A DNA stretch of 64,000 bases, taken from positions 1 through 64,000 of the forward strand of contig JAQTUV010000004.1 in the NCBI GenBank assembly GCA_028707175.1. The letters are read 5' to 3'. Positions 1 through 64,000 of this stretch are shown here, in pieces. The DNA is from Sideroxydans sp. (lineage in GTDB: Bacteria; Pseudomonadota; Gammaproteobacteria; Burkholderiales; Gallionellaceae). The notes beneath the pieces were generated by a model. That model saw nothing but the letters and a program-made list of their open reading frames with translations. It ran no database searches and was not told the DNA's origin. A program made the translations under genes and the position numbers. Positions within the stretch are counted from its first letter, which is position 1, and the number at the start of each line of letters is the position of its first letter.

Positions 1-171
1 CCTAAGCAAAACTCACCCACCTCAGCACAGTCACCCACACTAATCGATTGTTTTATATATATTTTTAAGGAACTTTTTATTCTTCCTTCGTCTGCCTCAG
101 CAGCGAAGAGGTGCGCATTATAGGGATCAAATTCTTCTTGTCAACTACTTGTTTGCACCGCATTACAAATT

Positions 172-248
<77 letters not shown>

Positions 249-312
249 TCTGTTTGAGGGGGCGCATTGTATGGATGTAGCACAGCAAGGTCAAGGACTT
301 TAAGTAAAACAT

Positions 313-1518
313 CTACAAATAATCGAACAATGACATCTTAGATACCTGAGCGAATGACTTCTGTGCGGCAGACAATGTCATCTGCTGCTGCGTCAAGTCG
401 CTGATCGCTCTGTTGTAATCGGTATCTTGGACTTTGGATAAAGTAGACTTGTACTGCAATCCCAATTCTTCACCTGTTAATTGCAATGCATCAAGCTCTC
501 GCAATCTCGAACCCATCGTAGCCCTGACGCCCAAGACAGTATTCAGGCCCTGATCTACCGAGGTAAATGCATCACTTAAACCCTGCCGATATACCGCAGA
601 GTTCATCGCATTGGCCGAAGGAACGGAGGTATTCAGTGTTGCCACCAGTTTATTCAGCGTATCAAACACACTTTGGTTAATGCTAGGGTCAACATTAAAT
701 TTGTCGCCGCTGGCCGGCGCCCCTTGTATGTTTAATTGGATACCATTAAACGTGATTGCTTGACCACTTACATATGTATTAGCTGTACTAACAGGCAATC
801 CAGTGGTCAGATCGTTGATATCAAATGAAGTCGGCGAAGTGAATGCAATCTGAAAATTATTGCCGTTATACAACGCCGAATCTATCACCAATCCCTGGCT
901 GATCGTGCCTCCTCCAGTATTAGCGAGGGCAGAACTAGTTTGAAACGTGCCATTCCCCGTACGTACTCGCATAAAAATGTCTGCGCCTGAGTCGGTCGTA
1001 GAGATTTGTCGAGAGGCAGCTGCCTGAATCTTACGTTGCACATCATCCCCTTGATACACAACGCCAGATGCCGTACTCACAAATGGCTGGATTTTGCCTT
1101 GGCTTCCTGAAAACAGATAATTACCCGCACCATCTGTACTATTCGCCAAGCCGAGTAACTCTTGGATTCTCCCTGACAAATCCGTTGCCATTGATTTGCG
1201 TGCTACGTCATTCAGATTGCCATTACCCGCTTTTGTTACGATGTCTTTTGCATCCAGAAGCAGATTGCTCACGCTTTGCAAAATCCCCTCAGCCAAAGAT
1301 AACGTGTTGATTCCAGCGGTACGATTTGCTGCCAATTGAGTATTCGCAGCATCTGTCTGAGTAAGCTCGGAAGCAAGAGCCGCCCCCGCAGGATCATCCG
1401 CTGGGGAAAGAATGCGACGCCCAGTCGCAATTTGTTGAGTCGTTTGCGCCACCCCCGCCTGCAACTGGTTCATTGTGGTGACGCTTTCGTTATAAAAAGT
1501 ACTTGTACTAATGCGCAT
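313..1518 (-). CDS. flgL: Flagellar hook-associated protein 3 (hook-filament junction)
   Basis: This 401-residue protein forms the hook-filament junction with FlgK. The N-terminus (MRISTSTFYNES) and the C-terminal helix ending near SLFDYL are the conserved flagellin-like coiled-coil ends of FlgL, with a variable, beta-rich middle at about residues 150-290. The ATG at 1518 has a strong GGAGG ribosome site. It starts 5 bp after the flgK stop, so the two are cotranscribed from the FliA promoter upstream of flgK. No secretion signal is expected, because export uses the flagellar type III apparatus. Confidence 0.96.
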   Translation of the reverse strand: MRISTSTFYNESVTTMNQLQAGVAQTTQQIATGRRILSPADDPAGAALASELTQTDAANTQLAANRTAGINTLSLAEGILQSVSNLLLDAKDIVTKAGNGNLNDVARKSMATDLSGRIQELLGLANSTDGAGNYLFSGSQGKIQPFVSTASGVVYQGDDVQRKIQAAASRQISTTDSGADIFMRVRTGNGTFQTSSALANTGGGTISQGLVIDSALYNGNNFQIAFTSPTSFDINDLTTGLPVSTANTYVSGQAITFNGIQLNIQGAPASGDKFNVDPSINQSVFDTLNKLVATLNTSVPSANAMNSAVYRQGLSDAFTSVDQGLNTVLGVRATMGSRLRELDALQLTGEELGLQYKSTLSKVQDTDYNRAISDLTQQQMTLSAAQKSFAQVSKMSLFDYL

Positions 1519-1523
1519 GATAA

Positions 1524-3455
1524 TTAACCTCCTAGCTGCAACAACGAATCAAACATTGACTGTGAAATTGCCATCGCTTTTGCTGCAGCTTGATAAGCCT
1601 GCTGATATTTCAGCAGATTTGCAGCTTCCTCATCCAAATTTACTCCAGATGCCGACTGTTGGGCCTTGCTTACCTGAGCCAACATGCTTGTTTGCGCCTT
1701 GCTAGTGACATCCAACTCACGTGTTTGCGTACCGACCTGACTAATCAGCTGCCCGTATGCACCTTGATAGCTCGCCGTCCCACCCACCATTGTGTTAGTT
1801 GTCTGCAATTGCCCCAACTTAAGTACATTGGTACCGTCAGTTGAACCATTAACATTGGCTGAGATAGTAAAAGTATCCCCCGCCTTGGGAGCCCCTGTGA
1901 TCTGCGTTGACCACCCATTAACATTTATGGCGACACCTGACGTAAACGTCTGAGCACCTGCCGGCGCCCCCGTACCTGTCACCGTATAAGTGGTCGCACT
2001 AGTAAAGGTCAGTGTTATTGGCTGCTGCAAGTTCGCATTCAACGGCAAACCACCCGTAACAGTCGGCTGGGAAATTACGCCGCTGCCCTGATTAGCAATC
2101 GGGGCTGTGGCACGAATCGGACTAGCCGCAGCAATTTTAGTAGGATCAGTCACCGCCAAACCGAAATCGCGAGCACCAGTCGAAGTAGGGCGAATCAAAA
2201 ATGAATCCCCAGCAACATTCGCAACTACCCCTGCCGTTAGCTGCAAGGTCACTCCAGTACCCAGCACGACTTTAGGCGTTGCCAAATCTGCGGCTGTAAA
2301 TGACTGGACAGCCGTATTTGTCGTGTTGTCGAACAAGTTATAGCTCACACCATCGAACTGCAATGTGTAATCTCGCCCTGTCAAATCACTCGCACTACTG
2401 ATGGTCGCAGCCAACACTGAATTACCCACGTTACTCGTCGATGCCGCCGCTTGCGGCGTACCTGCAGAAAAGAAATTTCCACCCGCGACACCTTTCAAAT
2501 CAACGCCTTGCTGATGCTGCTGGTTGAATGAATCCGCCACCCCCACAGCAATTCGTCCCAAGGCATTTTGGGCAGGATCAAGCACATTCTGGCGGAATGT
2601 CAAAAATCCCCCTAGATTGCCCCCCTGCAAAGCGCTTTGCTGAATACGACTAACCCCTTTGCTATTGACATACATCACATCCATCGCACTTTGATCAGTA
2701 GGTGACGAAACTGCCTGTAAGGTAGATGAGGTCGTTCCAATAACCAATGACTGTCCATTACCAATGAACACATCCATTGAGCCATCAGGCTGTTTAACTG
2801 TAGACACCCGAATCTCTTGACTCAACTGGGTAAGCAGCTGATCACGCTGATCCAGCAAATCATTAGGCGTTTGGTTGGGCCCACTCTGGGCTTGAGCACG
2901 CACAATATTGTCATTCAAGGATGCGATCGACTTAGCGTAACTATTGATAATTGCCGTACTGTTCGTAATCTGACTGTTTAATCCGTTACGAATCTCGCTC
3001 AATCGAGCATCCAGCGTCTGCATACGATTAGCCAACGACTGCGCGCTACCAATCATTGTTTGTCGCGCCGCAATAGATTCGGGCGCATTAGAAACCGTAT
3101 TAATAGAACTAAAGAAATCTTGTAAGGCCGGTGTCAAGCCACCGCTTGAATCTCCCAAAAGATTGCTCACCTGTTGAGATAGCGCAAACTGCGTATTTAG
3201 ACTGCTCGATTTGGTTTGCGCCTCGCCTAATTGCGCACTTAAAAATTCATCGTAATTGCGCTTGACCCCCACCACATCAGCGCCCTGCCCAAAAAAACCA
3301 GAGCCTGTATTCTGTGGCTGCATAGCCGATTGCAATACTTCTTGCCGCGTATAACCGGGTGTATTTGCATTCGCAATGTTGTGAGAAGTGACGCTGATGC
3401 CCGCCTGAGCAACCTTGAGCGCACTCACTCCGATACCGTAGATTCCTGATGCCAT
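1524..3455 (-). CDS. flgK: Flagellar hook-associated protein 1
   Basis: This 643-residue HAP1 sits between hook and filament. The N-terminus has the axial-protein motif (IYGIGVSALKVAQAGISV, then SHNIANANTPGYTRQE), and the C-terminus (LDEEAANLLKYQQAYQAAAK) is the matching D0 helix that packs in the axial structure. The large middle region is serine/threonine rich and variable, as is usual. Start ATG 3455 has an AAGGAG site. It is the first gene of a flgK-flgL unit, with its own FliA-type promoter at 3533-3559, as expected for late flagellar genes. Confidence 0.97.
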   Translation of the reverse strand: MASGIYGIGVSALKVAQAGISVTSHNIANANTPGYTRQEVLQSAMQPQNTGSGFFGQGADVVGVKRNYDEFLSAQLGEAQTKSSSLNTQFALSQQVSNLLGDSSGGLTPALQDFFSSINTVSNAPESIAARQTMIGSAQSLANRMQTLDARLSEIRNGLNSQITNSTAIINSYAKSIASLNDNIVRAQAQSGPNQTPNDLLDQRDQLLTQLSQEIRVSTVKQPDGSMDVFIGNGQSLVIGTTSSTLQAVSSPTDQSAMDVMYVNSKGVSRIQQSALQGGNLGGFLTFRQNVLDPAQNALGRIAVGVADSFNQQHQQGVDLKGVAGGNFFSAGTPQAAASTSNVGNSVLAATISSASDLTGRDYTLQFDGVSYNLFDNTTNTAVQSFTAADLATPKVVLGTGVTLQLTAGVVANVAGDSFLIRPTSTGARDFGLAVTDPTKIAAASPIRATAPIANQGSGVISQPTVTGGLPLNANLQQPITLTFTSATTYTVTGTGAPAGAQTFTSGVAINVNGWSTQITGAPKAGDTFTISANVNGSTDGTNVLKLGQLQTTNTMVGGTASYQGAYGQLISQVGTQTRELDVTSKAQTSMLAQVSKAQQSASGVNLDEEAANLLKYQQAYQAAAKAMAISQSMFDSLLQLGG

Positions 3456-3532
3456 GTGATTCTCCTTACGTCTGTGCGTAATGGATGCCTTTTACTCCTA
3501 GCATCCAGCTACGTGCCACCCCCTCAGCAGAT

Positions 3533-3559
3533 GTATCGGCAAGCCGCGCAATAACTTTA
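3533..3559 (-). promoter_or_regulatory. Sigma-28 (FliA) promoter of flgKL
   Basis: On the minus strand the sequence reads TAAAGTTA, then 11 bp, then GCCGATAC. The enterobacterial FliA consensus is TAAAGTTT-N11-GCCGATAA. The -10 box lies at 3533-3540 and the -35 box at 3552-3559, which would place the start of transcription roughly 70 bp before flgK. The exact spacing and the correct late-gene context make this a strong call. Confidence 0.88.
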
Positions 3560-3625
3560 GCTCGACCCGACAACCGACAGGCTACCGCTCAACGGCCAGC
3601 CCATCAACGATTGCTACGATTCGAA

Positions 3626-4462
3626 TCAAGCCTTAGCGTCTATACGTCCAATCACCTTGATCAATTTATCCGCATAGTTGGGATCCGTCGCGTACCCACC
3701 CTTCTGCAAAGCCTGGGCAAATCCAGTCGCCCCCTCTTGCCCCACCGCCTCGGCATAGCGCGGATTGTTCGTTAACAGCTTGGCATAATCTTGAAAGGCT
3801 TCTGCATAAGAACCATAGGCGCGAAAACGTTCGGTCTGTTTATGCGCAACACCGTCCTTAAATTCAGTTGTCGTAATCTCTGCGACCTTACCATTCCACC
3901 CCTTACCCGCTTTGATGCTGAATAAGTTATAGCTCGTACTCCCGTCAGGTAGCTTAATCTCACGTTTTCCCCAGCCACTCTCCAAAGCAGCCTGCCCTAA
4001 AATATGCTGAGCAGGAATACCTGTTGCTCTACTAGCCTGCTCCGCATGGGGCAGCAGGCGATCGACAAACGCCTGTTGCACATCTGGCGTATATGCAGAT
4101 GGAACCGCCCCCTGAACCACGCTTGACACCATATTGACCTGTGAAGGTAAGCTAGGGGCTGCTGCATGACTCAATTGACGCACCATCACATCAGCCAATC
4201 CTATGCCACGCGCCGACATCTCCTGCACCAACTGCTGATCCAGCATCCCTGTGAACATCTTGGTCTGCTCGTTATCGAACATACCTTCTTGCGGTGTCGC
4301 CTCACGCATACTCTTCATCATCATATTGAGGAACACCGTCTCAAACTGCTGCGCCACTTTCTTGAGCGCCAGATCGGGGTTCTGCTTCGCTTGGTAGCGC
4401 AGCTTATCGAGCGACTGACTATCCGCCGCGAGACTTGATGCTTGATTGGGAAGAATGGCCAT
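3626..4462 (-). CDS. flgJ: Flagellar rod-capping peptidoglycan hydrolase
   Basis: FlgJ caps the growing rod and opens the peptidoglycan. Residues about 30-110 are the rod-binding domain (KVAQQFETVFLNMMMKSMRE). Residues about 130-275 are a glucosaminidase-type domain with the segment ILGQAALESGWGKRE, whose Glu is the expected catalytic acid. The two-domain form of 278 residues is typical of beta- and gammaproteobacteria. It follows flgI by 8 bp and is the last gene of the rod/hook operon before the separate flgKL promoter. Confidence 0.95.
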   Translation of the reverse strand: MAILPNQASSLAADSQSLDKLRYQAKQNPDLALKKVAQQFETVFLNMMMKSMREATPQEGMFDNEQTKMFTGMLDQQLVQEMSARGIGLADVMVRQLSHAAAPSLPSQVNMVSSVVQGAVPSAYTPDVQQAFVDRLLPHAEQASRATGIPAQHILGQAALESGWGKREIKLPDGSTSYNLFSIKAGKGWNGKVAEITTTEFKDGVAHKQTERFRAYGSYAEAFQDYAKLLTNNPRYAEAVGQEGATGFAQALQKGGYATDPNYADKLIKVIGRIDAKA

Positions 4463-4470
4463 GATGCGTC

Positions 4471-5568
4471 CTAAATGACTTCCAGATCGGCATGTAGCGC
4501 GCCTGCCGATTTCATCGCTTGCAAGATGGCGAGCATATCTTGAGGTGTTGCACCGATCGAATTCAGTGCTTTGACCACATCCCCCAAAGACGCGCCGCGA
4601 CTCAACGTCAACAAATTTCCCGGATCCGCCTTAATCTCAATACTTGCATTACTCACCGCAGTGGTATCCCCACCTGCCAGTGCATTCGGTTGGCTCACCG
4701 TGTTATCGGCTTTGATCACCACTGTGAGATTGCCGTGCGCCACCGCACAACTATCCAATGACACATTTTGATTCATCACCACCGACCCTGTACGAGCATT
4801 CACAATCACCTTAGCGCTACCTGTCGCAGTGATCAGCGACACATTCTCCACACGGGAAATGAATGCAACACGATCCCGTCCTGCCGGAGCTCTCACCTCA
4901 ATAGTCCGCCCATCCAAAGGTGCAGCAATCTCCGACTCAGGGGAAATATCGCGATTGATCGCATCAGCCATCCGCGTGGCCGTAGTGAAATCAGTCGTAT
5001 TCAACTGCAAATACACAAAATCGCCTTGCCCTAGATCTGTGGGGACAGAACGTTCCACCGTCGCGCCATTCGGAATACGCCCCACGTCCAGATGATTCAC
5101 CTGTGTTTTTGAACCACCCGCCGCCGCCCCAGCACCGCTGACCAGCAAATTACCCTGCGCCATTGCATAAACCTGACCATCAGCACCTTTAAGTGGCGTC
5201 ATTAACAACGTGCCCCCTCGTAGACTCTTGGCATTCCCCATCGACGATACCGTGATATCGATGGTTTGACCGGGACGTGAGAAAGCAGGCAAAGATGCCG
5301 TCACCATCACCGCCGCCACATTTTTCATGGGCAGGCTTGATCCAGCAGGCAGATTGATCCCCAGTTGAGACAACATCGTAAGCGCACTTTGCGTAGTTAA
5401 AACCGACTGTTCACCACTGCCATCCAAGCCCACCACCAGACCGTATCCCAATAGCTGATTCTCACGTACGCCCTGCACACTGGCCAGATCTTTGATACGT
5501 TCAGAATACGCACTTGATATAGTCATCATCAAAATGATTGCCAAGCATGATTTGAAGAAAGGTTTCAT
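4471..5568 (-). CDS. flgI: Flagellar P-ring protein precursor
   Basis: FlgI builds the P-ring around the rod in the peptidoglycan layer. The mature sequence (SERIKDLASVQGVRENQLLGYGLV onward) is the classic FlgI start. I chose the ATG at 5568 over the upstream one at 5613. From there the protein begins with a signal peptide (MKPFFKSCLAIILMM, cleavage near SSAYS) and has an AAGGAG site at 5575-5580, whereas the longer form would place the charged stretch RLCCRSKE before it. The result is 365 residues, the usual length. It starts 10 bp after flgH. Confidence 0.96.
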   Translation of the reverse strand: MKPFFKSCLAIILMMTISSAYSERIKDLASVQGVRENQLLGYGLVVGLDGSGEQSVLTTQSALTMLSQLGINLPAGSSLPMKNVAAVMVTASLPAFSRPGQTIDITVSSMGNAKSLRGGTLLMTPLKGADGQVYAMAQGNLLVSGAGAAAGGSKTQVNHLDVGRIPNGATVERSVPTDLGQGDFVYLQLNTTDFTTATRMADAINRDISPESEIAAPLDGRTIEVRAPAGRDRVAFISRVENVSLITATGSAKVIVNARTGSVVMNQNVSLDSCAVAHGNLTVVIKADNTVSQPNALAGGDTTAVSNASIEIKADPGNLLTLSRGASLGDVVKALNSIGATPQDMLAILQAMKSAGALHADLEVI

Positions 5569-5578
5569 CACGTTCTCC

Positions 5579-6223
5579 TTAGAACGGCAACACAGTCGTA
5601 AAGATGCGCGCAAACATACTCGTCACATCAGCCCCACTCAAACCGACCGCACCTTTATATTCCAGATGCACATCCGCCACTTTGGTTGAAGGCACACTGT
5701 TCGTCGCATTGATATCGAGCGGATTCACCACACCCGAGAAACGTACATATTCATTCGTTTGACGAATACTGACCTGCTTCTCCCCAGCAACACGGAGATT
5801 GCCATTCGGCAACACCTCAATGACCGTAGAGGTCAATGTGCCTGTAAAGGTGTTATTGCCTGACGCATCCGACTTGCTCGATGCTTTTGCGGTACTCGCA
5901 CCCGACGCGCCAACCGGCATAGCGGGGGTAACAATCGCCAGCGTTCCTGAATTATCTGTCGTCGTCGCCGATTTACCCGAAGCAGACGTGGCCTCTACGA
6001 TTGTGATCGTCAGCAAATCGCCCACATGACGAGCACGCCTATCTTCAAACATAGGCCTGTCGTTCACACCCGCTTGAAATATCGAACCATTCGCTGGCGC
6101 AGCAACAACTGCCTTGGGTTCAGGCTTCATCGTCAAGGGCTCTTTGATATTAGTCGTTGGCACACACCCCACTAGCCACAACGACATCAACACCGCACCA
6201 AGCAAATTTAATCTAGACATCAT
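5579..6223 (-). CDS. flgH: Flagellar L-ring lipoprotein
   Basis: FlgH forms the outer-membrane L-ring. It has a lipoprotein signal peptide ending in the lipobox LVGC, and the central NDRPMFEDRRARHVGDLLTI segment typical of FlgH. The reading frame can be extended to a GTG at 6235, which touches the flgG stop. The ATG at 6223 has a GAGG site six bases upstream and is preferred (214 residues). The C-terminus is the conserved beta-rich tail. Confidence 0.95.
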   Translation of the reverse strand: MMSRLNLLGAVLMSLWLVGCVPTTNIKEPLTMKPEPKAVVAAPANGSIFQAGVNDRPMFEDRRARHVGDLLTITIVEATSASGKSATTTDNSGTLAIVTPAMPVGASGASTAKASSKSDASGNNTFTGTLTSTVIEVLPNGNLRVAGEKQVSIRQTNEYVRFSGVVNPLDINATNSVPSTKVADVHLEYKGAVGLSGADVTSMFARIFTTVLPF

Positions 6224-6234
6224 GACTAGCCTCA

Positions 6235-7017
6235 CTAGATTTGCGACAATTTTTGTAACATCTGATCCGACGTCGTGATGGCCTTAGAATTGATCTCATA
6301 CGCACGTTGCGTTTGGATCATATTCACCAACTCCTCCACCACATTCACATTAGAAGTCTCAAGGTATTTCTGATTGATACTCCCTGTACCGTTCGTACCC
6401 GGTACATTGACGCTAGGCGCTCCTGACGAAGCGGTTTCCACATACAGATTCTGCCCCAAGCTTTCCAAGCCAGACGGATTGATGAACGTCGCCAATTGCA
6501 AGCTACCAATCTGCACAGGCGCAGGCGCACCTGGCTGCGTGATCGTCACCACACCATCCGCACCGACTGTGACCGTCGTTGCATTGGCTGGAATCGTCAT
6601 CGCTGGCTGCACTACATAACCATTCGAAGTCACCATCTGACCCTGACTATCCGTCTGGAATGCCCCATCGCGGGTATAGCCCGTGCTGCCATCTGGCATC
6701 AATACTTGAAAGAATCCGTTGCCTTGGATCGCCATATCCAGATTATTACCCGTCTGCTGCAAGTTACCTTGGGTATGGATACGCTCAGCCGCAACAGGAC
6801 GCACCCCCGTACCAATCTGTAATCCCGACGGAATCTGGGTCTGCTGAGAGGATTGCGCACCCGGCTGACGGATATTTTGATACAGCAAATCTTCGAATAC
6901 CGCTCGCGAACGCTTAAAGCCGTTAGTGCTCACGTTCGCCAAGTTATTGGACACCACATCCATCTGCGTTTGTTGGGCTTCGAGACCTGTCTTAGAAATC
7001 CAGAGAGAGCGAATCAT
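6235..7017 (-). CDS. flgG: Flagellar distal rod protein
   Basis: This 260-residue protein builds the distal rod. The N-terminal motif ([24 protein letters not shown]) and C-terminal helix ([22 protein letters not shown]) are diagnostic for FlgG. It lies 147 bp downstream of flgF with a perfect 10-bp inverted repeat in the gap. Its stop lies right against the alternative GTG start of flgH. Confidence 0.97.
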
Positions 7018-7127
7018 GATTGCATCCTTTCAAGTGAGCTTTGCTTAGCTGACACATTACCTAAGCCAATGCCAAACCATCCAAGGAACACTCGTGGAAA
7101 AACGATTCAATTTCAGATTTAGAGAAG

Positions 7128-7151
7128 GATCGATGGCCAACGCCATCGATC
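7128..7151 (-). other. Perfect hairpin between flgF and flgG
   Basis: A 10-bp perfect inverted repeat (GATCGATGGC / GCCATCGATC) with a 4-nt loop lies in the 147-bp gap between flgF and flgG. No T-run follows on the minus strand, so it is not a canonical terminator. It could be an RNA-processing or stability site within the flg transcript. Confidence 0.5.
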
Positions 7152-7164
7152 ACGCCAAGAAGTA

Positions 7165-7908
7165 TTAGGCGTTGATATTCAGAATTGTGCTCGCCTGCTT
7201 TGCATCACTGTCGGCGATTTGAATAAGCTTCATTTGGGTATCGAATTGGCGCGCCAGCGTGATCATATTGACCATCGCCTCCACCGAATTGACATTGCTA
7301 CTTTCAAGGCTGCCCGACACCACCGTAACCTTGGCATCCGCATCGGCGGGTAAACCATCCGCAGTACGGAACAACCCATCCTCACCACGCGCCAATTGAT
7401 TCTCTGGTGGATTGGTCAACTTGATACGTCCGACCACCACCACGCCCGTCTTTTGATTACCACTCGGCACCGTCGAAATCGTACCGTCTTTAGCAATCGT
7501 CACTTCCGCATTGGGTGGCAACGTGATTGGCCCGCCATCGCTCAACACGTTCAATCCGCTACGTGCCTGCAATATCCCACTAGGCAACACCTGAAAACTA
7601 CCGTTGCGAGTGTAAGCCTCATTGCCTTTACTATCCTGAACCGCGATCCACCCTTTACCATCAATCGCCACATCCAACTCACGCCCCGTCGGCTGCATAC
7701 CACCAGGCGTGAAATCCGTACCAGCCGTCGAATTGACCACGAACGTGCGCGTCGCCAATCCTTCTCCCACCAAAGGGACAGCGCGGAATGCCTCGATACT
7801 GGCACGAAAGCCAGGCGTATTGGTATTCGCCAAATTCTGCGACACCCCAGCCTGCTGATTCAGGATGTGAGATGCCCCAGTCATGGCGGTATAAATCAGT
7901 CGGTCCAT
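7165..7908 (-). CDS. flgF: Flagellar proximal rod protein
   Basis: This 247-residue rod subunit has the N-terminal axial motif MDRLIYTAMTGASHILNQQA followed by NLANTNTPGFR. The C-terminus (SVEAMVNMITLARQFDTQMK) is typical of FlgF and not of FlgG. It sits between flgE (23 bp upstream) and flgG, the canonical order. Confidence 0.96.
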   Translation of the reverse strand: MDRLIYTAMTGASHILNQQAGVSQNLANTNTPGFRASIEAFRAVPLVGEGLATRTFVVNSTAGTDFTPGGMQPTGRELDVAIDGKGWIAVQDSKGNEAYTRNGSFQVLPSGILQARSGLNVLSDGGPITLPPNAEVTIAKDGTISTVPSGNQKTGVVVVGRIKLTNPPENQLARGEDGLFRTADGLPADADAKVTVVSGSLESSNVNSVEAMVNMITLARQFDTQMKLIQIADSDAKQASTILNINA

Positions 7909-7931
7909 ATCAACCTCCTCGCTTCAACTCA

Positions 7932-9392
7932 CTAGCGCAGATTCACCAATGTTTGCAGCACTTGGTCCATCGTCTTCACTGTCTGCGCGTTCGCTTGATA
8001 TACCCGTTGCGCCGTGATCATATTCACCAACTCGGCAGTCAGATCCACGTTGGAATCTTCCACAGCCGATGTCTGCAATACACCCAAGCTCGCCGAACCC
8101 GGCACCCCTGTCAGCGGCGTACCAGAAGTAGAGGTCTCCGCCCAATTGTTATTTCCCAACGGTTGCAAACCTTGTGGATTATTAAAGTTAGACAACACCA
8201 CCTGCCCCAAAGTCTTGGTCTGTCCATTTGAATATCGCCCTGAGATGATTCCGTTCGATCCCGTACTAAATCCCGTCATGCGACCTGATGTATACCCATC
8301 TTGGCTAAGCGAGTTAACACCAAAAATGCCGCCGAACTGAGAAGTGCCGGCAAAATCGAATGTCAGCGTCTGCGGAGCCGCACTAGCGGGATTAATCGCC
8401 GTCAACACCACACCCGCAGCGGCTGGAACAGCAGCCCCAAGCGCAGAAGTCGTAAATGTTGTTGGGCTAGCAATCGATGCAATGGTCGTTCCTGCAGGCA
8501 ATCCACCTCCAGTCACAGAAGCGCCAATCGACAAACCTGTGGTCGTAGAGACCGTAACGGTCGCCGAGGCACCCGCTGCCGTTGCAGGGACTGTTGATCC
8601 TGCCATCGTAATGGCAGGCGGTGTAGGGTTAAATGAGGGAGAGGTCACTGGTGAAACTGGTGTAGCCAAAGTACCGTTGGTATTAAAAGTCATGGTCGTC
8701 ATTGGCGTGCCTGCAGCAGGCACCAAATTCCCATCCACCACCATATGCGTATTCCATGTATTGGCCGACGTCTTGGCAAAATAGAGTGACGCAATGTGGC
8801 TAGCTCCTAAGCTGTCATACACCGTCATTGAGGTCGAATTATTAAAAGTCGCCGCGTTGTTTGGATCGAAAACAGGCGTAGCAGGAATGATGGCCGAACG
8901 CGCATCCAGATTCAGCCCTGCACTCACCGCAGTCGTTTGCTTAGGCAACAAGTCAGCCGATGATATTTGCAAATCAGCGGGCGTCGTCGCCACAATTTGC
9001 CCAAGTGCATTCGGCAAGAAACCTGTCAAACGATAGCCTTGGCTATTCACCACAAATCCATTTTTATCAAGCTGGAATTGTCCATTTCGAGAATACGAAA
9101 CTGAGCCATTCTCATTCATACGGAAAAACCCGTTTCCACTGACCGCCATATCGAGCGAATTGTTCGTCGTACTGATATTGCCTTGCGTGAATTGTTGCGC
9201 AACAGCGGCCACACGCACACCAATCCCCACCTGCGCACCACCCGAACCAGCCAAGGAGTTGGCATACACATCAGCGAACTGCGCTTGCGATAACTTGAAG
9301 CCGACCGTATTCGAGTTGGAAACGTTATTACCGATCACTTCCAAATTCTTCGCGGCAGCATTCAAACCTGATAGACCTTGTTGGAAACCCAT
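7932..9392 (-). CDS. flgE: Flagellar hook protein
   Basis: FlgE polymerises into the hook. Conserved ends are visible: N-terminal LSGLNAAAKNLEVIGNNVSN and C-terminal DLTAELVNMITAQRVYQANA. At 486 residues it is longer than the roughly 400-residue enterobacterial form. The extra length lies in a low-complexity Ala/Thr/Ser/Val segment at about residues 245-325 that resembles surface-exposed repeat domains. It starts 12 bp after flgD. Confidence 0.96.
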   Translation of the reverse strand: MGFQQGLSGLNAAAKNLEVIGNNVSNSNTVGFKLSQAQFADVYANSLAGSGGAQVGIGVRVAAVAQQFTQGNISTTNNSLDMAVSGNGFFRMNENGSVSYSRNGQFQLDKNGFVVNSQGYRLTGFLPNALGQIVATTPADLQISSADLLPKQTTAVSAGLNLDARSAIIPATPVFDPNNAATFNNSTSMTVYDSLGASHIASLYFAKTSANTWNTHMVVDGNLVPAAGTPMTTMTFNTNGTLATPVSPVTSPSFNPTPPAITMAGSTVPATAAGASATVTVSTTTGLSIGASVTGGGLPAGTTIASIASPTTFTTSALGAAVPAAAGVVLTAINPASAAPQTLTFDFAGTSQFGGIFGVNSLSQDGYTSGRMTGFSTGSNGIISGRYSNGQTKTLGQVVLSNFNNPQGLQPLGNNNWAETSTSGTPLTGVPGSASLGVLQTSAVEDSNVDLTAELVNMITAQRVYQANAQTVKTMDQVLQTLVNLR

Positions 9393-9404
9393 GGCATTTT
9401 CTCC

Positions 9405-10070
9405 TTACAGAATTTTCATAATTGAATCTAGGCCAAAATCACCTAGCTGACCGATATTTACTTTCACGCCACCTTGCGTTTGCGCCACACTATTCACCAA
9501 GCCGTAGGACAGCGATGTTGCATCGACCTTTTGTCCGCCCAACTTAGCTGTCGCAGTAAAGTTATATTTCCCATTCGGCGCAGTGCTTCCGGTATCCGTC
9601 ATACCATCCCATTGGAACGTCGTAATACCTGTATCTTGCGAACCCAGATTCAGCGTGCGCACCACGGCACCACTCGCATCCGTCACCGTCACCGTCACCC
9701 CATCCACAGGCTGCGCCAGATTGACAGCCGCATCCGCCACACCATCCACCAACCCAATTTCCTTGCCCGGCACTAACACAGGATGACCAATCATTGAGAC
9801 TGCCTGTAATGACTGCGTCGCCAACATGCTCGAACTTAGCGCTTGCACCGTCGAATTCAATTTATCGATACCGCTCACCGTGGACAACTGCGCCATCTGC
9901 GAAGTGACCTGTGCGTTATCTAATGGATTGAGCGGATCTTGATTCTTCATTTGCGTCACCAATAATTTAAGGAAACGATCTTGCGTCGCCCCCAACTGAG
10001 ACGTATTAGCGGCGGCAGCAGCAGCCTGAGCCGCTGTAGTTGAAGTGCTATTTGACACAGAAGTGACCAT
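9405..10070 (-). CDS. flgD: Flagellar hook-capping scaffold
   Basis: FlgD (221 residues) caps the hook during FlgE assembly. The segment DRFLKLLVTQMKNQDPLNPL followed by DNAQVTSQMAQLSTV is the conserved N-terminal signature. The C-terminal half (residues about 100-215) is the Tudor/fibronectin-like region with the FQWDGMTDTG motif. It sits between flgC (12 bp) and flgE (12 bp). Confidence 0.96.
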   Translation of the reverse strand: MVTSVSNSTSTTAAQAAAAAANTSQLGATQDRFLKLLVTQMKNQDPLNPLDNAQVTSQMAQLSTVSGIDKLNSTVQALSSSMLATQSLQAVSMIGHPVLVPGKEIGLVDGVADAAVNLAQPVDGVTVTVTDASGAVVRTLNLGSQDTGITTFQWDGMTDTGSTAPNGKYNFTATAKLGGQKVDATSLSYGLVNSVAQTQGGVKVNIGQLGDFGLDSIMKIL

Positions 10071-10082
10071 GATCTATTTCTC

Positions 10083-10487
10083 CTATTGACCAATCGTGAG
10101 CGTCTTGAGCAACAACGCCTTGGACGTATTCATCACATCCACATTATTTTGATAAGAACGCGAGGCCGAGATCATGTTCACCATCTCGTCCACAGGATTA
10201 ACGTTAGGCAAAGTCACATAACCTTGCTCATTCGACATGGGATGCTTAGGGTCATACACCACGCGCATCGGTGAATTGTCGGTCACCACAGCGGATACTT
10301 TGACGCCCTCACCGACTTGGCCTGCGATCGGTGTCGTACTGAACACCACTTGCTTCGCTTGATAAGGCTTACCGTCAGGGCCGGTCGCACTGTCTGCATT
10401 GGCCAAATTGCTGGCCACCACATTCAGTCGCTGAGACTGTGCCGTCATGGCAGAGCCTGAAATATTGAAGATATTGAATAGCGACAT
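10083..10487 (-). CDS. flgC: Flagellar proximal rod protein
   Basis: The 134-residue FlgC has the N-terminal motif [20 protein letters not shown] and the C-terminal [20 protein letters not shown]. Length and ends match the family. It lies 37 bp after flgB in the standard flgBCDEFGHIJ order. Confidence 0.97.
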
Positions 10488-10524
10488 AATGAATCCTCCT
10501 TACAACAACACGACCCCTCGTGAC

Positions 10525-10929
10525 TTAACCTTGCAGCGCAGCCAAGACATCCTTTGCCTCACCACTAATGAAACGCACACTGGCCTCATAGCGCAAAGCG
10601 TTATCCGCAAACTGAGCACGCTCCACATCCATATCTACCGTATTACCATCCGCGCTGGGCTGTAAGGGATTGCGATACTGCACAGCCGCGCCCATTACCG
10701 TCTCACCCGCATTACCATTCAAATGACTGCCGGCTGAAGTCGCCATCGGCAATTTTTCTGGGGAGCCCGCCAACGCGCCACGCAACGCACTGGCAAAATC
10801 AATGTCTTTTGCCTTGTAGTTAGGCGTATCCGCATTCGCGATATTGGAAGCGATCAGTTCCTGACGCTTCGCCCGCAAATTCAACGCGGTTTGCTGAAAC
10901 TGGAACATCTGATCTATTCTGCTGGTCAT
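10525..10929 (-). CDS. flgB: Flagellar proximal rod protein
   Basis: The 134-residue FlgB is the innermost rod subunit and first gene of the rod/hook operon. The motif LRAKRQELIASNIANADTPNYKAKDIDF near the N-terminus is diagnostic. The 157-bp gap to the divergent flgA must hold the class II promoters for both directions, but I could not find a convincing sigma-54 or sigma-28 site there. Confidence 0.97.
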   Translation of the reverse strand: MTSRIDQMFQFQQTALNLRAKRQELIASNIANADTPNYKAKDIDFASALRGALAGSPEKLPMATSAGSHLNGNAGETVMGAAVQYRNPLQPSADGNTVDMDVERAQFADNALRYEASVRFISGEAKDVLAALQG

Positions 10930-11086
10930 CGCACCACTCTCCTTCCCTACCTGTTCTACCTATCAACACCCCTTCTCAATGGATGGCATAGTAGGTCTGC
11001 CCCAAGCAAGCCCATCGAACGATTAAAGGCAAAAATTCCTGTTATTTCGCGCCATGGCATTTTCATCAGATAGCAATAATGAGCAC

Positions 11087-11767
11087 ATGAAAAATTGGCT
11101 CACATTGTTATTGTGTTATTTGCTCAGCAACACAGCGTTTGCCGCGCCGCCGCAGAGCCACGCATTGATCCAAGAAACCGCGATGGCCTTCCTGCAAGCG
11201 CAGATCAAAAATATTCCCGGCAAAGTCAGCCCGCAAATCACCCCATTGGATAAGCGCATCACACTGCCCGCCTGCGAACCGCTTGAGGCCTACCTGCCGA
11301 CAGGCGCGCAACTCATCGGCAAGACCTCTATCGGCGTGCGTTGTAATCAAAAAGTGGGATGGAGTGTCTTATTGCAGGCTGATATCAAAGTCACTATTGA
11401 TCGATTGGTTGCCAACGCTCCGCTGCCTCAAGGCCTAGTCCTAACCGCAGAACACTTCACCGTGCAAACGGGTGAAATGGGACAACCCAACACACTCACC
11501 ACGCCCGACCAAGCCATTGGTAGGACGCTTAAATTCGCCATTGGCGCAGGACAAGTATTACGCCTAGACATGCTGCGCCCCCTGTTCGTCGTGCAGCAAG
11601 GACAAACAGTGCGCATCAAAGTAAGCACCCCAAGTTTTATCGTCAGCAGTCAAGGGACAGCCCTAAATGACGCGACCGAAGGGCAAGCAATTCGCATCAA
11701 GCTCAGTTCAGGACAAGTAATTTCCGCCATCGCAATGCACGACGGCAGTGCCGAAGTGATGCAGTAA
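11087..11767 (+). CDS. flgA: P-ring assembly chaperone
   Basis: FlgA is the periplasmic chaperone for FlgI. I start it at the ATG at 11087, because it opens a clean signal peptide (MKNWLTLLLCYLLSNTAFA, cut before APPQ). The upstream ATG at 11054 would add eleven polar residues before it. The C-terminal half is the SAF-like domain with the ending GQAIRIKLSSGQVISAIAM. It is divergent from flgB, as in many betaproteobacteria. Confidence 0.94.
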   Translation: MKNWLTLLLCYLLSNTAFAAPPQSHALIQETAMAFLQAQIKNIPGKVSPQITPLDKRITLPACEPLEAYLPTGAQLIGKTSIGVRCNQKVGWSVLLQADIKVTIDRLVANAPLPQGLVLTAEHFTVQTGEMGQPNTLTTPDQAIGRTLKFAIGAGQVLRLDMLRPLFVVQQGQTVRIKVSTPSFIVSSQGTALNDATEGQAIRIKLSSGQVISAIAMHDGSAEVMQ

Positions 11768-11880
11768 ATCAGTTTATGAATTGTTAATTGGGGTGTATAA
11801 ATCACCCGCAAATTGAGAGGGATTAATATGAAGCTGAAGCGACTCGGTGACACTTCGGATCGCGAATCTTCGAATCCCCC

Positions 11881-11907
11881 TAAAGAATTACTGAAAAGCG
11901 CCGATGT
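11881..11907 (+). promoter_or_regulatory. Sigma-28 (FliA) promoter of flgMN
   Basis: The sequence is TAAAGAAT, then exactly 11 bp, then GCCGATGT. It matches the FliA consensus in the first five bases of the -35 box and the first six of the -10 box. The -10 box ends 35 bp before the flgM start. FliA-driven flgM expression is well established in enterobacteria, so context supports the call. Confidence 0.87.
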
Positions 11908-11942
11908 AGTGAGCAATCGAACCAGTACAAAGGGAGAACCCC

Positions 11943-12257
11943 ATGAAAATCGGAAAGACAAGTAAACCGTTACCCCCTGCCGCCAGCGAAACCTCATCGC
12001 GAGGTGCTGCTGCTAAAGCGGGCAACGGAAAATCTAGCCCAGCCCAGGCCGATAGCACCAGCGTCCACCTAGGTTCAACTACGGCTCAACTGCGTAGCAT
12101 GGAAAGCTCGCTTGCCAGCACGCCTATCGTCGACGCCAAAAAAGTCTCCGAGATCAAACAAGCGATCAGTGATGGCCGCTTCCAGGTCAACTCTGGCGTA
12201 GTGGCAGACAAGTTGATCAGCTCGGTCCGCGAACTCATTAGTGCGGGTGGACGTTGA
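11943..12257 (+). CDS. flgM: Anti-sigma-28 factor
   Basis: FlgM (104 residues) binds and inhibits FliA until the hook is complete, then is exported. The C-terminal half carries the family signature (VDAKKVSEIKQAISDGRFQV, then VADKLISSVRELI). The N-terminal half is low in hydrophobic residues and probably unfolded, as is known for FlgM. It has a GGGAG site and a FliA promoter just upstream. Its TGA stop overlaps the TTG start of flgN. Confidence 0.95.
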   Translation: MKIGKTSKPLPPAASETSSRGAAAKAGNGKSSPAQADSTSVHLGSTTAQLRSMESSLASTPIVDAKKVSEIKQAISDGRFQVNSGVVADKLISSVRELISAGGR

Positions 12258-12724
12258 ACCAAACTAGCACAACGAGTGGTAGTAACGACCTGCTGTCCAC
12301 GTTGAACGACGAGCGTGACAGCTTGCGTGCTTTCGTTACTTTGCTAGAGCAAGAACAAACGCTCTTATTGGGCACTGACACGGACTCGCTGCTTCCTCTC
12401 GCAGACATCAAGACCCGCGAATCGGACCGCATCTTAGCGTTAGCTCGTTTACGAAGAGCCGCGTTACCTAGCGGGATGAACACCGAAAATTGGCTGAAAC
12501 AACGTGCGCCCGAGAGCTTATCGGCATGGCATGAAGTTCAAAAACTCGCCGACCATGCGCAGCGTCTCAATCATACCAACGGTGAACTGATACAGATCAA
12601 GATGCGCTACAACCAGCAAGCACTTGTCGTACTCGTTGGCGCGACACAACACGCAGCGGGCCTATATGGCCCAGATGGACACGCCAATCTACCCACTTCG
12701 GGACGCACACTGGGAAGCGGCTAA
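12254..12724 (+). CDS. flgN: Flagellar export chaperone for FlgK/FlgL
   Basis: FlgN is the export chaperone of the hook-associated proteins. The 156-residue protein is largely helical, with the family segment LNDERDSLRAFVTLLEQEQ near the N-terminus and LIQIKMRYNQQALVVL toward the C-terminus. The only reasonable start is a TTG that overlaps the flgM stop (TTGA), implying translational coupling. The order flgA-flgM-flgN is conserved. Confidence 0.9.
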   Translation: MNQTSTTSGSNDLLSTLNDERDSLRAFVTLLEQEQTLLLGTDTDSLLPLADIKTRESDRILALARLRRAALPSGMNTENWLKQRAPESLSAWHEVQKLADHAQRLNHTNGELIQIKMRYNQQALVVLVGATQHAAGLYGPDGHANLPTSGRTLGSG

Positions 12725-12885
12725 TCCAGCTCACTCATTGACGACTTGTTGCGCTTGCAATTGGCTCGATCAACTCCTCTCTGACCCCATCATCAAGATG
12801 GGTTTAACTCCACTAATGACGCCGAATAGTTTTCAAGGTATAAGTCACGCCAACGACTTTCGTCATTTTTGTGGGATTTCCATAG

Positions 12886-15800
12886 ATGCCCTTTTTCCAG
12901 CTTCGTTGGGGTTCAATTAAAACAAGAATTACTTTTCTAATCCTTGTCGTTCTGATTATTGGCTTCTGGTCTGCCGCTTTTTATGCCAGTCAGATTCTGC
13001 GTGCCAATATGGAGCAGATCTTCGGCAAGCAGTTGCTGTCCAACGCAACCTTTATGGCGGGCGAAATAGACGAGGAGCTACAAACACGTTTGTATTCGCT
13101 CAAGGCAGTTGCAGGAAAAATTAGCGCAGCAGAAGTACGGAACCGCTCGCAATCGCAAGCTAGATTAGAACAGCTCAGCATCCTCAAACATCAGTTTAAT
13201 GCGGGCCTCATTATCATCGACATGCACGGCAAGGTGATCGCCGATTCCGATCCCCTAGCGGGCCGATTAGATGAGAATCTTCTCGCGCAATCCCACATCA
13301 AGGCCGCCCTACAAGAAGGCAAATCGTCTATCGGCAAACCTCATCTTGCCGATTCGCAGACCTATCCAGAATTTGGTTTAGCCGCGCCTATTTTCGATTC
13401 GAAAGGCAAAGTGATCGGTGCGCTCGCAGGCATCATCGATCTATCACGCCCCAGCTTCTTTGATCAAGTCACTTCCCGCCTATATGGCGAAAGAGGTGAG
13501 TTTTTACTCATCGCCCCCCAGTACAATCTATTTGTAACAGCTACGGACAAAAGCCGCATCATGCATACGATTCCTGCGCCGGGTGTCAATCCACAACTGG
13601 ATCGCTTCAGACAAGGCATCGAGGAATACGGCACAGCAATCAGCTCCCGTGGCATAGAAGAAGTTTCGGCAGCTAAGTACATCCCTAGCGCGGGCTGGTT
13701 TGTCACTGCCGTGATTCCTACCTCCACCGCATACGCCCCCATCTACGATCTGCAACGCCGCATACTGCTGGTAGTGACCCTCATCACCTTACTCACCAGC
13801 GCACTCACATGGTGGATACTGAGACGGCAGCTTGCTCCGATGCTCAACACTGCAAAAAAACTCACTGAACTGAGCGACACCGGCAAACATCCACAATATC
13901 TAACGATCCAACGACAAGATGAAGTGGGTGAACTGGTCAATGGGTTTAATCGCCTACTCGGTAAATTGGAAAAGCAGAAAGTTGCACTACAAGAAAATGA
14001 GACGCGATATCGCACCCTTGTGGAATGGACACCCGAGGCCATTGCCGTACATCGCGCAGGCAAGTTCTTATACGTCAATCCTGCCGCTGTAAAAATGTTT
14101 GGCGCAAACTCTTCTGCCGAGCTGATTGGCCAGCCTGTACTGGATCGCATCCATCCTGACTATCACGCAGGCGTCATCGCACGCATCAAGAAAAACGCCC
14201 TCGATGGCCTACCAGCCCCCTTGGCCGAAGAGAAATTCATCAAGCTTGATGGCACCGTGATCGATGTCGAAATACAAGGCACCTCCATCATCTATAACGG
14301 TGAATCAGCGGTACAAGCCGCCATGCGTGATGTAACTGAAACACGTGCCACGCGCTATTCTCTGCAACAACAACTGGCATTCACACATGCGCAGAACCGA
14401 ATCGCCAAGATCATTATGGAAAGTGAAGGCACAGACCGAATATTGGAAGGGATGTTGCGAGAAGTGAGTGGCGTGCTTAAGACAGATCGTGCTTTGATCT
14501 ACGATATCGATTTCAACAAACGCCAAGTGATCGGACTATGCGAGTGGATCAATCCAAAATATCCCAATATCACGGCGACCCAAGGCACATATCCACTCGA
14601 AATATTCATTTCAGGCGCCACAGAAATCCGTGAAAAGCGAAGCTACGTCATCAGTCACAGTAACAACATCAACCCTTTACTTCTAGTTGATGGCTCTGCA
14701 CATATCTTGCACGAAAAGATGCAGATAAAAAGTGCTCTGTGGTATCCGGTGGCTTTCCGCAATGATGGCTACTATTTGCTGGTATTGAATCAAGTCATCG
14801 CCCATAAGGAATGGAGTAAAACAGAGATCGATTTCCTCGATGGGGCAAGCCAATTGGTCAGCGTGGCGATTGAAAAGATCAATCTACTGAGTGAGCGAAA
14901 ACTCGCCGAACATGACTTACGCATCGCCGCCACCGCCTTCGAAGCACAAGAAGGCATGCTGATCACCGATGCAAATCGCAAAATTTTGCGCGTCAATCGT
15001 GCCTTCACCCAGATCACAGGTTATGAAGCTCACGAAGTGATCGGACACAATCCACACATCCTGAGCTCAAAACAACAAAACGCCGCGTTTTATACCGCCA
15101 TGTGGGATTCGATCAATAACCGCGGCGGATGGGAAGGGGAAATCACAAATCGCCGTAAGAATGGAGAAGCCTATCCTGAATACCTCACCATCAGCACCGT
15201 GAAAGATACGGCTGGTGTGATCACCAACTATGTAGCCACCTTCAGCGACATCACGGCCAGCAAAATGGCTGCAAAAGAAATTGAGACGCTTGCCTTCTAT
15301 GACCCTCTGACGGGCCTACCTAACCGACGACTTTTAGTCGACCGTTTGCAGCGTGCACTTTCAGCAAGCGCGCGAAAGATACGCGAAGGTGCCTTGCTAT
15401 TCATCGATCTTGATCACTTCAAGAACATCAACGACACACTCGGCCATCAAGTAGGTGATCTATTGTTGCAACAAGTCGCACAACGACTGATTGCTTGCGT
15501 ACGTGATGACGACACGGTAGCCAGATTAGGCGGGGATGAATTCGTTGTGATGTTAGAAGATCTCAGCGCTAACAATGTTGAATCGGCCACGCAAGCCGAA
15601 GCTGTAGGAATAAAGATACTGACCCTACTGCGCCTCCCCTATTCAATCTTGGAACGTGAGCACCACATCACCCCAAGCATTGGCGTCACCCTCTTCAACA
15701 ACCATACGACCTCTAAAGACGATCTGCTGAAGCAAGCTGATATTGCAATGTATCAGGCCAAGAAAGCAGGCCGCAACGCGATACGATTTTTTGACCCGCA

Positions 15801-16602
15801 GATGCAGATCGCTATCGACACCCGCGCTACGCTAGAGAAAGAACTGCATCTCGCCATCAAGGATGGACAGTTCGAATTGCACTATCAGATCCAAATGGAC
15901 GAAATGGGAACACCCATAGGTGCAGAGGCCTTGATTCGCTGGCAACACCCTGAACGGGGCATGGTGCTGCCCAACGAATTCATTCCGCTGGCGGAAGAAA
16001 ACGGCCTCATCGTACCGATCGGACTTTGGGTGCTAGAGAGCGCCTGCGCTCAATTAAAAAAATGGGAAGCCTCTCCCATCACAAGCAAACTCGAACTGTC
16101 TATCAATGTCAGTGCTCAACAATTCACTCAAATTGATTACGAATCACAAGTTGCTGCCGCAATACAACGCCATGGCATCAATCCAAATCTACTCAAACAA
16201 GAACTAACCGAAAGCATGTTGGTTGATAACATTGAGAACACCATCCAAAAGATGATGACGCTAAAGGAGCAGGGCTTGCGCTTCACGTTGGATGACTTCG
16301 GGACAGGGTATTCGTCTTTGCAATATCTCAAACGACTTCCGCTCGATCAACTGAAGATCGACCAATCCTTCGTACAAGATTTGGAGATGGGTAGTAGCAA
16401 TCGGACCATCATACGCACCATCATTGCGATGGCGAGTAGTCTGAATTTATCTGTGATTGCAGAAGGCGTCGAGACTCAGCAACAAAGAGACCTGCTCATC
16501 AAGAAGGGGTGTCTCGCTTTCCAAGGCTATTTATTCGGCAGGCCCTGCCCAATCGAACAGTTCGAAGCGTCTCTTTCCCTATGTAAAAAGCGCACTGGAT
16601 AA
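12886..16602 (+). CDS. Membrane sensor with cache-type, HAMP, PAS, GAF, PAS, GGDEF and EAL domains
   Basis: This 1238-residue protein probably makes and/or breaks cyclic di-GMP. TM1 is at about residues 15-35 and TM2 at about 291-312, bracketing a periplasmic cache-like sensor. Then come a HAMP region (about 313-365), a PAS domain (about 372-485), a GAF-like segment (about 510-665), a second PAS (about 678-795) and GGDEF (residues 800-970). The active-site loop is intact (LGGDEF at 881-886). An EAL domain follows from about 985 with EALIRW at 1014-1019 and the DDFGTGYSSL loop. Both catalytic signatures look intact, so direction of activity cannot be read from sequence. It follows the flagellar block, consistent with motility control. 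Confidence 0.93.
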   Translation: MPFFQLRWGSIKTRITFLILVVLIIGFWSAAFYASQILRANMEQIFGKQLLSNATFMAGEIDEELQTRLYSLKAVAGKISAAEVRNRSQSQARLEQLSILKHQFNAGLIIIDMHGKVIADSDPLAGRLDENLLAQSHIKAALQEGKSSIGKPHLADSQTYPEFGLAAPIFDSKGKVIGALAGIIDLSRPSFFDQVTSRLYGERGEFLLIAPQYNLFVTATDKSRIMHTIPAPGVNPQLDRFRQGIEEYGTAISSRGIEEVSAAKYIPSAGWFVTAVIPTSTAYAPIYDLQRRILLVVTLITLLTSALTWWILRRQLAPMLNTAKKLTELSDTGKHPQYLTIQRQDEVGELVNGFNRLLGKLEKQKVALQENETRYRTLVEWTPEAIAVHRAGKFLYVNPAAVKMFGANSSAELIGQPVLDRIHPDYHAGVIARIKKNALDGLPAPLAEEKFIKLDGTVIDVEIQGTSIIYNGESAVQAAMRDVTETRATRYSLQQQLAFTHAQNRIAKIIMESEGTDRILEGMLREVSGVLKTDRALIYDIDFNKRQVIGLCEWINPKYPNITATQGTYPLEIFISGATEIREKRSYVISHSNNINPLLLVDGSAHILHEKMQIKSALWYPVAFRNDGYYLLVLNQVIAHKEWSKTEIDFLDGASQLVSVAIEKINLLSERKLAEHDLRIAATAFEAQEGMLITDANRKILRVNRAFTQITGYEAHEVIGHNPHILSSKQQNAAFYTAMWDSINNRGGWEGEITNRRKNGEAYPEYLTISTVKDTAGVITNYVATFSDITASKMAAKEIETLAFYDPLTGLPNRRLLVDRLQRALSASARKIREGALLFIDLDHFKNINDTLGHQVGDLLLQQVAQRLIACVRDDDTVARLGGDEFVVMLEDLSANNVESATQAEAVGIKILTLLRLPYSILEREHHITPSIGVTLFNNHTTSKDDLLKQADIAMYQAKKAGRNAIRFFDPQMQIAIDTRATLEKELHLAIKDGQFELHYQIQMDEMGTPIGAEALIRWQHPERGMVLPNEFIPLAEENGLIVPIGLWVLESACAQLKKWEASPITSKLELSINVSAQQFTQIDYESQVAAAIQRHGINPNLLKQELTESMLVDNIENTIQKMMTLKEQGLRFTLDDFGTGYSSLQYLKRLPLDQLKIDQSFVQDLEMGSSNRTIIRTIIAMASSLNLSVIAEGVETQQQRDLLIKKGCLAFQGYLFGRPCPIEQFEASLSLCKKRTG

Positions 16603-16616
16603 GGCGTCATTGTTGT

Positions 16617-16949
16617 TCAGCTCAGTTGTGCTGAGCAATATGGACAAACCTTAGGCTTGTAGGCGATACCAAAGCTGATCTCACTTGGTGTTCCATCGTC
16701 TTTGGTCGGCACCACCACCTTCTCACACACTGGGCAACGGTAATGACGTTTAGCCGAAATCACGAACCAAACTCCCGCAAAAAATATCAGCAGATTCGCA
16801 GCCAACACAATGGGCTTGTTATCCGGCAAGCCCATCGCCATCACCCCGCATCCCAACAACACCATGCCGACCACGGGCACGATGCCACGTATCATGAAAG
16901 TGCGTTTGCGGCGATTAAATTCCGTGATTGATGCAGCGCCTGATTCCAT
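16617..16949 (-). CDS. Small membrane protein with C-terminal zinc ribbon
   Basis: I do not recognise this 110-residue protein. Two hydrophobic helices lie at about residues 19-40 and 46-65. They are followed by a cysteine pair pattern (YRCPVCEKVV and VCPYCSAQL) that should bind zinc as a cytoplasmic ribbon. The ATG has a GAGG site 8 bases upstream, so it is probably real. It is convergent with the GGDEF-EAL gene and upstream of nothing obvious, so its role is unknown. Confidence 0.7.
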   Translation of the reverse strand: MESGAASITEFNRRKRTFMIRGIVPVVGMVLLGCGVMAMGLPDNKPIVLAANLLIFFAGVWFVISAKRHYRCPVCEKVVVPTKDDGTPSEISFGIAYKPKVCPYCSAQLS

Positions 16950-17007
16950 AAAATATCCTCGAATTAAGCGCCATTAAATCTCAGGTTGGCGCGAAATAAT
17001 CCTGTAT

Positions 17008-17382
17008 TCAACGTGCCGGATTGACTTTGAAAGCGGCGCCCAATGTGCTCGGACTCGCAGCCCAATTTTTCGAACTTCCCAACGTGCCAAACAAAATCGT
17101 ATCGAAAGTGCGCTTTAACGACTTGCTCTCAAAATCATTCATCACAATGACATTTTCAAGCGTGACCGCAGCGCCCTTCTTCACCTTTGCATTGGTAATC
17201 GCGGCCCATACAACTGTGCTTGATGTCTGCAACTTCAAATACACAAAATTCTCAACGTTGATCACTTCCAGCACCTCGCCACTGACCGTAGCCTTCGCCG
17301 GCACCATAGGTTCCAACTTCTCGCCAGCCCAAACTGCCGTAGTAGCGAACAATAATAAAATTAACAGCACGTTCTTCATCAT
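17008..17382 (-). CDS. Secreted OB-fold protein, NrfJ-like
   Basis: This 124-residue protein has a signal peptide (MMKNVLLILLLFATTAVWA). Its OB-like beta-rich body includes SGEVLEVINVENFVYLKLQT, VVWAAITNAKVKKG and the C-terminal KSLKRTFDTILFGTL. That pattern matches small exported proteins annotated as NrfJ or GW-dipeptide/nucleic-acid-binding OB proteins near respiratory genes. The exact function is not established. The start has a GGAG site. No respiratory operon is adjacent here, so it stands alone. Confidence 0.75.
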   Translation of the reverse strand: MMKNVLLILLLFATTAVWAGEKLEPMVPAKATVSGEVLEVINVENFVYLKLQTSSTVVWAAITNAKVKKGAAVTLENVIVMNDFESKSLKRTFDTILFGTLGSSKNWAASPSTLGAAFKVNPAR

Positions 17383-17494
17383 TGGATGACTCCTTCAAGC
17401 AAGGGAAAAATTTAAATAGCTAATCGCTAACAAGAGATTTCGCAGCACCGTATCGATCACACACACTGATGACGGACTGACCGCTATACAGCTC

Positions 17495-18172
17495 TCAAGG
17501 TTTAGCAACACCAAGCTCGGCATACAAGGCCTCTAAGCTTGTACGTAACTCACCCATTTCCGTTTCTAGCCTACTCACTTTCGCCTTCAATGCGGCCACT
17601 TCACCTAAGGTCACATCCCCCACAGGCACGCTAGAGACTACGCCACTTGAAATTCGTTCCTCAACCACAGGCGCACCTGATAAGAGATGCATCCAGCGGT
17701 TCTCACGCGAACCGGGCTGGCGCGGTAGCTCCACCACCAAGGCACCTGCTGCCCGCTCATTCAACTCCACCAAAAAACTCTCGACAGAAGAAATATCTGC
17801 GAACTTATGCAGACGTTCACAATTAACGCGCAACTCACCCGCTGTCTGCGGGCCACGCAACATCAACATCGCAATCAACGCAGTGGATTGCGTAGGAATA
17901 TGTAATACCTTCTCGATGTTGTGCGCGTAGCGTGATGCCCTGCCGCCACTGCTTTCCACGATGAGCGACAAAAAACGCAGATTGTCCAATGCGGTAATCA
18001 CCTCCGCTTCGGTAGCTTCAATAACGGGATCACGGCTACTCTTTTGATTACAGCCAGACAGCAAAGCATTCAACGTCAGCGGATAGCTGTCGGGCACCGT
18101 CCGCTGCTTTTCAGCCAATACACCGAGCACGCGGGTTTCAAGCAACGAAAGGATAGGTAGGCTAGTAGTCAT
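17495..18172 (-). CDS. yceH: YceH family (DUF480) protein
   Basis: This 225-residue protein belongs to the widespread YceH/DUF480 family of tandem winged-helix proteins. Signature segments are ETRVLGVLAEKQRTVPDSYP, LNALLSGCNQKSSRDPV and MLMLRGPQTAGELR. The C-terminus (about 190-220) is a short coiled coil. The family has a nucleic-acid-binding fold, but its cellular role is unclear. It is a single gene. Confidence 0.92.
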   Translation of the reverse strand: MTTSLPILSLLETRVLGVLAEKQRTVPDSYPLTLNALLSGCNQKSSRDPVIEATEAEVITALDNLRFLSLIVESSGGRASRYAHNIEKVLHIPTQSTALIAMLMLRGPQTAGELRVNCERLHKFADISSVESFLVELNERAAGALVVELPRQPGSRENRWMHLLSGAPVVEERISSGVVSSVPVGDVTLGEVAALKAKVSRLETEMGELRTSLEALYAELGVAKP

Positions 18173-18274
18173 GGGTTCCTAGAGAGAAATAAGGCCGTGA
18201 GGATTATACAGTCGCCCCCTTCACCATACCGAGTGCAGCCACCTTATTCCCCTGTGCGAGGTGCGAGAAATACA

Positions 18275-18931
18275 TCACAACAAAGTTAATAAGAAAACAT
18301 TCTCATTCATACGAGTCATTCCACGCTGTTTGAAGCGCGGGTTCTGCTCCAACACATCCTCTTGCGCCAACAAACGTATCTCAGCGTACTGACTGTAAAG
18401 CGCCTCAACCTCGTTCACCGACACGGCGAAAGGCGGGCCTTGCATCTCTGCTTGCGGATAATCGAACGTAATCAAGAGAATCTTGGTTCCAGATGGCAAC
18501 ATCTCCGCCAAGTGACGCGCATAACTCGCTCGCATATCCGGCGGCAACGCCACCAAGGATGCACGGTCATACACAGCCCCCACCTGCGCCACATCAGCTT
18601 TATTCAAATCGAAAAAGTCACCGCACAGGATACGAATGCCATCCGCCTCACAGCATGACAACTTTCCACTAGTCGAATGCGTAGGTGACAGCTCATTCTC
18701 CTTAAAGAAATCTTCCACCGCGATGGCACTCAACTCCACCCCGAGCACTGCATATCCCTGCTGATGCAACCACACCATATCCATGCTCTTGCCACATAGC
18801 GGTACGAACACCGTACTAGCGACGGGTAGCGACAACGCCTGCCAAAATCGCAACAGGTAGGGATTGATCTCGTTTTGATGGAAGCCGATCTCAGCACGCT
18901 CCCAGCGCTCCAACCAAAATTCTTTTTTCAT
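18275..18931 (-). CDS. tpm: Thiopurine S-methyltransferase
   Basis: This 218-residue SAM-dependent methyltransferase is of the bacterial TPMT type, which methylates thiols and also selenium/tellurium compounds. The N-terminus (FWLERWERAEIGFHQNEINP) and the SAM-binding VFVPLCGKSMDMVWLHQQG are family signatures, followed by GVELSAIAVEDFF and YDRASLVALPPDMR. Length is normal. It is a lone gene on the minus strand upstream of the first leader element. Confidence 0.94.
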   Translation of the reverse strand: MKKEFWLERWERAEIGFHQNEINPYLLRFWQALSLPVASTVFVPLCGKSMDMVWLHQQGYAVLGVELSAIAVEDFFKENELSPTHSTSGKLSCCEADGIRILCGDFFDLNKADVAQVGAVYDRASLVALPPDMRASYARHLAEMLPSGTKILLITFDYPQAEMQGPPFAVSVNEVEALYSQYAEIRLLAQEDVLEQNPRFKQRGMTRMNENVFLLTLL

Positions 18932-19058
18932 CTATCCCCCTCCAAATTAGATCAAACACAAATCAATGCTCGAGTTTAACAGCCCCCGTCACCAGCGCCT
19001 TTCAAGCTCTATGCTAATTGAAATATTGACACCCACCCGCCACTCTCATAGAGTCTGA

Positions 19059-19184
19059 CCCCACTTGCATATCCACTAGATGCACATCGAACCGCACGTA
19101 CGGCTAGAGTCGCTAATGGACACACCAGATCAGGGGGCTGGCGCAAATCGACGAAACGCTGCATCACCAAAGATGCGACCAACC
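19059..19184 (+). ncRNA. Conserved structured leader element, copy A (upstream of HDOD gene)
   Basis: This is the most diverged of three copies. It shares CCCACTTGCA-ATCC, GCACATC, CCGCACGTACGG, TAGAG and GGCTGGCGCA with copies B and C in the same order. The 5' part can pair as an outer stem (TCCA/TGGA) around a hairpin with loop CACGTA. The 3' part is a GGCTGG/CCAACC stem (one mismatch) around a small hairpin GCATC/GATGC. It ends about 24 bp before the HDOD start. It resembles a cis-acting RNA, but I cannot assign it to any family I know. Confidence 0.6.
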
Positions 19185-19207
19185 TTCAGAATAAGGACAA
19201 AGTGGAT

Positions 19208-20059
19208 ATGAACCGCGAGCTTTCTCACGAACAAATCGAGCAAGTCTTCAACAACATAGACATCCCCACCTGCCCTGCCATCGTCAGCATGGCAATGGCC
19301 GAAGCGCAAAAGGACGAGCCCGATATTAGAAAGCTCACCACAGCCATCGAAAAAGATGTCGGCATGTCTGCACTCACCATCAAGCTGGCTAATTCAGCCA
19401 TGTTCCGCACCAACCAACCGATCAGCCTTGTTTCAGTCGCACTTGGCCGACTGGGAATACGCAACGTAGTGTGCGTTGTCGTTGCCGCCGCATTGCGTAA
19501 CTGCATGACAGGCGTCGATGAAAAATGGCTAGAGACCTATTGGAACAACGCCTCACTCGTCGCCACTGCAGCCAGCATGATTGCCAGAAAACAACACGGC
19601 ATCGCCCCCGACACTGCCTACACATTCGCACTCTTCCACGACTCGGCTATCCCACTCTTACGCAAACGATTCGATAACTATTGTGAAGTCCTGACTAGCG
19701 CCGTCAACGACCAGCGCGAACTCATCGACGTAGAAGAAGAAAATTTCCCCTCCACGCATCCAGTCGTCGGCTCCTTGCTTTCACGCAATTGGGGACTTCC
19801 ATCCATCATCGGCCAAGCGATCCGCTTCCATCATGACAAGGACGTCTACAACTTACCCGAATCCACCCTCACAAGCGAAGCTGTCTCATTGATTGCCACA
19901 ATCCATATTGCAGAACGCCTGCTTTCCCTAAACACCGAAGACCTTGTCATAGAAGTGAGCAACTATCACTATAAACAAGCTCTGGACTACCTAAGCATCT
20001 CAGACGAAGACCTAGAAGAGATACGTGAATCGCTGGCCGATGAGGGCACGCATGTTTAA
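19208..20059 (+). CDS. HDOD domain signalling protein
   Basis: This is an HDOD protein of 283 residues, an HD-GYP-related domain without catalytic residues used in bacterial signalling scaffolds. Typical segments are LPTCP-type IDIPTCPAIVSMAMAEAQ, AIEKDVGMSALTIKLANSA, VSVALGRLGIRNV and the later ALFHDSAIPLL. A GTG at 19202 is also possible. The ATG at 19208 has AAGGA ten bases upstream and I prefer it. It lies directly downstream of leader element A and upstream of a chemoreceptor, suggesting a role in motility signalling. Confidence 0.9.
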   Translation: MNRELSHEQIEQVFNNIDIPTCPAIVSMAMAEAQKDEPDIRKLTTAIEKDVGMSALTIKLANSAMFRTNQPISLVSVALGRLGIRNVVCVVVAAALRNCMTGVDEKWLETYWNNASLVATAASMIARKQHGIAPDTAYTFALFHDSAIPLLRKRFDNYCEVLTSAVNDQRELIDVEEENFPSTHPVVGSLLSRNWGLPSIIGQAIRFHHDKDVYNLPESTLTSEAVSLIATIHIAERLLSLNTEDLVIEVSNYHYKQALDYLSISDEDLEEIRESLADEGTHV

Positions 20060-20118
20060 CGCATCCCCCAGCCATTAATTCCCCTATTGCATAAATGGCT
20101 TAACTTTAATAAAGTTCC

Positions 20119-20239
20119 ACCCACTTGCACATCCGCTCCACGCACATCTCACCGCACGTACGGTAAGAGGCTCACAGCGGGATTCCCAGGCTAGGAGCTG
20201 GCGCAAGATAAATTTCGGACAATCCGAAATATTGCCAGC
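20119..20239 (+). ncRNA. Conserved structured leader element, copy B (upstream of chemoreceptor gene)
   Basis: The 372-bp gap between the HDOD and chemoreceptor genes holds this element and a short ORF. It has an outer stem ATCCGC/GCGGGAT (one bulge) around the hairpin CTC-ACCG-CACGTA-CGGT-GAG. Next is GGAGCTGGCGCA, opening a GCTGGC/GCCAGC stem that encloses an 8-bp hairpin ATTTCGGA/TCCGAAAT. Copy C has a different but equally well-paired hairpin at that place (ATCCGTT/AACGGAT). Such compensating change argues for RNA structure. The element is followed by TTCAACAAAGGGGA, the ribosome site of the short ORF. Confidence 0.68.
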
Positions 20240-20265
20240 AACACCGTTCAACAAAGGGGAAGCGC

Positions 20266-20358
20266 ATGTTCATATTCAACACCACAACATCACCGCGCCA
20301 TCACGCTCCGTATTACGCGGCGCTATCCAACATTCCCTTACGACAGGCGAACGCCTAA
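20266..20358 (+). CDS. Possible 30-residue leader peptide after element B
   Basis: This short ORF begins at an ATG preceded by AAAGGGGA at good spacing and ends 73 bp before the chemoreceptor start. The peptide is MFIFNTTTSPRHHAPYYAAL followed by SNIPLRQANA. Its composition (NTT, SP, RH, A-Y, AL, L, A) loosely resembles the short ORF after element C. Translation is likely from the site alone. Whether the peptide matters or only ribosome transit matters cannot be seen here. Confidence 0.4.
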   Translation: MFIFNTTTSPRHHAPYYAALSNIPLRQANA

Positions 20359-20431
20359 ACAAAACTGGCTGAAGATTGATCTTCAACTAGCCTTATCGAT
20401 TTCCGTTCTCTTGAACTATTAGGAGTACATC

Positions 20432-22063
20432 ATGAAAAAAGCAGACATCAGCATTCGCAATGAATTACTACTTATCTCCAGCGCCGCCATGGTATTGATC
20501 TTGGCATCCGCGTTACTTGGCTTCTGGATACTGTGGGGCAGCATCCAACAATTCTCAACCAAGGTACAACCGGATTACGAAAACGAACGACAAGTCCAAC
20601 TCATCCAATCGAGCTTCAAAACACAGGTACAGGAATGGAAAAACGTCTTGCTACGTGGCACAGACCCAGCTGCCCTCGACAAATACTGGGCGCAATTCGT
20701 AGAGCAAGAAAACATGGTGCAAGCTAAAGCCATCGCATTAGAAAAACAGCTTGTCCCCAGCCCCAAGGCAAAAGAACTCATCACCAAATTCATCAGCGCC
20801 CATCAAGAAATGGGCAAAGCCTATCGCAAAGGATTGCAAGCCTATAAAGACAGCAGCTTTAACTCTCAGGTCGGCGACAAAGCCGTTAAAGGCATGGACC
20901 GTGCATCCACAGAACTATTGATCAAAGCCGGTGACGAGATCGTCAGCCTTGCTACACAATCTGCACAAGATGCCGTCGCTGATGCGCGTAAGGGCGTGAT
21001 CATTGGCATCACAGCCATCATCAGCGCGATTCTCATCTCGCTCTGGCTCATCTCTTGGATGGCACAGAGAAGCATCATCAACCCCGCCCTGCAGGTAGTG
21101 AAAGACATGCAGCGACTAGCCGAAGGAGACTTCTCCCAACCCATCGCTCAATCTAGCCAAGACGAAATCGGCCACATCGCGATGTCTGCCGAAAAGATCC
21201 GTGCCAACCTAGGGAAAATCATCGCGGAAGTAAACCATACCGTTTCAGCTGTATCCACGGCCGCCAACAGCCTCACAAACACTGCGACACAAGTTACGCA
21301 ATCATCACAACAACAAGCCGAGGCCACCGCAGCAGTCGCCTCAACGGTAGAAGAAATGTCGGTCAGCATCGCCTCTGTTGCCAACAATGCCGAAGAAGTA
21401 CGACAACTCTCCTCCACGGGACTCGAACGCACACAGCACAGCAACTCCAACGTCTCAAAATTGAATGATGAGATTCGCTTGGTCGAAAGCGCCGTGTATC
21501 AGATCGAGGGAGCTATTTTGAAATTCATCGACAGCTCCAACACCATCGCCAACATGACCAAACAAGTGAAAGACATTGCCGACCAAACCAACCTGCTCGC
21601 ACTCAACGCAGCCATCGAAGCCGCCCGTGCAGGCGAACAAGGTCGGGGCTTTGCAGTTGTTGCCGACGAAGTCCGCAAGCTCGCAGAAAAATCCGCAGAT
21701 GCAGCGAATGAAATCGAAAACGTCACCAAACATCTCAGTTCACAAACCGATGTCGTGCAGCAATCCATCAACAATGGGATCACCTCACTTCGTGCCAGCA
21801 GCGAAGCACTCAACACCGCCACCGCATCACTCGCCGAAACCAGCGAGTCAGTAGGCAATGCCGACCAAGGCATGGGTAGCATCTCCATCTCTGTGCAAGA
21901 GCAAAAGATCGCCAGCACCAACATAGCCCAACACGTCGAACGTATCGCACAAATGACCGAAACCAACCACGTCGAGATACACAACACCGTAAAACAAATT
22001 GCCCAACTTGAAGAACTCGCCATTGCCCTGCGTGCGATGACTGGCCAATTCAAAATCCAATAA
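20432..22063 (+). CDS. Methyl-accepting chemotaxis protein
   Basis: This is a 543-residue chemoreceptor. TM1 is at about residues 15-36 and TM2 at about 189-209. They enclose a four-helix-bundle-type periplasmic sensor with the segment [17 protein letters not shown] domain follows (about 210-262), then the methyl-accepting signalling domain with the conserved tip [20 protein letters not shown] and [19 protein letters not shown]. No C-terminal CheR-docking pentapeptide is present. The ATG has an AGGAG site. No FliA promoter was found upstream. Instead leader element B precedes it, so its control may be post-transcriptional. The ligand is unknown. Confidence 0.95.
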
Positions 22064-22071
22064 GAAAAACA

Positions 22072-22111
22072 CCTTGCTACATCCATCCAACACCTGATGA
22101 ATGTAGCAAGG
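22072..22111. other. Long inverted repeat downstream of the chemoreceptor gene
   Basis: CCTTGCTACAT and ATGTAGCAAGG form a perfect 11-bp stem, with an inner CATC/GATG pair, starting 8 bp after the chemoreceptor stop. Only the minus strand has a T-rich tail (GTGTTTTTC), so for the plus-strand gene it is at best a Rho-assisted end or a 3' stabilising hairpin. Confidence 0.45.
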
Positions 22112-22175
22112 CAGCACGCAGCACATTTACCCAAAGTTTTGTATTGACGCACCGAAAGACCTCACCTAAAGTTCA

Positions 22176-22307
22176 GCCCACTTGCACATCCGCCCCAGGC
22201 ACATCTCACCGCACGTACGGTAAGAGGCACACAGCGGAATCCCCAGATTAGGAGCTGGCGCAGGAAAATCCGTTAAAACGGATCGCAGCACCTGCAACAC
22301 AACCAGC
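22176..22307 (+). ncRNA. Conserved structured leader element, copy C (upstream of PhoD-like gene)
   Basis: Most of the 371-bp gap after the chemoreceptor gene is this element plus a short ORF. It is nearly the same as copy B from CCCACTTGCACATCC through AGGAGCTGGCGCA. It keeps the ATCCGC/GCGGAAT outer stem and the ACCG-CACGTA-CGGT hairpin. The 3' domain is a GAGCTGG/CCAGCTC stem enclosing CAGG/CCTG and a hairpin ATCCGTT/AACGGAT that differs in sequence from copy B. It is followed by CAACAGGGGGAG, the ribosome site of the next short ORF. Confidence 0.68.
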
Positions 22308-22323
22308 TCAACAGGGGGAGTCT

Positions 22324-22425
22324 TTGAATACTTCGACACATTCGCCATCCATGCGGCGATCCTTTGCCGCCACGCGCTACCGTCTAGCGTTGCGGCATCA
22401 AAGCCTGTCGGCTCATTCTGCATAG
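22324..22425 (+). CDS. Possible 33-residue leader peptide after element C
   Basis: A TTG codon preceded by AGGGGGAG opens a 33-residue ORF (MNTSTHSPSMRRSFAATRYR, then LALRHQSLSAHSA) ending only 9 bp before the PhoD-like start. That start has a weak ribosome site of its own (AGAAGA), so translation may be coupled. The arrangement of element, strong ribosome site, short ORF and main gene is the same as for copy B. Confidence 0.4.
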   Translation: MNTSTHSPSMRRSFAATRYRLALRHQSLSAHSA

Positions 22426-22434
22426 AAGAAACAC

Positions 22435-23415
22435 ATGGCAAAGACCAAGATCGTGTTCACCTCGTGCGTGCGCTACAACCAATACACACCGCAAGCGGAA
22501 TGGGATGAGATCGCAAAAGCCGACCCGGACTATCTGCTCCTGCTAGGCGACAACATCTACATGGATTACGGCATATTGCCCAGCATCCGCCCGCTCAAAT
22601 ATGAGTTCGGGAATATTCCGCGCTTCTACACCGTGAAATATTTCGCCAAGAAGATGCGCCAGAAATACGAAGAACAGTGGGCAGTGCCTCAGTTCAAAAG
22701 TCTCATCGCTAAGATGCGAACCAAGAACGGATTCTTTGGCACATGGGACGATCACGACTTCCTGTGGAACAACGCCTACGGCGGCAATGCAGATTCCTTC
22801 TGGGCAAAATTATTCAAGATGAAGGAGAAGCAATTGATCTCCCGCGACCTATTCCACGAATACATGGATTGCTCCACCAACCGTCCCGAAGTGTATTGCC
22901 ATGCGGACACCCCCTTCGCACGTATCATCATCTTGGACAATCGCTATCACGCCACCTCACCCAAAGCGGATGACGCAGTCTTGATGGGGCGCGAACAAAT
23001 GGAATTCTTAAAGGCCAAACTCGAACACGACCTTCCCTACACCCTCATCTGTGGCGGACTCACCCTGACAGAAGGCGGAGAGGATTGGTCGAAGTACACC
23101 ATCGAGTTCGATAGATTCACCCAACTCGTTGCGGGCAAAAAAGTCATCTACCTAGGCGGCGACATACACGACAACAAATTCAACAGCCCCGCCCCTCACA
23201 ACAAACCGCCATGCTACGAGATCGTCTCTTCAGGCCTATCCATCAACGATTGGGGCTTACCCCTTAAGCTCGACGACGTGCGCAACTGGGGAACATTGGA
23301 TATCGACGCCAACGAGATCATCGTCACCCTGCACGACATAGAAGGCACGACGCGATATCGCATCGACAGCAAAACGTGGGACCAGCAACGTCTTGGTCGA
23401 GTATTCAATCCGTGA
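22435..23415 (+). CDS. PhoD-like metallophosphatase, cytoplasmic
   Basis: This 326-residue protein has the PhoD/alkaline-phosphatase D-like metal motifs: GDNIYMDYG (about 38-46), GTWDDHDF (about 102-109) and a late GGDIHDNKF. These are the usual Asp/Asn/His ligands of calcineurin-type phosphoesterases. There is no signal peptide, unlike secreted PhoD, so it acts inside the cell on an unknown phosphoester. It follows leader element C and its short ORF. The KTSC gene follows 16 bp downstream. Confidence 0.85.
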   Translation: MAKTKIVFTSCVRYNQYTPQAEWDEIAKADPDYLLLLGDNIYMDYGILPSIRPLKYEFGNIPRFYTVKYFAKKMRQKYEEQWAVPQFKSLIAKMRTKNGFFGTWDDHDFLWNNAYGGNADSFWAKLFKMKEKQLISRDLFHEYMDCSTNRPEVYCHADTPFARIIILDNRYHATSPKADDAVLMGREQMEFLKAKLEHDLPYTLICGGLTLTEGGEDWSKYTIEFDRFTQLVAGKKVIYLGGDIHDNKFNSPAPHNKPPCYEIVSSGLSINDWGLPLKLDDVRNWGTLDIDANEIIVTLHDIEGTTRYRIDSKTWDQQRLGRVFNP

Positions 23416-23431
23416 TCAGGAGCACACCACA

Positions 23432-23695
23432 ATGGAAATGAAACCCATCAACTCCGGCAAGCTACGCGCCATCGGCTACGACGCGCGAGCGCGCATCCTG
23501 CAAGTCAAACTCGACACCGGTGACACACTGCAATACAGCGGCGTGGGCGAAGACCTGTGGCGCAGACTCAGCAGCTCCGGTGCGGCGTGGAGCTTCTATC
23601 GCGACAACATCGAAGAAGAATTCACAGCGAAGAAAGTTTCAGCGAGTGCACCTGCGGGGAAGAATCCGTTGGATGAGTTGTTTGGAAAAGCATAA
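23432..23695 (+). CDS. KTSC domain small protein
   Basis: This 87-residue protein is a KTSC-domain protein. Signature pieces are AIGYDARARILQVKL, GDTLQYSGVGEDLWRRL and SFYRDNI. The domain usually carries a Lys-Thr-Ser-Cys motif, but here the matching place near the N-terminus reads KPINSGKL. I chose the ATG at 23432, which has AGGAG at 23418-23422. The longer frame from 23393 overlaps the end of the phosphatase gene. The function of the domain is not established. It probably shares a transcript with the PhoD-like gene. Confidence 0.8.
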   Translation: MEMKPINSGKLRAIGYDARARILQVKLDTGDTLQYSGVGEDLWRRLSSSGAAWSFYRDNIEEEFTAKKVSASAPAGKNPLDELFGKA

Positions 23696-23735
23696 TTTCG
23701 ATGCAAATGAATTATCGCAAAGGGCTTAGAAAGAA

Positions 23736-25229
23736 ATGAGTACTGTTATAGACAACTGGAATCCTGAAGATAAGCTTGGTCGAAAGGAATCCGCCGATTT
23801 TCTGACCAACCATCTCATCAAACGCTATGCATTGGCCTCCAAGCACAACCACCCAGACACATTTGTTCTCAACATCCGAGCTGATTGGGGGTTCGGAAAA
23901 TCATTCTTCCTCCAGCGATGGGAAAAGGATTTGAAGCAAGCAAATTTTCCGGTCGTATTTTTCAACGCTTGGGAAAATGACTTCTGCGACGACCCTCTGA
24001 TTGGCTTCATCTCTGAAATAAATAATGGACTATCCGACCACTTCAAAGAAATTCCATTAGCAAAACGCCACCTTGACGAAGCGATTGCTATAGGCCGAAA
24101 ACTCATTAAGCCAGTCAGCATCGGAATCGCTTCCGCAATAACGAAACAAATATCCGGGCTAAGTATTGAGAAATTTCAAGAGCTCTACTCTCAGAGTGAT
24201 GCAAGCAGCTTTGATGAGGGAGGATCATCGAGTGAAGCAGCATCCCTGCTTTCCCAATATTCCGAAGTCGCACTCAAGGAACATCTAAATACAAAGGAAA
24301 CGATAGTCCTCTTCAAAAGGAAGTTAGAACGCCTTATCGAGACTCTGCAAAAAGAAGCTAGCATTCAACTTCCCTTGTTTATTTTCATAGATGAACTGGA
24401 TAGGTGCAGACCAACCTATGCCATCGAACTTCTTGAGGCCATAAAACACCTTTTCGGAGTGCCCGGTGTTTACTTTATTGTCGCCACCAACCTTGAACAA
24501 CTTGGTCACTCAATCTGCGCTGTTTATGGCGAACAGTTTGATTCAGAGCGCTATCTGAAACGATTTTTTGACCAAGAATACTTACTTCCCTCACCAGACA
24601 ATACTCGATTCACAGCATTCCTATTCGAGCGATATTCATTAAACGACTTCGGTACGTTTTACACCGTAATTGAAAATGGACTATATGGTGAAATCCCTTC
24701 GGAACAAGCCCTATTTTCAATTCTGTGCGATAGCTTCAGACTTGGACCAAGAGATCAAGAACAGGTGGCAGGAGCACTTCAGGCAATTCTGATGAATTGG
24801 CCAAAAGGTGAAATGATTCACCTTGCTTATCTACTGTTTCTCATCATTGCAAAACAGATGAAGACCTCACTTTTTCAGCAACTGTCTGAAAATCGGCTTT
24901 CAGATTACCCAAATTTTTTCAATGCAATTTCTACACATTTACGCGAGAGTGCCACTTTTAAAACTAAGGATGTTTCCAACCTCGATAGATTTCCGACCAT
25001 CGAGGAACACAAAGTTTCTAACATGCTCTGGACATACCAAGACGTTCTAAAAATGACATGCCGAGATCTCTTGAAGGAAGACCTTAACCCCATCAAGTTC
25101 CCTGAGAAAATAATAGCTGCTGTCAGACAAAGTTGCCCTGGAAGCTACTCGCTAACAGAAAGCCCTACCCCCCCTATCTCCGATTACGCTCGCCGAGTTA
25201 GTCAAGCGGGGCAGTTAATAATGAAATAA
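23736..25229 (+). CDS. KAP family P-loop NTPase
   Basis: This 497-residue protein is a KAP-type NTPase. It has a Walker A at residues 48-56 (RADWGFGKS), the segment VVFFNAWEND at 73-82 typical of KAP proteins, and a Walker B at 215-226 (FIFIDELDRCRP). KAP NTPases are often membrane-linked and many sit in anti-phage or mobile loci. No convincing transmembrane pair is visible here. The gene is clearly more AT-rich than its neighbours (AAATTT-type stretches, different codon use), which suggests transfer. No partner gene is obvious: KTSC lies 40 bp upstream and a GC-rich rhodanese follows. Confidence 0.88.
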   Translation: MSTVIDNWNPEDKLGRKESADFLTNHLIKRYALASKHNHPDTFVLNIRADWGFGKSFFLQRWEKDLKQANFPVVFFNAWENDFCDDPLIGFISEINNGLSDHFKEIPLAKRHLDEAIAIGRKLIKPVSIGIASAITKQISGLSIEKFQELYSQSDASSFDEGGSSSEAASLLSQYSEVALKEHLNTKETIVLFKRKLERLIETLQKEASIQLPLFIFIDELDRCRPTYAIELLEAIKHLFGVPGVYFIVATNLEQLGHSICAVYGEQFDSERYLKRFFDQEYLLPSPDNTRFTAFLFERYSLNDFGTFYTVIENGLYGEIPSEQALFSILCDSFRLGPRDQEQVAGALQAILMNWPKGEMIHLAYLLFLIIAKQMKTSLFQQLSENRLSDYPNFFNAISTHLRESATFKTKDVSNLDRFPTIEEHKVSNMLWTYQDVLKMTCRDLLKEDLNPIKFPEKIIAAVRQSCPGSYSLTESPTPPISDYARRVSQAGQLIMK

Positions 25230-25274
25230 CGAATTCCCGTGACTGATCCCCAATAAAATGGCGACCTCCACGAA

Positions 25275-25312
25275 CTACTGGGGGCGGGTTCGGAATATCT
25301 TGCAGCCCTCCT
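25275..25312 (+). repeat. Imperfect direct repeat, left copy, flanking the rhodanese gene
   Basis: A 38-bp segment beginning CTACTGGGGGCGGGTTC recurs at 25991-26028 with about six differences by hand alignment. The two copies bracket the rhodanese gene exactly. It may mark a past insertion or duplication of that gene. Confidence 0.6.
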
Positions 25313-25374
25313 CCAGAACATCAAGCCACTCCGATACAATCTCCTCTCGATCTTGTCTCCCCATATAAATCGCC

Positions 25375-25950
25375 ATGACTGACAACAACATCACCCTCCG
25401 CATGCCTACGGTAGAGGCTCACCACCTTGGCAAGCTGGTGACGATACGACGCGAAGAAGACCCTGCCGCCACGATCCGCGCGGACTATGCCGCGACTGCG
25501 CGCAAATGCCCGCCTTACTGCATCCAGCCTATGCAATTGGCTGCGGGGGTGGAGACGTTGGGCGAGTTGGAGGTGCTGGATCATCTGAAGCGCATACGCG
25601 GGGGCGATGAGACGCTGATGGTGGTGGATTCGCGCACGCCGGACTGGTATGCGAAAGGCACCATCCCCGGTGCGATCAATGTGCCTTATGCGCAAAACAT
25701 GGCGGGGCATGCCACCGATGTGCCCGGTGTGAAGCAGACGCTGGTCGAGCTGTTCGGTGCGCGGGAGGTTGCCGAGGCTTTCGATTTCAGCAACGCACGC
25801 ACACTCGCTATCTTCTGCAACGGCCCATGGTGCGGGCAGACACCGAACTACATCCGCACGCTGCTTGCGCTGGGCTACCCGGCCGCCAAGTTGAAGTGGT
25901 ATCGCGGCGGCATGCAGGATTGGTGCTCGCTGGGCCTTACGGTGATCTGA
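25375..25950 (+). CDS. Rhodanese domain protein
   Basis: This 191-residue cytoplasmic protein has a C-terminal rhodanese domain (about residues 70-190). Pieces are LMVVDSRTPDWYAKGTIPGA, INVPYA and the active-site loop CNGPWCGQ, which supplies the catalytic Cys for sulfur transfer. The N-terminal 65 residues contain KCPPYCIQPMQ, a pattern seen in some rhodanese-like proteins. The gene is GC-rich, unlike the KAP gene before it. It is bracketed by direct repeats at 25275-25312 and 25991-26028. Confidence 0.88.
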   Translation: MTDNNITLRMPTVEAHHLGKLVTIRREEDPAATIRADYAATARKCPPYCIQPMQLAAGVETLGELEVLDHLKRIRGGDETLMVVDSRTPDWYAKGTIPGAINVPYAQNMAGHATDVPGVKQTLVELFGAREVAEAFDFSNARTLAIFCNGPWCGQTPNYIRTLLALGYPAAKLKWYRGGMQDWCSLGLTVI

Positions 25951-25990
25951 CACGCTTGCACGCTCGTAACTAAATGAGCTACTGGAAATA

Positions 25991-26028
25991 CTATTGGGGG
26001 CGGGTTCAGAATATTTTCCAGACCTTCT
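25991..26028 (+). repeat. Imperfect direct repeat, right copy
   Basis: This is the second copy of the 38-bp repeat (CTATTGGGGGCGGGTTC onward), 716 bp after the left copy and ending 10 bp before the HEPN stop on the opposite strand. Confidence 0.6.
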
Positions 26029-26037
26029 AACCTTCAA

Positions 26038-26424
26038 TCAACCTGCAATTACCCCCTTCGCCCATTCGTAGGCGAGATTGACCAGCTTCTTCATCTCATC
26101 CAACGTCATGCTGACGTAGGGTGTTTCTTCGTAACGCAAGATGACGGCGAAGGGATTGAGGTTGCTGAATTGGTCGGGCGGGAATGGCATCGCAATTTTG
26201 TGTTGTAACAGCAGATCGACAAGCTCATCTACATCATGCGTTCTGCGAAACACGATGCCGTGATACTCGGCAATCGACTTAAGGCATTTTTCAACAACTT
26301 GTTGTGCGAAAAATCCAGTCGCGGAAATATCAACTTCGGGGTGGGTGGTTAAAGCTCGAAACGAGGTGATGTCTCGTTCGGCGAGCACGAGCAATCTACG
26401 CGCACGCTCAATGGGCTGTGTCAT
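26038..26424 (-). CDS. HEPN domain protein (partner of nucleotidyltransferase)
   Basis: This 128-residue HEPN protein is all-helical with the usual pieces ATGFFAQQVVEKCLKSIAEY, RRTHDVDELVDLL and a C-terminal AYEWAKGVI. The start at 26424 is chosen over a longer frame because it begins the typical MTQPIERARRLLVLAERD helix. It overlaps the upstream nucleotidyltransferase gene by 17 bp. HEPN/MNT pairs act as toxin-antitoxin modules, with HEPN often an RNase. This one lacks a clear R-X4-H-X-Y, so toxicity is uncertain. Confidence 0.85.
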   Translation of the reverse strand: MTQPIERARRLLVLAERDITSFRALTTHPEVDISATGFFAQQVVEKCLKSIAEYHGIVFRRTHDVDELVDLLLQHKIAMPFPPDQFSNLNPFAVILRYEETPYVSMTLDEMKKLVNLAYEWAKGVIAG

Positions 26425-26728
26425 ACAACACTCTGCCTTCGCGCATCGCCCAATAGACAGCCGTTGAACATGAGCCTTGTTGTTGGTTGATCTCGGCTTG
26501 CGAATAGACCAACACATCTGCGGCCACTTTCAATGGACGCAATACTTGGCGCAGACGCACCATCTCGCTGAATTTGTCATTCAGCTCTGGTTCGATGACC
26601 AAAAAATCTAAATCAGAATCTTCCTTCGCATCGCCGCGCGCATACGAGCCAAACAGAATGACTCTGGCTGGCTTGGCGGCTTCACCTAACAACTGTGCAG
26701 CTTGCTGTATGGTTTGTTCGGAGATCAT
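26408..26728 (-). CDS. Minimal nucleotidyltransferase (MNT)
   Basis: This 106-residue protein is a minimal nucleotidyltransferase. The motif LFGSYARGDAKEDSDLDFLV (residues 25-44) gives the GS pair at 27-28 and metal-binding Asp residues at 39 and 41. In MNT/HEPN modules this protein modifies and silences the HEPN partner, as shown for MntA/HepT. It is upstream of and overlaps its HEPN gene. Confidence 0.88.
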   Translation of the reverse strand: MISEQTIQQAAQLLGEAAKPARVILFGSYARGDAKEDSDLDFLVIEPELNDKFSEMVRLRQVLRPLKVAADVLVYSQAEINQQQGSCSTAVYWAMREGRVLYDTAH

Positions 26729-26762
26729 CTTGATCCTATCTTGTAGACCATCTCCCGCCTCT

Positions 26763-26805
26763 CCCTTCGATACACCGCGCTTTGCGCGGCACTCAGGGCG
26801 AACGG
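26763..26805. repeat. Palindromic intergenic repeat
   Basis: CCCTTCGATAC and the CTCAGGGCGAACGG end flank a perfect CCGCGC-TTT-GCGCGG hairpin. The CCGTTCGCCCTGAG and TCGAAGGG halves are of a type dispersed in many proteobacterial genomes. It lies in the 93-bp gap between purL and the MNT gene and may also act as a bidirectional transcript end. Confidence 0.6.
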
Positions 26806-26821
26806 GTTTGGACGCATTCTA

Positions 26822-29800
26822 CTACCCCACCCACTTCCGCGCGTTCTGGAACATGCGCAACCATGCGCCGTTCTCTTGCCAGTCGCTTGGGCGCCAAGAG
26901 TTCTGCACGGCGCGGAACACACGCTCAGGGTGCGGCATCATGATGCTGAAGCGACCATCTGGTGTGGTGAGTCCGGTGATACCTTGCGGTGAACCGTTAG
27001 GGTTGAGCGGATAGGTCTCGGTGGCTTTACCTTTATTGTCGACATAGCGCAGGGTGACCAGCGGTTGTGCTGCTTTCAGTTTCTTGCTGCCGCCGAAGTC
27101 GGCAAAGCCTTCGCCGTGTGCCACGACGATAGGCATACGCGAACCGGCCATGCCTTCGAACAGGATGGAAGGTGTCTCTTGCACTTCCACCATGACGAAG
27201 CGCGCTTCGAACTGTTCTGATTGGTTGCGTGCGAAGTGCGCCCAATTCTCTGCACCGGGGATGATCTCGTGCAGGTTGCTCATCATCTGGCAGCCGTTAC
27301 ACACGCCGAGTGCGAAGGTGTCGTTGCGTTTGAAGAAGGCTTCGAACTCGTCACGCGCACGTGGGTTGAACAGGATGGATTTCGCCCAACCCTCGCCCGC
27401 ACCCAATACGTCACCGTAAGAGAAGCCGCCGCAAGCGACGACGCCCTTGAAATCTTGTAACTTCACACGGCCGCTGATGACGTCGCTCATGTGTACGTCC
27501 ACCGCAGCGAAGCCAGCTCGATCGAATGCGGCAGCCATCTCCACATGACCGTTCACGCCCTGCTCGCGCAGGATGGCCATCTTGGGGCGGGACAACAAAT
27601 TAACTTGTAGGTCGGACTTCAGTCCGACGCTTTCTTGTCGGGCTGAAGCCCGACCTACAGAAAATTCTTCGTTTAGGTCGTAAGTCAAATGAACATGCAA
27701 CCCAGGGTCCTTCGCATCCAAGATGCGGTCGAACTCTTGTTGAGCGCACGCAGGGTTGTCGCGTAGCTTTTGGATCTGATAGGTCGTCTCAGACCAGACG
27801 CGGCGCAAGGCGATGGCGTTCTCGCTGAACAGGGTCGCTTTGCCGCGTGTGATGTTGATGTTACCGCTGGTGTTGAGACGCGCCACTTCGTGCACGTTGC
27901 TCAGCCCTGCCTCATCACACTGCACGAAGATGTCGGCCAGATCGGCACGGCGCACTTGCACCAATGCGCCCAGCTCTTCGTTGAACAGGATGCCGAGGTC
28001 GTCGCCCTTGCATTCGTCCACGCGGATATCCACGCCGATGTGCGAAGCGAAGCTCATCTCACACAATGCGGCCAGCATGCCGCCATCTGAACGGTCGTGA
28101 TAGGCCAGCAACTTGCCTTCGCTATTCAAACGTTGGATGACGTTAAAGAAGGCTTTGAGCTGCTTGGCATCATCCACGTCTGGTGCCACGTCGCCCACTT
28201 GTTTGTACACCTGCGCCAAGGCGGAGCCGCCCATGCGGTTCTGCCCTGCGCCCAAGTCGAACAGCAACACGACGGTGTCGGTGTCAGCTACCAATTGTGG
28301 GGTCAGTGTGCCGCGAACGTCGCTGCACGTTGCGAAGGCGGTGATGATGAGCGACAACGGTGCGGTGACGGCTTTGTTTTGCTCGCCGTCTTTCCATGTG
28401 GTCTTCATCGACATCGAATCTTTACCGACCGGGATGCTGATACCGAGTTGCGGGCACAGCTCCATGCCGACGGCTTTCACGGTGTCGAACATGGCAGCGT
28501 CTTCGCCGTGGTGTCCGGCAGCAGCCATCCAGTTAGCGGAGAGTTTGATGTCACCGATCTTTTCGATACGCGCAGCGGCGATGTTGGTGATGGCCTCACC
28601 GATGGCCATGCGGCCAGAAGCGGGTGCATCCAACACAGCGATAGGTGTGCGTTCGCCCATGGCGAAGGCTTCACCCAGATTGGTGTTGTAACCCAGCGTG
28701 GTCACGGCCACGTCTGCCACTGGCACTTGCCACGGGCCGACCATCTGGTCGCGTGCAGTGAAGCCGCCCACGGTACGGTCGCCGATGCTGATGAGGAAGG
28801 TCTTGTCGGCCACGGATGGCAGACGCAACACGCGCTCGATAGCTTCCTTCAACATGATGTTGCTGGTATCGAAGGCAGGTAACTTCACTTGCTCGCGCTT
28901 GACGTTGCGCGTCATCTTGGGCGGCTTGCCCAGCAACACGGAGAGCGGCATATCGACTGCGTTGTTGGCGAACTCTTCGTCATGCACGATGAGTTGGTCT
29001 TCGCTGATGGCTTTACCCAGCACGGCGAACGGGCAACGCTCGCGTTCACACATCGCTGCGAATTCATCTAGACGTTCTGCAGGGATCGCCAGCACGTAAC
29101 GCTCTTGCGATTCATTGCTCCAGATCTGCATCGGTGTCATGCCGCGCTCTTCGTTCGGCACGTTGCGCAGTTCGAAACGCGCGCCCTTGCCGCCGCCATG
29201 CACCAGTTCTGGCAATGCGTTGGAGATACCGCCCGCGCCTACGTCGTGGATGCTCAAGATAGGATTGTTGTCGCCCAGTTGCCAGCAACGGTCGATGACT
29301 TCTTGCGCACGACGTTGCATCTCTGGGTTGCCACGTTGTACGGAATCGAAGTCGAGGTTCTCTGCGTTCGCGCCGGTATCCATGCTGGATGCCGCACCGC
29401 CGCCCAGACCGATGAGCATGCCGGGGCCGCCCAATTGAATGAGCAATGCGCCTTCGGGCAGATCGTGCTTGTGGGTGTGTTCCGCTTTGATGCTACCCAG
29501 ACCGCCCGCCAACATGATGGGCTTGTGATAGCCGCGCACTTCGCCGTTGACCTTTTCTTCGAAGGTGCGGAAATAGCCAGTGAGGTTAGGACGACCAAAT
29601 TCGTTGTTGAACGCCGCACCACCTAGTGGGCCGTCGATCATGATCTGCAACGGGGTGGCGATGCGGGAAGGCTTTCCATAGAAAAGACCCTCACCCCCAG
29701 CCCCTCTCCCGCCTGCGGGCGAGGGGAGCGAACCAGTTCCCTCTCCCGCAGGCGGGAGAGGGTTAGGGTGAGGGCTGGAAAATTCCCACGGCTGGATAAA

Positions 29801-30847
29801 GCCTGGGATATTGAGATTGGAAACAGAAAAACCCGTTAGACCTGCTTTGGGCTTGGAGCCTGTGCCCGTTGCGCCTTCGTCACGAATCTCGCCGCCGCTA
29901 CCGGTAGCCGCACCTGCGAATGGCGCGATGGCGGTCGGGTGGTTGTGCGTCTCTACCTTCATCAGGATGTGGGTCAACTCTTTGCTGAATTCGTAGGCAC
30001 CACCCGCGCGTGGGTAGAAGCGTTCGATCTCTGCACCTTCGATGACGGATGAGTTGTCGGAGTACGCAACGACTGTGCCTTTGGGATGTAACTTGTGTGT
30101 GTTGCGAATCATGCCGAACAGCGAGATGGCTTGGGCTTCGTCGTCGATGACCCAGTCCGCGTTGAAAATCTTGTGGCGGCAGTGTTCGGAGTTGGCTTGC
30201 GCGAACATCATCAGTTCGACGTCGGTGGGGTTGCGTCCAAGCTTGGTGAAGTTCTCGACGAGGTATTCGATTTCATCAATAGAGAGTGCTAAACCCAGTT
30301 CTCGGTTAGCGGCGGCAAGCGCGGCATTGCCCCCTTTCAGAATGTCCACACTGGACAAGGGTTGCGGCGTGCCGTGTTTGAATATCTTGTCTTCGATATC
30401 GTCGATGTCGCTCACGACGGACTCGGTCATACGGTCATGCAGCAATGGCAACACGGCTTTCTTCTCGGCATCACTCAGTGCTTTGCCACTCTTGCTCTTG
30501 AGATAGAACATGATGCCGCGTTCGATGCGTTTCACTTGCGGCAAGCTGCAATGTTTGGCGATGTCGGTCGCTTTGGATGACCACGGTGAGATGGTGCCGA
30601 GGCGCGGGATGACCAGCAGTATTTGCGCGTTGTCATCCAGATCAGGTTCGCCGGAATCCTTACCCAGATTAAGCAAGCGACCCAACAAGGCGACCTCTGC
30701 GACAGACAGCGCAGACGACAACTCGGTGAAATAACAGTGGCGCGTTTCTTCTAGCGTGACACCAGTTTTGGTGGCAGCGAGTGCGGCGCGCAGTTTTTCA
30801 AGACGGAAAGAAGAGAGAGCAGAATGACCTATCGAAGTGCGGAACAT
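26822..30847 (-). CDS. purL: Phosphoribosylformylglycinamidine synthase, with two in-frame repeat insertions
   Basis: PurL makes FGAM from FGAR, glutamine and ATP in purine synthesis. It is the single-chain proteobacterial form, here 1341 residues against about 1295 in E. coli. The N-terminal domain, two AIRS-like halves ([31 protein letters not shown]) and a glutaminase with the nucleophile in [10 protein letters not shown] are all present. The surplus is explained by two palindromic repeats read in frame: a proline/glycine-rich one at about residues 358-383 and an 18-codon one at about 1063-1080, the synthetase-glutaminase junction. The catalytic motifs are intact, so it should be functional. 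It is divergent from nnrD. Confidence 0.97.
27606..27659 (-). repeat. Family II 54-bp palindromic repeat inside purL
   Basis: TGTAGGTCGG and CCGACCTACA are the inverted ends of a 54-bp unit with two internal hairpins (GTCGGGCTTCAGCCCGAC and GTCGGACTGAAGTCCGAC). In the purL frame it encodes [18 protein letters not shown], with no stop. Other copies are at 43839-43892 and 53931-53984. Confidence 0.9.
29698..29774 (-). repeat. Family I palindromic repeat inside purL
   Basis: The ends CCCTCACCC/GGGTGAGGG and the two inner CTCTCCCGCCTGCGGG-type hairpins define this 77-bp unit. It is read through in purL as a Pro/Gly-rich peptide ([15 protein letters not shown] and on). The related copy is in mutL at 53308-53392, in the same orientation relative to the gene. 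Confidence 0.88.
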
Positions 30848-30882
30848 GGCATGGATAAAGGGCGTTGAAGACAGGTTGCAAT

Positions 30883-30888
30883 TATAAT
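30883..30888 (+). promoter_or_regulatory. Possible shared -10 region between purL and nnrD
   Basis: ATTATAAT is its own reverse complement, so it offers a TATAAT box in both directions within the 73-bp gap between divergent purL and nnrD. No good -35 box is seen for either direction, so this stays tentative. Confidence 0.3.
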
Positions 30889-30920
30889 GCAGGCAACCTT
30901 ACAAACTCACGGAAAACGAC

Positions 30921-31775
30921 ATGACAATCGCCCGCCCCACCCCTATCACCCAGAAGCAAGTCGCCGCCTTCCTCAAGCCACGCCCTAAAGACAGCCATAA
31001 AGGCATGTTCGGCACGGTGACAGTCCTTGGCGGTAGCAACGGCATGATCGGGGCGGCCATCTTGGCAGGCCGTGCGGCGCTGAAGATGGGCGCAGGTTGC
31101 GTACATATTGGACTGTTGGCAGACCAAATGCCGCTGGTGGACATGCACATGCCCGAGTTGATGCTGCACCCCGCCAGCGAAGCCCTGAAGACGATCCAAG
31201 CCGATGTGATCGTGCTCGGTTGCGGCTTGGGGCAAGCTTTACCCGCACCTAAGATCGTTTATGACGCACTGTTGCTGGATGTGCCACTGGTGGTGGATGC
31301 CGATGCGCTGAATATCATCGCCCGCCGTCCTGATCTGCGCGGCATGTTGCACACACGCAAAGCCGCCACCGTGTTCACACCACATCCTGCCGAAGCCGCA
31401 CGTCTGCTGGATATCAGCACAGAGGAAGTACAGGCTGACCGTGCCGCTGCTGCAAGCGCGTTAGCAAAACGCTTGAACGGTAGCGTCGTGTTGAAAGGTG
31501 CAGGGAGTTTGTGTGTCACCCAAGAAGGCAAGGTATATCAGAATAAAACAGGCAATCCCGGCATGAGCAGCGCAGGCATGGGCGATGTATTAGCCGGCAT
31601 GATCGCCGCCTTCATCGCACAGGGTTTGAGTGCAGACGAAGCCTTGTTGTTGGCCGTGCATCTACATGGAGCAGCAGGCGATGCCTTAGCTGAGCAACAA
31701 GCGACCCTTGGCATGAGCGCAACCGAAGTCACCGAATGGGCGCGCTGGTTGTTGAACCAGATCGCCCCCCGTTAA
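30921..31775 (+). CDS. nnrD: ADP-dependent NAD(P)H-hydrate dehydratase
   Basis: This 284-residue protein is the carbohydrate-kinase-like dehydratase that repairs hydrated NAD(P)H, equal to the C-terminal half of YjeF/Nnr. Motifs are HKGMFGTVTVLGGSNGMIGA, VVDADALN and SAGMGDVLAGMIAAF, the last holding the catalytic Asp region. No epimerase domain is fused or adjacent. It is divergent from purL, and the next gene follows 19 bp downstream. Confidence 0.92.
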   Translation: MTIARPTPITQKQVAAFLKPRPKDSHKGMFGTVTVLGGSNGMIGAAILAGRAALKMGAGCVHIGLLADQMPLVDMHMPELMLHPASEALKTIQADVIVLGCGLGQALPAPKIVYDALLLDVPLVVDADALNIIARRPDLRGMLHTRKAATVFTPHPAEAARLLDISTEEVQADRAAAASALAKRLNGSVVLKGAGSLCVTQEGKVYQNKTGNPGMSSAGMGDVLAGMIAAFIAQGLSADEALLLAVHLHGAAGDALAEQQATLGMSATEVTEWARWLLNQIAPR

Positions 31776-31794
31776 CCCATCACATTTTTATCTC

Positions 31795-32550
31795 ATGAGT
31801 TTCTCTATCGACATTAGCGAAGAAGCGGGCGTCCGTTATCTTCATTTCGGTTCACGTTGGATTCAGGGTGCAATGCGTATCGCACGTCCGTGGAATCTGG
31901 AGTTGGAATACACCAAAGAAATGATGGCCAGCCTGCTCTTGCGCGATGAAAAACGCTTTCCGCGCAAGGTGCTGCTCATCGGCTTGGGAGCCGCATCCCT
32001 CACCAAATTCATCTATCGCAACCTGCCTCACGCACATCTCACCATCGTAGAGATCGAGCCAAAAGTGGTCGCGGCGGCACAGCAATATTTCAAACTACCT
32101 GACGACGATAAACGCATCCATCTCATCATTGGTGATGGCGCGGAGTTCGTGCTGAACACCGAGAAAAAGTTCGACCTTATCTTGGTAGATGGCTTCAATG
32201 AGCGCGCGCATCCGGGCGAATTGAATACCCTACCTTTCTATCAGGTATGCCGTACACGCCTGACAGATCAAGGCATTCTGGGCGTGAACCTCATCGGTTT
32301 GAGTCGCGGTGTGCTAGGTGGTTTTGCCTACATATTGGAAGCCTTCGACAAACGTGCGCTGATGTTCCCGTCTTGCGAAAGTGGCAACGTAATCGCCTTT
32401 GCAACAGCCGGTGACGAGATTCGCGTAGACCTTAAAGATATGAAGGAACACGCGATCAAACTCAAAGAAGAAATGGGCTTAAATCTGCTGCCGACCGTAA
32501 CTCGACTTGAGCAGGCACAAACTTGCCCAGGAGGCATACTCACGATTTAA
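31795..32550 (+). CDS. Spermidine synthase-like methyltransferase-fold protein
   Basis: This 251-residue protein has the spermidine-synthase/aminopropyltransferase Rossmann fold. Pieces are VLLIGLGAASLTKFIYR, HLTIVEIEPKVVAAAQQYF, IIGDGAEFV and FDLILVDGFN. The family includes true SpeE and many homologues that lack its substrate-binding residues. No speD lies nearby, so I do not claim polyamine synthesis. It shares a short gap with nnrD and may be cotranscribed. Confidence 0.82.
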   Translation: MSFSIDISEEAGVRYLHFGSRWIQGAMRIARPWNLELEYTKEMMASLLLRDEKRFPRKVLLIGLGAASLTKFIYRNLPHAHLTIVEIEPKVVAAAQQYFKLPDDDKRIHLIIGDGAEFVLNTEKKFDLILVDGFNERAHPGELNTLPFYQVCRTRLTDQGILGVNLIGLSRGVLGGFAYILEAFDKRALMFPSCESGNVIAFATAGDEIRVDLKDMKEHAIKLKEEMGLNLLPTVTRLEQAQTCPGGILTI

Positions 32551-32685
32551 CCTATGTTTAATAAAGGCTTTGTCACGAATGCATGTAAAATAGAGGCCTA
32601 CAAGGCAGGTGGCATGTTTTTTCAAATCGGAATAAGAGACTACCTGATTGTGTTTAGGGATAAATAACTCGAAAGGTAGTCCATC

Positions 32686-33075
32686 ATGGCAACAACAAAA
32701 ACTCCGGCCACAACAGCCAAAAAGACCGTTACAAAAACTGCAAGCAAAGCTGTCGCAGAAAAGAAAGTAACCGCAACTGCCAAGGTGGCAACACCTAAAG
32801 TTGCTGCGAAAAAACCTGCGGCTACAAAAGTTAAAGCCGAACCAAAGACAGTTGCTAAAGAAGTCGCTCCCAAAGCGGCTGCTAAAAAGCCTGCAGCACC
32901 ACGCAAGTCTGCTGCAAGCAAATCCGCTGCCCCAGCTGTCTCTGCTGAAGCACGCTATCGCATGATTCAAGATGCGGCTTATTACATCGCTATGCAATAT
33001 GACTTTATGGGCGATTCAAACAGCTATTGGTTGGCTGCAGAACGTGAGATCGACGACTTCTTGGCGGGAAAATAA
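32686..33075 (+). CDS. Histone H1-like Lys/Ala-rich protein with C-terminal DUF2934
   Basis: The 129-residue product has two parts. Residues 1-85 are almost entirely Lys, Ala, Thr, Pro and Val in AKK/PAA repeats, like bacterial histone H1-like DNA-binding tails. Residues about 88-129 (RYRMIQDAAYYIAMQYDFMG, then WLAAEREIDDF) are the DUF2934 domain. I infer a nucleoid-associated protein, but no function is established. The basic tail is repeat-rich and may vary in length between strains. Confidence 0.85.
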   Translation: MATTKTPATTAKKTVTKTASKAVAEKKVTATAKVATPKVAAKKPAATKVKAEPKTVAKEVAPKAAAKKPAAPRKSAASKSAAPAVSAEARYRMIQDAAYYIAMQYDFMGDSNSYWLAAEREIDDFLAGK

Positions 33076-33109
33076 ACAATCGTTACCGCAGCGAATCGCA
33101 TTGCGCGAT

Positions 33110-33430
33110 TCACTCACTCCCAGTCATACCTGATTCAACCAAGTAACGGATGTAATGTAATTTAAGCTCCTCGTCGCGAAGTGCGGCGAGGAGCTTTTCT
33201 GCATCTGCCTCACTCGTCACAAACTCAATGACGACGGCAAGCTCACCTGCCAATTCAAAAAACATTTCTTCATGCATCTTGCCGTGACGCCCAAATCCAG
33301 CAATGGCGCGAAATACAGATCCACCACTCAACCCCGACACCTGAGCTTGGCGTAGCAACCATTCATAGGCCAGCTCCCCATGGTGATGTTGTTTTTCACT
33401 AACGTAAAATCTTAAGACGACTGCTTGCAT
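33110..33430 (-). CDS. DUF190 family protein
   Basis: This 106-residue protein has the DUF190 signature GLSGGSVFRAIAGFGRHGKMH and a PII-like alpha/beta pattern. DUF190 genes frequently sit beside crcB, as here (1 bp gap). A regulatory link to fluoride export is inferred from that context only. Confidence 0.88.
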   Translation of the reverse strand: MQAVVLRFYVSEKQHHHGELAYEWLLRQAQVSGLSGGSVFRAIAGFGRHGKMHEEMFFELAGELAVVIEFVTSEADAEKLLAALRDEELKLHYIRYLVESGMTGSE

Positions 33431-33431
33431 A

Positions 33432-33821
33432 TCAACCTCCTACGTGTAGCCACTTAAACGTCTGCATTCCCAGCACCGTCATGACTAAGGAGCCTCCCAA
33501 ATGAGCCGCAATGATGGCTGTGCCCCATGCGTATTGCCCCCGCATCAGCAACGTGACCGTCTCGGCAGAGAACGTAGAAAAAGTGGTGAGCCCGCCTAAG
33601 AATCCGGTGATGACAAACAATCGCCACTCGGGAGAAAGACTGGGGTTATGCATAAAAAAGGCGACTGCCAATCCGACCAGATAACCACCAATAAGATTGG
33701 CGGCAAGTGTCCCTAATGGCAACTCACTGAGTGCTGGGTTGAGCCACAAACCCAACCCCCAGCGCAACCAAGCACCGAGTGCAGCCCCTATACCAATCGC
33801 AAGAAATGTGTAGAACATCAT
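33432..33821 (-). CDS. crcB: Fluoride exporter
   Basis: CrcB/Fluc forms a dimeric fluoride channel. The 129-residue protein has four membrane helices and the conserved [26 protein letters not shown] (with the key Asn) and [16 protein letters not shown] chose the start at 33821, where ATG overlaps the TGA of the upstream gene (ATGA). A longer frame from 33866 adds non-family residues. No fluoride riboswitch is visible upstream of this three-gene unit. Confidence 0.95.
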
Positions 33822-34156
33822 GGCTGAATTGTAGCAGGCGGGGTGAGCCCACGTAATTTGAAGCAACGCGTATTGGGCGAACCATCCAACTCATACACAT
33901 TGAATTCACGGCAGGTGTTGGGGCGATTATCGTAGATAGAACAGGACACTTGCTTGCCCACCTCCCCCTCCAATGCAGCGCAACGTGGCGGGTACAGATT
34001 GGTGCCCTTCATGCATAACGAATGGTCATTCAAAGTAACCGTGTATTCCACCGGTACGGTGCCGCCAGGATAGGCGTTAGACTCATCGGGATAGAGCGAA
34101 ATTTGATAGTGCGCACAACATGCACCACAAGTTTGGCAAGGGTTGATATGACTCAT
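33818..34156 (-). CDS. YkgJ family cysteine-cluster protein
   Basis: This 112-residue protein has the YkgJ cysteine pattern: [11 protein letters not shown] near the N-terminus, then C at SLCMKG, RCAAL, and [14 protein letters not shown]. The family is predicted to bind Zn or an Fe-S cluster, with no known reaction. It is the first gene of a YkgJ-crcB-DUF190 unit, overlapping crcB by 4 bp. Confidence 0.88.
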
Positions 34157-34257
34157 TGATACATCCTAAAGACATTATTCTGCGAGACAGACCGCTTCAT
34201 TAAACTCGGGGCTGGCGACTGCTAAAAAATCTCCAACGGTTCGCGCCCAACCACAAC

Positions 34258-36282
34258 CTACAAAGGAGAAATGAACACGCTCTCACGCAATTTCTTCAAC
34301 TGATCGCGCACTTGTGCGGCCTTCTCGAACTCTAGATTTTTTGCCGCTTGCAGCATCTCTTTTTCCAAGCGCGTAATTTCTTTAGACACATCTTTCGCGC
34401 TCATCGCCAGATACTTGGCTTCCATCTGTGCCGCTTTCAATGACTTGCGCTCGGCATCCACATCGTATGCGCCATCAATGATGTCTTTGATACGTTTAAC
34501 CACGGACTGTGGCGTAATGCCGTTGGCTTCATTGTGCGCAATTTGTTTGGTACGGCGACGATCCGTTTCATCCATCGCTTTGCGCATAGAGTTGGTGATA
34601 CGGTCGGCGTACAAAATCGCTGTGCCGTGCAAGTGACGGGCCGCACGACCAATGGTTTGGATGAGTGAACGCTCCGAACGCAGGAAACCTTCCTTATCCG
34701 CATCCAAAATCGCCACCAGCGACACCTCAGGAATATCCAATCCTTCGCGCAATAAATTGATACCAACCAGTACATCAAACATGCCAAGACGCAAATCGCG
34801 AATGATTTCTACGCGCTCCACCGTCTCAATATCCGAGTGCAAGTACCGCACCTTGAGGCCATGTTCTGTGAAATATTCGGTGAGATCTTCGGCCATGCGT
34901 TTGGTCAGCGTAGTGACCAAAACACGTTCACCCTGCGCGATACGCGCATTGGCTTCGCTCATCAAATCATCCACCTGATTGGTCGCAGGACGCACCTCAA
35001 TCATCGGATCAATCAAGCCTGTTGGACGCACCAATTGCTCCACCACTTGCCCTTGATGTTCGGCTTCGTATACCGATGGCGTGGCTGAAACAAAAATGCA
35101 CTGACGCATGATTTTTTCAAACTCTTCGAAACGCAAAGGACGGTTATCCAATGCCGAAGGCAGGCGGAATCCATAGTTCACCAAATTTTCTTTACGCGCC
35201 CTATCGCCTTTGTACATACCGCCCACTTGCGGAATCATGACGTGACTTTCATCCAAGAACATCAACGCGTTCTTCGGTAAATAGTCCATCAAAGTCGGCG
35301 GTGCTTCATCTGCACCGCGCCCTGACAAATGACGTGAATAATTCTCGATGCCCTTGGTGAAACCAATCTCAGCCAACATTTCCAAATCGTGACGGGTGCG
35401 TTGCTCGATGCGTTGCGCTTCCACCAATTTATTTTCTTTTATAAAAAATGCGATGCGTTCTGCCAGCTCGACTTTGATCGTCTGTATGGCCTGCAATGTC
35501 GTTTCACGAGGCGTCACATAATGGCTGGAGGGATACACGGTGTAGCGCACCACCCGCGTTTGAATGTGGCCCGTGAGTGGATCAAACAGTGCAATGGACT
35601 CTACCTCGTCATCAAACAAAGTAACGCGCACCGCGTTCTCGCTGCTTTCTGCTGGGAAGATATCGATCACATCACCGCGCACACGGAAATTTCCGCGCGC
35701 GAAATCCACATCGTTACGTTCGTACTGCATCGCCACCAGACGCTGAATGATGTCGCGCTGCACCATCTTCTCGTTTTGGCGCAGGTGCAAAATCATGCCG
35801 TGATAGTCCACGGGGTCGCCGATACCGTAAATAGCTGAAACAGTGGCGACAATAATGCAGTCCTGACGCTCCAACATCGACTTAGTAGCAGACAGACGCA
35901 TCTGCTCGATCTGCTCATTGATGCTGGAATCCTTCTCGATATATACATCGCGCGAAGGCACGTAAGCCTCGGGCTGGTAGTAGTCGTAGTAAGAGACGAA
36001 ATATTCGACGGCATTCTCAGGGAAAAACTCCCGCATCTCGGAGTACAACTGAGCGGCCAAGGTCTTGTTCGGTGCCATCACAATAGCTGGTCGCCCAGTA
36101 CGCGCGATGACATTAGCCATGGTGAAAGTTTTTCCAGAACCCGTCACCCCAAGCAAGGTCTGATAAGCAAGACCATCCTCGATACCCTCCACTAACTGCG
36201 CGATGGCTGTAGGCTGGTCACCCGCCGGATCGAACGGCAGGTGCAGAAGATAGGGACTGTCTGGAAAGGTGAGGGTTTTCAT
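34258..36282 (-). CDS. uvrB: Excinuclease ABC subunit B
   Basis: UvrB verifies DNA damage in nucleotide excision repair. The 674-residue protein has Walker A GVTGSGKT at 45-52, the beta-hairpin region [16 protein letters not shown], the DESH box ([12 protein letters not shown]), helicase motif VI near QTIGRAARH, and the C-terminal UVR motif for UvrC binding ([20 protein letters not shown]). All are intact. It is a single gene, divergent from the DUF4149 gene. Confidence 0.98.
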
Positions 36283-36369
36283 ATCGGTCTGAGATTGTAA
36301 CGGGAAAGCATTGCCTCTGTGCAGTTAGCCATGGACAATCCACGCTGAATTGATTCTTGCCATCTCATT

Positions 36370-36834
36370 ATGAAAAACTTACCTAACCATCTTGCCTCTC
36401 TTGCTCTCACCCTTTGGATCGGCGGTCTCTGGGTAGTCGGCTACTTAGCCGTCCCTACCCTGTTCTATTCCCAGCCCGATAGACAACTTGCCGGGATGCT
36501 CGCGGGCAAGATGTTCGAGACATTGGGATACGTCGGCCTCTTATGCGGGCTCTATCTCTTGTTCCATCGTTGGATGGAAGTTGGCAAGCAAGTATCGCGT
36601 GATGTTTCAGCTTGGCTGCTCATCGTGATGTTACTTATCACGCTGGTGACGCAGCTCTACATTCAGCCTTTGATGGCAGACATGAAATTTCAGGCGCTGC
36701 CCTTAGATGTGATGCAGAGCGCCTTCGCTGGGCAATTCAAGATGTGGCATGGGATATCCAGCATCCTGTATCTGATCGAGAGTCTGCTCGGCGCATGGTT
36801 GGTGATTCGTTCTTTTAACGTCTCGTCCAAATAA
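36370..36834 (+). CDS. DUF4149 membrane protein
   Basis: This 154-residue protein has four hydrophobic helices, with the family pieces LALTLWIGGLWVVGYLAVPTL and FKMWHGISSILYLIESLLGAW, and it matches DUF4149. The function is unknown. It is followed at once by a strong terminator. Its last 50 bp and the terminator are duplicated at 39257-39355, on the far side of the kinase/regulator pair. Confidence 0.82.
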   Translation: MKNLPNHLASLALTLWIGGLWVVGYLAVPTLFYSQPDRQLAGMLAGKMFETLGYVGLLCGLYLLFHRWMEVGKQVSRDVSAWLLIVMLLITLVTQLYIQPLMADMKFQALPLDVMQSAFAGQFKMWHGISSILYLIESLLGAWLVIRSFNVSSK

Positions 36835-36863
36835 AACGAGCCGCTTGCGCGGCTCTTTGTGTG
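36752..36863 (+). repeat. Gene-tail repeat, original copy (DUF4149 3' end plus terminator)
   Basis: This segment covers the last codons of the DUF4149 gene and its terminator. By hand, 36752-36802 matches 39257-39307 with three differences in 51 bp. After a 13-bp length difference, the terminator and the following TTTGTGT also match. The copies are in the same orientation and bracket the regulator and kinase genes. Confidence 0.85.
36838..36858 (+). terminator. Rho-independent terminator of the DUF4149 gene
   Basis: A GAGCCGC stem, TTGC loop and GCGGCTC stem are followed by TTTGT. It starts directly after the DUF4149 stop. The upstream AAAACGAG side suggests it could also work for the convergent response-regulator gene. 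Confidence 0.85.
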
Positions 36864-36904
36864 ACTTGCATCCAGATCATCTACGCATTCTGCGCAGGCC
36901 ATAT

Positions 36905-37819
36905 TCAAACGCTGATTCTGGCTCTCAACCTTCCCAACATCCCCATAAAATTCCCCGCCAACACTTTCTCCTGCGGGCTGCTAATCGGCGCGACAGCCTG
37001 ACGTTTTTGCAATGCAGGTTGGCTACGGACCAAGTGGAAACGTTCCAGCATCGATTCCAAGTTTCTCGCCAAAATGCCTGTGCTAACAGGTTTGGGTAAG
37101 AACCGCGTGATCTGAGCTTGGTTGATGAGTTCAATGAGGCGCGACGTATCGCTGAACGAAGTCACCACGATACATTGGGTCTGCGGATTGAGTTGCTTGA
37201 TCGTCTTGAGGATGTAACCAACATTGGTATCACCCAGCATCAGATCGGACACAACGACGGAAACATCCTGTTTCGCCAACACTTCCATGGCATGTTGCGC
37301 ATCTGAAGCCCAAATGATCTCGCAGCGATCCCCTAGCGTGTCGTGAACGGTTTTGGCGGTCGTTTCATCATAATCCATGATGAGTACACGCGGCCTGTCG
37401 CAGGGTAAATCCAGCGCAGTGTCAACGTGGGATTGAACGGCAAAGCTAGACTCAGCAATCGCAGCAGCTTCTGCCACCACCTTTTTCACTTCATCTGCAT
37501 TCCAAGGTTTCATCAGATATCGGAATACCTCCCCCTCGTTCACACTAGCGATAGAAGCATCCAGATCAGAATATCCCGTTAGCAATATTCGCATGGTGGC
37601 GGGTGATGTATCACGGGCAATGCGCAACAACTCTGAGCCTTGCATTGTTGGCATGCGTTGGTCGCTTACGATGACATGCACTTTTTCATCACGCAATATC
37701 TTGATAGCCTCCTGCGGATCGGTGGTCATACGCACGTTGTATCCCACAAAGAACAACATACGTAACGAACGCAGGATGCGCTCTTCATCATCTATCAATA
37801 AGAGGGTTTTTTTACTCAT
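36905..37819 (-). CDS. Response regulator with two receiver domains, no output domain
   Basis: The 304-residue protein holds two REC domains. The first (residues 1-125) has acceptor Asp53 in VIVSDQRMP and Lys104 in YLMKPW. The second (about 143-265) has Asp192 in VVVSDLMLGD and a PKPV lysine. A 35-residue tail follows, and no DNA-binding or enzymatic domain is present. It overlaps the kinase gene by 8 bp, so the two form a pair. It may act by protein contact or as a phosphate sink. Confidence 0.9.
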   Translation of the reverse strand: MSKKTLLLIDDEERILRSLRMLFFVGYNVRMTTDPQEAIKILRDEKVHVIVSDQRMPTMQGSELLRIARDTSPATMRILLTGYSDLDASIASVNEGEVFRYLMKPWNADEVKKVVAEAAAIAESSFAVQSHVDTALDLPCDRPRVLIMDYDETTAKTVHDTLGDRCEIIWASDAQHAMEVLAKQDVSVVVSDLMLGDTNVGYILKTIKQLNPQTQCIVVTSFSDTSRLIELINQAQITRFLPKPVSTGILARNLESMLERFHLVRSQPALQKRQAVAPISSPQEKVLAGNFMGMLGRLRARISV

Positions 37820-39170
37820 ATGCCATTTCCTTTGGATTACTACCTACCATTGTCGGCAAGGCAGGCGCAGCCTGAGTAGTCGCGGTAACGCTGACTGGCA
37901 GCTTGATATAGAAGCATGTCCCCTCGCCCACCTGTGAATCGACGCGAATCTCCCCGCCGTGTTGCTGAATGATCTGATGCGATATGGACAGCCCCAGTCC
38001 AGTCCCCTCGCCCACCGGCTTGGTGGTAAAGAATGGATCAAAGATTCGCACCAGATTTTCCTGCGGAATACCTTTGCCGTTATCCGCGACGCTGATATTC
38101 ACCGCAGCCCCATCATGCCAAGACCTGATCGTTAACACGCCCTGAGCCTCCATTGCTTGGGCCGCATTAGTGAACAGATTGAGAAACACCTGATTGAGCT
38201 GTGAGGGCGCACAACTGATCAAGGGCAACTCGCCCAAGTGTTTGACCACCTCCACCTTGTTCTTGAGAACGTTACGCCCAATGTTCAGCGCGCTTTCGAT
38301 GCAGTCATTCACATTCACTACATCTGTCGCTGCCGCATCCATGCGAGAGAAGTTCTTGAGGTTAAGCACCAACTCAGATATCTGCTCTATCCCGTAGAGT
38401 GAGTCAGCCATCAACCCATGCATCTCCCCCAACATCTCTTGCGTATTCACATCGCCTCGCATCTCGGCGACGAGTTGCATTTGAGTGGTGATCTGCTCCT
38501 CACTAGATTGTTCGTTGAGTAGTTTGTCTACCAACGATTCATATTCGGCAAGCATGGTTTGAATCTGCAGGAACAATTCTTGACCGATTGAGACGTTGTT
38601 CTGTACATAGCCAAGCGGTGTGTTGATCTCGTGCGCCACACCCGCCACCATTTGTCCCAATGAAGCCATCTTCTCGGATTGCACCAACGCCATTTGCGAC
38701 GATTTGAGCCGGGTATAAGCCGTCTCCAACTCATCCGTGTTGGCGCGCATCTTTTGCTCCATCGCCTTTAGAAGATCCATCACGAATCCCACACCAAGGT
38801 AGCGACCTCGACGAGTCACAATAAAATCTTCCGTCAACGGGAATCTCATATTAGCGGAGACATGTTGCGCGGCTTCCGCCAGCGGTTGCTCTAACTCCAC
38901 CAATAATGGAGAGGCGTTAATGAAGTTGCGGATCGTTTTCTTACCGTACAACTCGCGCGCATAACGCTTGAGATAGATGTCCATAAAACGGTATCGACTC
39001 AGGACACCTATAGGCCTGCCGTTCTCTACGACGGGTAAAGACAGCAACTTGGAATACTTCGGATTGGAAAAGTATTCGACAACATCTTCCAATGCACAAT
39101 CTGGCGAGACAGACTCAACCGGATTGACCAATGAGAGCATCTCAATGACCATTTGTTTTGACTCGCTCAT
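37812..39170 (-). CDS. Soluble histidine kinase with N-terminal CBS pair
   Basis: This 452-residue kinase has no membrane segment. Residues about 12-135 resemble a CBS-domain pair ([40 protein letters not shown]), which would sense an adenine nucleotide or similar ligand. Then comes a coiled coil and HisKA with His180 in [12 protein letters not shown]. The HATPase domain contains [24 protein letters not shown] and [12 protein letters not shown]. It is paired with the double-receiver regulator, and both lie between duplicated gene tails. Confidence 0.92.
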
Positions 39171-39256
39171 CCCAGCCCATTCCCCACATGCATTAACATA
39201 CGGTGAATTCTATGGCAGCAAAATTACAGACGTATTAAGCGAACTCATCTATACGA

Positions 39257-39355
39257 GGATATTCAGCATCCTGTATCTGATCGAGAGCCTGCTCGGAGCA
39301 TGGTTGGAATTTGTTCTGCCAAATGAAAAGAGCCGCTTGCGCGGCTCTTTGTGTA
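39257..39355 (+). pseudogene. Duplicated 3' end of the DUF4149 gene plus terminator
   Basis: The translated remnant reads IFSILYLIESLLGAWLE, against ISSILYLIESLLGAWLV in the intact gene. There is no start and no upstream part of the gene. The following terminator (39328-39350) is intact. It lies in the 307-bp gap between the kinase and pntB, together with a family III repeat. It is the right-hand copy of the direct repeat that brackets the kinase/regulator cassette. Confidence 0.85.
39328..39350 (+). terminator. Duplicated terminator hairpin
   Basis: AAGAGCCGC and GCGGCTCTT pair around a TTGC loop and are followed by T, a longer stem than in the original copy. It could serve pntB from the other strand. 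Confidence 0.7.
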
Positions 39356-39372
39356 ACTCCCCCCCAACAGTT

Positions 39373-39470
39373 CCTTCCCCCTTGCAGGGGGGAGGCTAGG
39401 ATGGGGGTAGATTCTAGAAGTCTCCACATTTCTACCCCCTCCCTACCCCTCCCACTGCAAGGGGGAGGGA
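39373..39470. repeat. Family III palindromic repeat downstream of pntB
   Basis: CCTTCCCCCTTGCAGGGGGG and AGGATGGGGGTAGA at the left face TCTACCCCC and CCACTGCAAGGGGGAGGG at the right, forming an inverted pair of short hairpins. The same plan is seen at 57281-57391 (inside the MFS gene) and 58098-58190 (before miaA). Confidence 0.8.
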
Positions 39471-39477
39471 ATCTGGG

Positions 39478-40905
39478 CTACGCTTTTAGCGCAGTCAAGA
39501 CCTCGTCCAGCATCTTCTTTGCATCGCCGAACAACATGCGGTTGTTCTCTTTGTAGAACAGCGGATTGTCCACGCCCGCATAGCCAGTTGCCATGCTGCG
39601 TTTCATCATGATAGAGGTCTTCGCCTTCCACACTTCCAGCACTGGCATGCCCGCGATAGGGCTGTCTGGTACTTCTTGCGCAGCTGGGTTCACAATGTCG
39701 TTCGCACCGATCACGATGGCGACATCGGTATCAGGGAAATCGGCATTGATCTCGTCCATTTCCATCACGATGTCGTAAGGCACTTTAGCTTCAGCCAGCA
39801 ACACGTTCATGTGACCCGGCATACGACCAGCGACCGGATGGATGCCGAAGCGCACGTTGACGCCTTTCTCGCGCAACACTTGAGTGATCTCAAAGACCGT
39901 GTGTTGAGCCTGCGCCACCGCCATACCGTATCCCGGCACAATGATCACGCTCTTGGCTTCGCGTAACAGTTCAGCCGTATCTGCCGCACTGATAGCGACC
40001 ACCTCACCAGCTGGTTGCGCATCACCCTCGGCCTTCTGTGCAGGTTTACCGCCACCAGAACCGAATCCGCCAGCAATGACGCTGATGAAATTGCGGTTCA
40101 TCGCACGGCACATGATGTAGGACAGGATGGCACCACTGGAACCTACCAAAGCACCCGTGACGATCAACAAGTCGTTATTCAACATGAAGCCAGTCGCCGC
40201 TGCCGCCCAGCCGGAATAGCTGTTCAACATGGATACCACTACCGGCATATCGGCACCACCGATGGCCAGCACCATGTGCATACCGAATAGCAGTGCGATC
40301 ACTGTCATTACCGTCAGCGCGAACATACCTGCACTGATGGTTTCTGCATGGAGGAATTGCCAGCCGAACACGATGACGACTAGCAGGCCGATCAGATTCA
40401 AGAAGTGACGACCTGGCAGCAACAGTGGCTTGCCGCCAATCTTGCCTGACAGCTTACCGAAAGCGATGAGTGACCCTGCAAAAGTCACCGCACCGATCAG
40501 AATGCCAAGATAGACCTCGATCTCGTGAATCGCTTTTTCAGCGCTAGAAAGATTCAACGCTGCAATCGGATCGATGTAATTGGCAAAACCAACCAAACAC
40601 GCCGCCAAACCGACCAGACTGTGCATCATCGCGACCAGTTCAGGCATCTGCGTCATCTGCACTTTACGCGCTGCATACAGACCGATGCTACCGCCCACTA
40701 CCATCGCACCGATGATCCATGGGATGCCCGCCATCGAGACACGTGGACCGAACACCGTCGCCAACACCGCGATGGTCATACCGATCATGCCGTAGAGATT
40801 ACCGCGACGCGACGACTCAGGATTAGACAGTCCACCCAAGCTGAGGATGAACAGAATGATCGCGCCAATATAAGAAACCGTTGCCAAGCTTTCAGACATA
40901 TTCAT
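39478..40905 (-). CDS. pntB: NAD(P) transhydrogenase subunit beta
   Basis: PntB (475 residues) holds most of the proton channel (about eight membrane helices in residues 1-260) and the NADP-binding domain III. Pieces include [40 protein letters not shown] and [20 protein letters not shown]. With PntA it couples proton flow to NADPH formation from NADH. It follows pntA by 6 bp. Confidence 0.97.
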
Positions 40906-40911
40906 TTATCC

Positions 40912-42489
40912 TTATTTGCGGAACATCGACAACATGCGACGAGTGACGGCGAATCCGCCGAACATATTGACCGCAGTCAGCGCGACACCAACCACTGCCA
41001 ACCAGCGGATCCAAGCATCGGGACGATCCAGACCAAACGCCAGCGGAGGTGCGATCTGCACCAGCGCACCGATGGCGATGATGCTACTGATCGCATTGGT
41101 GACACTCATCAACGGTGTGTGCAATGCTGGCGTGACGTTCCACACCACCATGTAGCCCACGAAACACGCCAACACGAACACAGTGAAGTGCCCCAAGAAC
41201 GCAGCCGGTGCATACGCGCCGATGAGCAGAAACAACAATGCGGCAGCAGCAAAGATCGCAGCCGTCTTGCCTGCCGAAGCGGGTGCACCACTCGCGCCAT
41301 GCCCCTTTGCAGCAGGTGCGGCAACAGGAGCTGCGGCGGGTTTAGCCGCGGGCATCTTGATAGGAGGAGCAGGCCAAGTGACCGCACCATCTTTGATGAC
41401 CGTCAAACCACGGATCGCATCGTCTTCCATGTTGACGTTGATGATGCCGTCTTTGGTTTTGCACAATTCTTCGGTGAGGCGGAACAGATTGGTGCCATAC
41501 AGCGTGGATGACTGCTTGGCCAAACGACTATTCAGATCGGTGTAACCCACGATGGTCACGCCATGTTTCACCACGGCTTGGCCTGGCTCGGTCAGCTCGC
41601 AGTTACCGCCGCGTTCAGCCGCCATATCAACGATGACGCTACCGGGCTTCATGCTCTGCACCATCTCGGCAGTGATCAACCTTGGCGCAGGCTTGCCCGG
41701 GATCAATGCGGTGGTGATGATGATGTCCACTTCACGCGCTTGCTTGGCGTACATCTCACGCTGTGCCTGCTGGAAGCCTTCACTCATGACCTTGGCGTAA
41801 CCACCGCCACCGCCGCCTTCTTCTTCATATTCAACTTTGACGAACTCACCGCCCAAGGATTTCACTTGGTCGGCCACTTCGGCACGAGTGTCGTTGGCGC
41901 GCACGATAGCGCCTAGGCCAGCAGCCGTACCAATGGCGGCCAAACCGGCCACACCGGCACCCGCGATGAATACTTTGGCTGGCTGAACCTTACCGGCCGC
42001 TGTGATCTGGCCGTTGAAGTAGCGACCAAATACGTTTGCTGCTTCGATAACCGCGCGGTAACCCGCTACGCCAGCCTGCGAGGTCAACGCATCCATCTTC
42101 TGAGCACGGCTCAACATGCGCGGTAGCGCGTCAATCGCCAGTACGGTCGCCTTCTTGGCAGCCAGTTGTTGCATCAATTCGGGGTTCTGCGCAGGCCAGA
42201 TGAAACCGATCAACACACCACCTTCACGCATCAGGCCGACTTCGGCACTAGACGGGACAGCCACTTTGAACACGATGTCAGAACTAGCCCACAACTGAGT
42301 TGCCCCCGCGATGATCTCTGCACCCGCTGCGCGGTAAGCGTCATCGCTGCAATTGGCCGCATCACCAGCGCCCGATTCGACCGCGACTTTGAAACCTAGC
42401 TTGATGAGTTTTTCAACGACCTCGGGGACCGACGCAACGCGTTTCTCGCCGGCAGCTGTTTCACAGGGGATTCCTATCATTAGAGCCAT
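40912..42489 (-). CDS. pntA: NAD(P) transhydrogenase subunit alpha, fused form
   Basis: This 525-residue PntA contains the NAD-binding domain I (N-terminal [42 protein letters not shown]) and, after an Ala/Pro linker at about 375-410, the membrane part that is a separate subunit in some bacteria. The linker [13 protein letters not shown] is low complexity. Start ATG 42489 fits the family N-terminus. Confidence 0.97.
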
Positions 42490-42522
42490 GTAGTCTTCCT
42501 ATTATTAACGTTTGCACTATCC

Positions 42523-42548
42523 AAAAAACGCCCAGACAAGCTGGGCGT
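42523..42548 (-). terminator. Rho-independent terminator of the copper-storage-like gene
   Basis: On the minus strand ACGCCCAG, a CTTGT loop and CTGGGCGT are followed by TTTTTT. It lies between the cysteine-rich gene and pntA, separating the two transcripts. Confidence 0.9.
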
Positions 42549-42587
42549 ATTCAACTTGAGAATTATAACTGAGCTTAACCTTAAAAA

Positions 42588-43040
42588 TCAGGCGGCGATC
42601 GCTTTGCATTCTTTGTAGCAAGCGGCGCAAGACTCCATACACGCCTTGCATTCTGGATGTTTCTCAGTCTTCTTGCATTCATCTTCACAGGCTTTACAAA
42701 CGTCCATGCAGACTTTAGCCAATTGCGGCAGATATTTAGATTCCGCTGCAGCCATCTGCTCCAAAGCGGTACACATCGCAATAACTTGGCTGGACGACTT
42801 CGCGCAAGCAGCCATGGACTGATCTCCAGCGCCCAGAGAGGTAATGCAGTGCTGCAGGCAGATATTGGCCTTGAGTACGCAGTCTGCGGCGGCAGCGATC
42901 AACTTCTCATTACGGGTGGAAGCTGTATGTTGGTGTGCCATAGCGCTATGGTCATGTTGGTGTTCTGTGGCAAAAGCCTTGCTGCTCACTGCGGTGGCTG
43001 CCATTGCAGCAGCGCCGATCAAAAGTTCTCTGCGATTCAT
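42588..43040 (-). CDS. Exported four-helix copper-storage-like protein (Csp1 type)
   Basis: This 150-residue protein has a Tat-like signal (MNRRELLIGAAAMAATAVSS), a His-rich stretch (EHQHDHSAMAHQH) and then a four-helix bundle with 14 cysteines in helix-spaced pairs, such as VCMDVCKACEDECK and CKACMESCAACYKEC. Csp1 of methanotrophs has the same plan and stores many Cu(I) ions in the periplasm. The copper role here is by analogy. It ends with a good terminator and lies just downstream of the TonB operon. Confidence 0.88.
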   Translation of the reverse strand: MNRRELLIGAAAMAATAVSSKAFATEHQHDHSAMAHQHTASTRNEKLIAAAADCVLKANICLQHCITSLGAGDQSMAACAKSSSQVIAMCTALEQMAAAESKYLPQLAKVCMDVCKACEDECKKTEKHPECKACMESCAACYKECKAIAA

Positions 43041-43116
43041 TGCGATCTCCTATGTTTGGACTGTTATTAGTAGAGCACGACAAGTTTACTGCTCCCTTAC
43101 ATATAAGTCATGCAAA

Positions 43117-43146
43117 GAAAACGGGACTTGGTCTCCCAAGCCCCGT
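43117..43146 (-). terminator. Rho-independent terminator of the small lipoprotein-like gene
   Basis: ACGGGGCTTGG, a GAGA loop and CCAAGTCCCGT (one G-T pair) are followed by TTTTC on the minus strand, 20 bp after the stop of the 47-residue ORF. Confidence 0.8.
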
Positions 43147-43166
43147 CTGAGCAATACTCTACTGAA

Positions 43167-43310
43167 CTACTTTGCTGGTGCAGGCGCTGGTGTAGCGGGT
43201 GCGCTTGTGCTGGTCTTAGCCTTGTGGCTCTTGCTGCCTTCGCAGGCGAGAACGCTACCGGATACAGAAACACCGAACACCAACAACATTGCGATGACGA
43301 CAGATTTCAT
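43167..43310 (-). CDS. Small exported, possibly lipid-anchored protein (47 residues)
   Basis: This short gene starts at ATG 43310 with a strong AAGGAGG site. It encodes MKSVVIAMLLVFGVSVSGSV followed by LACEGSKSHKAK and a Thr/Ser/Ala/Pro tail. The first 22 residues are a signal peptide. VLAC before EGS could be a lipobox, leaving a tiny lysine- and proline-rich lipoprotein. It has its own terminator at 43117-43146. It sits between exbD and the copper-storage-like gene, so a link to metal handling is possible but unproven. Confidence 0.7.
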   Translation of the reverse strand: MKSVVIAMLLVFGVSVSGSVLACEGSKSHKAKTSTSAPATPAPAPAK

Positions 43311-43390
43311 ATGAACCCTCCTTTGTTAGCCTACTCAACACGGCTGGTAAACATCACCAACCACCAAATCAATTGAAATGAATCGTGCGC

Positions 43391-43798
43391 CTACTTGCCT
43401 GTAATCGTCAAGAAAGAAAGCTTGCTGACGCCAGATTTTTGCGCAATCGCCATCACCTGCGCCACGCGACCATAATTCACCGCTTCATCCGCTTGTATCT
43501 GCAACTGAAAGTTGGGGTCAACCGCGCGACTCTTCAACATTTCCGCCAAGCCCTCATCGCTCAGATGTGCCGATTCCATTGAAACCTCGCCCTTCGAATC
43601 AATAGCAAGACTGACCTTCTGCAACTTATCGTCATGCACCACCGATTCCGTCTTGGGCAGATTAATCTTGAGCGATTGCGGTGCCAACAAAGGCGCAGTG
43701 ATGATAAACACCACCAGCAGCACCAACATCACATCCACCAAGGGCGTGACGTTAATCTCGCTCATCATGTCACCGCCAGAATTATTATTGAAAGCCAT
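43391..43798 (-). CDS. exbD: TonB-system energy transducer ExbD
   Basis: ExbD (135 residues) has one membrane helix with the essential Asp22 in NVTPLVDVMLVLLVVFI and a periplasmic domain. With ExbB it converts proton flow into TonB motion. It is the last gene of the eight-gene operon. The 89-bp gap to exbB contains most of a family II repeat. Confidence 0.95.
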   Translation of the reverse strand: MAFNNNSGGDMMSEINVTPLVDVMLVLLVVFIITAPLLAPQSLKINLPKTESVVHDDKLQKVSLAIDSKGEVSMESAHLSDEGLAEMLKSRAVDPNFQLQIQADEAVNYGRVAQVMAIAQKSGVSKLSFLTITGK

Positions 43799-43838
43799 TT
43801 TCTATTCCTCACCTACCACTTGAACGGCAAATCGTATC

Positions 43839-43892
43839 TGTAGGTCGGACTTCAGTCCGACAGCCAGTCGTCGGGTTAAAACCCGACCTACA
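43839..43892 (-). repeat. Family II 54-bp palindromic repeat between exbB and exbD
   Basis: This is the same TGTAGGTCGG...CCGACCTACA unit as in purL and mutL. On the minus strand its first bases supply the end of the last exbB codon and its TAG stop (CTG TAG G), so the exbB C-terminus is set by the repeat. Confidence 0.9.
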
Positions 43893-44544
43893 GTTTGTAA
43901 TCGTGCTTCTGCGCAAGACGCATGAAGTCGTGCGCAAAATTCTCTAGATCCGTCACATGCACCTTCAAGCGACGTAAGAAGAAGTTATAAAAAAGCACTG
44001 CTGGCAACGCCACTGCGATACCAATTGCCGTGGCTATAAGTGCTTCGCCAATCGGCCCTGCCACCACATCCAATGACGCAGAACCACTTTTACCGATTTC
44101 TTGCAGCGCGTGCATGATGCCCCACACCGTACCAAACAGCCCAACGAAAGGCGCTGTCGAACCAATGGTCGCCAACTCCGCTTGGCCACGTTCGTGACGA
44201 CGCTGGATATTCTGCAATTGTTGAACAAGCTGTCTTTCCAGCACATCATGGGGCGCACCCATGTGTTTCAAGTCTTGCTGAACTTCCCCTAAAGTCTTTA
44301 ACTCAGCAAAGCCCGCTTGTGCCAAATGAGCGAAATCACCTTGCCCTGCTTGAGCGATTTTCTCAGCCTCACTCCACTCGCGTGCAGCCCAAAAACGCTC
44401 GATAAATTCCCGATCTTGTTTCTTAGCTTGAAACTGCTTTAACACTTTAAAAAGTGCGACCGACCAAGTCACCACGGACAACAAAATCAAAATCAACAAT
44501 GTGGCAAATACGATGCCCGAATTAATCGCAAAAAAATCACTCAT
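43888..44544 (-). CDS. exbB: TonB-system proton channel ExbB
   Basis: ExbB (218 residues) has three membrane helices at about 10-33, 125-147 and 165-190. The conserved segments are ATIGSTAPFVGLFGTVWGIM and GPIGEALIATAIGIAVALPAV. It overlaps tonB by 4 bp (ATGA type). The last codon and the stop lie within a family II repeat, so the original C-terminus may have been a little different. Confidence 0.95.
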   Translation of the reverse strand: MSDFFAINSGIVFATLLILILLSVVTWSVALFKVLKQFQAKKQDREFIERFWAAREWSEAEKIAQAGQGDFAHLAQAGFAELKTLGEVQQDLKHMGAPHDVLERQLVQQLQNIQRRHERGQAELATIGSTAPFVGLFGTVWGIMHALQEIGKSGSASLDVVAGPIGEALIATAIGIAVALPAVLFYNFFLRRLKVHVTDLENFAHDFMRLAQKHDYKL

Positions 44545-45215
44545 GCTTCGCTATCCTCTAATGAAAATTTGATTGGTACTAAGAACCATTGCGTCACAGG
44601 CTGGCCTAGGCGTTTTGCGGGAGAGAATCTCCACGTCTTCACTGTTTGCACAGCGGAGTTATCCAAAATCGTGTAGCCGCTGCTTTGATGCAATAACACC
44701 TGCCCTGCCTTACCTTCCGCCAATACTTCCACATTCAAGATCACCTTACCGTTGTAGCCCATACGTCTAGCCACCATCGGATAAGCTGGGCGCGGATTAT
44801 TCAAGTAATCGGCACGGTAATCAGGCTGTGCATCCAATTGCACAGGAGAAGGCGGTGAAACTGGTGCAGGCGTGGCCGGTGCAACTTCCTTAACTGTCGT
44901 GGGCGCAGCCTCCTTCACCACAGGCTCAACCACTGGCTCTGGTTCTGGCTCAACAGCTTTAGGTTTAGGCATTTCCTCTGGGACTGGCGGCATATCTGCC
45001 TGTTGCATCTGCACATTGGCGAACGAGATCGACATCTCATTCACCAACACCGCTGGCGATTCAGGTTGTAGCAGATACCCTGCGAACACCGATAGATGCA
45101 GCAACACCACCAAGCCCAACACCGCAAAACGCTCGCTCAGTGATGCCTTTTCTGCCTCATTTGAAAATTGTGAAACCATTTGCATCGTTCCAAACATGTT
45201 CAAGACGGCCGACAT
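44541..45215 (-). CDS. tonB: TonB energy-coupling protein
   Basis: TonB links ExbBD to outer-membrane receptors. From the chosen ATG at 45215 (224 residues) there is a membrane anchor at about residues 32-52, a Pro/Glu/Val-rich periplasmic spacer (about 78-125) and the C-terminal TonB domain (RPAYPMVARRMGYNGKVILN; VKTWRFSPAKRLGQPV). The start follows the receptor stop by one base. An upstream frame overlapping the receptor gene is unlikely. Confidence 0.92.
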   Translation of the reverse strand: MSAVLNMFGTMQMVSQFSNEAEKASLSERFAVLGLVVLLHLSVFAGYLLQPESPAVLVNEMSISFANVQMQQADMPPVPEEMPKPKAVEPEPEPVVEPVVKEAAPTTVKEVAPATPAPVSPPSPVQLDAQPDYRADYLNNPRPAYPMVARRMGYNGKVILNVEVLAEGKAGQVLLHQSSGYTILDNSAVQTVKTWRFSPAKRLGQPVTQWFLVPIKFSLEDSEA

Positions 45216-45216
45216 G

Positions 45217-47295
45217 CTACCAGCGCCCCTCCAACGTGACCAACAAAGCACGGAATCCGTTTTCCTCTGTGCGAAGTTGGTAGGTGTCCGCGCCGTTCAA
45301 ATACACGGTCTCGCGTACCGTTTTAGCCTCGAATAAGTTCTGTCCGCTCAGGCGCAGATTGAATTTCGGATTCAATTTATATAACCAGAAAGCATCCAAT
45401 GTCGTTTTGGCATTTGTTGTTCCGCGTTGCTCGTTAGGGATGTCCGTCTTGCTTGGCCCAGACATCTGCAGAGACACCCCGTAACTCGATTGCCACATCG
45501 GCAAGCTTTGATCTACGCCTGCTGAGAACACATAATTCGGCGTGTCACGTGCCATACGGGTGATACCCAGACGTGTGTCGTTCACTTGTGCTTTTGGCAA
45601 GGTGAGATGCGCCTTCACTGTTGCGCCCTTCCAGCCGAAGTGATCGGTGCGCACCTTGCCATCCAGCTCCCAACCCCAATGCAGCGCCTTACCTTCGTTC
45701 TGCGGGCGATCCACCCAGCGCACGCCTTCTAGTTGTACACGGCGCTCGATGAAATCTTCGGTAGAACGTACATATAGGTTCGCCCCAAAGACACCTGTTT
45801 CCTGATCGAGATAACGTTCCAGCACCGCCTCGTAATTCAGGCTACGCTCAGGTGATAGAGTCGCATTACCCCGCCTATCCGCTTCTAGCGGCGTATTGGC
45901 AGCGATGCTACGTGTCACGGTGTTGCTCAACTCATCCAACCTTGGCAACTTCAAGCCAGCACCCAACGATGAGCGCAACAGCCACTGTTGAGCAGGTTCC
46001 CAACGCACCGCAATGGAAGGCAAGAGACGTCCGTGCTGCTGGCTCACACCATCCGCAGCGAGGCGCATATCTTCACCACGTACACCGGCTGTGAGCACCA
46101 CTGATTGTTGCAACGACCAATCGTCCTGCACCCAGACAATGCTATGACGCTCACTGGCTTCGCTAGTCGAAGCGCCCACGAAGCTACCGCCAAAACTCTG
46201 TTCATCGTTACGACGCAGATTGATATGCTCCAGCCCCACCGCCAACAGATGTTCACCTATCGGCTTATCGAGGCGTAGCGCCAGGTTGTATTCGGTTTCC
46301 TTGCCACTGGAATGTTCGGTCGCGGTACTCACCACGTTCGCCACCGTGGATTCACGCACTAGATCAACAGTACGATTCCCCTGATTCAAAGACATGCGCG
46401 CAGTCAGTTTGGCACCGCTCAGATTTTTTTCCCCATCCGCGCGTAAACGCAACATACGGCGATTGTTGGTCTCACGGCTGCTGCGCGTATCCGATGCGGG
46501 CAGCAATAGGTCTGTCGATGTCGTGTCACTATTACGTTTACCCAATCCATCAAAGAACAAGGGCGCAATGGTCAGGCTATCGCCGCTGTCTTTCCACGTC
46601 ATACGTGGGGACAACACGAACTCGCGGAAGGTATACAAACCTTCATCACGCTCCTGTTGCCAGACGTTGCGCACGCCATTCGGAAAAGCTTGTCGTTCAG
46701 TCGTGCCTTGAGTCGGATTGCGATGCAGATTCAGCGTGATGGGCAAGGACCAGCCAAAGCCGCCCTCGCCGCCGCTCTCTGTCCACGTCATCTGCCCAGT
46801 CGGCTCGCTTCCACGAAAGCCCCCTGCCGCCTTCAGTGATGTCGTGCGCTTGGATAGCGCCTTCTTCATCACCAAGTTCACGGTCACGGATGAAGCACCG
46901 CCATATTCCGCCGACGAACCGCGCAATATTTCGACGCGCTCCAAATCTCCCGAAGGCAAACGCCCGATCACGCCAGCCACCATACGCGAGCCCCCAGCTG
47001 GGCGCTCACCATCAATGAGTATCTGCACCGAATCGCGCGACATACCACGTGCGCGTTGCGTATCCCCTTGCACCTCGACACCGGGCAATTTCCCCAACAC
47101 CTCACCGATGGTCATCACGCCGAGATTCTCGATCTCTTTGCGATCCATAATCACTTTCTGAGAAGTTGCGTCACGACGCTCGGCCACGTCAACACTCTTC
47201 GCGGTGACGTTGACCTCCTTTAGCGTAACGGGTTCTTCACCATAGGCGACACAAGGTAAAGACAAAACAAAGACGGCTGGTACAAGACGTTTCAT
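45217..47295 (-). CDS. TonB-dependent outer-membrane receptor
   Basis: This 692-residue receptor has a signal peptide (MKRLVPAVFVLSLPCVAYG) and a TonB-box-like VTLKEVNVTA. The plug domain (IENLGVMTIGEVLGKLPGVE; MSRDSVQILIDGERPAGG) is followed by a 22-strand-type barrel ending FRALLVTLEGRW. The start at 47295 is preferred to one four codons upstream. Its substrate is unknown. It lies in an operon with a second receptor, a polyferredoxin and its own TonB-ExbBD. Confidence 0.92.
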   Translation of the reverse strand: MKRLVPAVFVLSLPCVAYGEEPVTLKEVNVTAKSVDVAERRDATSQKVIMDRKEIENLGVMTIGEVLGKLPGVEVQGDTQRARGMSRDSVQILIDGERPAGGSRMVAGVIGRLPSGDLERVEILRGSSAEYGGASSVTVNLVMKKALSKRTTSLKAAGGFRGSEPTGQMTWTESGGEGGFGWSLPITLNLHRNPTQGTTERQAFPNGVRNVWQQERDEGLYTFREFVLSPRMTWKDSGDSLTIAPLFFDGLGKRNSDTTSTDLLLPASDTRSSRETNNRRMLRLRADGEKNLSGAKLTARMSLNQGNRTVDLVRESTVANVVSTATEHSSGKETEYNLALRLDKPIGEHLLAVGLEHINLRRNDEQSFGGSFVGASTSEASERHSIVWVQDDWSLQQSVVLTAGVRGEDMRLAADGVSQQHGRLLPSIAVRWEPAQQWLLRSSLGAGLKLPRLDELSNTVTRSIAANTPLEADRRGNATLSPERSLNYEAVLERYLDQETGVFGANLYVRSTEDFIERRVQLEGVRWVDRPQNEGKALHWGWELDGKVRTDHFGWKGATVKAHLTLPKAQVNDTRLGITRMARDTPNYVFSAGVDQSLPMWQSSYGVSLQMSGPSKTDIPNEQRGTTNAKTTLDAFWLYKLNPKFNLRLSGQNLFEAKTVRETVYLNGADTYQLRTEENGFRALLVTLEGRW

Positions 47296-47320
47296 AGATA
47301 ACCACAAAGAATATTGAATC

Positions 47321-47980
47321 TCAAAGCACCAAGAATATCCGGCGCAAGCCCAACAAGATCAGCACGGCTGCTGCCCCCCAACGAATCCAACGCGTAATCC
47401 ATTCGCGGTTGTCGCGCAGGCTTTTTCCAAACAAACTGATAAGCGGCAATAGTATCAGCAAGGGAGTCAACGCTGCCCCCAGACCGAATGCAACACCGTT
47501 CGCCATGCCTAACTTAATACTCCCCGCTGCCGCACACACGGCGAGCAGAGAGGCCAATGGTGCGCAAGGCGTAAGACTCAAAGAGAAGCCGAGTAGCAAA
47601 GGAGGCGCCCCCCCAGCACTACGTGCCACGCCACAAGGTGAGTGCGGCTTGGCGGAACGCAACAGCCAAACACCCGCTGCGATAGACGCAAAACCGATGA
47701 CCAGATTTCCCGTCCCGCCGCGCATCACTTGCGACAACCATGCCCCCGCTGCCGCTGCAATCGCACCGAGCATGGTATAGGCCAAGATACGCCCCGAGAC
47801 GAACAATCCCGTGTCCCGCAAAGCCTGCATCTGTGTGCCGCCGCGTCCCAACACCCAAGTCCCCATGAAAGGCAGACAGGTCGCCGTACACGCAGTCAGC
47901 CCCAATGAAGCGCCCAGCAACCACACGGTGAACAGCGTGGTCTGCTGGGGAATCAATGCTGGATTGAGAAAATCATCCAT
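47321..47980 (-). CDS. TauE/SafE or CcdA-like membrane protein
   Basis: This 219-residue protein has about six membrane helices. It carries cysteine/proline motifs TACTATCLPFMGTW near the N-terminus and SLTPCAPLASLL in the second half, which resemble the DsbD/CcdA and UreH-like membrane families. Such proteins move electrons or metals across the membrane beside metal operons. It overlaps the polyferredoxin gene by 8 bp. Confidence 0.8.
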   Translation of the reverse strand: MDDFLNPALIPQQTTLFTVWLLGASLGLTACTATCLPFMGTWVLGRGGTQMQALRDTGLFVSGRILAYTMLGAIAAAAGAWLSQVMRGGTGNLVIGFASIAAGVWLLRSAKPHSPCGVARSAGGAPPLLLGFSLSLTPCAPLASLLAVCAAAGSIKLGMANGVAFGLGAALTPLLILLPLISLFGKSLRDNREWITRWIRWGAAAVLILLGLRRIFLVL

Positions 47981-49028
47981 TGTTAGAGGTCGGTTTAGCG
48001 ATGATAGGGATCACGCGCTTCTTTTTCGTACCTTCTGGCGATTCATGCTTCACACGCGCCTTGTAGTAATCACGTGAAGATTTGAACAGAGCGATACCGA
48101 AAAACTTGATCTGGATCACGCCATCATCTGGGCAATACTCAGCACAGCGCCCGCACAAGGTGCAATCTTCGTGGAACGCTTTCTTGCCGAACTCGGTACC
48201 GATCTCGTGAATATCCATGGGGCATGCTTTCTCGCACACACCGCACTTCTCACACTTCTCGTGCGAATCCACCTTCACCAATTTCATCGGCGACAGTTTT
48301 TGAAACAGCGCATTCCAAGACAACAGGGGGCAGATGCGGCAGAACGGTTGGCGTACTGCAAGGGCTGCGATGATGATGAAACCGAACATCGCATTACCCA
48401 ACGCGCCCAAGAAGAAATTGATGTTCGTACCTGTACGCACGGCGATCTGCTCGGTGTCTGCTGTCAGCAAAGTCGTGACGACACGCGAAGGACAGACTTG
48501 GCAGAACGGATCTCCCAGCTCGTTGGATGCCACGCCCATCCCTGCCAGCAACGGCAAACCAAGCACCAACACCAACAACATCAACCACTTCACCGGACGC
48601 ACACGCCCCACATTACCCGGCTCGAACTGATGTAGCGGGCGCTTGAAGAAGAGGCCGATCTTTCTGAGCAACTCCTGCACCGTCCCCATAGGGCATACCC
48701 AGCCACAGAATGCTTTGTTCAAAAAGAAGAAGAACATGAAGAAGATACCGACCGACATCAAGGTCGGAATGAACACCTTCAAGGTGATGTTCTTGGCATT
48801 CGCCAACGCCTCGCCTACACGGTGATGCAACTGATGTTGATTTACGATAAGAATGCAGTGGTCGCCGGTCATCTTGTCGAACGCGCAAGACAAAGAAGGC
48901 AAAGCTTGCGAGACACGATCCACCGTATAACTACCCAACAACGCACCGCCATAGACGGTGACGAATAGCATGATGATCTGCACAGTGAAACGGAAACGAC
49001 CCAAGGTTGGGAATAGGCTCTTCAACAT
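47973..49028 (-). CDS. Membrane polyferredoxin, NapH/CcoG/NosR-like
   Basis: This 351-residue protein has about five membrane helices and many cysteine motifs: FCGWVCPMG, DPFCQVCPS and FCRICPLLS. Two ferredoxin [4Fe-4S] sites follow near residues 265-315 (CEKCGVCEKACPMD and CTLCGRCAEYCPDD). It should pass electrons across or along the membrane. In this operon a metal-reductase role during uptake is a reasonable inference. No partner nap, nos or cco genes are present. Confidence 0.88.
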   Translation of the reverse strand: MLKSLFPTLGRFRFTVQIIMLFVTVYGGALLGSYTVDRVSQALPSLSCAFDKMTGDHCILIVNQHQLHHRVGEALANAKNITLKVFIPTLMSVGIFFMFFFFLNKAFCGWVCPMGTVQELLRKIGLFFKRPLHQFEPGNVGRVRPVKWLMLLVLVLGLPLLAGMGVASNELGDPFCQVCPSRVVTTLLTADTEQIAVRTGTNINFFLGALGNAMFGFIIIAALAVRQPFCRICPLLSWNALFQKLSPMKLVKVDSHEKCEKCGVCEKACPMDIHEIGTEFGKKAFHEDCTLCGRCAEYCPDDGVIQIKFFGIALFKSSRDYYKARVKHESPEGTKKKRVIPIIAKPTSNNG

Positions 49029-49029
49029 G

Positions 49030-49980
49030 TCACACCTCCTCTTTCTTATCCGATGCTGCTTGAGCAGGTTTCTTTTCCGTCTTTTTTTGACGTAGCAACG
49101 GCGCAGCGCCCATCATTCCCAACAAAGCAAATCCCAAACCCATTGCCAGATTGCGTTTGTCGTAGGCATTTTCACCATAAGCGCTGTTGAATGCGGTCAG
49201 ATAGGTCTTGCCGCCATCGACATATTCCGTCGCCACCACAAGGTCTGCACCGCGACGCATACCGTGATCGTGGCCCGCGCCTTCTTTCTTTTCTTCTACA
49301 CGCTTAAAGTCATCGGGGATGTGCAGATTGAGTACACCTGCCGCATCCGTCAGTGCCTCAACCTTGCTGCCGTTCGATGTCTCAAGTTTCACCTTTTGAT
49401 TCACCAACGGTTGACCATTGAAACGTACGAGGAACTTCCAATCTTCATTGGCGCGATAACGGGAATGCTCACGCGGATACGGTTGCGGGATGATCTCCAA
49501 CTCGTTCTTCTGTTGCATGAACATCTCTGTAGGATTCTTCGCACCACGTTCACCGAAGTAATACACAGTGGATGCCACACGCACAGACTCCGCTTGCTCT
49601 TCCCGCGCCGTCAACATCTGAAAGCCACCCGTGGCAGGCTTATCCAACTTTGCGCCTGCCATCTCCATCGGCAACTGACGATGTGCGTTCTCATCTTTCA
49701 GATTGTTGGAATACGCATCAATATTGGCCGCCACAATGTTCTGCGGAGCAATACTGATGACCGTATTCTCACGATTAGCGCCACTCATCTTGGTCTTTAA
49801 GAGTGGTAGCTCAGTCCAAGCCCTTGGCCTGCCCATGCCTTCCATGCCCATTGCGCCAGCCATTGCAGCATGGTCGTGCCCCGCCGGCATCACCCCAGAA
49901 GCAGCCATGGGGTGTTCGGCGGCATGAGCGACGGAAATCGAAGCAAGCAAAATCCCCATCAAAATCGAGTTCGTTTTCAT
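49030..49980 (-). CDS. DUF4198 periplasmic protein, Met/His-rich
   Basis: This 316-residue protein has a signal peptide (MKTNSILMGILLASISVAHA). A Met/His-rich stretch (GHDHAAMAGAMGMEGMG) follows, then a beta-rich DUF4198 body (KFLVRFNGQPLVNQKVKLET), a second His patch (GHDHGMRRG) and a C-terminal membrane helix with a lysine-rich tail. The ATG at 49980 has an AAGGAG site. DUF4198 proteins are often found in nickel/cobalt or copper loci. The Met-rich patch favours copper here. Confidence 0.82.
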   Translation of the reverse strand: MKTNSILMGILLASISVAHAAEHPMAASGVMPAGHDHAAMAGAMGMEGMGRPRAWTELPLLKTKMSGANRENTVISIAPQNIVAANIDAYSNNLKDENAHRQLPMEMAGAKLDKPATGGFQMLTAREEQAESVRVASTVYYFGERGAKNPTEMFMQQKNELEIIPQPYPREHSRYRANEDWKFLVRFNGQPLVNQKVKLETSNGSKVEALTDAAGVLNLHIPDDFKRVEEKKEGAGHDHGMRRGADLVVATEYVDGGKTYLTAFNSAYGENAYDKRNLAMGLGFALLGMMGAAPLLRQKKTEKKPAQAASDKKEEV

Positions 49981-49990
49981 CGGTGTCTCC

Positions 49991-52372
49991 TTAGAATTTG
50001 GCCGAGACACCCATTGTCCATACACGGCCTGGATTCACTGTGATGGAAGGGTCTTCTGCGTTATAGACACCATCGCCATTGCTATCCGACGAACCACGAA
50101 TGGTGGAGTAGTAGTAACGATTGAAGACGTTATCCAAACGGGCGAATGCCGCCCACTTGAACCCACCCTCCGTTTTTACATCGTAATTCGCAGTGAGGTT
50201 GAACACGGTACGACCACCGATCCACACCACGTTCACTTCATCTGCATAACTACCCGATTGCGCATTCATCTCGCCCGTGAAAGATAGTGCTGACGTTGCG
50301 CGATAACGTGAGGTCAAGTTGAGCTTGTGTGCGGGTGAACGTGGCACTGTCTTGCCCGTGTTGTTGTAGAGCACCGAAGGCAGAGGCACACTGCGGGTTC
50401 CCATCGACATCCAATATGTATCATTGCGGGTGAACACAGCTTTCAAATAGGTGTACGCCAAATCACCAGACCATGTGTCACGCGAGTCTGTCTTTGCGCC
50501 CAATTCCAAGCCGCGATTTCGAACACCACCGATGTTCTGGTATTGCTCGGTAACACCCGTTGGGGATGTTTGGTATTGCCCCCCTGTATTCAGGATGAAA
50601 TCGTTACGATCAAGTTGGAAAATAGCAACATCTGTATCCAGCGGTACGCCCATCAATTCAGCCTTGCCGCGCACCCCAATCTCGTAGTTGATGGAATGTT
50701 CTGGCTTCAAGTCTGGATTGGCAGCGACTGACCCGGTAGGAGAAATCGTTCCTCCGTAGAGTTGACTCAATGTAGGCACACGGAAGCCAGTGGAGATATT
50801 GGAGTACACCTCGCGATCCTCCGCCAAAGCGTAGTTCAAACCTGCACGCTCAGACCAGACATTGAATGTCTTCTGACCTGTCGTCGATCTTCCTTGTGCG
50901 ATTTGCGTGGCGGTCAGCGGAATATTGCTGGAATACTTCGCTAGGATGTTGTCGTACCGTGCGTTAAATGTTGCGGTCAAGGCCTCTGCAAATTGCCACT
51001 TGAACTCACCATAGAGCGCCTTTGTGTTTGACGTAGAAAGATTGTCACTTGTCACTGTACCTGCCAGATTAAGTGGATTGGCGGCTCCTACAGCGGTATT
51101 TCGTGAGGTGTAATCCACCAAGTTAGTCGAGACTGATTTTTCCTCGAAATGCTGAAAATCTAGACCACTCATCAAACCAACTTTTTCTCCACCCTTACGC
51201 AATTCAGCCTTCACCCCTCGTTGAACTTGCTTGGTGTCTACTCCACTAACATAGGCATCAGCGATGTTTGACATATTGCAGCTAGGTAATGCGGCAACAC
51301 TGGTGTTTGGACAACTCGCGTTGCGCAAAAAGCCACTAGGATTGGACCAGCCATAGGTGTGATCAGTGAACGAATAGGTGTTCACCAATAGATTGGATGC
51401 ATCGCCGAAATCCTTTGCATAAGCCAAATTGAGCTTATCCAATTGAATATCATATTTGCGCGCATAGTCCTTGCCTGCAGTCGCCGATGCACTTCGTGGA
51501 TCGATCAACGCTTGCGTCACCCCCCGTACCGAACCATGACTATCTTTGGCTCGCTTCGAATTCTCAAAACCGAAAGTAACATCACTCGTATCGTCAATCA
51601 GATACTGAAGTTTTCCATCCACGTACTGTCTCGAATAAGCGCCTTGGTCATAGTAGTCATCCGCTGAAGCTTTGCTCGCTTGGATATGGCCTACAAAGTC
51701 ACCTTTCGTGAAACCAGCCCGTGCCAACCCCTTTTTATAACCGAAGCTACCCACTTCTGTGCTCACGGTGTAACCCGCCATCTTCGCGCCACGCTTGGTG
51801 GTGATGATGACCGCGCCGGAAAGTGCATCTTCACCAAATAGATAAGATGCGCCACCTTTGATCACTTTGATGGAATCGATGTTGTCGAGGTCGATGTTCA
51901 CGCGACCGGTACGCTCCAACACAGGCACACCGTCAATCACGATGGCCACGCCCGGTTTTTCACCCATGTAACGTTGCGCTTCCACACCGCGCAACATGAT
52001 CTTCACCGAGTCACCGCTTTGCACTTCCGCTGTCACACCCGGAATCGACTCCAGCACGTCCACGATATTCTTGCCGTGTTCTTCATCCACTTTTCTGCCG
52101 CTGATGTTGCTGACGTTACTCGCTTCACCACGCTTAGACTCGAAACGATCATCGATCGTTGTTGATGTGACGACCACTTCACCCAACATTTTTTTAGTGG
52201 CCCCACCCTTACCCGTGTCCGCCACGGAAGGTGCATCAGGGGTCGCAGGAGCGACTTGAGGCGCATCGCTCACAGGCACAACTGAAGTCACGGCTTCAGC
52301 AAACACCACCTCAGAAAACGACACAGACAACACGAGCGACATCGCGCTCATGGCAACAATCTTCTTATTCAT
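49991..52372 (-). CDS. TonB-dependent outer-membrane receptor
   Basis: This 793-residue receptor starts at ATG 52372 with a GGGGAG site. The signal peptide (MNKKIVAMSAMSLVLSVSFS) is followed by an Ala/Pro/Val-rich region (about 35-60) with GEVVVTSTTID as the TonB-box area. The plug (KNIVDVLESIPGVTAEVQSG; GGASYLFGEDALSGAVIITT) precedes the barrel, ending RVWTMGVSAKF. Upstream in-frame residues are probably not translated. It is the first gene of the operon, with two palindromes in its upstream region. Confidence 0.93.
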   Translation of the reverse strand: MNKKIVAMSAMSLVLSVSFSEVVFAEAVTSVVPVSDAPQVAPATPDAPSVADTGKGGATKKMLGEVVVTSTTIDDRFESKRGEASNVSNISGRKVDEEHGKNIVDVLESIPGVTAEVQSGDSVKIMLRGVEAQRYMGEKPGVAIVIDGVPVLERTGRVNIDLDNIDSIKVIKGGASYLFGEDALSGAVIITTKRGAKMAGYTVSTEVGSFGYKKGLARAGFTKGDFVGHIQASKASADDYYDQGAYSRQYVDGKLQYLIDDTSDVTFGFENSKRAKDSHGSVRGVTQALIDPRSASATAGKDYARKYDIQLDKLNLAYAKDFGDASNLLVNTYSFTDHTYGWSNPSGFLRNASCPNTSVAALPSCNMSNIADAYVSGVDTKQVQRGVKAELRKGGEKVGLMSGLDFQHFEEKSVSTNLVDYTSRNTAVGAANPLNLAGTVTSDNLSTSNTKALYGEFKWQFAEALTATFNARYDNILAKYSSNIPLTATQIAQGRSTTGQKTFNVWSERAGLNYALAEDREVYSNISTGFRVPTLSQLYGGTISPTGSVAANPDLKPEHSINYEIGVRGKAELMGVPLDTDVAIFQLDRNDFILNTGGQYQTSPTGVTEQYQNIGGVRNRGLELGAKTDSRDTWSGDLAYTYLKAVFTRNDTYWMSMGTRSVPLPSVLYNNTGKTVPRSPAHKLNLTSRYRATSALSFTGEMNAQSGSYADEVNVVWIGGRTVFNLTANYDVKTEGGFKWAAFARLDNVFNRYYYSTIRGSSDSNGDGVYNAEDPSITVNPGRVWTMGVSAKF

Positions 52373-52442
52373 ATACTCCCCTCTTACATTGACGATAAAG
52401 CAAAACGGGGCGCATGCTAAAACCACAGAGAAAGCCTGTGAA

Positions 52443-52459
52443 TGCGACATGATGTCGCG
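52443..52459. promoter_or_regulatory. Candidate operator palindrome 1
   Basis: TGCGACAT-G-ATGTCGCG is an almost perfect 8-1-8 palindrome, 71 bp upstream of the receptor start. A further half site, ATGTCGCA, follows 7 bp later. The form suits a dimeric repressor or activator. I cannot name the regulator. Confidence 0.55.
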
Positions 52460-52632
52460 CGGCAAAATGTCGCAGGGTATCCCCATCCATTTCGGAAAAT
52501 CGCTGAAAGTGGAAATTTTCGAGAGGGTGAAAAACCAAGTCAGCCTTCGTACAAAACAGCGTTCTGGGAGGAGGCGTACGGGCTTGCTGACTTGGCGATG
52601 CGCAATGTAAATCCGTTCTTCGCAGAATGGAA

Positions 52633-52649
52633 TGCGACATGATGTCGCA
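52633..52649. promoter_or_regulatory. Candidate operator palindrome 2
   Basis: TGCGACAT-G-ATGTCGCA is a perfect 8-1-8 palindrome sharing 19 bp with site 1. It ends 31 bp before the mutL TATAAT box, so it may control mutL, the receptor operon or both. Confidence 0.55.
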
Positions 52650-52680
52650 CCCTTGGCGCTTAGATCTAACGGGCTTCCGC

Positions 52681-52686
52681 TATAAT
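52681..52686 (+). promoter_or_regulatory. -10 box directly upstream of mutL
   Basis: A consensus TATAAT ends 6 bp before the mutL ATG. If used, transcription would begin at or next to the start codon and give a leaderless message. No good -35 box is visible (TTGGCG is 22 bp away, CTTAGA 16 bp). Confidence 0.4.
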
Positions 52687-52692
52687 CCGCGC

Positions 52693-54573
52693 ATGCCTTC
52701 TATCCAACTCCTCCCCGACCTCCTTATCAACCAGATTGCCGCAGGCGAAGTCATCGAACGGCCTGCTTCTGCCCTCAAAGAACTGTTGGAAAACAGCCTC
52801 GATGCAGGGGCAACGGACATCGCGGTGACCTTGGAGAACGGCGGCATCAAATTGCTACGCGTGCGCGACAACGGCGGCGGCATCGCCCAAGCCCAATTAC
52901 CTTTGGCCTTGATGCGCCACGCCACCAGCAAGATCGCCTCACTCGACGACTTGCAGCGCGTTGCCAGCATGGGATTCCGGGGTGAGGCCTTGGCGAGTAT
53001 GGCGGCGGTGGCGCAAGTCACCCTCACCAGCCGCACAGCGGATGCGGCACACGCATGGAAGATAGACACGATGGATGGCACACAAAGTGATGCCGTACCC
53101 GCCGCCCATGCGCACGGCACCAGCATCGAGATGCGCGAGTTGTATTTCAACACCCCCGCACGCCGCAAGTTCCTGAAGAGTGAGAACACCGAATACGCAT
53201 GGTGCGAAGAGACATTCAAACGCATCGCCTTGTCGCGGCCGGATGTGGCGTTCTCCTTGCAACACAATGGACGGATGGTTTGGCAGCTGGCTGCTTCACC
53301 GAACAATCCTCACCCTCAATCCCTCTCCCGCCTGCGGGAGAGGGAAACCGACTCCCCTCTCCCGCAGGCGGGAGAGGGGCTAGGGGTGAGGGTCTCTGCG
53401 CTCCTCGGTGCAGAATTTTCTCAACACGCCGTCACCGTAGAACGCCAGATCGCCAACCTGCATCTGTACGGCATCGCCGCCTTGCCCGCCTACTCCCGAT
53501 CCACGCGCGACGAACAATATTTCTTCATCAATGGCCGCTTCGTGCGCGACAAAGTATTGATGCATGCCGTGCGTCAGGCCTATCAAGACATCTTGCACCA
53601 CCAACGTCATCCCGCCTTCGTGCTGTTCCTAGAGATGCCGCCGGAGCTGGTGGATGTGAACGTCCATCCCGCCAAGAGCGAAGTGCGCTTCCGCGAAAGC
53701 CAAGGCATCCACCAGTTCGTGTTCCATGCGCTGCAAGATGCGTTGAGTGCGACGATGAAACAATCATCCTCCACGGCTGAAGCAACACCTACCGAAGTTG
53801 AAGAAACTCGCGCGCCCTATTTTGCGGAACAACAACCCATCCGCTTCGGCGCAGCCGAACAACAAGCGACTTATCGCGTATGGGAATCACAAACGAACAA
53901 CGTCGGCTTGCTCGATCAAAATGCCGCTGATGTAGGTCGGACTTCAGTCCGACAGCAACCAGTCGGGTTAAAACCCGACCTACAACAAGAGCACCCCCTA
54001 GGCTTCGCCCTCGGCCAACTCTCCGGCATCTACATCCTCGCGCAGAACCAACAAGGCCTCATCGTGGTGGACATGCACGCCGCACATGAACGCATCGTGT
54101 ACGAACGACTCAAGACCGCCTTCGACGCACAGCAGATGCCGACGCAACCCCTGCTCATCCCAGTGAGCTTCACGGCGGACACCTTGGATGTCGCCACCGT
54201 GGAAGACGAACAGGATGCCTTGTTGAGACTCGGCTTCGACATCGCCCCGCTTTCGCCCACCACACTGGCCGTGCGCTCCATGCCCGCCATGTTGAAGCAA
54301 TCCAAAGCCGAAGCCGCCGCCAAAGAAGTACTGCACGAACTGCGTGACTTCGGTGCCAGCCGCGCCCTCACCGAACGACGCAACGAATTACTCGCCACCC
54401 TCGCCTGCCATTCCGCCGTGCGCGCCAACCAGCAACTCAATCTTCACGAGATGAACGCCATCCTGCGCGAGATGGAACAGACCGAACGCGCCGACCAGTG
54501 CAACCACGGGCGGCCGACGTGGTTCCAGATCACGGTTGATGAGTTGGATGCGATGTTTATGCGCGGGAAGTGA
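52693..54573 (+). CDS. mutL: DNA mismatch repair protein, with two in-frame repeat insertions
   Basis: MutL links MutS to downstream repair. It starts at ATG 52693 (626 residues). The GHKL ATPase motifs are present: NQIAAGEVIERPASALKELL, ENSLDAGAT, DNGGGI and GFRGEALASM. The C-terminal dimer domain ends [15 protein letters not shown] family I repeat is read at about residues 206-233, between the ATPase and transducer subdomains. A family II repeat is read at about 414-431, in the linker. There are no frameshifts. The last 165 bp recur at 55317-55481. Confidence 0.97.
   Translation: MPSIQLLPDLLINQIAAGEVIERPASALKELLENSLDAGATDIAVTLENGGIKLLRVRDNGGGIAQAQLPLALMRHATSKIASLDDLQRVASMGFRGEALASMAAVAQVTLTSRTADAAHAWKIDTMDGTQSDAVPAAHAHGTSIEMRELYFNTPARRKFLKSENTEYAWCEETFKRIALSRPDVAFSLQHNGRMVWQLAASPNNPHPQSLSRLRERETDSPLPQAGEGLGVRVSALLGAEFSQHAVTVERQIANLHLYGIAALPAYSRSTRDEQYFFINGRFVRDKVLMHAVRQAYQDILHHQRHPAFVLFLEMPPELVDVNVHPAKSEVRFRESQGIHQFVFHALQDALSATMKQSSSTAEATPTEVEETRAPYFAEQQPIRFGAAEQQATYRVWESQTNNVGLLDQNAADVGRTSVRQQPVGLKPDLQQEHPLGFALGQLSGIYILAQNQQGLIVVDMHAAHERIVYERLKTAFDAQQMPTQPLLIPVSFTADTLDVATVEDEQDALLRLGFDIAPLSPTTLAVRSMPAMLKQSKAEAAAKEVLHELRDFGASRALTERRNELLATLACHSAVRANQQLNLHEMNAILREMEQTERADQCNHGRPTWFQITVDELDAMFMRGK
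53308..53392 (+). repeat. Family I palindromic repeat inside mutL
   Basis: CCTCACCCTC...GGGTGAGGG ends enclose two CTCTCCCGC-CTGC-GGGAGAG type hairpins over 85 bp. It is related to 29698-29774 in purL. It has no stop in the mutL frame and gives a peptide like [15 protein letters not shown]. Small length differences between the copies mean the internal frames differ. Confidence 0.88.
53931..53984 (+). repeat. Family II 54-bp palindromic repeat inside mutL
   Basis: TGTAGGTCGG...CCGACCTACA, 54 bp, is read in frame as [18 protein letters not shown]. This is the same frame and orientation as in purL, where 13 of 18 residues are identical. Confidence 0.92.
54409..54573 (+). repeat. Gene-tail repeat, original copy (mutL 3' end)
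   Basis: The last 165 bp of mutL match 55317-55481 without gaps, with about 17 differences by hand alignment (about 90% identity). Together the two copies bracket the nucleotidyltransferase/HEPN pair. Confidence 0.92.
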
Positions 54574-54654
54574 TTGGGTTTCACACGTCTGTCAAACCAT
54601 TCACCCGCGCCTTGGATATAATCCATCCGCCCCATACAGCAAACCCATTAAAAA

Positions 54655-54945
54655 ATGCGTCCATCACTTGCACTCCAAACACACCGACTAGCGATCCGCG
54701 AAATCGCTGCACGTCATCGCGTGCTCAATGTACGCGTGTTCGGCTCTACCTTGCACGGTGACGACACTGAAGACAGCGACCTAGACCTGCTGGTCGAACC
54801 AACAGCAGAAACCACGCTGATGGACATCGCAAAGATTCAGGTTGAAGTGGCGAGACTGTTGCATGTCGGCGTGGATGTGCTGACCCCGAACGCGCTGCCC
54901 GAAAAATTCCGCGCCCAAGTGATGGCGGAAGCCGTCGCGGTATGA
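54655..54945 (+). CDS. Minimal nucleotidyltransferase, MntA-like antitoxin
   Basis: This 96-residue protein has the MNT core VFGSTLHGDDTEDSDLDLLV (residues 28-47), with Gly30-Ser31 and metal-binding Asp42 and Asp44. It overlaps the HEPN gene by 4 bp (ATGA). By analogy with MntA/HepT it should AMPylate and neutralise the HEPN toxin. The pair lies between two copies of the mutL tail. Confidence 0.88.
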   Translation: MRPSLALQTHRLAIREIAARHRVLNVRVFGSTLHGDDTEDSDLDLLVEPTAETTLMDIAKIQVEVARLLHVGVDVLTPNALPEKFRAQVMAEAVAV

Positions 54946-55304
54946 GCAAAGCGGACACCCTGCGCATACCGGACTATCTCGGCCACATCGTCGAGGCCAT
55001 CGAACGTATCCATGAATACGTTGCAGATATGGACGAGGTCGCCTTCCTCGAAGACAGAAAGACTCAGGACGCAGTCATCCGCAATTTTGAAATCCTCGGC
55101 GAAGCCGCCCGCAACATCGAACGCCATCACGCCCAATTCGCCGCAGCCCACCCCGAAGTGCCGTGGTCAGTCATTTACACCATGCGCAACCGCGTCTCGC
55201 ATGGCTACTTCAAGGTTGACTTGGAGATCGTCTGGAAGACCATCCACACCGACTTAAACGAATTGCATGCGCAAATCCGCAAGCTGCTCGAACAGGTTGG
55301 TTAA
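54942..55304 (+). CDS. HEPN (DUF86) toxin, HepT-like
   Basis: This 120-residue HepT-family protein has the R-X4-H-X-Y active motif at residues 82-89 (RNRVSHGY). The helices VIRNFEILGEAARNIE and IVWKTIHTDLNELHAQI are typical of DUF86. Known HepT proteins are RNases silenced by AMPylation of the motif tyrosine. Arg82, His87 and Tyr89 are all intact, so it is probably active. It is coupled to the MNT gene. Confidence 0.9.
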   Translation: MSKADTLRIPDYLGHIVEAIERIHEYVADMDEVAFLEDRKTQDAVIRNFEILGEAARNIERHHAQFAAAHPEVPWSVIYTMRNRVSHGYFKVDLEIVWKTIHTDLNELHAQIRKLLEQVG

Positions 55305-55316
55305 ATTTCTGCAACT

Positions 55317-55481
55317 CATTCCGCCGTGCGCCCCAACCAACAACTCAGCCTCCCCGAGATGAACGCCATCCTGCGCGAGATGGAACAGACCGAACGCGCC
55401 GACCAATGCAACCACGGCAGACCGACTTGGTTCCAGATTACGGTGGATGAGTTGGATGCAATGTTTATGAGAGGGAAGTAA
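55317..55481 (+). pseudogene. Duplicated mutL 3' end (54 codons)
   Basis: This is a mutL remnant starting 12 bp after the HEPN stop. It encodes [20 protein letters not shown] and on to [11 protein letters not shown] with a TAA stop. It has the same frame and length as the real tail and most differences are silent (three amino-acid changes). The silent pattern suggests it diverged while still part of a working mutL. The DUF3800 ATG follows its stop with no gap. Confidence 0.92.
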
Positions 55482-56606
55482 ATGGCCCAACGAATTTATT
55501 TTGACGAATCTGGCTTTACTGGAAACAACCTTCTCCATCCTCATCAAAATTTCTTTGCCTATGCTTCAGTAGCCACAGATGATGATGAGGCGAAAATATT
55601 TGTTAAAGAATTAATAAAAAAATATGGGATTCAAAACGGAGAATTGAAAGGCAGCAATCTTGTTAAATTTAACAAGGGCAGAAAAGCCATTGACGAAATC
55701 TTCCAACACTTTGAAGGACGTCTAAAAGTATCAATTTCTGACAAGAAATATGCTCTCGCTTGCAAACTCTTTGAGTACATCTTTGAACCTTGCTTCTCCG
55801 AAATTAACTCATTGTTTTATGGCATTGGATTTCACCGTTTTATTTCCAATATTCTCTACGTCGAATTTGTTGCACGTGGCGCAGGAGCTGAAGATATATT
55901 TCGCGAATTTGAGGAATTGATGCGAACAAAGGATGAAACAATGTTGGCAAACATCTTCTCCTCCTCAACCCACCCTGATAATTCGCCAATAATCGGTCAA
56001 ATTCGAGAGTTTGCCCAATGTCGGGCAAACGACATAGCTACTGAACTCGCGTCACTTAGTGACGCTGGGGTTGGCAAGTGGATTCTCGATCTCACAAGCT
56101 CAGCACTCTTTACTTCGCTCGCAAATTGGGGGGCTGAATTTGATCAGTTAACCGCCATATGTGACCCGTCAAAACCACTTCAACATGAACATAGTCTGTT
56201 TGATGCAATGATTGGACGTGAAGATAAAGTATTCAGCGAGGCCTTCGGAAAAAAACATCCCATAACATTTAATCTATCAGGCCCGATCGAATTCTTAGAT
56301 TCAAAACTTACGCATGGCATTCAAATCGCAGATGCAATTGCAGCTGCGGCAGTGTATGTTTTTGCTGGCGCTGATGACGATCATGCTAATAAATGGCGGC
56401 CTATCCTAGCCACCATTGCTGACAACGGAAGCATCATTCCTGATTTTGATGAAGTTAATCTGAAAGATAGAAGAGCACAGCGAAATGCAGTTGTATTGAT
56501 GGAACTTCATTCGCGAGCAACACAACGAAAGAATCTAACCGATGGAATGAAAGACTTTGTGCAAACGGTTACACAACAACTTATCGTTCATCCATTGATA
56601 CCTTGA
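55482..56606 (+). CDS. DUF3800 domain protein
   Basis: This 374-residue protein has the DUF3800 start QRIYFDESGFTGNN, with Asp8/Glu9 as likely metal ligands, and a late IQIADAIAAAAVYVF, which fits an RNase H-like fold. DUF3800 proteins are common in defence and mobile regions, but their activity is unclear. The gene is AT-rich (AAAATATT, TTAATAAAA) against its surroundings, so it was probably acquired. The start lies directly after the mutL remnant stop, whose GAGGGAAG provides a ribosome site. Confidence 0.85.
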   Translation: MAQRIYFDESGFTGNNLLHPHQNFFAYASVATDDDEAKIFVKELIKKYGIQNGELKGSNLVKFNKGRKAIDEIFQHFEGRLKVSISDKKYALACKLFEYIFEPCFSEINSLFYGIGFHRFISNILYVEFVARGAGAEDIFREFEELMRTKDETMLANIFSSSTHPDNSPIIGQIREFAQCRANDIATELASLSDAGVGKWILDLTSSALFTSLANWGAEFDQLTAICDPSKPLQHEHSLFDAMIGREDKVFSEAFGKKHPITFNLSGPIEFLDSKLTHGIQIADAIAAAAVYVFAGADDDHANKWRPILATIADNGSIIPDFDEVNLKDRRAQRNAVVLMELHSRATQRKNLTDGMKDFVQTVTQQLIVHPLIP

Positions 56607-58063
56607 ATACTTCGTTTTCCACCACCCGCATCGCCTTTGCCTCCTTCATCGGCACCGCCATCGAGTTCTACGATTTCTACATCTACGGCCTCGCCGTGGC
56701 GATGGTGATCGGGCCGATCTTCTTTCCCAACAGCGACCCGACTGCGCAGGCACTGAACGCCTTCCTCACCTTCGGCATCGCCTTCATCGCGCGCCCCTTC
56801 GGCGCATTCTTGTTCGGCCACTTCGGTGATCGCATCGGGCGCAAGACAACATTGGTAGCCTCGTTGCTGGTGATGGGTATCTCTACGATGTTGATCGGCT
56901 TGTTACCCAGTTACGAGATGGTGGGCTGGCTAGCACCTGCGTTGCTGTGTCTGTTGCGCTTCGGGCAAGGCATCGGCCTCGGTGGTGAATGGGGTGGTGC
57001 GGCTTTGCTGGCGGCGGAGCATGCACCCAAAGGTCGGCGCGGTTGGTTCGGCATGTTCCCGCAGTTGGGGCCACCTATCGGTTTCTTGTTCGCGGTGGGT
57101 AGTTTCCTGTTGCTGTCGCAATGGCTGGACGATGCTGAATTCCGCGAATGGGGTTGGCGCATCCCCTTCCTCGCCAGTGCATTGCTGGTGATGGTGGGGC
57201 TTTATGTGCGGCTGAAATTGACGGAGACGCCGGTGTTTCTGAAGGCGCAACAAGCTGCTCATTCTGCGCACCTTATGCACCTTCCCCCTTGCGGCGCTGA
57301 AGCGCCGACAACACACGCTCGGATGGGGGTAGAGTCGGCGAGTTCCACAGCTTCTACCCCCACCCTAGCCCTCCCCCTGCATGGGGGAGGGAATGCCGCT
57401 GCGTCTAATGAATTAGAAGTATTCAACGAGCAGAAAGTAGCAAGTTCGAACAAAAAACAAATGCCCTTTACGCAAGTGTTTCAACATCATGCAAAGCCCT
57501 TGGTATTGGGCGCATTGGTGATGGTGGTGTGTTACGCGCTGTTCTATATCTCTACTGTGTTCTCGTTGAGTTACGGCGTGAGCACGCTTCACATACCGCG
57601 CCCCGAATTCCTACAGATGTTGTGTGTCGCGGTGTTATTCATGGCGGCGGCCACGCCACTGTCTGCATGGGCGGGGGACCGTTTTGGTCGTCGTCCGGTG
57701 TTGATCGTGGCGGGTAGCGCGGCCTTGCTGTCGGGCTTTTTGATGGAGCCGATGTTGGGTAGCGGTTCGCCTGTGCTCATCACAGCTTTCCTCTCGCTCG
57801 AACTGTTCTTGATGGGTGCGACCTTCGCGCCGATGGGCGCGTTGCTACCGGAACTCTTCCCCACCGCCGTGCGCTACACAGGCGCAGGTGCGGCTTACAA
57901 CTTGGGCGGCATCCTCGGTGCATCACTCGCCCCTTTCATCGCGCAAAAGTTGGTGTTGATGGGCGGCTTGGCATGGGTGGGCGGCTATATCTCCGTCGCG
58001 GCGGCCATCAGCGTGATGGCGGTGTTGATGTTGCATGAGACACGCGATGAGGAGTTGGAATGA
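56603..58063 (+). CDS. MFS transporter, metabolite:H+ symporter type, with repeat insertion
   Basis: This 486-residue protein is a 12-helix MFS carrier of the MHS type (relatives move shikimate, proline/betaine or citrate). Motifs are RIAFASFIGTAIEFYDFYIYG, GHFGDRIGRKTTL and RFGQGIGLGGEWGGA. The start is a TTG overlapping the DUF3800 stop. A family III repeat is read in frame at about residues 227-263, in the cytoplasmic loop between helices 6 and 7, where it should be tolerated. The substrate is unknown. Confidence 0.92.
   Translation: MNTSFSTTRIAFASFIGTAIEFYDFYIYGLAVAMVIGPIFFPNSDPTAQALNAFLTFGIAFIARPFGAFLFGHFGDRIGRKTTLVASLLVMGISTMLIGLLPSYEMVGWLAPALLCLLRFGQGIGLGGEWGGAALLAAEHAPKGRRGWFGMFPQLGPPIGFLFAVGSFLLLSQWLDDAEFREWGWRIPFLASALLVMVGLYVRLKLTETPVFLKAQQAAHSAHLMHLPPCGAEAPTTHARMGVESASSTASTPTLALPLHGGGNAAASNELEVFNEQKVASSNKKQMPFTQVFQHHAKPLVLGALVMVVCYALFYISTVFSLSYGVSTLHIPRPEFLQMLCVAVLFMAAATPLSAWAGDRFGRRPVLIVAGSAALLSGFLMEPMLGSGSPVLITAFLSLELFLMGATFAPMGALLPELFPTAVRYTGAGAAYNLGGILGASLAPFIAQKLVLMGGLAWVGGYISVAAAISVMAVLMLHETRDEELE
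57281..57391 (+). repeat. Family III palindromic repeat inside the MFS gene
   Basis: CTTCCCCCTT, GGATGGGGGTAGA, TCTACCCCCACCC and CCCTGCATGGGGGAGGG appear in order over 111 bp (37 codons). A local GGCGCTGAAGCGCC hairpin replaces part of the left arm. There is no stop in frame. Confidence 0.82.
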
Positions 58064-58097
58064 ACGCATGGCTCTATCCGTCAGCCCCTCTCTCGTC

Positions 58098-58190
58098 CCT
58101 TCCCCCATGCAGGGGGAAGGCTAGGATGGGGGTAGAAGTTTTCGGAAGCTCGCAGTGTCTACCCCCACCCTCCCCCTGCATGGGGGAGGG
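58098..58190. repeat. Family III palindromic repeat upstream of miaA
   Basis: CCTTCCCCCATGCAGGGGGAAGG and GGATGGGGGTAGA at the left face TCTACCCCCACCC and CCCTGCATGGGGGAGGG at the right. This 93-bp copy is intergenic, ending 27 bp before the miaA start. Confidence 0.85.
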
Positions 58191-58217
58191 TGTTTTGTTC
58201 TCTACCAACTTATTAAA

Positions 58218-59147
58218 ATGAACAAATTACCACCCGCAATATTTCTCATGGGCCCTACCGCCAGCGGCAAGACGGGCGTGGCTGTCGAGCTGGTGCAACG
58301 TATGCCCGTGGAACTCATCAGTGTGGATTCCGCGCTGGTGTTCCGCGATATGGACATCGGCACGGCCAAGCCGGATGCCGCCACACTCACCCGCGCACCA
58401 CATCACCTCATCGACATCATCGATCCGACCGAAGCGTATTCCGCTGCGGCTTTCCGCAAAGATGCGCTGCGCTTGATGGCGGACATCACGGCGCGCGGCA
58501 AGATACCGCTGTTGGTAGGCGGCACGATGTTGTACTTCAAAGCATTGCGCGAAGGGTTGAGTCCCTTACCGCAATCGGACGCCGCGTTGCGTGAACAACT
58601 GGATGCGGAGATCGCCCAACACGGCATCGAACATCTGCACGCCAAGTTGGCACAGGTGGATGCGGAGACGGCAGCACGTTTGCATCCAACCGACACGCAG
58701 CGTGTGCAACGTGCAATGGAGATATTCCTAGTATCAGGTAAGCCGATGTCGGAACTCATCAAACATCAAGAACAAAATCCCCTGCCCTACAACCTTCTGC
58801 CCATCGCCCTCATCCCCTCTGACCGCTCGGTGCTGCACCAACGCATCGCGGTGCGCTTCGAGCAGATGCTGAAAGATGGATTGATGGATGAATTAAAAAA
58901 TCTGCGCGACAAGTACGAGTTGCACCGCGACATGACTTCGATGCGCTGCGTGGGCTATCGTCAAGCGTGGGAGTTCATGGAAGGTGAAATTTCAAAAACA
59001 GAGCTATCCGAGAAAGGCATCGCCGCCACACGCCAATTAGCTAAACGCCAGCTCACTTGGTTGAGGTCAATGCCGGACAGCATCGAGATCGACTGCTTAT
59101 CGCCAGATCTAACAGGACAGGTTGCTCGCCTCATCGAAACCAAGTAA
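58218..59147 (+). CDS. miaA: tRNA dimethylallyltransferase
   Basis: MiaA adds the isopentenyl group to A37 of tRNAs that read U-starting codons. From ATG 58218 (309 residues) there is a P-loop at residues 12-20 (GPTASGKTG), SVDSALVFRDMDIGTAKP, and the late SMRCVGYRQAWEFMEG. Frames that start earlier, at 58155, would translate the family III repeat and are rejected. The usual neighbour mutL is about 3.6 kb upstream, split off by the inserted genes. Confidence 0.97.
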   Translation: MNKLPPAIFLMGPTASGKTGVAVELVQRMPVELISVDSALVFRDMDIGTAKPDAATLTRAPHHLIDIIDPTEAYSAAAFRKDALRLMADITARGKIPLLVGGTMLYFKALREGLSPLPQSDAALREQLDAEIAQHGIEHLHAKLAQVDAETAARLHPTDTQRVQRAMEIFLVSGKPMSELIKHQEQNPLPYNLLPIALIPSDRSVLHQRIAVRFEQMLKDGLMDELKNLRDKYELHRDMTSMRCVGYRQAWEFMEGEISKTELSEKGIAATRQLAKRQLTWLRSMPDSIEIDCLSPDLTGQVARLIETK

Positions 59148-59181
59148 ATTAGAACTCTCTAATATTTATCAGGAGCCCACC

Positions 59182-59568
59182 ATGAGCATCAATTTCAAAC
59201 GCGAGATCGCCGACACTTTCGACAACGCTATCGACCGCGCTACCAAGGCTTTGGCGGCACAAGGTTTTGGTGTGCTGACACGTATCGACATGCACACGCG
59301 CATCAAAGATAAGACGGGGAAAGAAATTGTTCCAACGGTGATTTTGGGGGCATGCAACCCCGTGTTGGCTTACGAGGCGGTGACTGCGAATAGCGATGTG
59401 ACAAGTTTGTTGCCCTGCAACGCGGTGATTCGTGAAGTTGCGCCAGGTAAGCAATCTATCGAGTTTGCCAAACCTACAGGCATGATGACTGTGCTGGGGG
59501 ATGCGAAGTTAATTGCTTTGGCCTCTGAGGCCGATGCCAAGATTGAGCTGGCATTACAGAATGTGTAA
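59182..59568 (+). CDS. DUF302 family protein
   Basis: This 128-residue protein has the DUF302 signature (AIDRATKALAAQGFGVLTRID, VILGACNPVLAYEA, LLPCNAVIREVAPGK). The ATG at 59182 has AGGAG at 59171-59175. The family is widespread, with a small alpha/beta fold and no agreed function. It is convergent with an HDOD gene. Confidence 0.92.
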   Translation: MSINFKREIADTFDNAIDRATKALAAQGFGVLTRIDMHTRIKDKTGKEIVPTVILGACNPVLAYEAVTANSDVTSLLPCNAVIREVAPGKQSIEFAKPTGMMTVLGDAKLIALASEADAKIELALQNV

Positions 59569-59569
59569 T

Positions 59570-60418
59570 TTAGTGCGGCTTGCTTAGGTCGCAGGCTGCA
59601 CCTTCATCTGGGACAACGAGCACCATCGCATCGGTAGCAGGAATACGCAACAATTCACCCAATTCTTTGTAGTCGTCCGGCAGTGCCGCGTCATTCCAAC
59701 CGTTCGCGGAGTGGCGCGCCAAATTCACCGCCAAAACCACGTTTCGGACTTTAATCTGCTTTGAATTTCCGTCGTCCATCAGATTCAACAACAACTCGGG
59801 TAGTCCCCACTCTTTGACCAGCGCCTTTTGTAGATCACCCAATGCAAACCCAAGCACTTGTTCCTGCACAGCGCGACTGCGTAAGCTCTTGTCTTCTTTT
59901 TGCATGGCATAGATCGTGAGCATGTCTTGGGGTGCAAAACTCCACATCAACATTTCGGCGAGATCATGCAGCAACGCGGCGATTCGAACTTCTTCATAGT
60001 GCAAATTACTCAAACGAATCGCCCAATCCATCGCATATTCAGATGCACGATGACTACGATGAATAACGTGCAGTAAATGAATCAGCGCGTCGGTCTTGCC
60101 CGCCAAGGCTTCTTGAACCAAAGGGGAGGAGGGTACTTTGTTATAGAACGTTTCAACGCCCAACATGATGAGCGCCTGTTCAACTTGAATCACTTCGTTG
60201 GTTTGGCTTCTATGCTTGTGAAGCTGCAAGTAACGCAATAACTTCACGGTCAACATCGGATCGGCAGCGATCACATCCGCCACCCCACGCGCACTCAGCT
60301 TGCTCTCATTTTCATGCAGGGTCGCCAAGGCGCGCGCAGTCTGCTTCAAGACGGGGAGGTCTGCGGCAGACAGGGTTGCTACCCATTGATTCAATGCATT
60401 AGATTCTGTTGTAGACAT
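59570..60418 (-). CDS. HDOD domain protein
   Basis: This is a 282-residue HDOD-type signalling protein. Typical segments are SARGVADVIAADPMLTVKLL, VEQALIMLGVETFYNKV and EVRIAALLHDLAEMLMW. The ATG at 60418 with GGGAG upstream is preferred to 60460. It is unlike the other HDOD protein in this window (19208-20059) outside the core motifs, and no leader element precedes it. Confidence 0.88.
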   Translation of the reverse strand: MSTTESNALNQWVATLSAADLPVLKQTARALATLHENESKLSARGVADVIAADPMLTVKLLRYLQLHKHRSQTNEVIQVEQALIMLGVETFYNKVPSSPLVQEALAGKTDALIHLLHVIHRSHRASEYAMDWAIRLSNLHYEEVRIAALLHDLAEMLMWSFAPQDMLTIYAMQKEDKSLRSRAVQEQVLGFALGDLQKALVKEWGLPELLLNLMDDGNSKQIKVRNVVLAVNLARHSANGWNDAALPDDYKELGELLRIPATDAMVLVVPDEGAACDLSKPH

Positions 60419-60474
60419 TGGCACTCCCATTGTTCGACACCTCGGAACAGGTATCGACACGATAGCGCTTTCCT

Positions 60475-61260
60475 TTAGCGTTTAAAGCTAAATAAGCGCC
60501 ACATTCCTCTGCCAGACCATAAGATGGCGGCAAGGGCTAGGGTTACCTGAAAGGGTTGTGTCATGGGAAACTCATGCGCAGGACGCACGATCATCCACAG
60601 CGCGACAGCCAACAACAATATGGCTAATGCCCGTTGCACGTAATCATGCAAACCGATGCGCCAGCGAAGTGATAACCACTGCCCGATGACAGCGGCCATC
60701 CAACCGCCGAATGCCCCACCCAGCACATCTAATGGCCAATGCACACCACAAGCGATGCGTGACAAGCCGACCAAGATCGCAAGTAACAGCAATAGCAACT
60801 TGATAGAGGCTGTAAATCGTTGCAGACACAACACGCCTATCACCAGAAAAGTAGTGGTGGTGTGACCCGATGGGAAAGAATTGTTTTGGAACAGGGTGCC
60901 GATCAAGTGAAACTGCTCACTGCTCAAAATCGCTGGGGGACGCAACACGCCCAATGGGCCCTTCATGCTCTGCGTCCAAAGGATGGCCAACAAAGCTGCG
61001 ATGAAGAACTGCCAAACCAATTGCGGTCTGCGCCCACAAAACAGCAAGATCAACAATAAGGCAGCGGTATCGCCCAGCACCGTGACATGGCTCCAAAAAC
61101 CATCGCCCAATGTGTTAGCTGCCTGATTGATGGCCAAGAACAGCGCCGTATTCGTCCCCGAAAACAAAACAAAAAGTGCCAAGACGAAGGAAACAACCGG
61201 GACGCCCCAACGCCATGCCCGCACGGGATACTGCACGTCAGATTGGAGCGTATCGTTCAT
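60475..61260 (-). CDS. PAP2 superfamily membrane phosphatase
   Basis: This 261-residue protein has about six membrane helices and all three PAP2 motifs: KGPLGVLRPP, SFPSGHTTT and SRIACGVHWPLDVLGG. It should remove phosphate from a membrane lipid (undecaprenyl-pyrophosphate, lipid A or phosphatidylglycerophosphate). The adjacent arnD suggests an undecaprenyl or lipid A substrate. A GTG at 61266 is an alternative start. Confidence 0.9.
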   Translation of the reverse strand: MNDTLQSDVQYPVRAWRWGVPVVSFVLALFVLFSGTNTALFLAINQAANTLGDGFWSHVTVLGDTAALLLILLFCGRRPQLVWQFFIAALLAILWTQSMKGPLGVLRPPAILSSEQFHLIGTLFQNNSFPSGHTTTTFLVIGVLCLQRFTASIKLLLLLLAILVGLSRIACGVHWPLDVLGGAFGGWMAAVIGQWLSLRWRIGLHDYVQRALAILLLAVALWMIVRPAHEFPMTQPFQVTLALAAILWSGRGMWRLFSFKR

Positions 61261-61279
61261 GCTCACCCTGTTGGCGTGA

Positions 61280-62179
61280 TTAGACTTGCACCGCCAATTT
61301 GCCGATGCGGCCTTCTACCGTAGCAAATTTAACTTCGTGGCGAGGTAGTTCAGGGACAGTAAAGTTTTGCAAATAGTGTTTGAGCGAAACTAACTCATAC
61401 CCCTGCTCACTCCAACCTTGTAACAGTTGCTCAACAATCGGCAGCCATATTTGGCCATCTAATTCAGCGCGCAAGGTGAATACATGCCCTGTCTCACAAC
61501 CAGCCTGCGTCAAAGACAACACGTGCTGAGCGACATTCTCAAGCGTGATGCCGTCACGGCCGATCAGTTCATCTAGCGTAGGTAGCGTAGTGGGCAATTG
61601 CGGGCAGGCGATGATCTCCGCATCCCATGTTGGCATGTAGGGGTGGGTGCCGCGAGTGTCGGAACTGTATTCCATACCTAGATGCTGGGTATGGCGCAAA
61701 CCGAAGCGGTTGGTGCGCCAACCCGCTGCGGCATGGGCTTTAGGGGCATCACCAAAAATGCGTGTGAAACTATCAACAGCGCGATCCATCTCGCGTTGTG
61801 TCCATTTTTCATCCTGCCACACGACTTGGCCTTCCCAACGCAAACGATTATCGCAACGCACCCCCACTTCAAAGCCCGCATCACGCACAGCACGCAATGT
61901 GTCTGCGCATTTTTCGCCGATGTTCGGCCCTGGCAAAAACGTGCCGTACATCAAAGTTTTGAGGCCGTAATGCTGAAACGCCGAGATGCGTTTTGCCTTG
62001 TTGATAAACCCAGAACGGAACAGATGTTTGATGGTGCGCCCTGAGTGATCGCTGCCCAGTGAAAAGAAAAAAGTAGCCTGCGCATGATGACGCTGCAACG
62101 CATCAACCAAACGCGGCACACCTTCACGGGCACCACGAAACGTTTCAACGTCAACCTTTAGAGCGATTTGTTTGAGCAT
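61280..62179 (-). CDS. arnD: ArnD-type deformylase (polysaccharide deacetylase family)
   Basis: This 299-residue protein closely follows the ArnD pattern: IALKVDVETFRGAREGVPRL, AQATFFFSLGSDHSGR, and HYGLKTLMYGTFLPGPNIG. ArnD removes the formyl group from Ara4FN-undecaprenyl phosphate before lipid A modification. The metal site residues (KVDVET Asp and the SDHSGR-type Asp/His) are present. No other arn genes are in the window, so pathway membership is inferred from family only. Confidence 0.88.
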   Translation of the reverse strand: MLKQIALKVDVETFRGAREGVPRLVDALQRHHAQATFFFSLGSDHSGRTIKHLFRSGFINKAKRISAFQHYGLKTLMYGTFLPGPNIGEKCADTLRAVRDAGFEVGVRCDNRLRWEGQVVWQDEKWTQREMDRAVDSFTRIFGDAPKAHAAAGWRTNRFGLRHTQHLGMEYSSDTRGTHPYMPTWDAEIIACPQLPTTLPTLDELIGRDGITLENVAQHVLSLTQAGCETGHVFTLRAELDGQIWLPIVEQLLQGWSEQGYELVSLKHYLQNFTVPELPRHEVKFATVEGRIGKLAVQV

Positions 62180-62227
62180 GATTCCACTGCTTGTCGGGGG
62201 TTAAAAATAGCCGCAGATTTTAACTGA

Positions 62228-63568
62228 TTAGTCCGAGTGAACCAGACGTTTTTCCTGCACGGTGGCCACCACGCCCCCCATCGCAAAGGTGATGTCCACT
62301 GCTTCCCCTAATGCTAATTGCTCACTATTGGACACAATGTTGCCCTGCGCGTCACGCACTAGGCTGTATCCACGTGAGAGGACTTTTTGCGGGTCGAGGT
62401 GCTGCAAATACTGTTGAGTTGCGGCTAGGCGAGTTGCTTGTTGCTGCAAAGCGCGTTGCATCGCCGAACCCAAGCGGGTGTGTTGATGATCGATCTGGGT
62501 TTGCATTTGCTCGATGTGCGGACGCTGACTTTGAAAACGCTGATGCACTCCGTGCCAACGCCACTGTTGCTGTTGGACGATGCGCACAAACGATAGTTTT
62601 AGTCGCTGCTGCGCAGCAACTAATCGTTGCGATTGCACTTCAATCCGCTGCGCAGGATGTACTAAACGACGCTGCGCCATATCGACCTGCTGCATGGCCT
62701 GCTCTAAACGCCGCGTCACAGCACGATTCAGTCGTTGGCTTTGTTGCGCCACTTGCTGCCGTAAAACCTGACGATCTGGGACGACCGCTTGTGCGGCAGC
62801 AGTGGGCGTGGCCGCACGCAAATCAGCCACAAAATCAGCGATGGTGAAATCGGTCTCATGCCCCACTCCGCTCACCACAGGGATATGGCTATCGGCAATG
62901 GCGCGCGCCACAACTTCTTCATTAAAAGCCCACAAGTCTTCAATACTACCGCCGCCACGACACACGATGAGCACATCACATTCAGCTCGTTCACTTGCGG
63001 CGCGGATGGCTGCCGCAATCTTTTGCCCTGCGCCCTCACCTTGCACAGGCGTGGGATACAAAATAACAGGCACATTAGGCATGCGATTGCTCAGCGTACG
63101 CAATACGTCACGTAAAGCAGCTGCTTGCAGTGAAGTGACAATGCCGATCTGTTTGGGCAGCAAGGGTAAATCGCGCTTGCGTTCGCCATCGAACAAGCCT
63201 TCATCACCCAGCTTGCTTTTTAAGCGCTCAAAGGCTTCGAACAGCGCCCCCAACCCTGCGGGGCGCATCTTTTCCAAGGTCAGTTGGAAATCACCTCTCG
63301 CTTCATAAAGTGATGCCAAAGCCAACACTTCGACCTGCATGCCATTGGCGGGTTTGAAATCGAGATACTGGCTCTTGTTGCGAAACATCACACAACGCAC
63401 CTGCGCTGCCTCGTCCTTGAGAGAAAAGTACCAATGCCCAGATGCGGCACTCACAAAATTAGAGATCTCGCCACGCACCCACAGCAAGGGTAATCCGCCT
63501 TCGATGAGCTGCTTGGCTGCGAAATTTAATTCACGCACACTTAATACTTGGTTTTTATCGAAACTCAT
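62228..63568 (-). CDS. xseA: Exodeoxyribonuclease VII large subunit
   Basis: XseA (446 residues) degrades single-stranded DNA with XseB. It has the N-terminal OB domain (LPLLWVRGEISNFVSAASGH), the catalytic core (PKQIGIVTSLQAAALRDVL; VLIVCRGGGSIEDLWAFNEE; HIPVVSGVGHETDFTIADFV) and a long Gln/Arg-rich coiled coil at about 265-390. The ending DITFAMGGVVATVQEK is the usual C-terminus. Confidence 0.97.
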   Translation of the reverse strand: MSFDKNQVLSVRELNFAAKQLIEGGLPLLWVRGEISNFVSAASGHWYFSLKDEAAQVRCVMFRNKSQYLDFKPANGMQVEVLALASLYEARGDFQLTLEKMRPAGLGALFEAFERLKSKLGDEGLFDGERKRDLPLLPKQIGIVTSLQAAALRDVLRTLSNRMPNVPVILYPTPVQGEGAGQKIAAAIRAASERAECDVLIVCRGGGSIEDLWAFNEEVVARAIADSHIPVVSGVGHETDFTIADFVADLRAATPTAAAQAVVPDRQVLRQQVAQQSQRLNRAVTRRLEQAMQQVDMAQRRLVHPAQRIEVQSQRLVAAQQRLKLSFVRIVQQQQWRWHGVHQRFQSQRPHIEQMQTQIDHQHTRLGSAMQRALQQQATRLAATQQYLQHLDPQKVLSRGYSLVRDAQGNIVSNSEQLALGEAVDITFAMGGVVATVQEKRLVHSD

Positions 63569-63635
63569 CGTGATATTTCAGTAGATCTAGACGAGTCGTA
63601 TTATCGCTCAAACCTTCAGCACGACGCCCATAACA

Positions 63636-63672
63636 AAGCGGACATGGCCTAACTCAAAGACCATGCCCGCTT
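63636..63672 (-). terminator. Hairpin terminator of the FliA-driven small gene
   Basis: On the minus strand AAGCGGGCATGG pairs with CCATGTCCGCTT (12 bp, one G-T) and is followed by TGTT. It lies 21 bp downstream of the small ORF. The T-run is short, so efficiency is uncertain. Confidence 0.6.
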
Positions 63673-63693
63673 GGCAGTTTGAAAAATACGTTG

Positions 63694-63903
63694 TTACGCT
63701 ACGACACTGATCACCGAACCAACTGTTTGACCTTGTGTGTTCACTGTTGGCTTTGCTGCCGCTTGCTGTGCTGCCACCGCTTTAGCGGCATCGTCTCGAT
63801 CACGATCGCCCTCTTTTTCACTGACCTTCTCTGCCTGTGTTTGAGGTTGAGGTTGGGCCTGCGAAACGTAGTTACTACCTGAACTGATTCCACTAACTGA
63901 CAT
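63694..63903 (-). CDS. Small protein with FliA promoter, unknown function
   Basis: This 69-residue protein has a Ser/Gly/Gln-rich N-terminus (MSVSGISSGSNYVSQAQ), a charged helix (KVSEKEGDRDRDDAAKAVAA) and a C-terminal VNTQGQTVGSVISVVA. I do not recognise its function. The ATG at 63903 has AGGAG six bases upstream; a TTG two codons earlier is less likely. It has a near-perfect FliA promoter about 38 bp upstream and a hairpin after it, so it is a monocistronic member of the late flagellar/chemotaxis regulon. There is no signal peptide or membrane helix. Confidence 0.8.
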   Translation of the reverse strand: MSVSGISSGSNYVSQAQPQPQTQAEKVSEKEGDRDRDDAAKAVAAQQAAAKPTVNTQGQTVGSVISVVA

Positions 63904-63940
63904 ATTCAACTCCTTTCATGGTTACAACGCTTACGATTCC

Positions 63941-63967
63941 TTATCGGCAGTGATTTCAATTCCTTTA
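63941..63967 (-). promoter_or_regulatory. Sigma-28 (FliA) promoter of the small gene
   Basis: On the minus strand the sequence is TAAAGGAA, then exactly 11 bp, then GCCGATAA. The -10 box is a perfect match to consensus, and the -35 box keeps TAAAG. Position and spacing match the flgK and flgM promoters in this window. Confidence 0.88.
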
Positions 63968-64000
63968 GCCCTATTTTTAATTCCAACACTCATTTTCGAT

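What the first reader, a model, noticed from the sequence alone, without database searches (positions are those of the whole stretch)
19059..22307. Three copies of a structured leader element in front of three signalling genes
Copies at 19059-19184, 20119-20239 and 22176-22307 share, in order, CCCACTTGCA-ATCC, GCACATC, CCGCACGTACGG, AGAG and GCTGGCGCA. They precede an HDOD gene, a chemoreceptor and a PhoD-like phosphatase, all on the plus strand. Each can fold into a 5' domain (outer stem plus CACGTA-loop hairpin) and a 3' GCTGG/CCAGC stem around a hairpin. That last hairpin differs in sequence but stays paired (ATTTCGGA/TCCGAAAT in B, ATCCGTT/AACGGAT in C). Covariation and gene context suggest a cis-regulatory RNA or riboswitch for a signalling regulon. 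It does not match the cyclic-di-GMP-I consensus as I know it.
Basis: partly seen in the sequence, partly recalled or inferred. Interest (0 to 1): 0.88.

Follow-up and report, generated by a model that had tools for sequence, protein, structure and literature searches.

The report
Gene-control RNA of iron-oxidizing bacteria
Three neighbouring genes start with copies of a folded RNA leader, with its own promoter and ribosome site, that belongs to an apparently undescribed family found so far only in the iron-oxidizing Gallionellaceae; it probably controls whether these genes are translated, but what it senses is unknown.

Summary
In detail: window copies at about 19061-19201, 20121-20265 and 22178-22323 precede HDOD, chemoreceptor and PhoD-like genes. 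None reaches any Rfam 15 family. A covariance model finds the element in 63 of 120 sampled genomes of the same family (Gallionellaceae) and in no sampled genome outside it. The typical copy is a module: a near-consensus promoter (132 of 138 copies tested), an RNA starting near CACUUGCA, a 5' domain whose two stems covary, a conserved GCUGGCGCAAG block, a Shine-Dalgarno sequence and a closely spaced start codon. About half of the copies with a recognised start lead straight into the gene; the others open a short uORF that usually ends near the next gene's start. Neighbouring copies lie on one strand in 36 of 36 cases. Downstream genes are varied: GGDEF signalling genes are enriched (17 of 130, about 1.9 expected), but methyltransferases, lipases and defence-like genes also occur. 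Best reading: a new cis-regulatory leader acting on translation initiation. A helix hiding the Shine-Dalgarno sequence is plausible but only moderately supported. No ligand is shown, so 'riboswitch' remains a hypothesis. Mobile-repeat, integron-site and c-di-GMP-I explanations were tested and are disfavoured.

The parts
19026..19054 (+). Promoter of copy A: TTGACA (19026-19031), 17-nt spacer, TAGAGT (19049-19054)
   Evidence: consensus promoter
19061..19201 (+). Leader RNA copy A (before the HDOD gene); 5' domain kept (CTTGCA 19064-19069, CCGCACGTACGG 19092-19103), 3' half degenerate; SD AAGGA at 19193-19197 (by eye; this copy is one of the 24 of 150 in which the script found no SD and start)
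   Evidence: R2 hit 19061-19229, 65.1 bits, E 2.6e-15
19202..20059 (+). HDOD-domain gene (GTG at 19202 or ATG at 19208)
20087..20115 (+). Candidate promoter of copy B: TTGCAT (20087-20092, only 3 of 6 like TTGACA, below the threshold), 17-nt spacer, TAAAGT (20110-20115)
20121..20265 (+). Leader RNA copy B: pseudoknot strands CTTGC 20124-20128 and GCAAG 20203-20207 (candidate); P1 20132-20137/20176-20181; P2 20142-20154/20161-20171; anti-SD TTCCC 20183-20187 (candidate); P3 20197-20202/20234-20239; inner hairpin 20212-20219/20223-20230; SD AAGGGG 20254-20259
   Evidence: R2 hit 135.2 bits, E 4.3e-33; pair counts. In B's own predicted ensemble P2 and P3 form (0.83, 0.97) but P1 and the SD helix do not (0.03, 0.01)
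20266..20358 (+). Short uORF (30 codons) opened by the leader's SD; the chemoreceptor gene starts 73 nt after its stop, behind its own AGGAG
   Evidence: no codon-level constraint on such uORFs as a group
20432..22063 (+). Chemoreceptor gene (HAMP + MCPsignal)
22144..22172 (+). Promoter of copy C: TTGACG (22144-22149), 17-nt spacer, TAAAGT (22167-22172)
22178..22323 (+). Leader RNA copy C: CTTGCA 22181-22186, CCGCACGTACGG 22209-22220, anti-SD TCCCC 22240-22244, GCTGGCGCA 22254-22262, SD AGGGGG 22313-22318; the minimum-energy fold pairs UCCCC with the SD
   Evidence: R2 hit 121.4 bits, E 1.3e-29; fold
22324..22425 (+). Short uORF (33 codons, TTG start) opened by the leader's SD; PhoD-like gene starts 9 nt after its stop
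   Evidence: the L046 homologue also has a 33-codon uORF with the same 9-nt gap
22435..23415 (+). PhoD-like phosphatase gene
   Evidence: Pfam on homologue L046

Best explanation
The repeat is a portable expression module: a sigma-70-type promoter followed at a near-fixed distance by a folded 5' leader RNA of about 145 nt that ends in a Shine-Dalgarno (SD) sequence and a start codon. It acts in cis on translation initiation of the gene behind it, directly or through a short uORF that ends near that gene's start. Well supported here by sequence: promoter, RNA fold of the 5' domain, SD and start spacing, position before genes, family-wide occurrence. Inferred: in one state the C-rich linker (UCCCC, often followed by GAACA) pairs with the downstream UGUUC and the SD (GGGGA) and hides it; folding of the 5' domain, perhaps through a CUUGC/GCAAG pseudoknot with the RNA's 5' end, would release or stabilise this state in response to a signal. 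The signal (small molecule, protein or other) is unknown.
For: Promoter: 132 of 138 copies tested score at least 9 of 11 for TTGACA-N16-18-TANAGT, 125 with exact TTGACA; 0 of 138 shuffled controls did (one mononucleotide shuffle each). The -10 ends 7-9 nt before CTTGC in all 132, so the RNA should begin at about CACUUGC. Translation: a start codon behind an SD was found in 126 of 150 copies; 61 open an ORF of at least 70 aa and 65 a shorter one (whose scoring favours spacings near 6). Without that preference, of 99 copies with exactly one GGGGA in the zone, the first start codon is 5 nt after it in 57 and 4 nt in 22, and absent in 2; random positions give 3.9% at 5 nt and 52% without any. Coupling: 46 of 65 short uORFs have the next ORF's start between -30 and +15 nt of the stop, 13 as a 4-nt overlap; stops in the other two frames give 32 and 6 of 104. 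Structure: on a MAFFT alignment made without structure (95 rows), 38 pairs are 88.7% paired (shuffles 84.5%, slid versions 37-44%) and 181 cells change on both sides (65 in shuffles, 0 of 500 as high). SD helix plus GAACA/UGUUC: 88.4% paired against 87.3% shuffled (3 of 500 as high) and 35-69% slid; 13 double-change cells against 5.5 (1 of 500). Distribution: 63 of 120 family genomes. Copies resemble array neighbours hardly more than copies elsewhere (core identity 0.74, 0.73, 0.72), so the family looks old and constrained rather than freshly copied as a whole.
Against: No expression, probing or ligand data. RNAalifold on the same alignment predicted only 3 pairs, so the consensus fold was assembled by hand from local motifs and then counted. 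The SD helix: partners slid by +2 or +3 columns give 18 and 15 double-change cells, more than the 13 observed, so its covariation is weak. P3 likewise: 88.1% paired against 87.5%, 5 double changes against 1.4 shuffled but 3-9 in slid versions. The pseudoknot hardly varies: 96.6% paired, no double change, and the folding program cannot model it. In single-sequence ensembles P1 exceeds 0.5 in 58 of 94, P2 in 78 of 95, P3 in 41 of 95 and the SD helix in 45 of 95 leaders; SD pairing of any kind (0.85) is little above shuffled controls (0.78). In window copy B neither P1 nor the SD helix is predicted and its -35 is poor. Copy A has lost most of the 3' half, including the SD helix. 24 of 150 copies had no SD and start recognised by the script, copy A among them. 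The targets share no single pathway.
Confidence: 0.74

Rival explanations
1. A small-molecule riboswitch: the conserved 5' domain (P1, P2 with bulged As and a CANGNA loop, CUUGC/GCAAG pseudoknot) is an aptamer for one intracellular signal, perhaps a nucleotide second messenger, and the 3' half is the expression platform. This is the narrower form of the best explanation.
For: Conserved unpaired positions between covarying stems, an SD and a candidate anti-SD strand, several copies per genome before unlinked genes. GGDEF genes enriched. c-di-GMP-I riboswitches lie about 2.4 kb from arrays in three related genomes.
Against: No metabolic pathway unites the targets. Of 39 proteins called behind 40 c-di-GMP-I sites, 4 match leader targets, two through GGDEF/PAS domains and two through response-regulator-like similarity, so there is no sign that the two RNAs replace each other.
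Confidence: 0.35
2. A leader recognised by a trans-acting RNA-binding protein or sRNA of this family; the fold presents a binding site near the ribosome site.
For: Restriction to one bacterial family with varied targets suits a lineage-specific regulator. Nearly invariant loop letters (CA.G.A) in a hairpin.
Against: No candidate protein or sRNA identified or searched for. A CsrA-type GGA pair (motif recalled) is not conserved: a number of copies read AGTGAGGC in the linker (by eye).
Confidence: 0.3
3. Mobile DNA repeat (MITE-like or REP-like) that happens to carry a promoter.
For: Multi-copy, clustered (36 neighbouring pairs within 12 kb against 2.5 expected). Some recent copying does occur: 2 of 306 same-genome pairs are over 95% identical in the core, one of them, in the window's own genome (C10 and C8), identical there and similar past the start codon. 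Several copies carry a further hairpin repeat.
Against: Reads towards the next gene with a spaced SD and start in 126 of 150 copies. Covariation specific to RNA pairing in P1 and P2. Mean identity is no higher within genomes. No hit with copy B in phage or plasmid records at blastn sensitivity, nor of one exact pattern in viral contigs. Homologous genes keep the leader in different species.
Confidence: 0.06
4. Integron recombination site (attC) of a chromosomal cassette array: same orientation, varied accessory genes.
For: 36 of 36 neighbouring pairs share a strand; accessory and defence-like genes behind the element; 15 of 34 genus genomes hold an integron integrase over the family cut-off.
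Against: By reading the tables side by side, none of those 15 integrases lies within 12 kb of a listed copy on the same contig (one short fragment does, G005:C14); the tables are capped and assemblies are broken, so linkage could be missed. The element sits 5' of genes with promoter and SD and has a two-domain fold, not one long imperfect hairpin.
Confidence: 0.03

Closest known systems
c-di-GMP-I riboswitch (GEMM-I, RF01051)
   Same: Multi-copy 5' leader in the same genomes (28 of 34), some before signalling and motility genes.
   Different: No match of the leader at E up to 10; different sequence and fold, and mostly different targets in the 40 of 68 sites examined.
Orphan riboswitch candidates from comparative-genomic surveys (for example PMC2864571, seen in a listing; PMC11109978 and PMC8632094, term search)
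   Same: Kind of object: conserved structured leader of unknown ligand in a bacterial lineage.
   Different: Not in Rfam 15 as searched. PMC11109978 and PMC8632094 do not mention Gallionella or Sideroxydans in the main text. Here the promoter is part of the conserved unit.
Translational attenuators with a leader ORF (general class; recalled)
   Same: Short uORF ending near the downstream gene's start in many copies.
   Different: uORF peptides show no codon-level constraint; about half of the copies with a recognised start have no uORF.
Integron cassette arrays (attC)
   Same: Same-strand arrays of varied accessory genes.
   Different: No linked integrase seen; element is a promoter plus leader 5' of genes.

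Membership tests
Any Rfam 15 family | Covariance-model score at or above gathering cut-off | tested here: not met
   Window: only a tRNA passes. Element region at E up to 10: 7 matches of 15-19 bits, all below their cut-offs of 33-76. 20 loci with other copies at E up to 0.5: 3 miRNA-family matches, all below cut-off, all on L016. Copy in L059 at E up to 10: none.
c-di-GMP-I riboswitch RF01051 | Match to the RF01051 model | tested here: not met
   No match, although the model rings elsewhere in these genomes (28 of 34)
Cis-regulatory leader RNA | Directly 5' of a coding sequence, same strand, with linked SD and start | tested here: met
   126 of 150 copies with SD and start; start 4-5 nt after GGGGA in 79 of 99, control 3.9% at 5 nt
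Cis-regulatory leader RNA | Own transcription start upstream of the structure | tested here: met
   By sequence only: promoter-like pair in 132 of 138 copies tested, 0 of 138 shuffled controls; window copy B fails the threshold
Cis-regulatory leader RNA | Conserved secondary structure with compensatory changes | tested here: met
   P1 and P2: 15 of 17 pairs have changes on both sides; whole structure 181 double-change cells against 65 shuffled
Riboswitch | Direct binding of a ligand that changes expression | not testable with these tools
   needs probing and reporter assays
Riboswitch | Mutually exclusive aptamer and expression-platform structures | tested here: inconclusive
   SD helix moderately supported, with slid controls that match its double changes; above 0.5 in 45 of 95 ensembles
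Integron attC site | Linked integron integrase | tested here: not met
   15 integrases over cut-off in 34 genomes, none within 12 kb of a listed copy (searches compared by eye)
Mobile DNA repeat | Recent near-identical copies within genomes | tested here: inconclusive
   2 of 306 same-genome pairs over 95% identical in the core, 10 over 90%; mean 0.73 within and 0.72 between genomes
Mobile DNA repeat | Target-site duplications or empty sites | not tested
   no call made

The most novel reading that the evidence does not exclude
A Gallionellaceae-specific signal-responsive RNA switch, sensing an intracellular signal (possibly a nucleotide second messenger), that together with a fixed promoter forms a transferable control module placed before cyclic-di-GMP enzymes, chemotaxis genes and defence-like genes alike, giving one RNA-based regulon shared by surface behaviour and phage defence.
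Probability: 0.22. Interest if true: 0.88.

Novelty: new member of a known kind. Interest (0 to 1): 0.66.

Why it matters
It is a sizeable RNA regulon (1-12 copies in the carrier genomes listed) in bacteria that drive iron oxidation, absent from the RNA family library searched, and it includes cyclic-di-GMP enzymes. If the switch mechanism holds, it offers a direct route to an unknown signal controlling signalling, chemotaxis and defence-like genes in a group that is hard to grow and genetically little explored (recalled). The promoter-plus-leader unit is also a ready reporter for that signal.

Tried and rejected
Rfam at gathering and at permissive thresholds: nothing. DNA similarity of copy B in plasmid and phage records: no match; one exact pattern in viral contigs: 0. 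RNAalifold consensus on A2: only 3 pairs; I think because the 3' half varies in length. I replaced it by named pairs counted with controls. Integron idea: disfavoured. c-di-GMP riboswitch replacement idea: 39 proteins called behind 40 of the 68 listed RF01051 sites were compared with leader targets; only four matched, by GGDEF/PAS or response-regulator similarity, so no support. uORF as a selected peptide: no support; 39 synonymous and 86 non-synonymous differences against 31 and 94 expected, codon positions flat at 41, 40, 44 (15 pairs). Recent local duplication of leaders within arrays: no general sign, though one identical pair exists in the own genome at distant places. A CsrA site pair: inspected by eye in A2 only, not conserved. 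In copy A a 10-bp helix between the leader's 5' end and the start codon is not kept in its homologue L141, so it was not used.

Rows dropped: nhmmer gave 164 hits, 150 kept as separate elements with enough of the model. Promoters could be tested in 138 of 150. A2 holds 95 rows: of 164 hits, 110 were nearly full length and without the large insert, 104 non-redundant; window copy A was added and 10 were left out by hand to shorten the call. One search capped its list; 142 places were carried into, plus 3 window copies. Downstream genes were called by a simple script; of 78 target clusters, 60 proteins were sent to Pfam and the rest, many of them doubtful ORFs, were not. GGDEF counts come from phmmer with two domain queries. 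The gene density behind the expected value (3049 genes in 3.00 Mb) is from the start of the abstract of PMC3770913 seen in the listing. Homologous genes and arrays of related species are counted as separate cases, so those counts are not independent.

Full report
What is there. The three copies are real. A sequence-only model of them finds six copies in the window's own genome, the three seeds and three more; a structured model adds a weak seventh at C8:106420-106614 (E 1.9e-4). Read by eye, that one also has TTGACA, TAGAGT, a GGCTGACGC block and AGGGGA before a TTG. No copy tested reaches a known RNA family.

Where it occurs. That model (R2, 95 rows) hits 63 of 120 genomes of the family. Among 274 genomes drawn from the class, 300 from the order and 398 from the phylum, the 1, 8 and 2 genomes with a hit at E 0.001 or better all belong to the same family (the draws overlap and use stricter filters that can lose weak matches). 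In the 84,980 named species genomes an exact pattern finds 41 stretches. Titles name Gallionella, Sideroxydans, Sideroxyarcus, Ferrigenium, Gallionellales, Gallionellaceae or Nitrosomonadales, except six labelled only Gammaproteobacteria or Proteobacteria. The window is therefore from a Sideroxydans-like member of Gallionellaceae (inference).

Anatomy. From 150 copies the unit reads: TTGACA, 17-18 nt, TA(A/C/G)AGT, 7-9 nt, CTTGCA. Then P1 (CCGC/GCGG) encloses P2 (GCACAUC-GCACCG-CANGNA-CGGUGC-GAGGC, with two bulged As). Next come a linker UCCCC-A-GAACAGG, the block GGCUGGCGCAAG, a variable hairpin, GCCAGC, CUUGUUC, AAAGGGGA and a start codon. Some copies carry an extra hairpin of about 60 nt between linker and GGCTGG.

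Structure evidence. On alignment A2 (MAFFT, no structure used) 38 named pairs give 88.7% standard pairs and 181 double-change cells; shuffles give 84.5% and 65, and partners slid by 1-3 columns give 37-44% paired. P1 column pair 14-65 is CG in 53 and UA in 33 rows; P2 pair 35-49 is AU in 32 and GC in 26. The tool warns that related rows can exceed shuffles without structure; the number of pairs with double changes (25 against 16.1, 0 of 500) is the safer measure. The helix between linker and SD region is weaker: 13 double changes against 5.5 in shuffles, but 18 and 15 when slid by +2 and +3. P3 is weaker still. The CUUGC/GCAAG pseudoknot is nearly invariant and so untested by covariation. GCAAG is kept although displaced by one base in L119 and L138, which favours a function for it.

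Link to genes. 126 of 150 copies have an SD with a start codon. Without any preference for spacing, of 99 copies with exactly one GGGGA in the zone, 57 have the first start codon 5 nt after it and 22 at 4 nt; random positions show 3.9% at 5 nt. 61 of the 126 open an ORF of at least 70 aa. 65 open a shorter one; in 46 of 65 the next ORF starts within -30 to +15 nt of the uORF stop, in 13 as a 4-nt overlap, against 32 and 6 of 104 for stops in the other two frames. The uORF peptides show no codon-level constraint, so they probably serve as relays rather than products (inference).

What it controls. The 147 downstream proteins fall into 78 clusters. Sixty were checked in Pfam. Found: GGDEF, EAL, PAS, CHASE, MASE, HDOD, chemoreceptor, histidine kinase and receiver domains; methyltransferase (25 copies, 24 genomes); lipase and phospholipase A1; PhoD; transglutaminase; cysteine protease; OLD-type ATPases, SIR2-STAND, Shedu, caspase, Nmad2, ORF6N; and many unknowns. 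GGDEF proteins are 17 of 130 in the genus against about 1.9 expected, and 6 of 78 clusters (binomial P 0.001, treating clusters as independent); 13 of the 17 come from two clusters. Arrays: 36 neighbouring pairs within 12 kb against 2.5 expected, all 36 on the same strand (related species share some arrays).

How it most likely works. Shown by sequence: promoter, RNA start region, 5' domain fold, SD and start. Inferred: the linker pairs with the SD in a resting state, as in the minimum-energy fold of copy C, and the 5' domain with its possible pseudoknot responds to a signal and changes access to the SD. Against this, the SD helix dominates in only 45 of 95 predicted ensembles, SD pairing is only slightly above shuffled controls, and copy B's own ensemble shows neither P1 nor the SD helix. 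Copy A lacks the 3' half and may be decaying or differently controlled.

Is it a mobile repeat? Mean core identity is the same within and between genomes (0.73 and 0.72), but 2 of 306 same-genome pairs exceed 95%, and the copies at C10 and C8 of the own genome are identical over the core and similar past the start codon. So single copies are duplicated now and then, which could be how new genes acquire the leader (inference).

Compared with what is known. The leader is not c-di-GMP-I, which exists separately in 28 of 34 genus genomes, mostly before other genes in the 40 of 68 sites examined. Literature: 'Gallionella' with 'riboswitch' gave one paper, on c-di-GMP evolution (listing only). 'Gallionellaceae' with 'untranslated region' gave none. 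Broader term searches gave only general surveys and reviews in the rows shown (listings only). Two large survey papers do not mention Gallionella or Sideroxydans in the main text (term search only). The library holds open-licence papers only and no supplements were read, so a description elsewhere cannot be excluded.

Verdict. A real and apparently undescribed family of cis-regulatory leader RNA with an attached promoter. By kind it is one more orphan leader class; its size, mixed target set and strict array orientation make it worth bench work.

Noticed in passing
L123, L107, L077, L150, L093, L108, L087, L132, L148 (leader regions): A hairpin repeat of about 60 nt (GCGG..GGGTGGC..GCCACC..ACCCGC type) sits inside several leaders just after the CCCCAGA linker, or replaces the promoter and 5' end in others; a separate small repeat of these genomes (by eye).
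   Followed up: no
G021:C75:11049, G009:C18:146188, G006:C1:6164 (L256-L258): Known c-di-GMP-I riboswitches lie about 2.4 kb from leader arrays, on the opposite strand, before a gene whose start reads like MotB (by eye).
   Followed up: partly
G000:C10:116174 and G000:C8:487179 (L044, L045): Two leaders of the own genome are identical over the core and similar into the first codons, before unrelated genes; a recent duplication of the leader.
   Followed up: partly
window 12886-16602: A 1238-aa sensor with GGDEF and EAL motifs (by eye) lies upstream of the cluster; the model finds no leader in front of it.
   Followed up: partly
window 23393-23695; L108, L103, L094, L062: A gene like KTSC-domain L108 (by eye) follows PhoD in the window without its own leader, while similar genes in other genomes stand behind a leader.
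   Followed up: partly
G000:C8:330086-331027 and 14 other genus genomes: Integron integrases (TIGR02249 over cut-off), not linked to the leaders.
   Followed up: partly
window 19068-19077 with 19201-19210: In copy A the leader's 5' end can pair over 10 bp with the start-codon region of the HDOD gene; not kept in the L141 homologue.
   Followed up: yes
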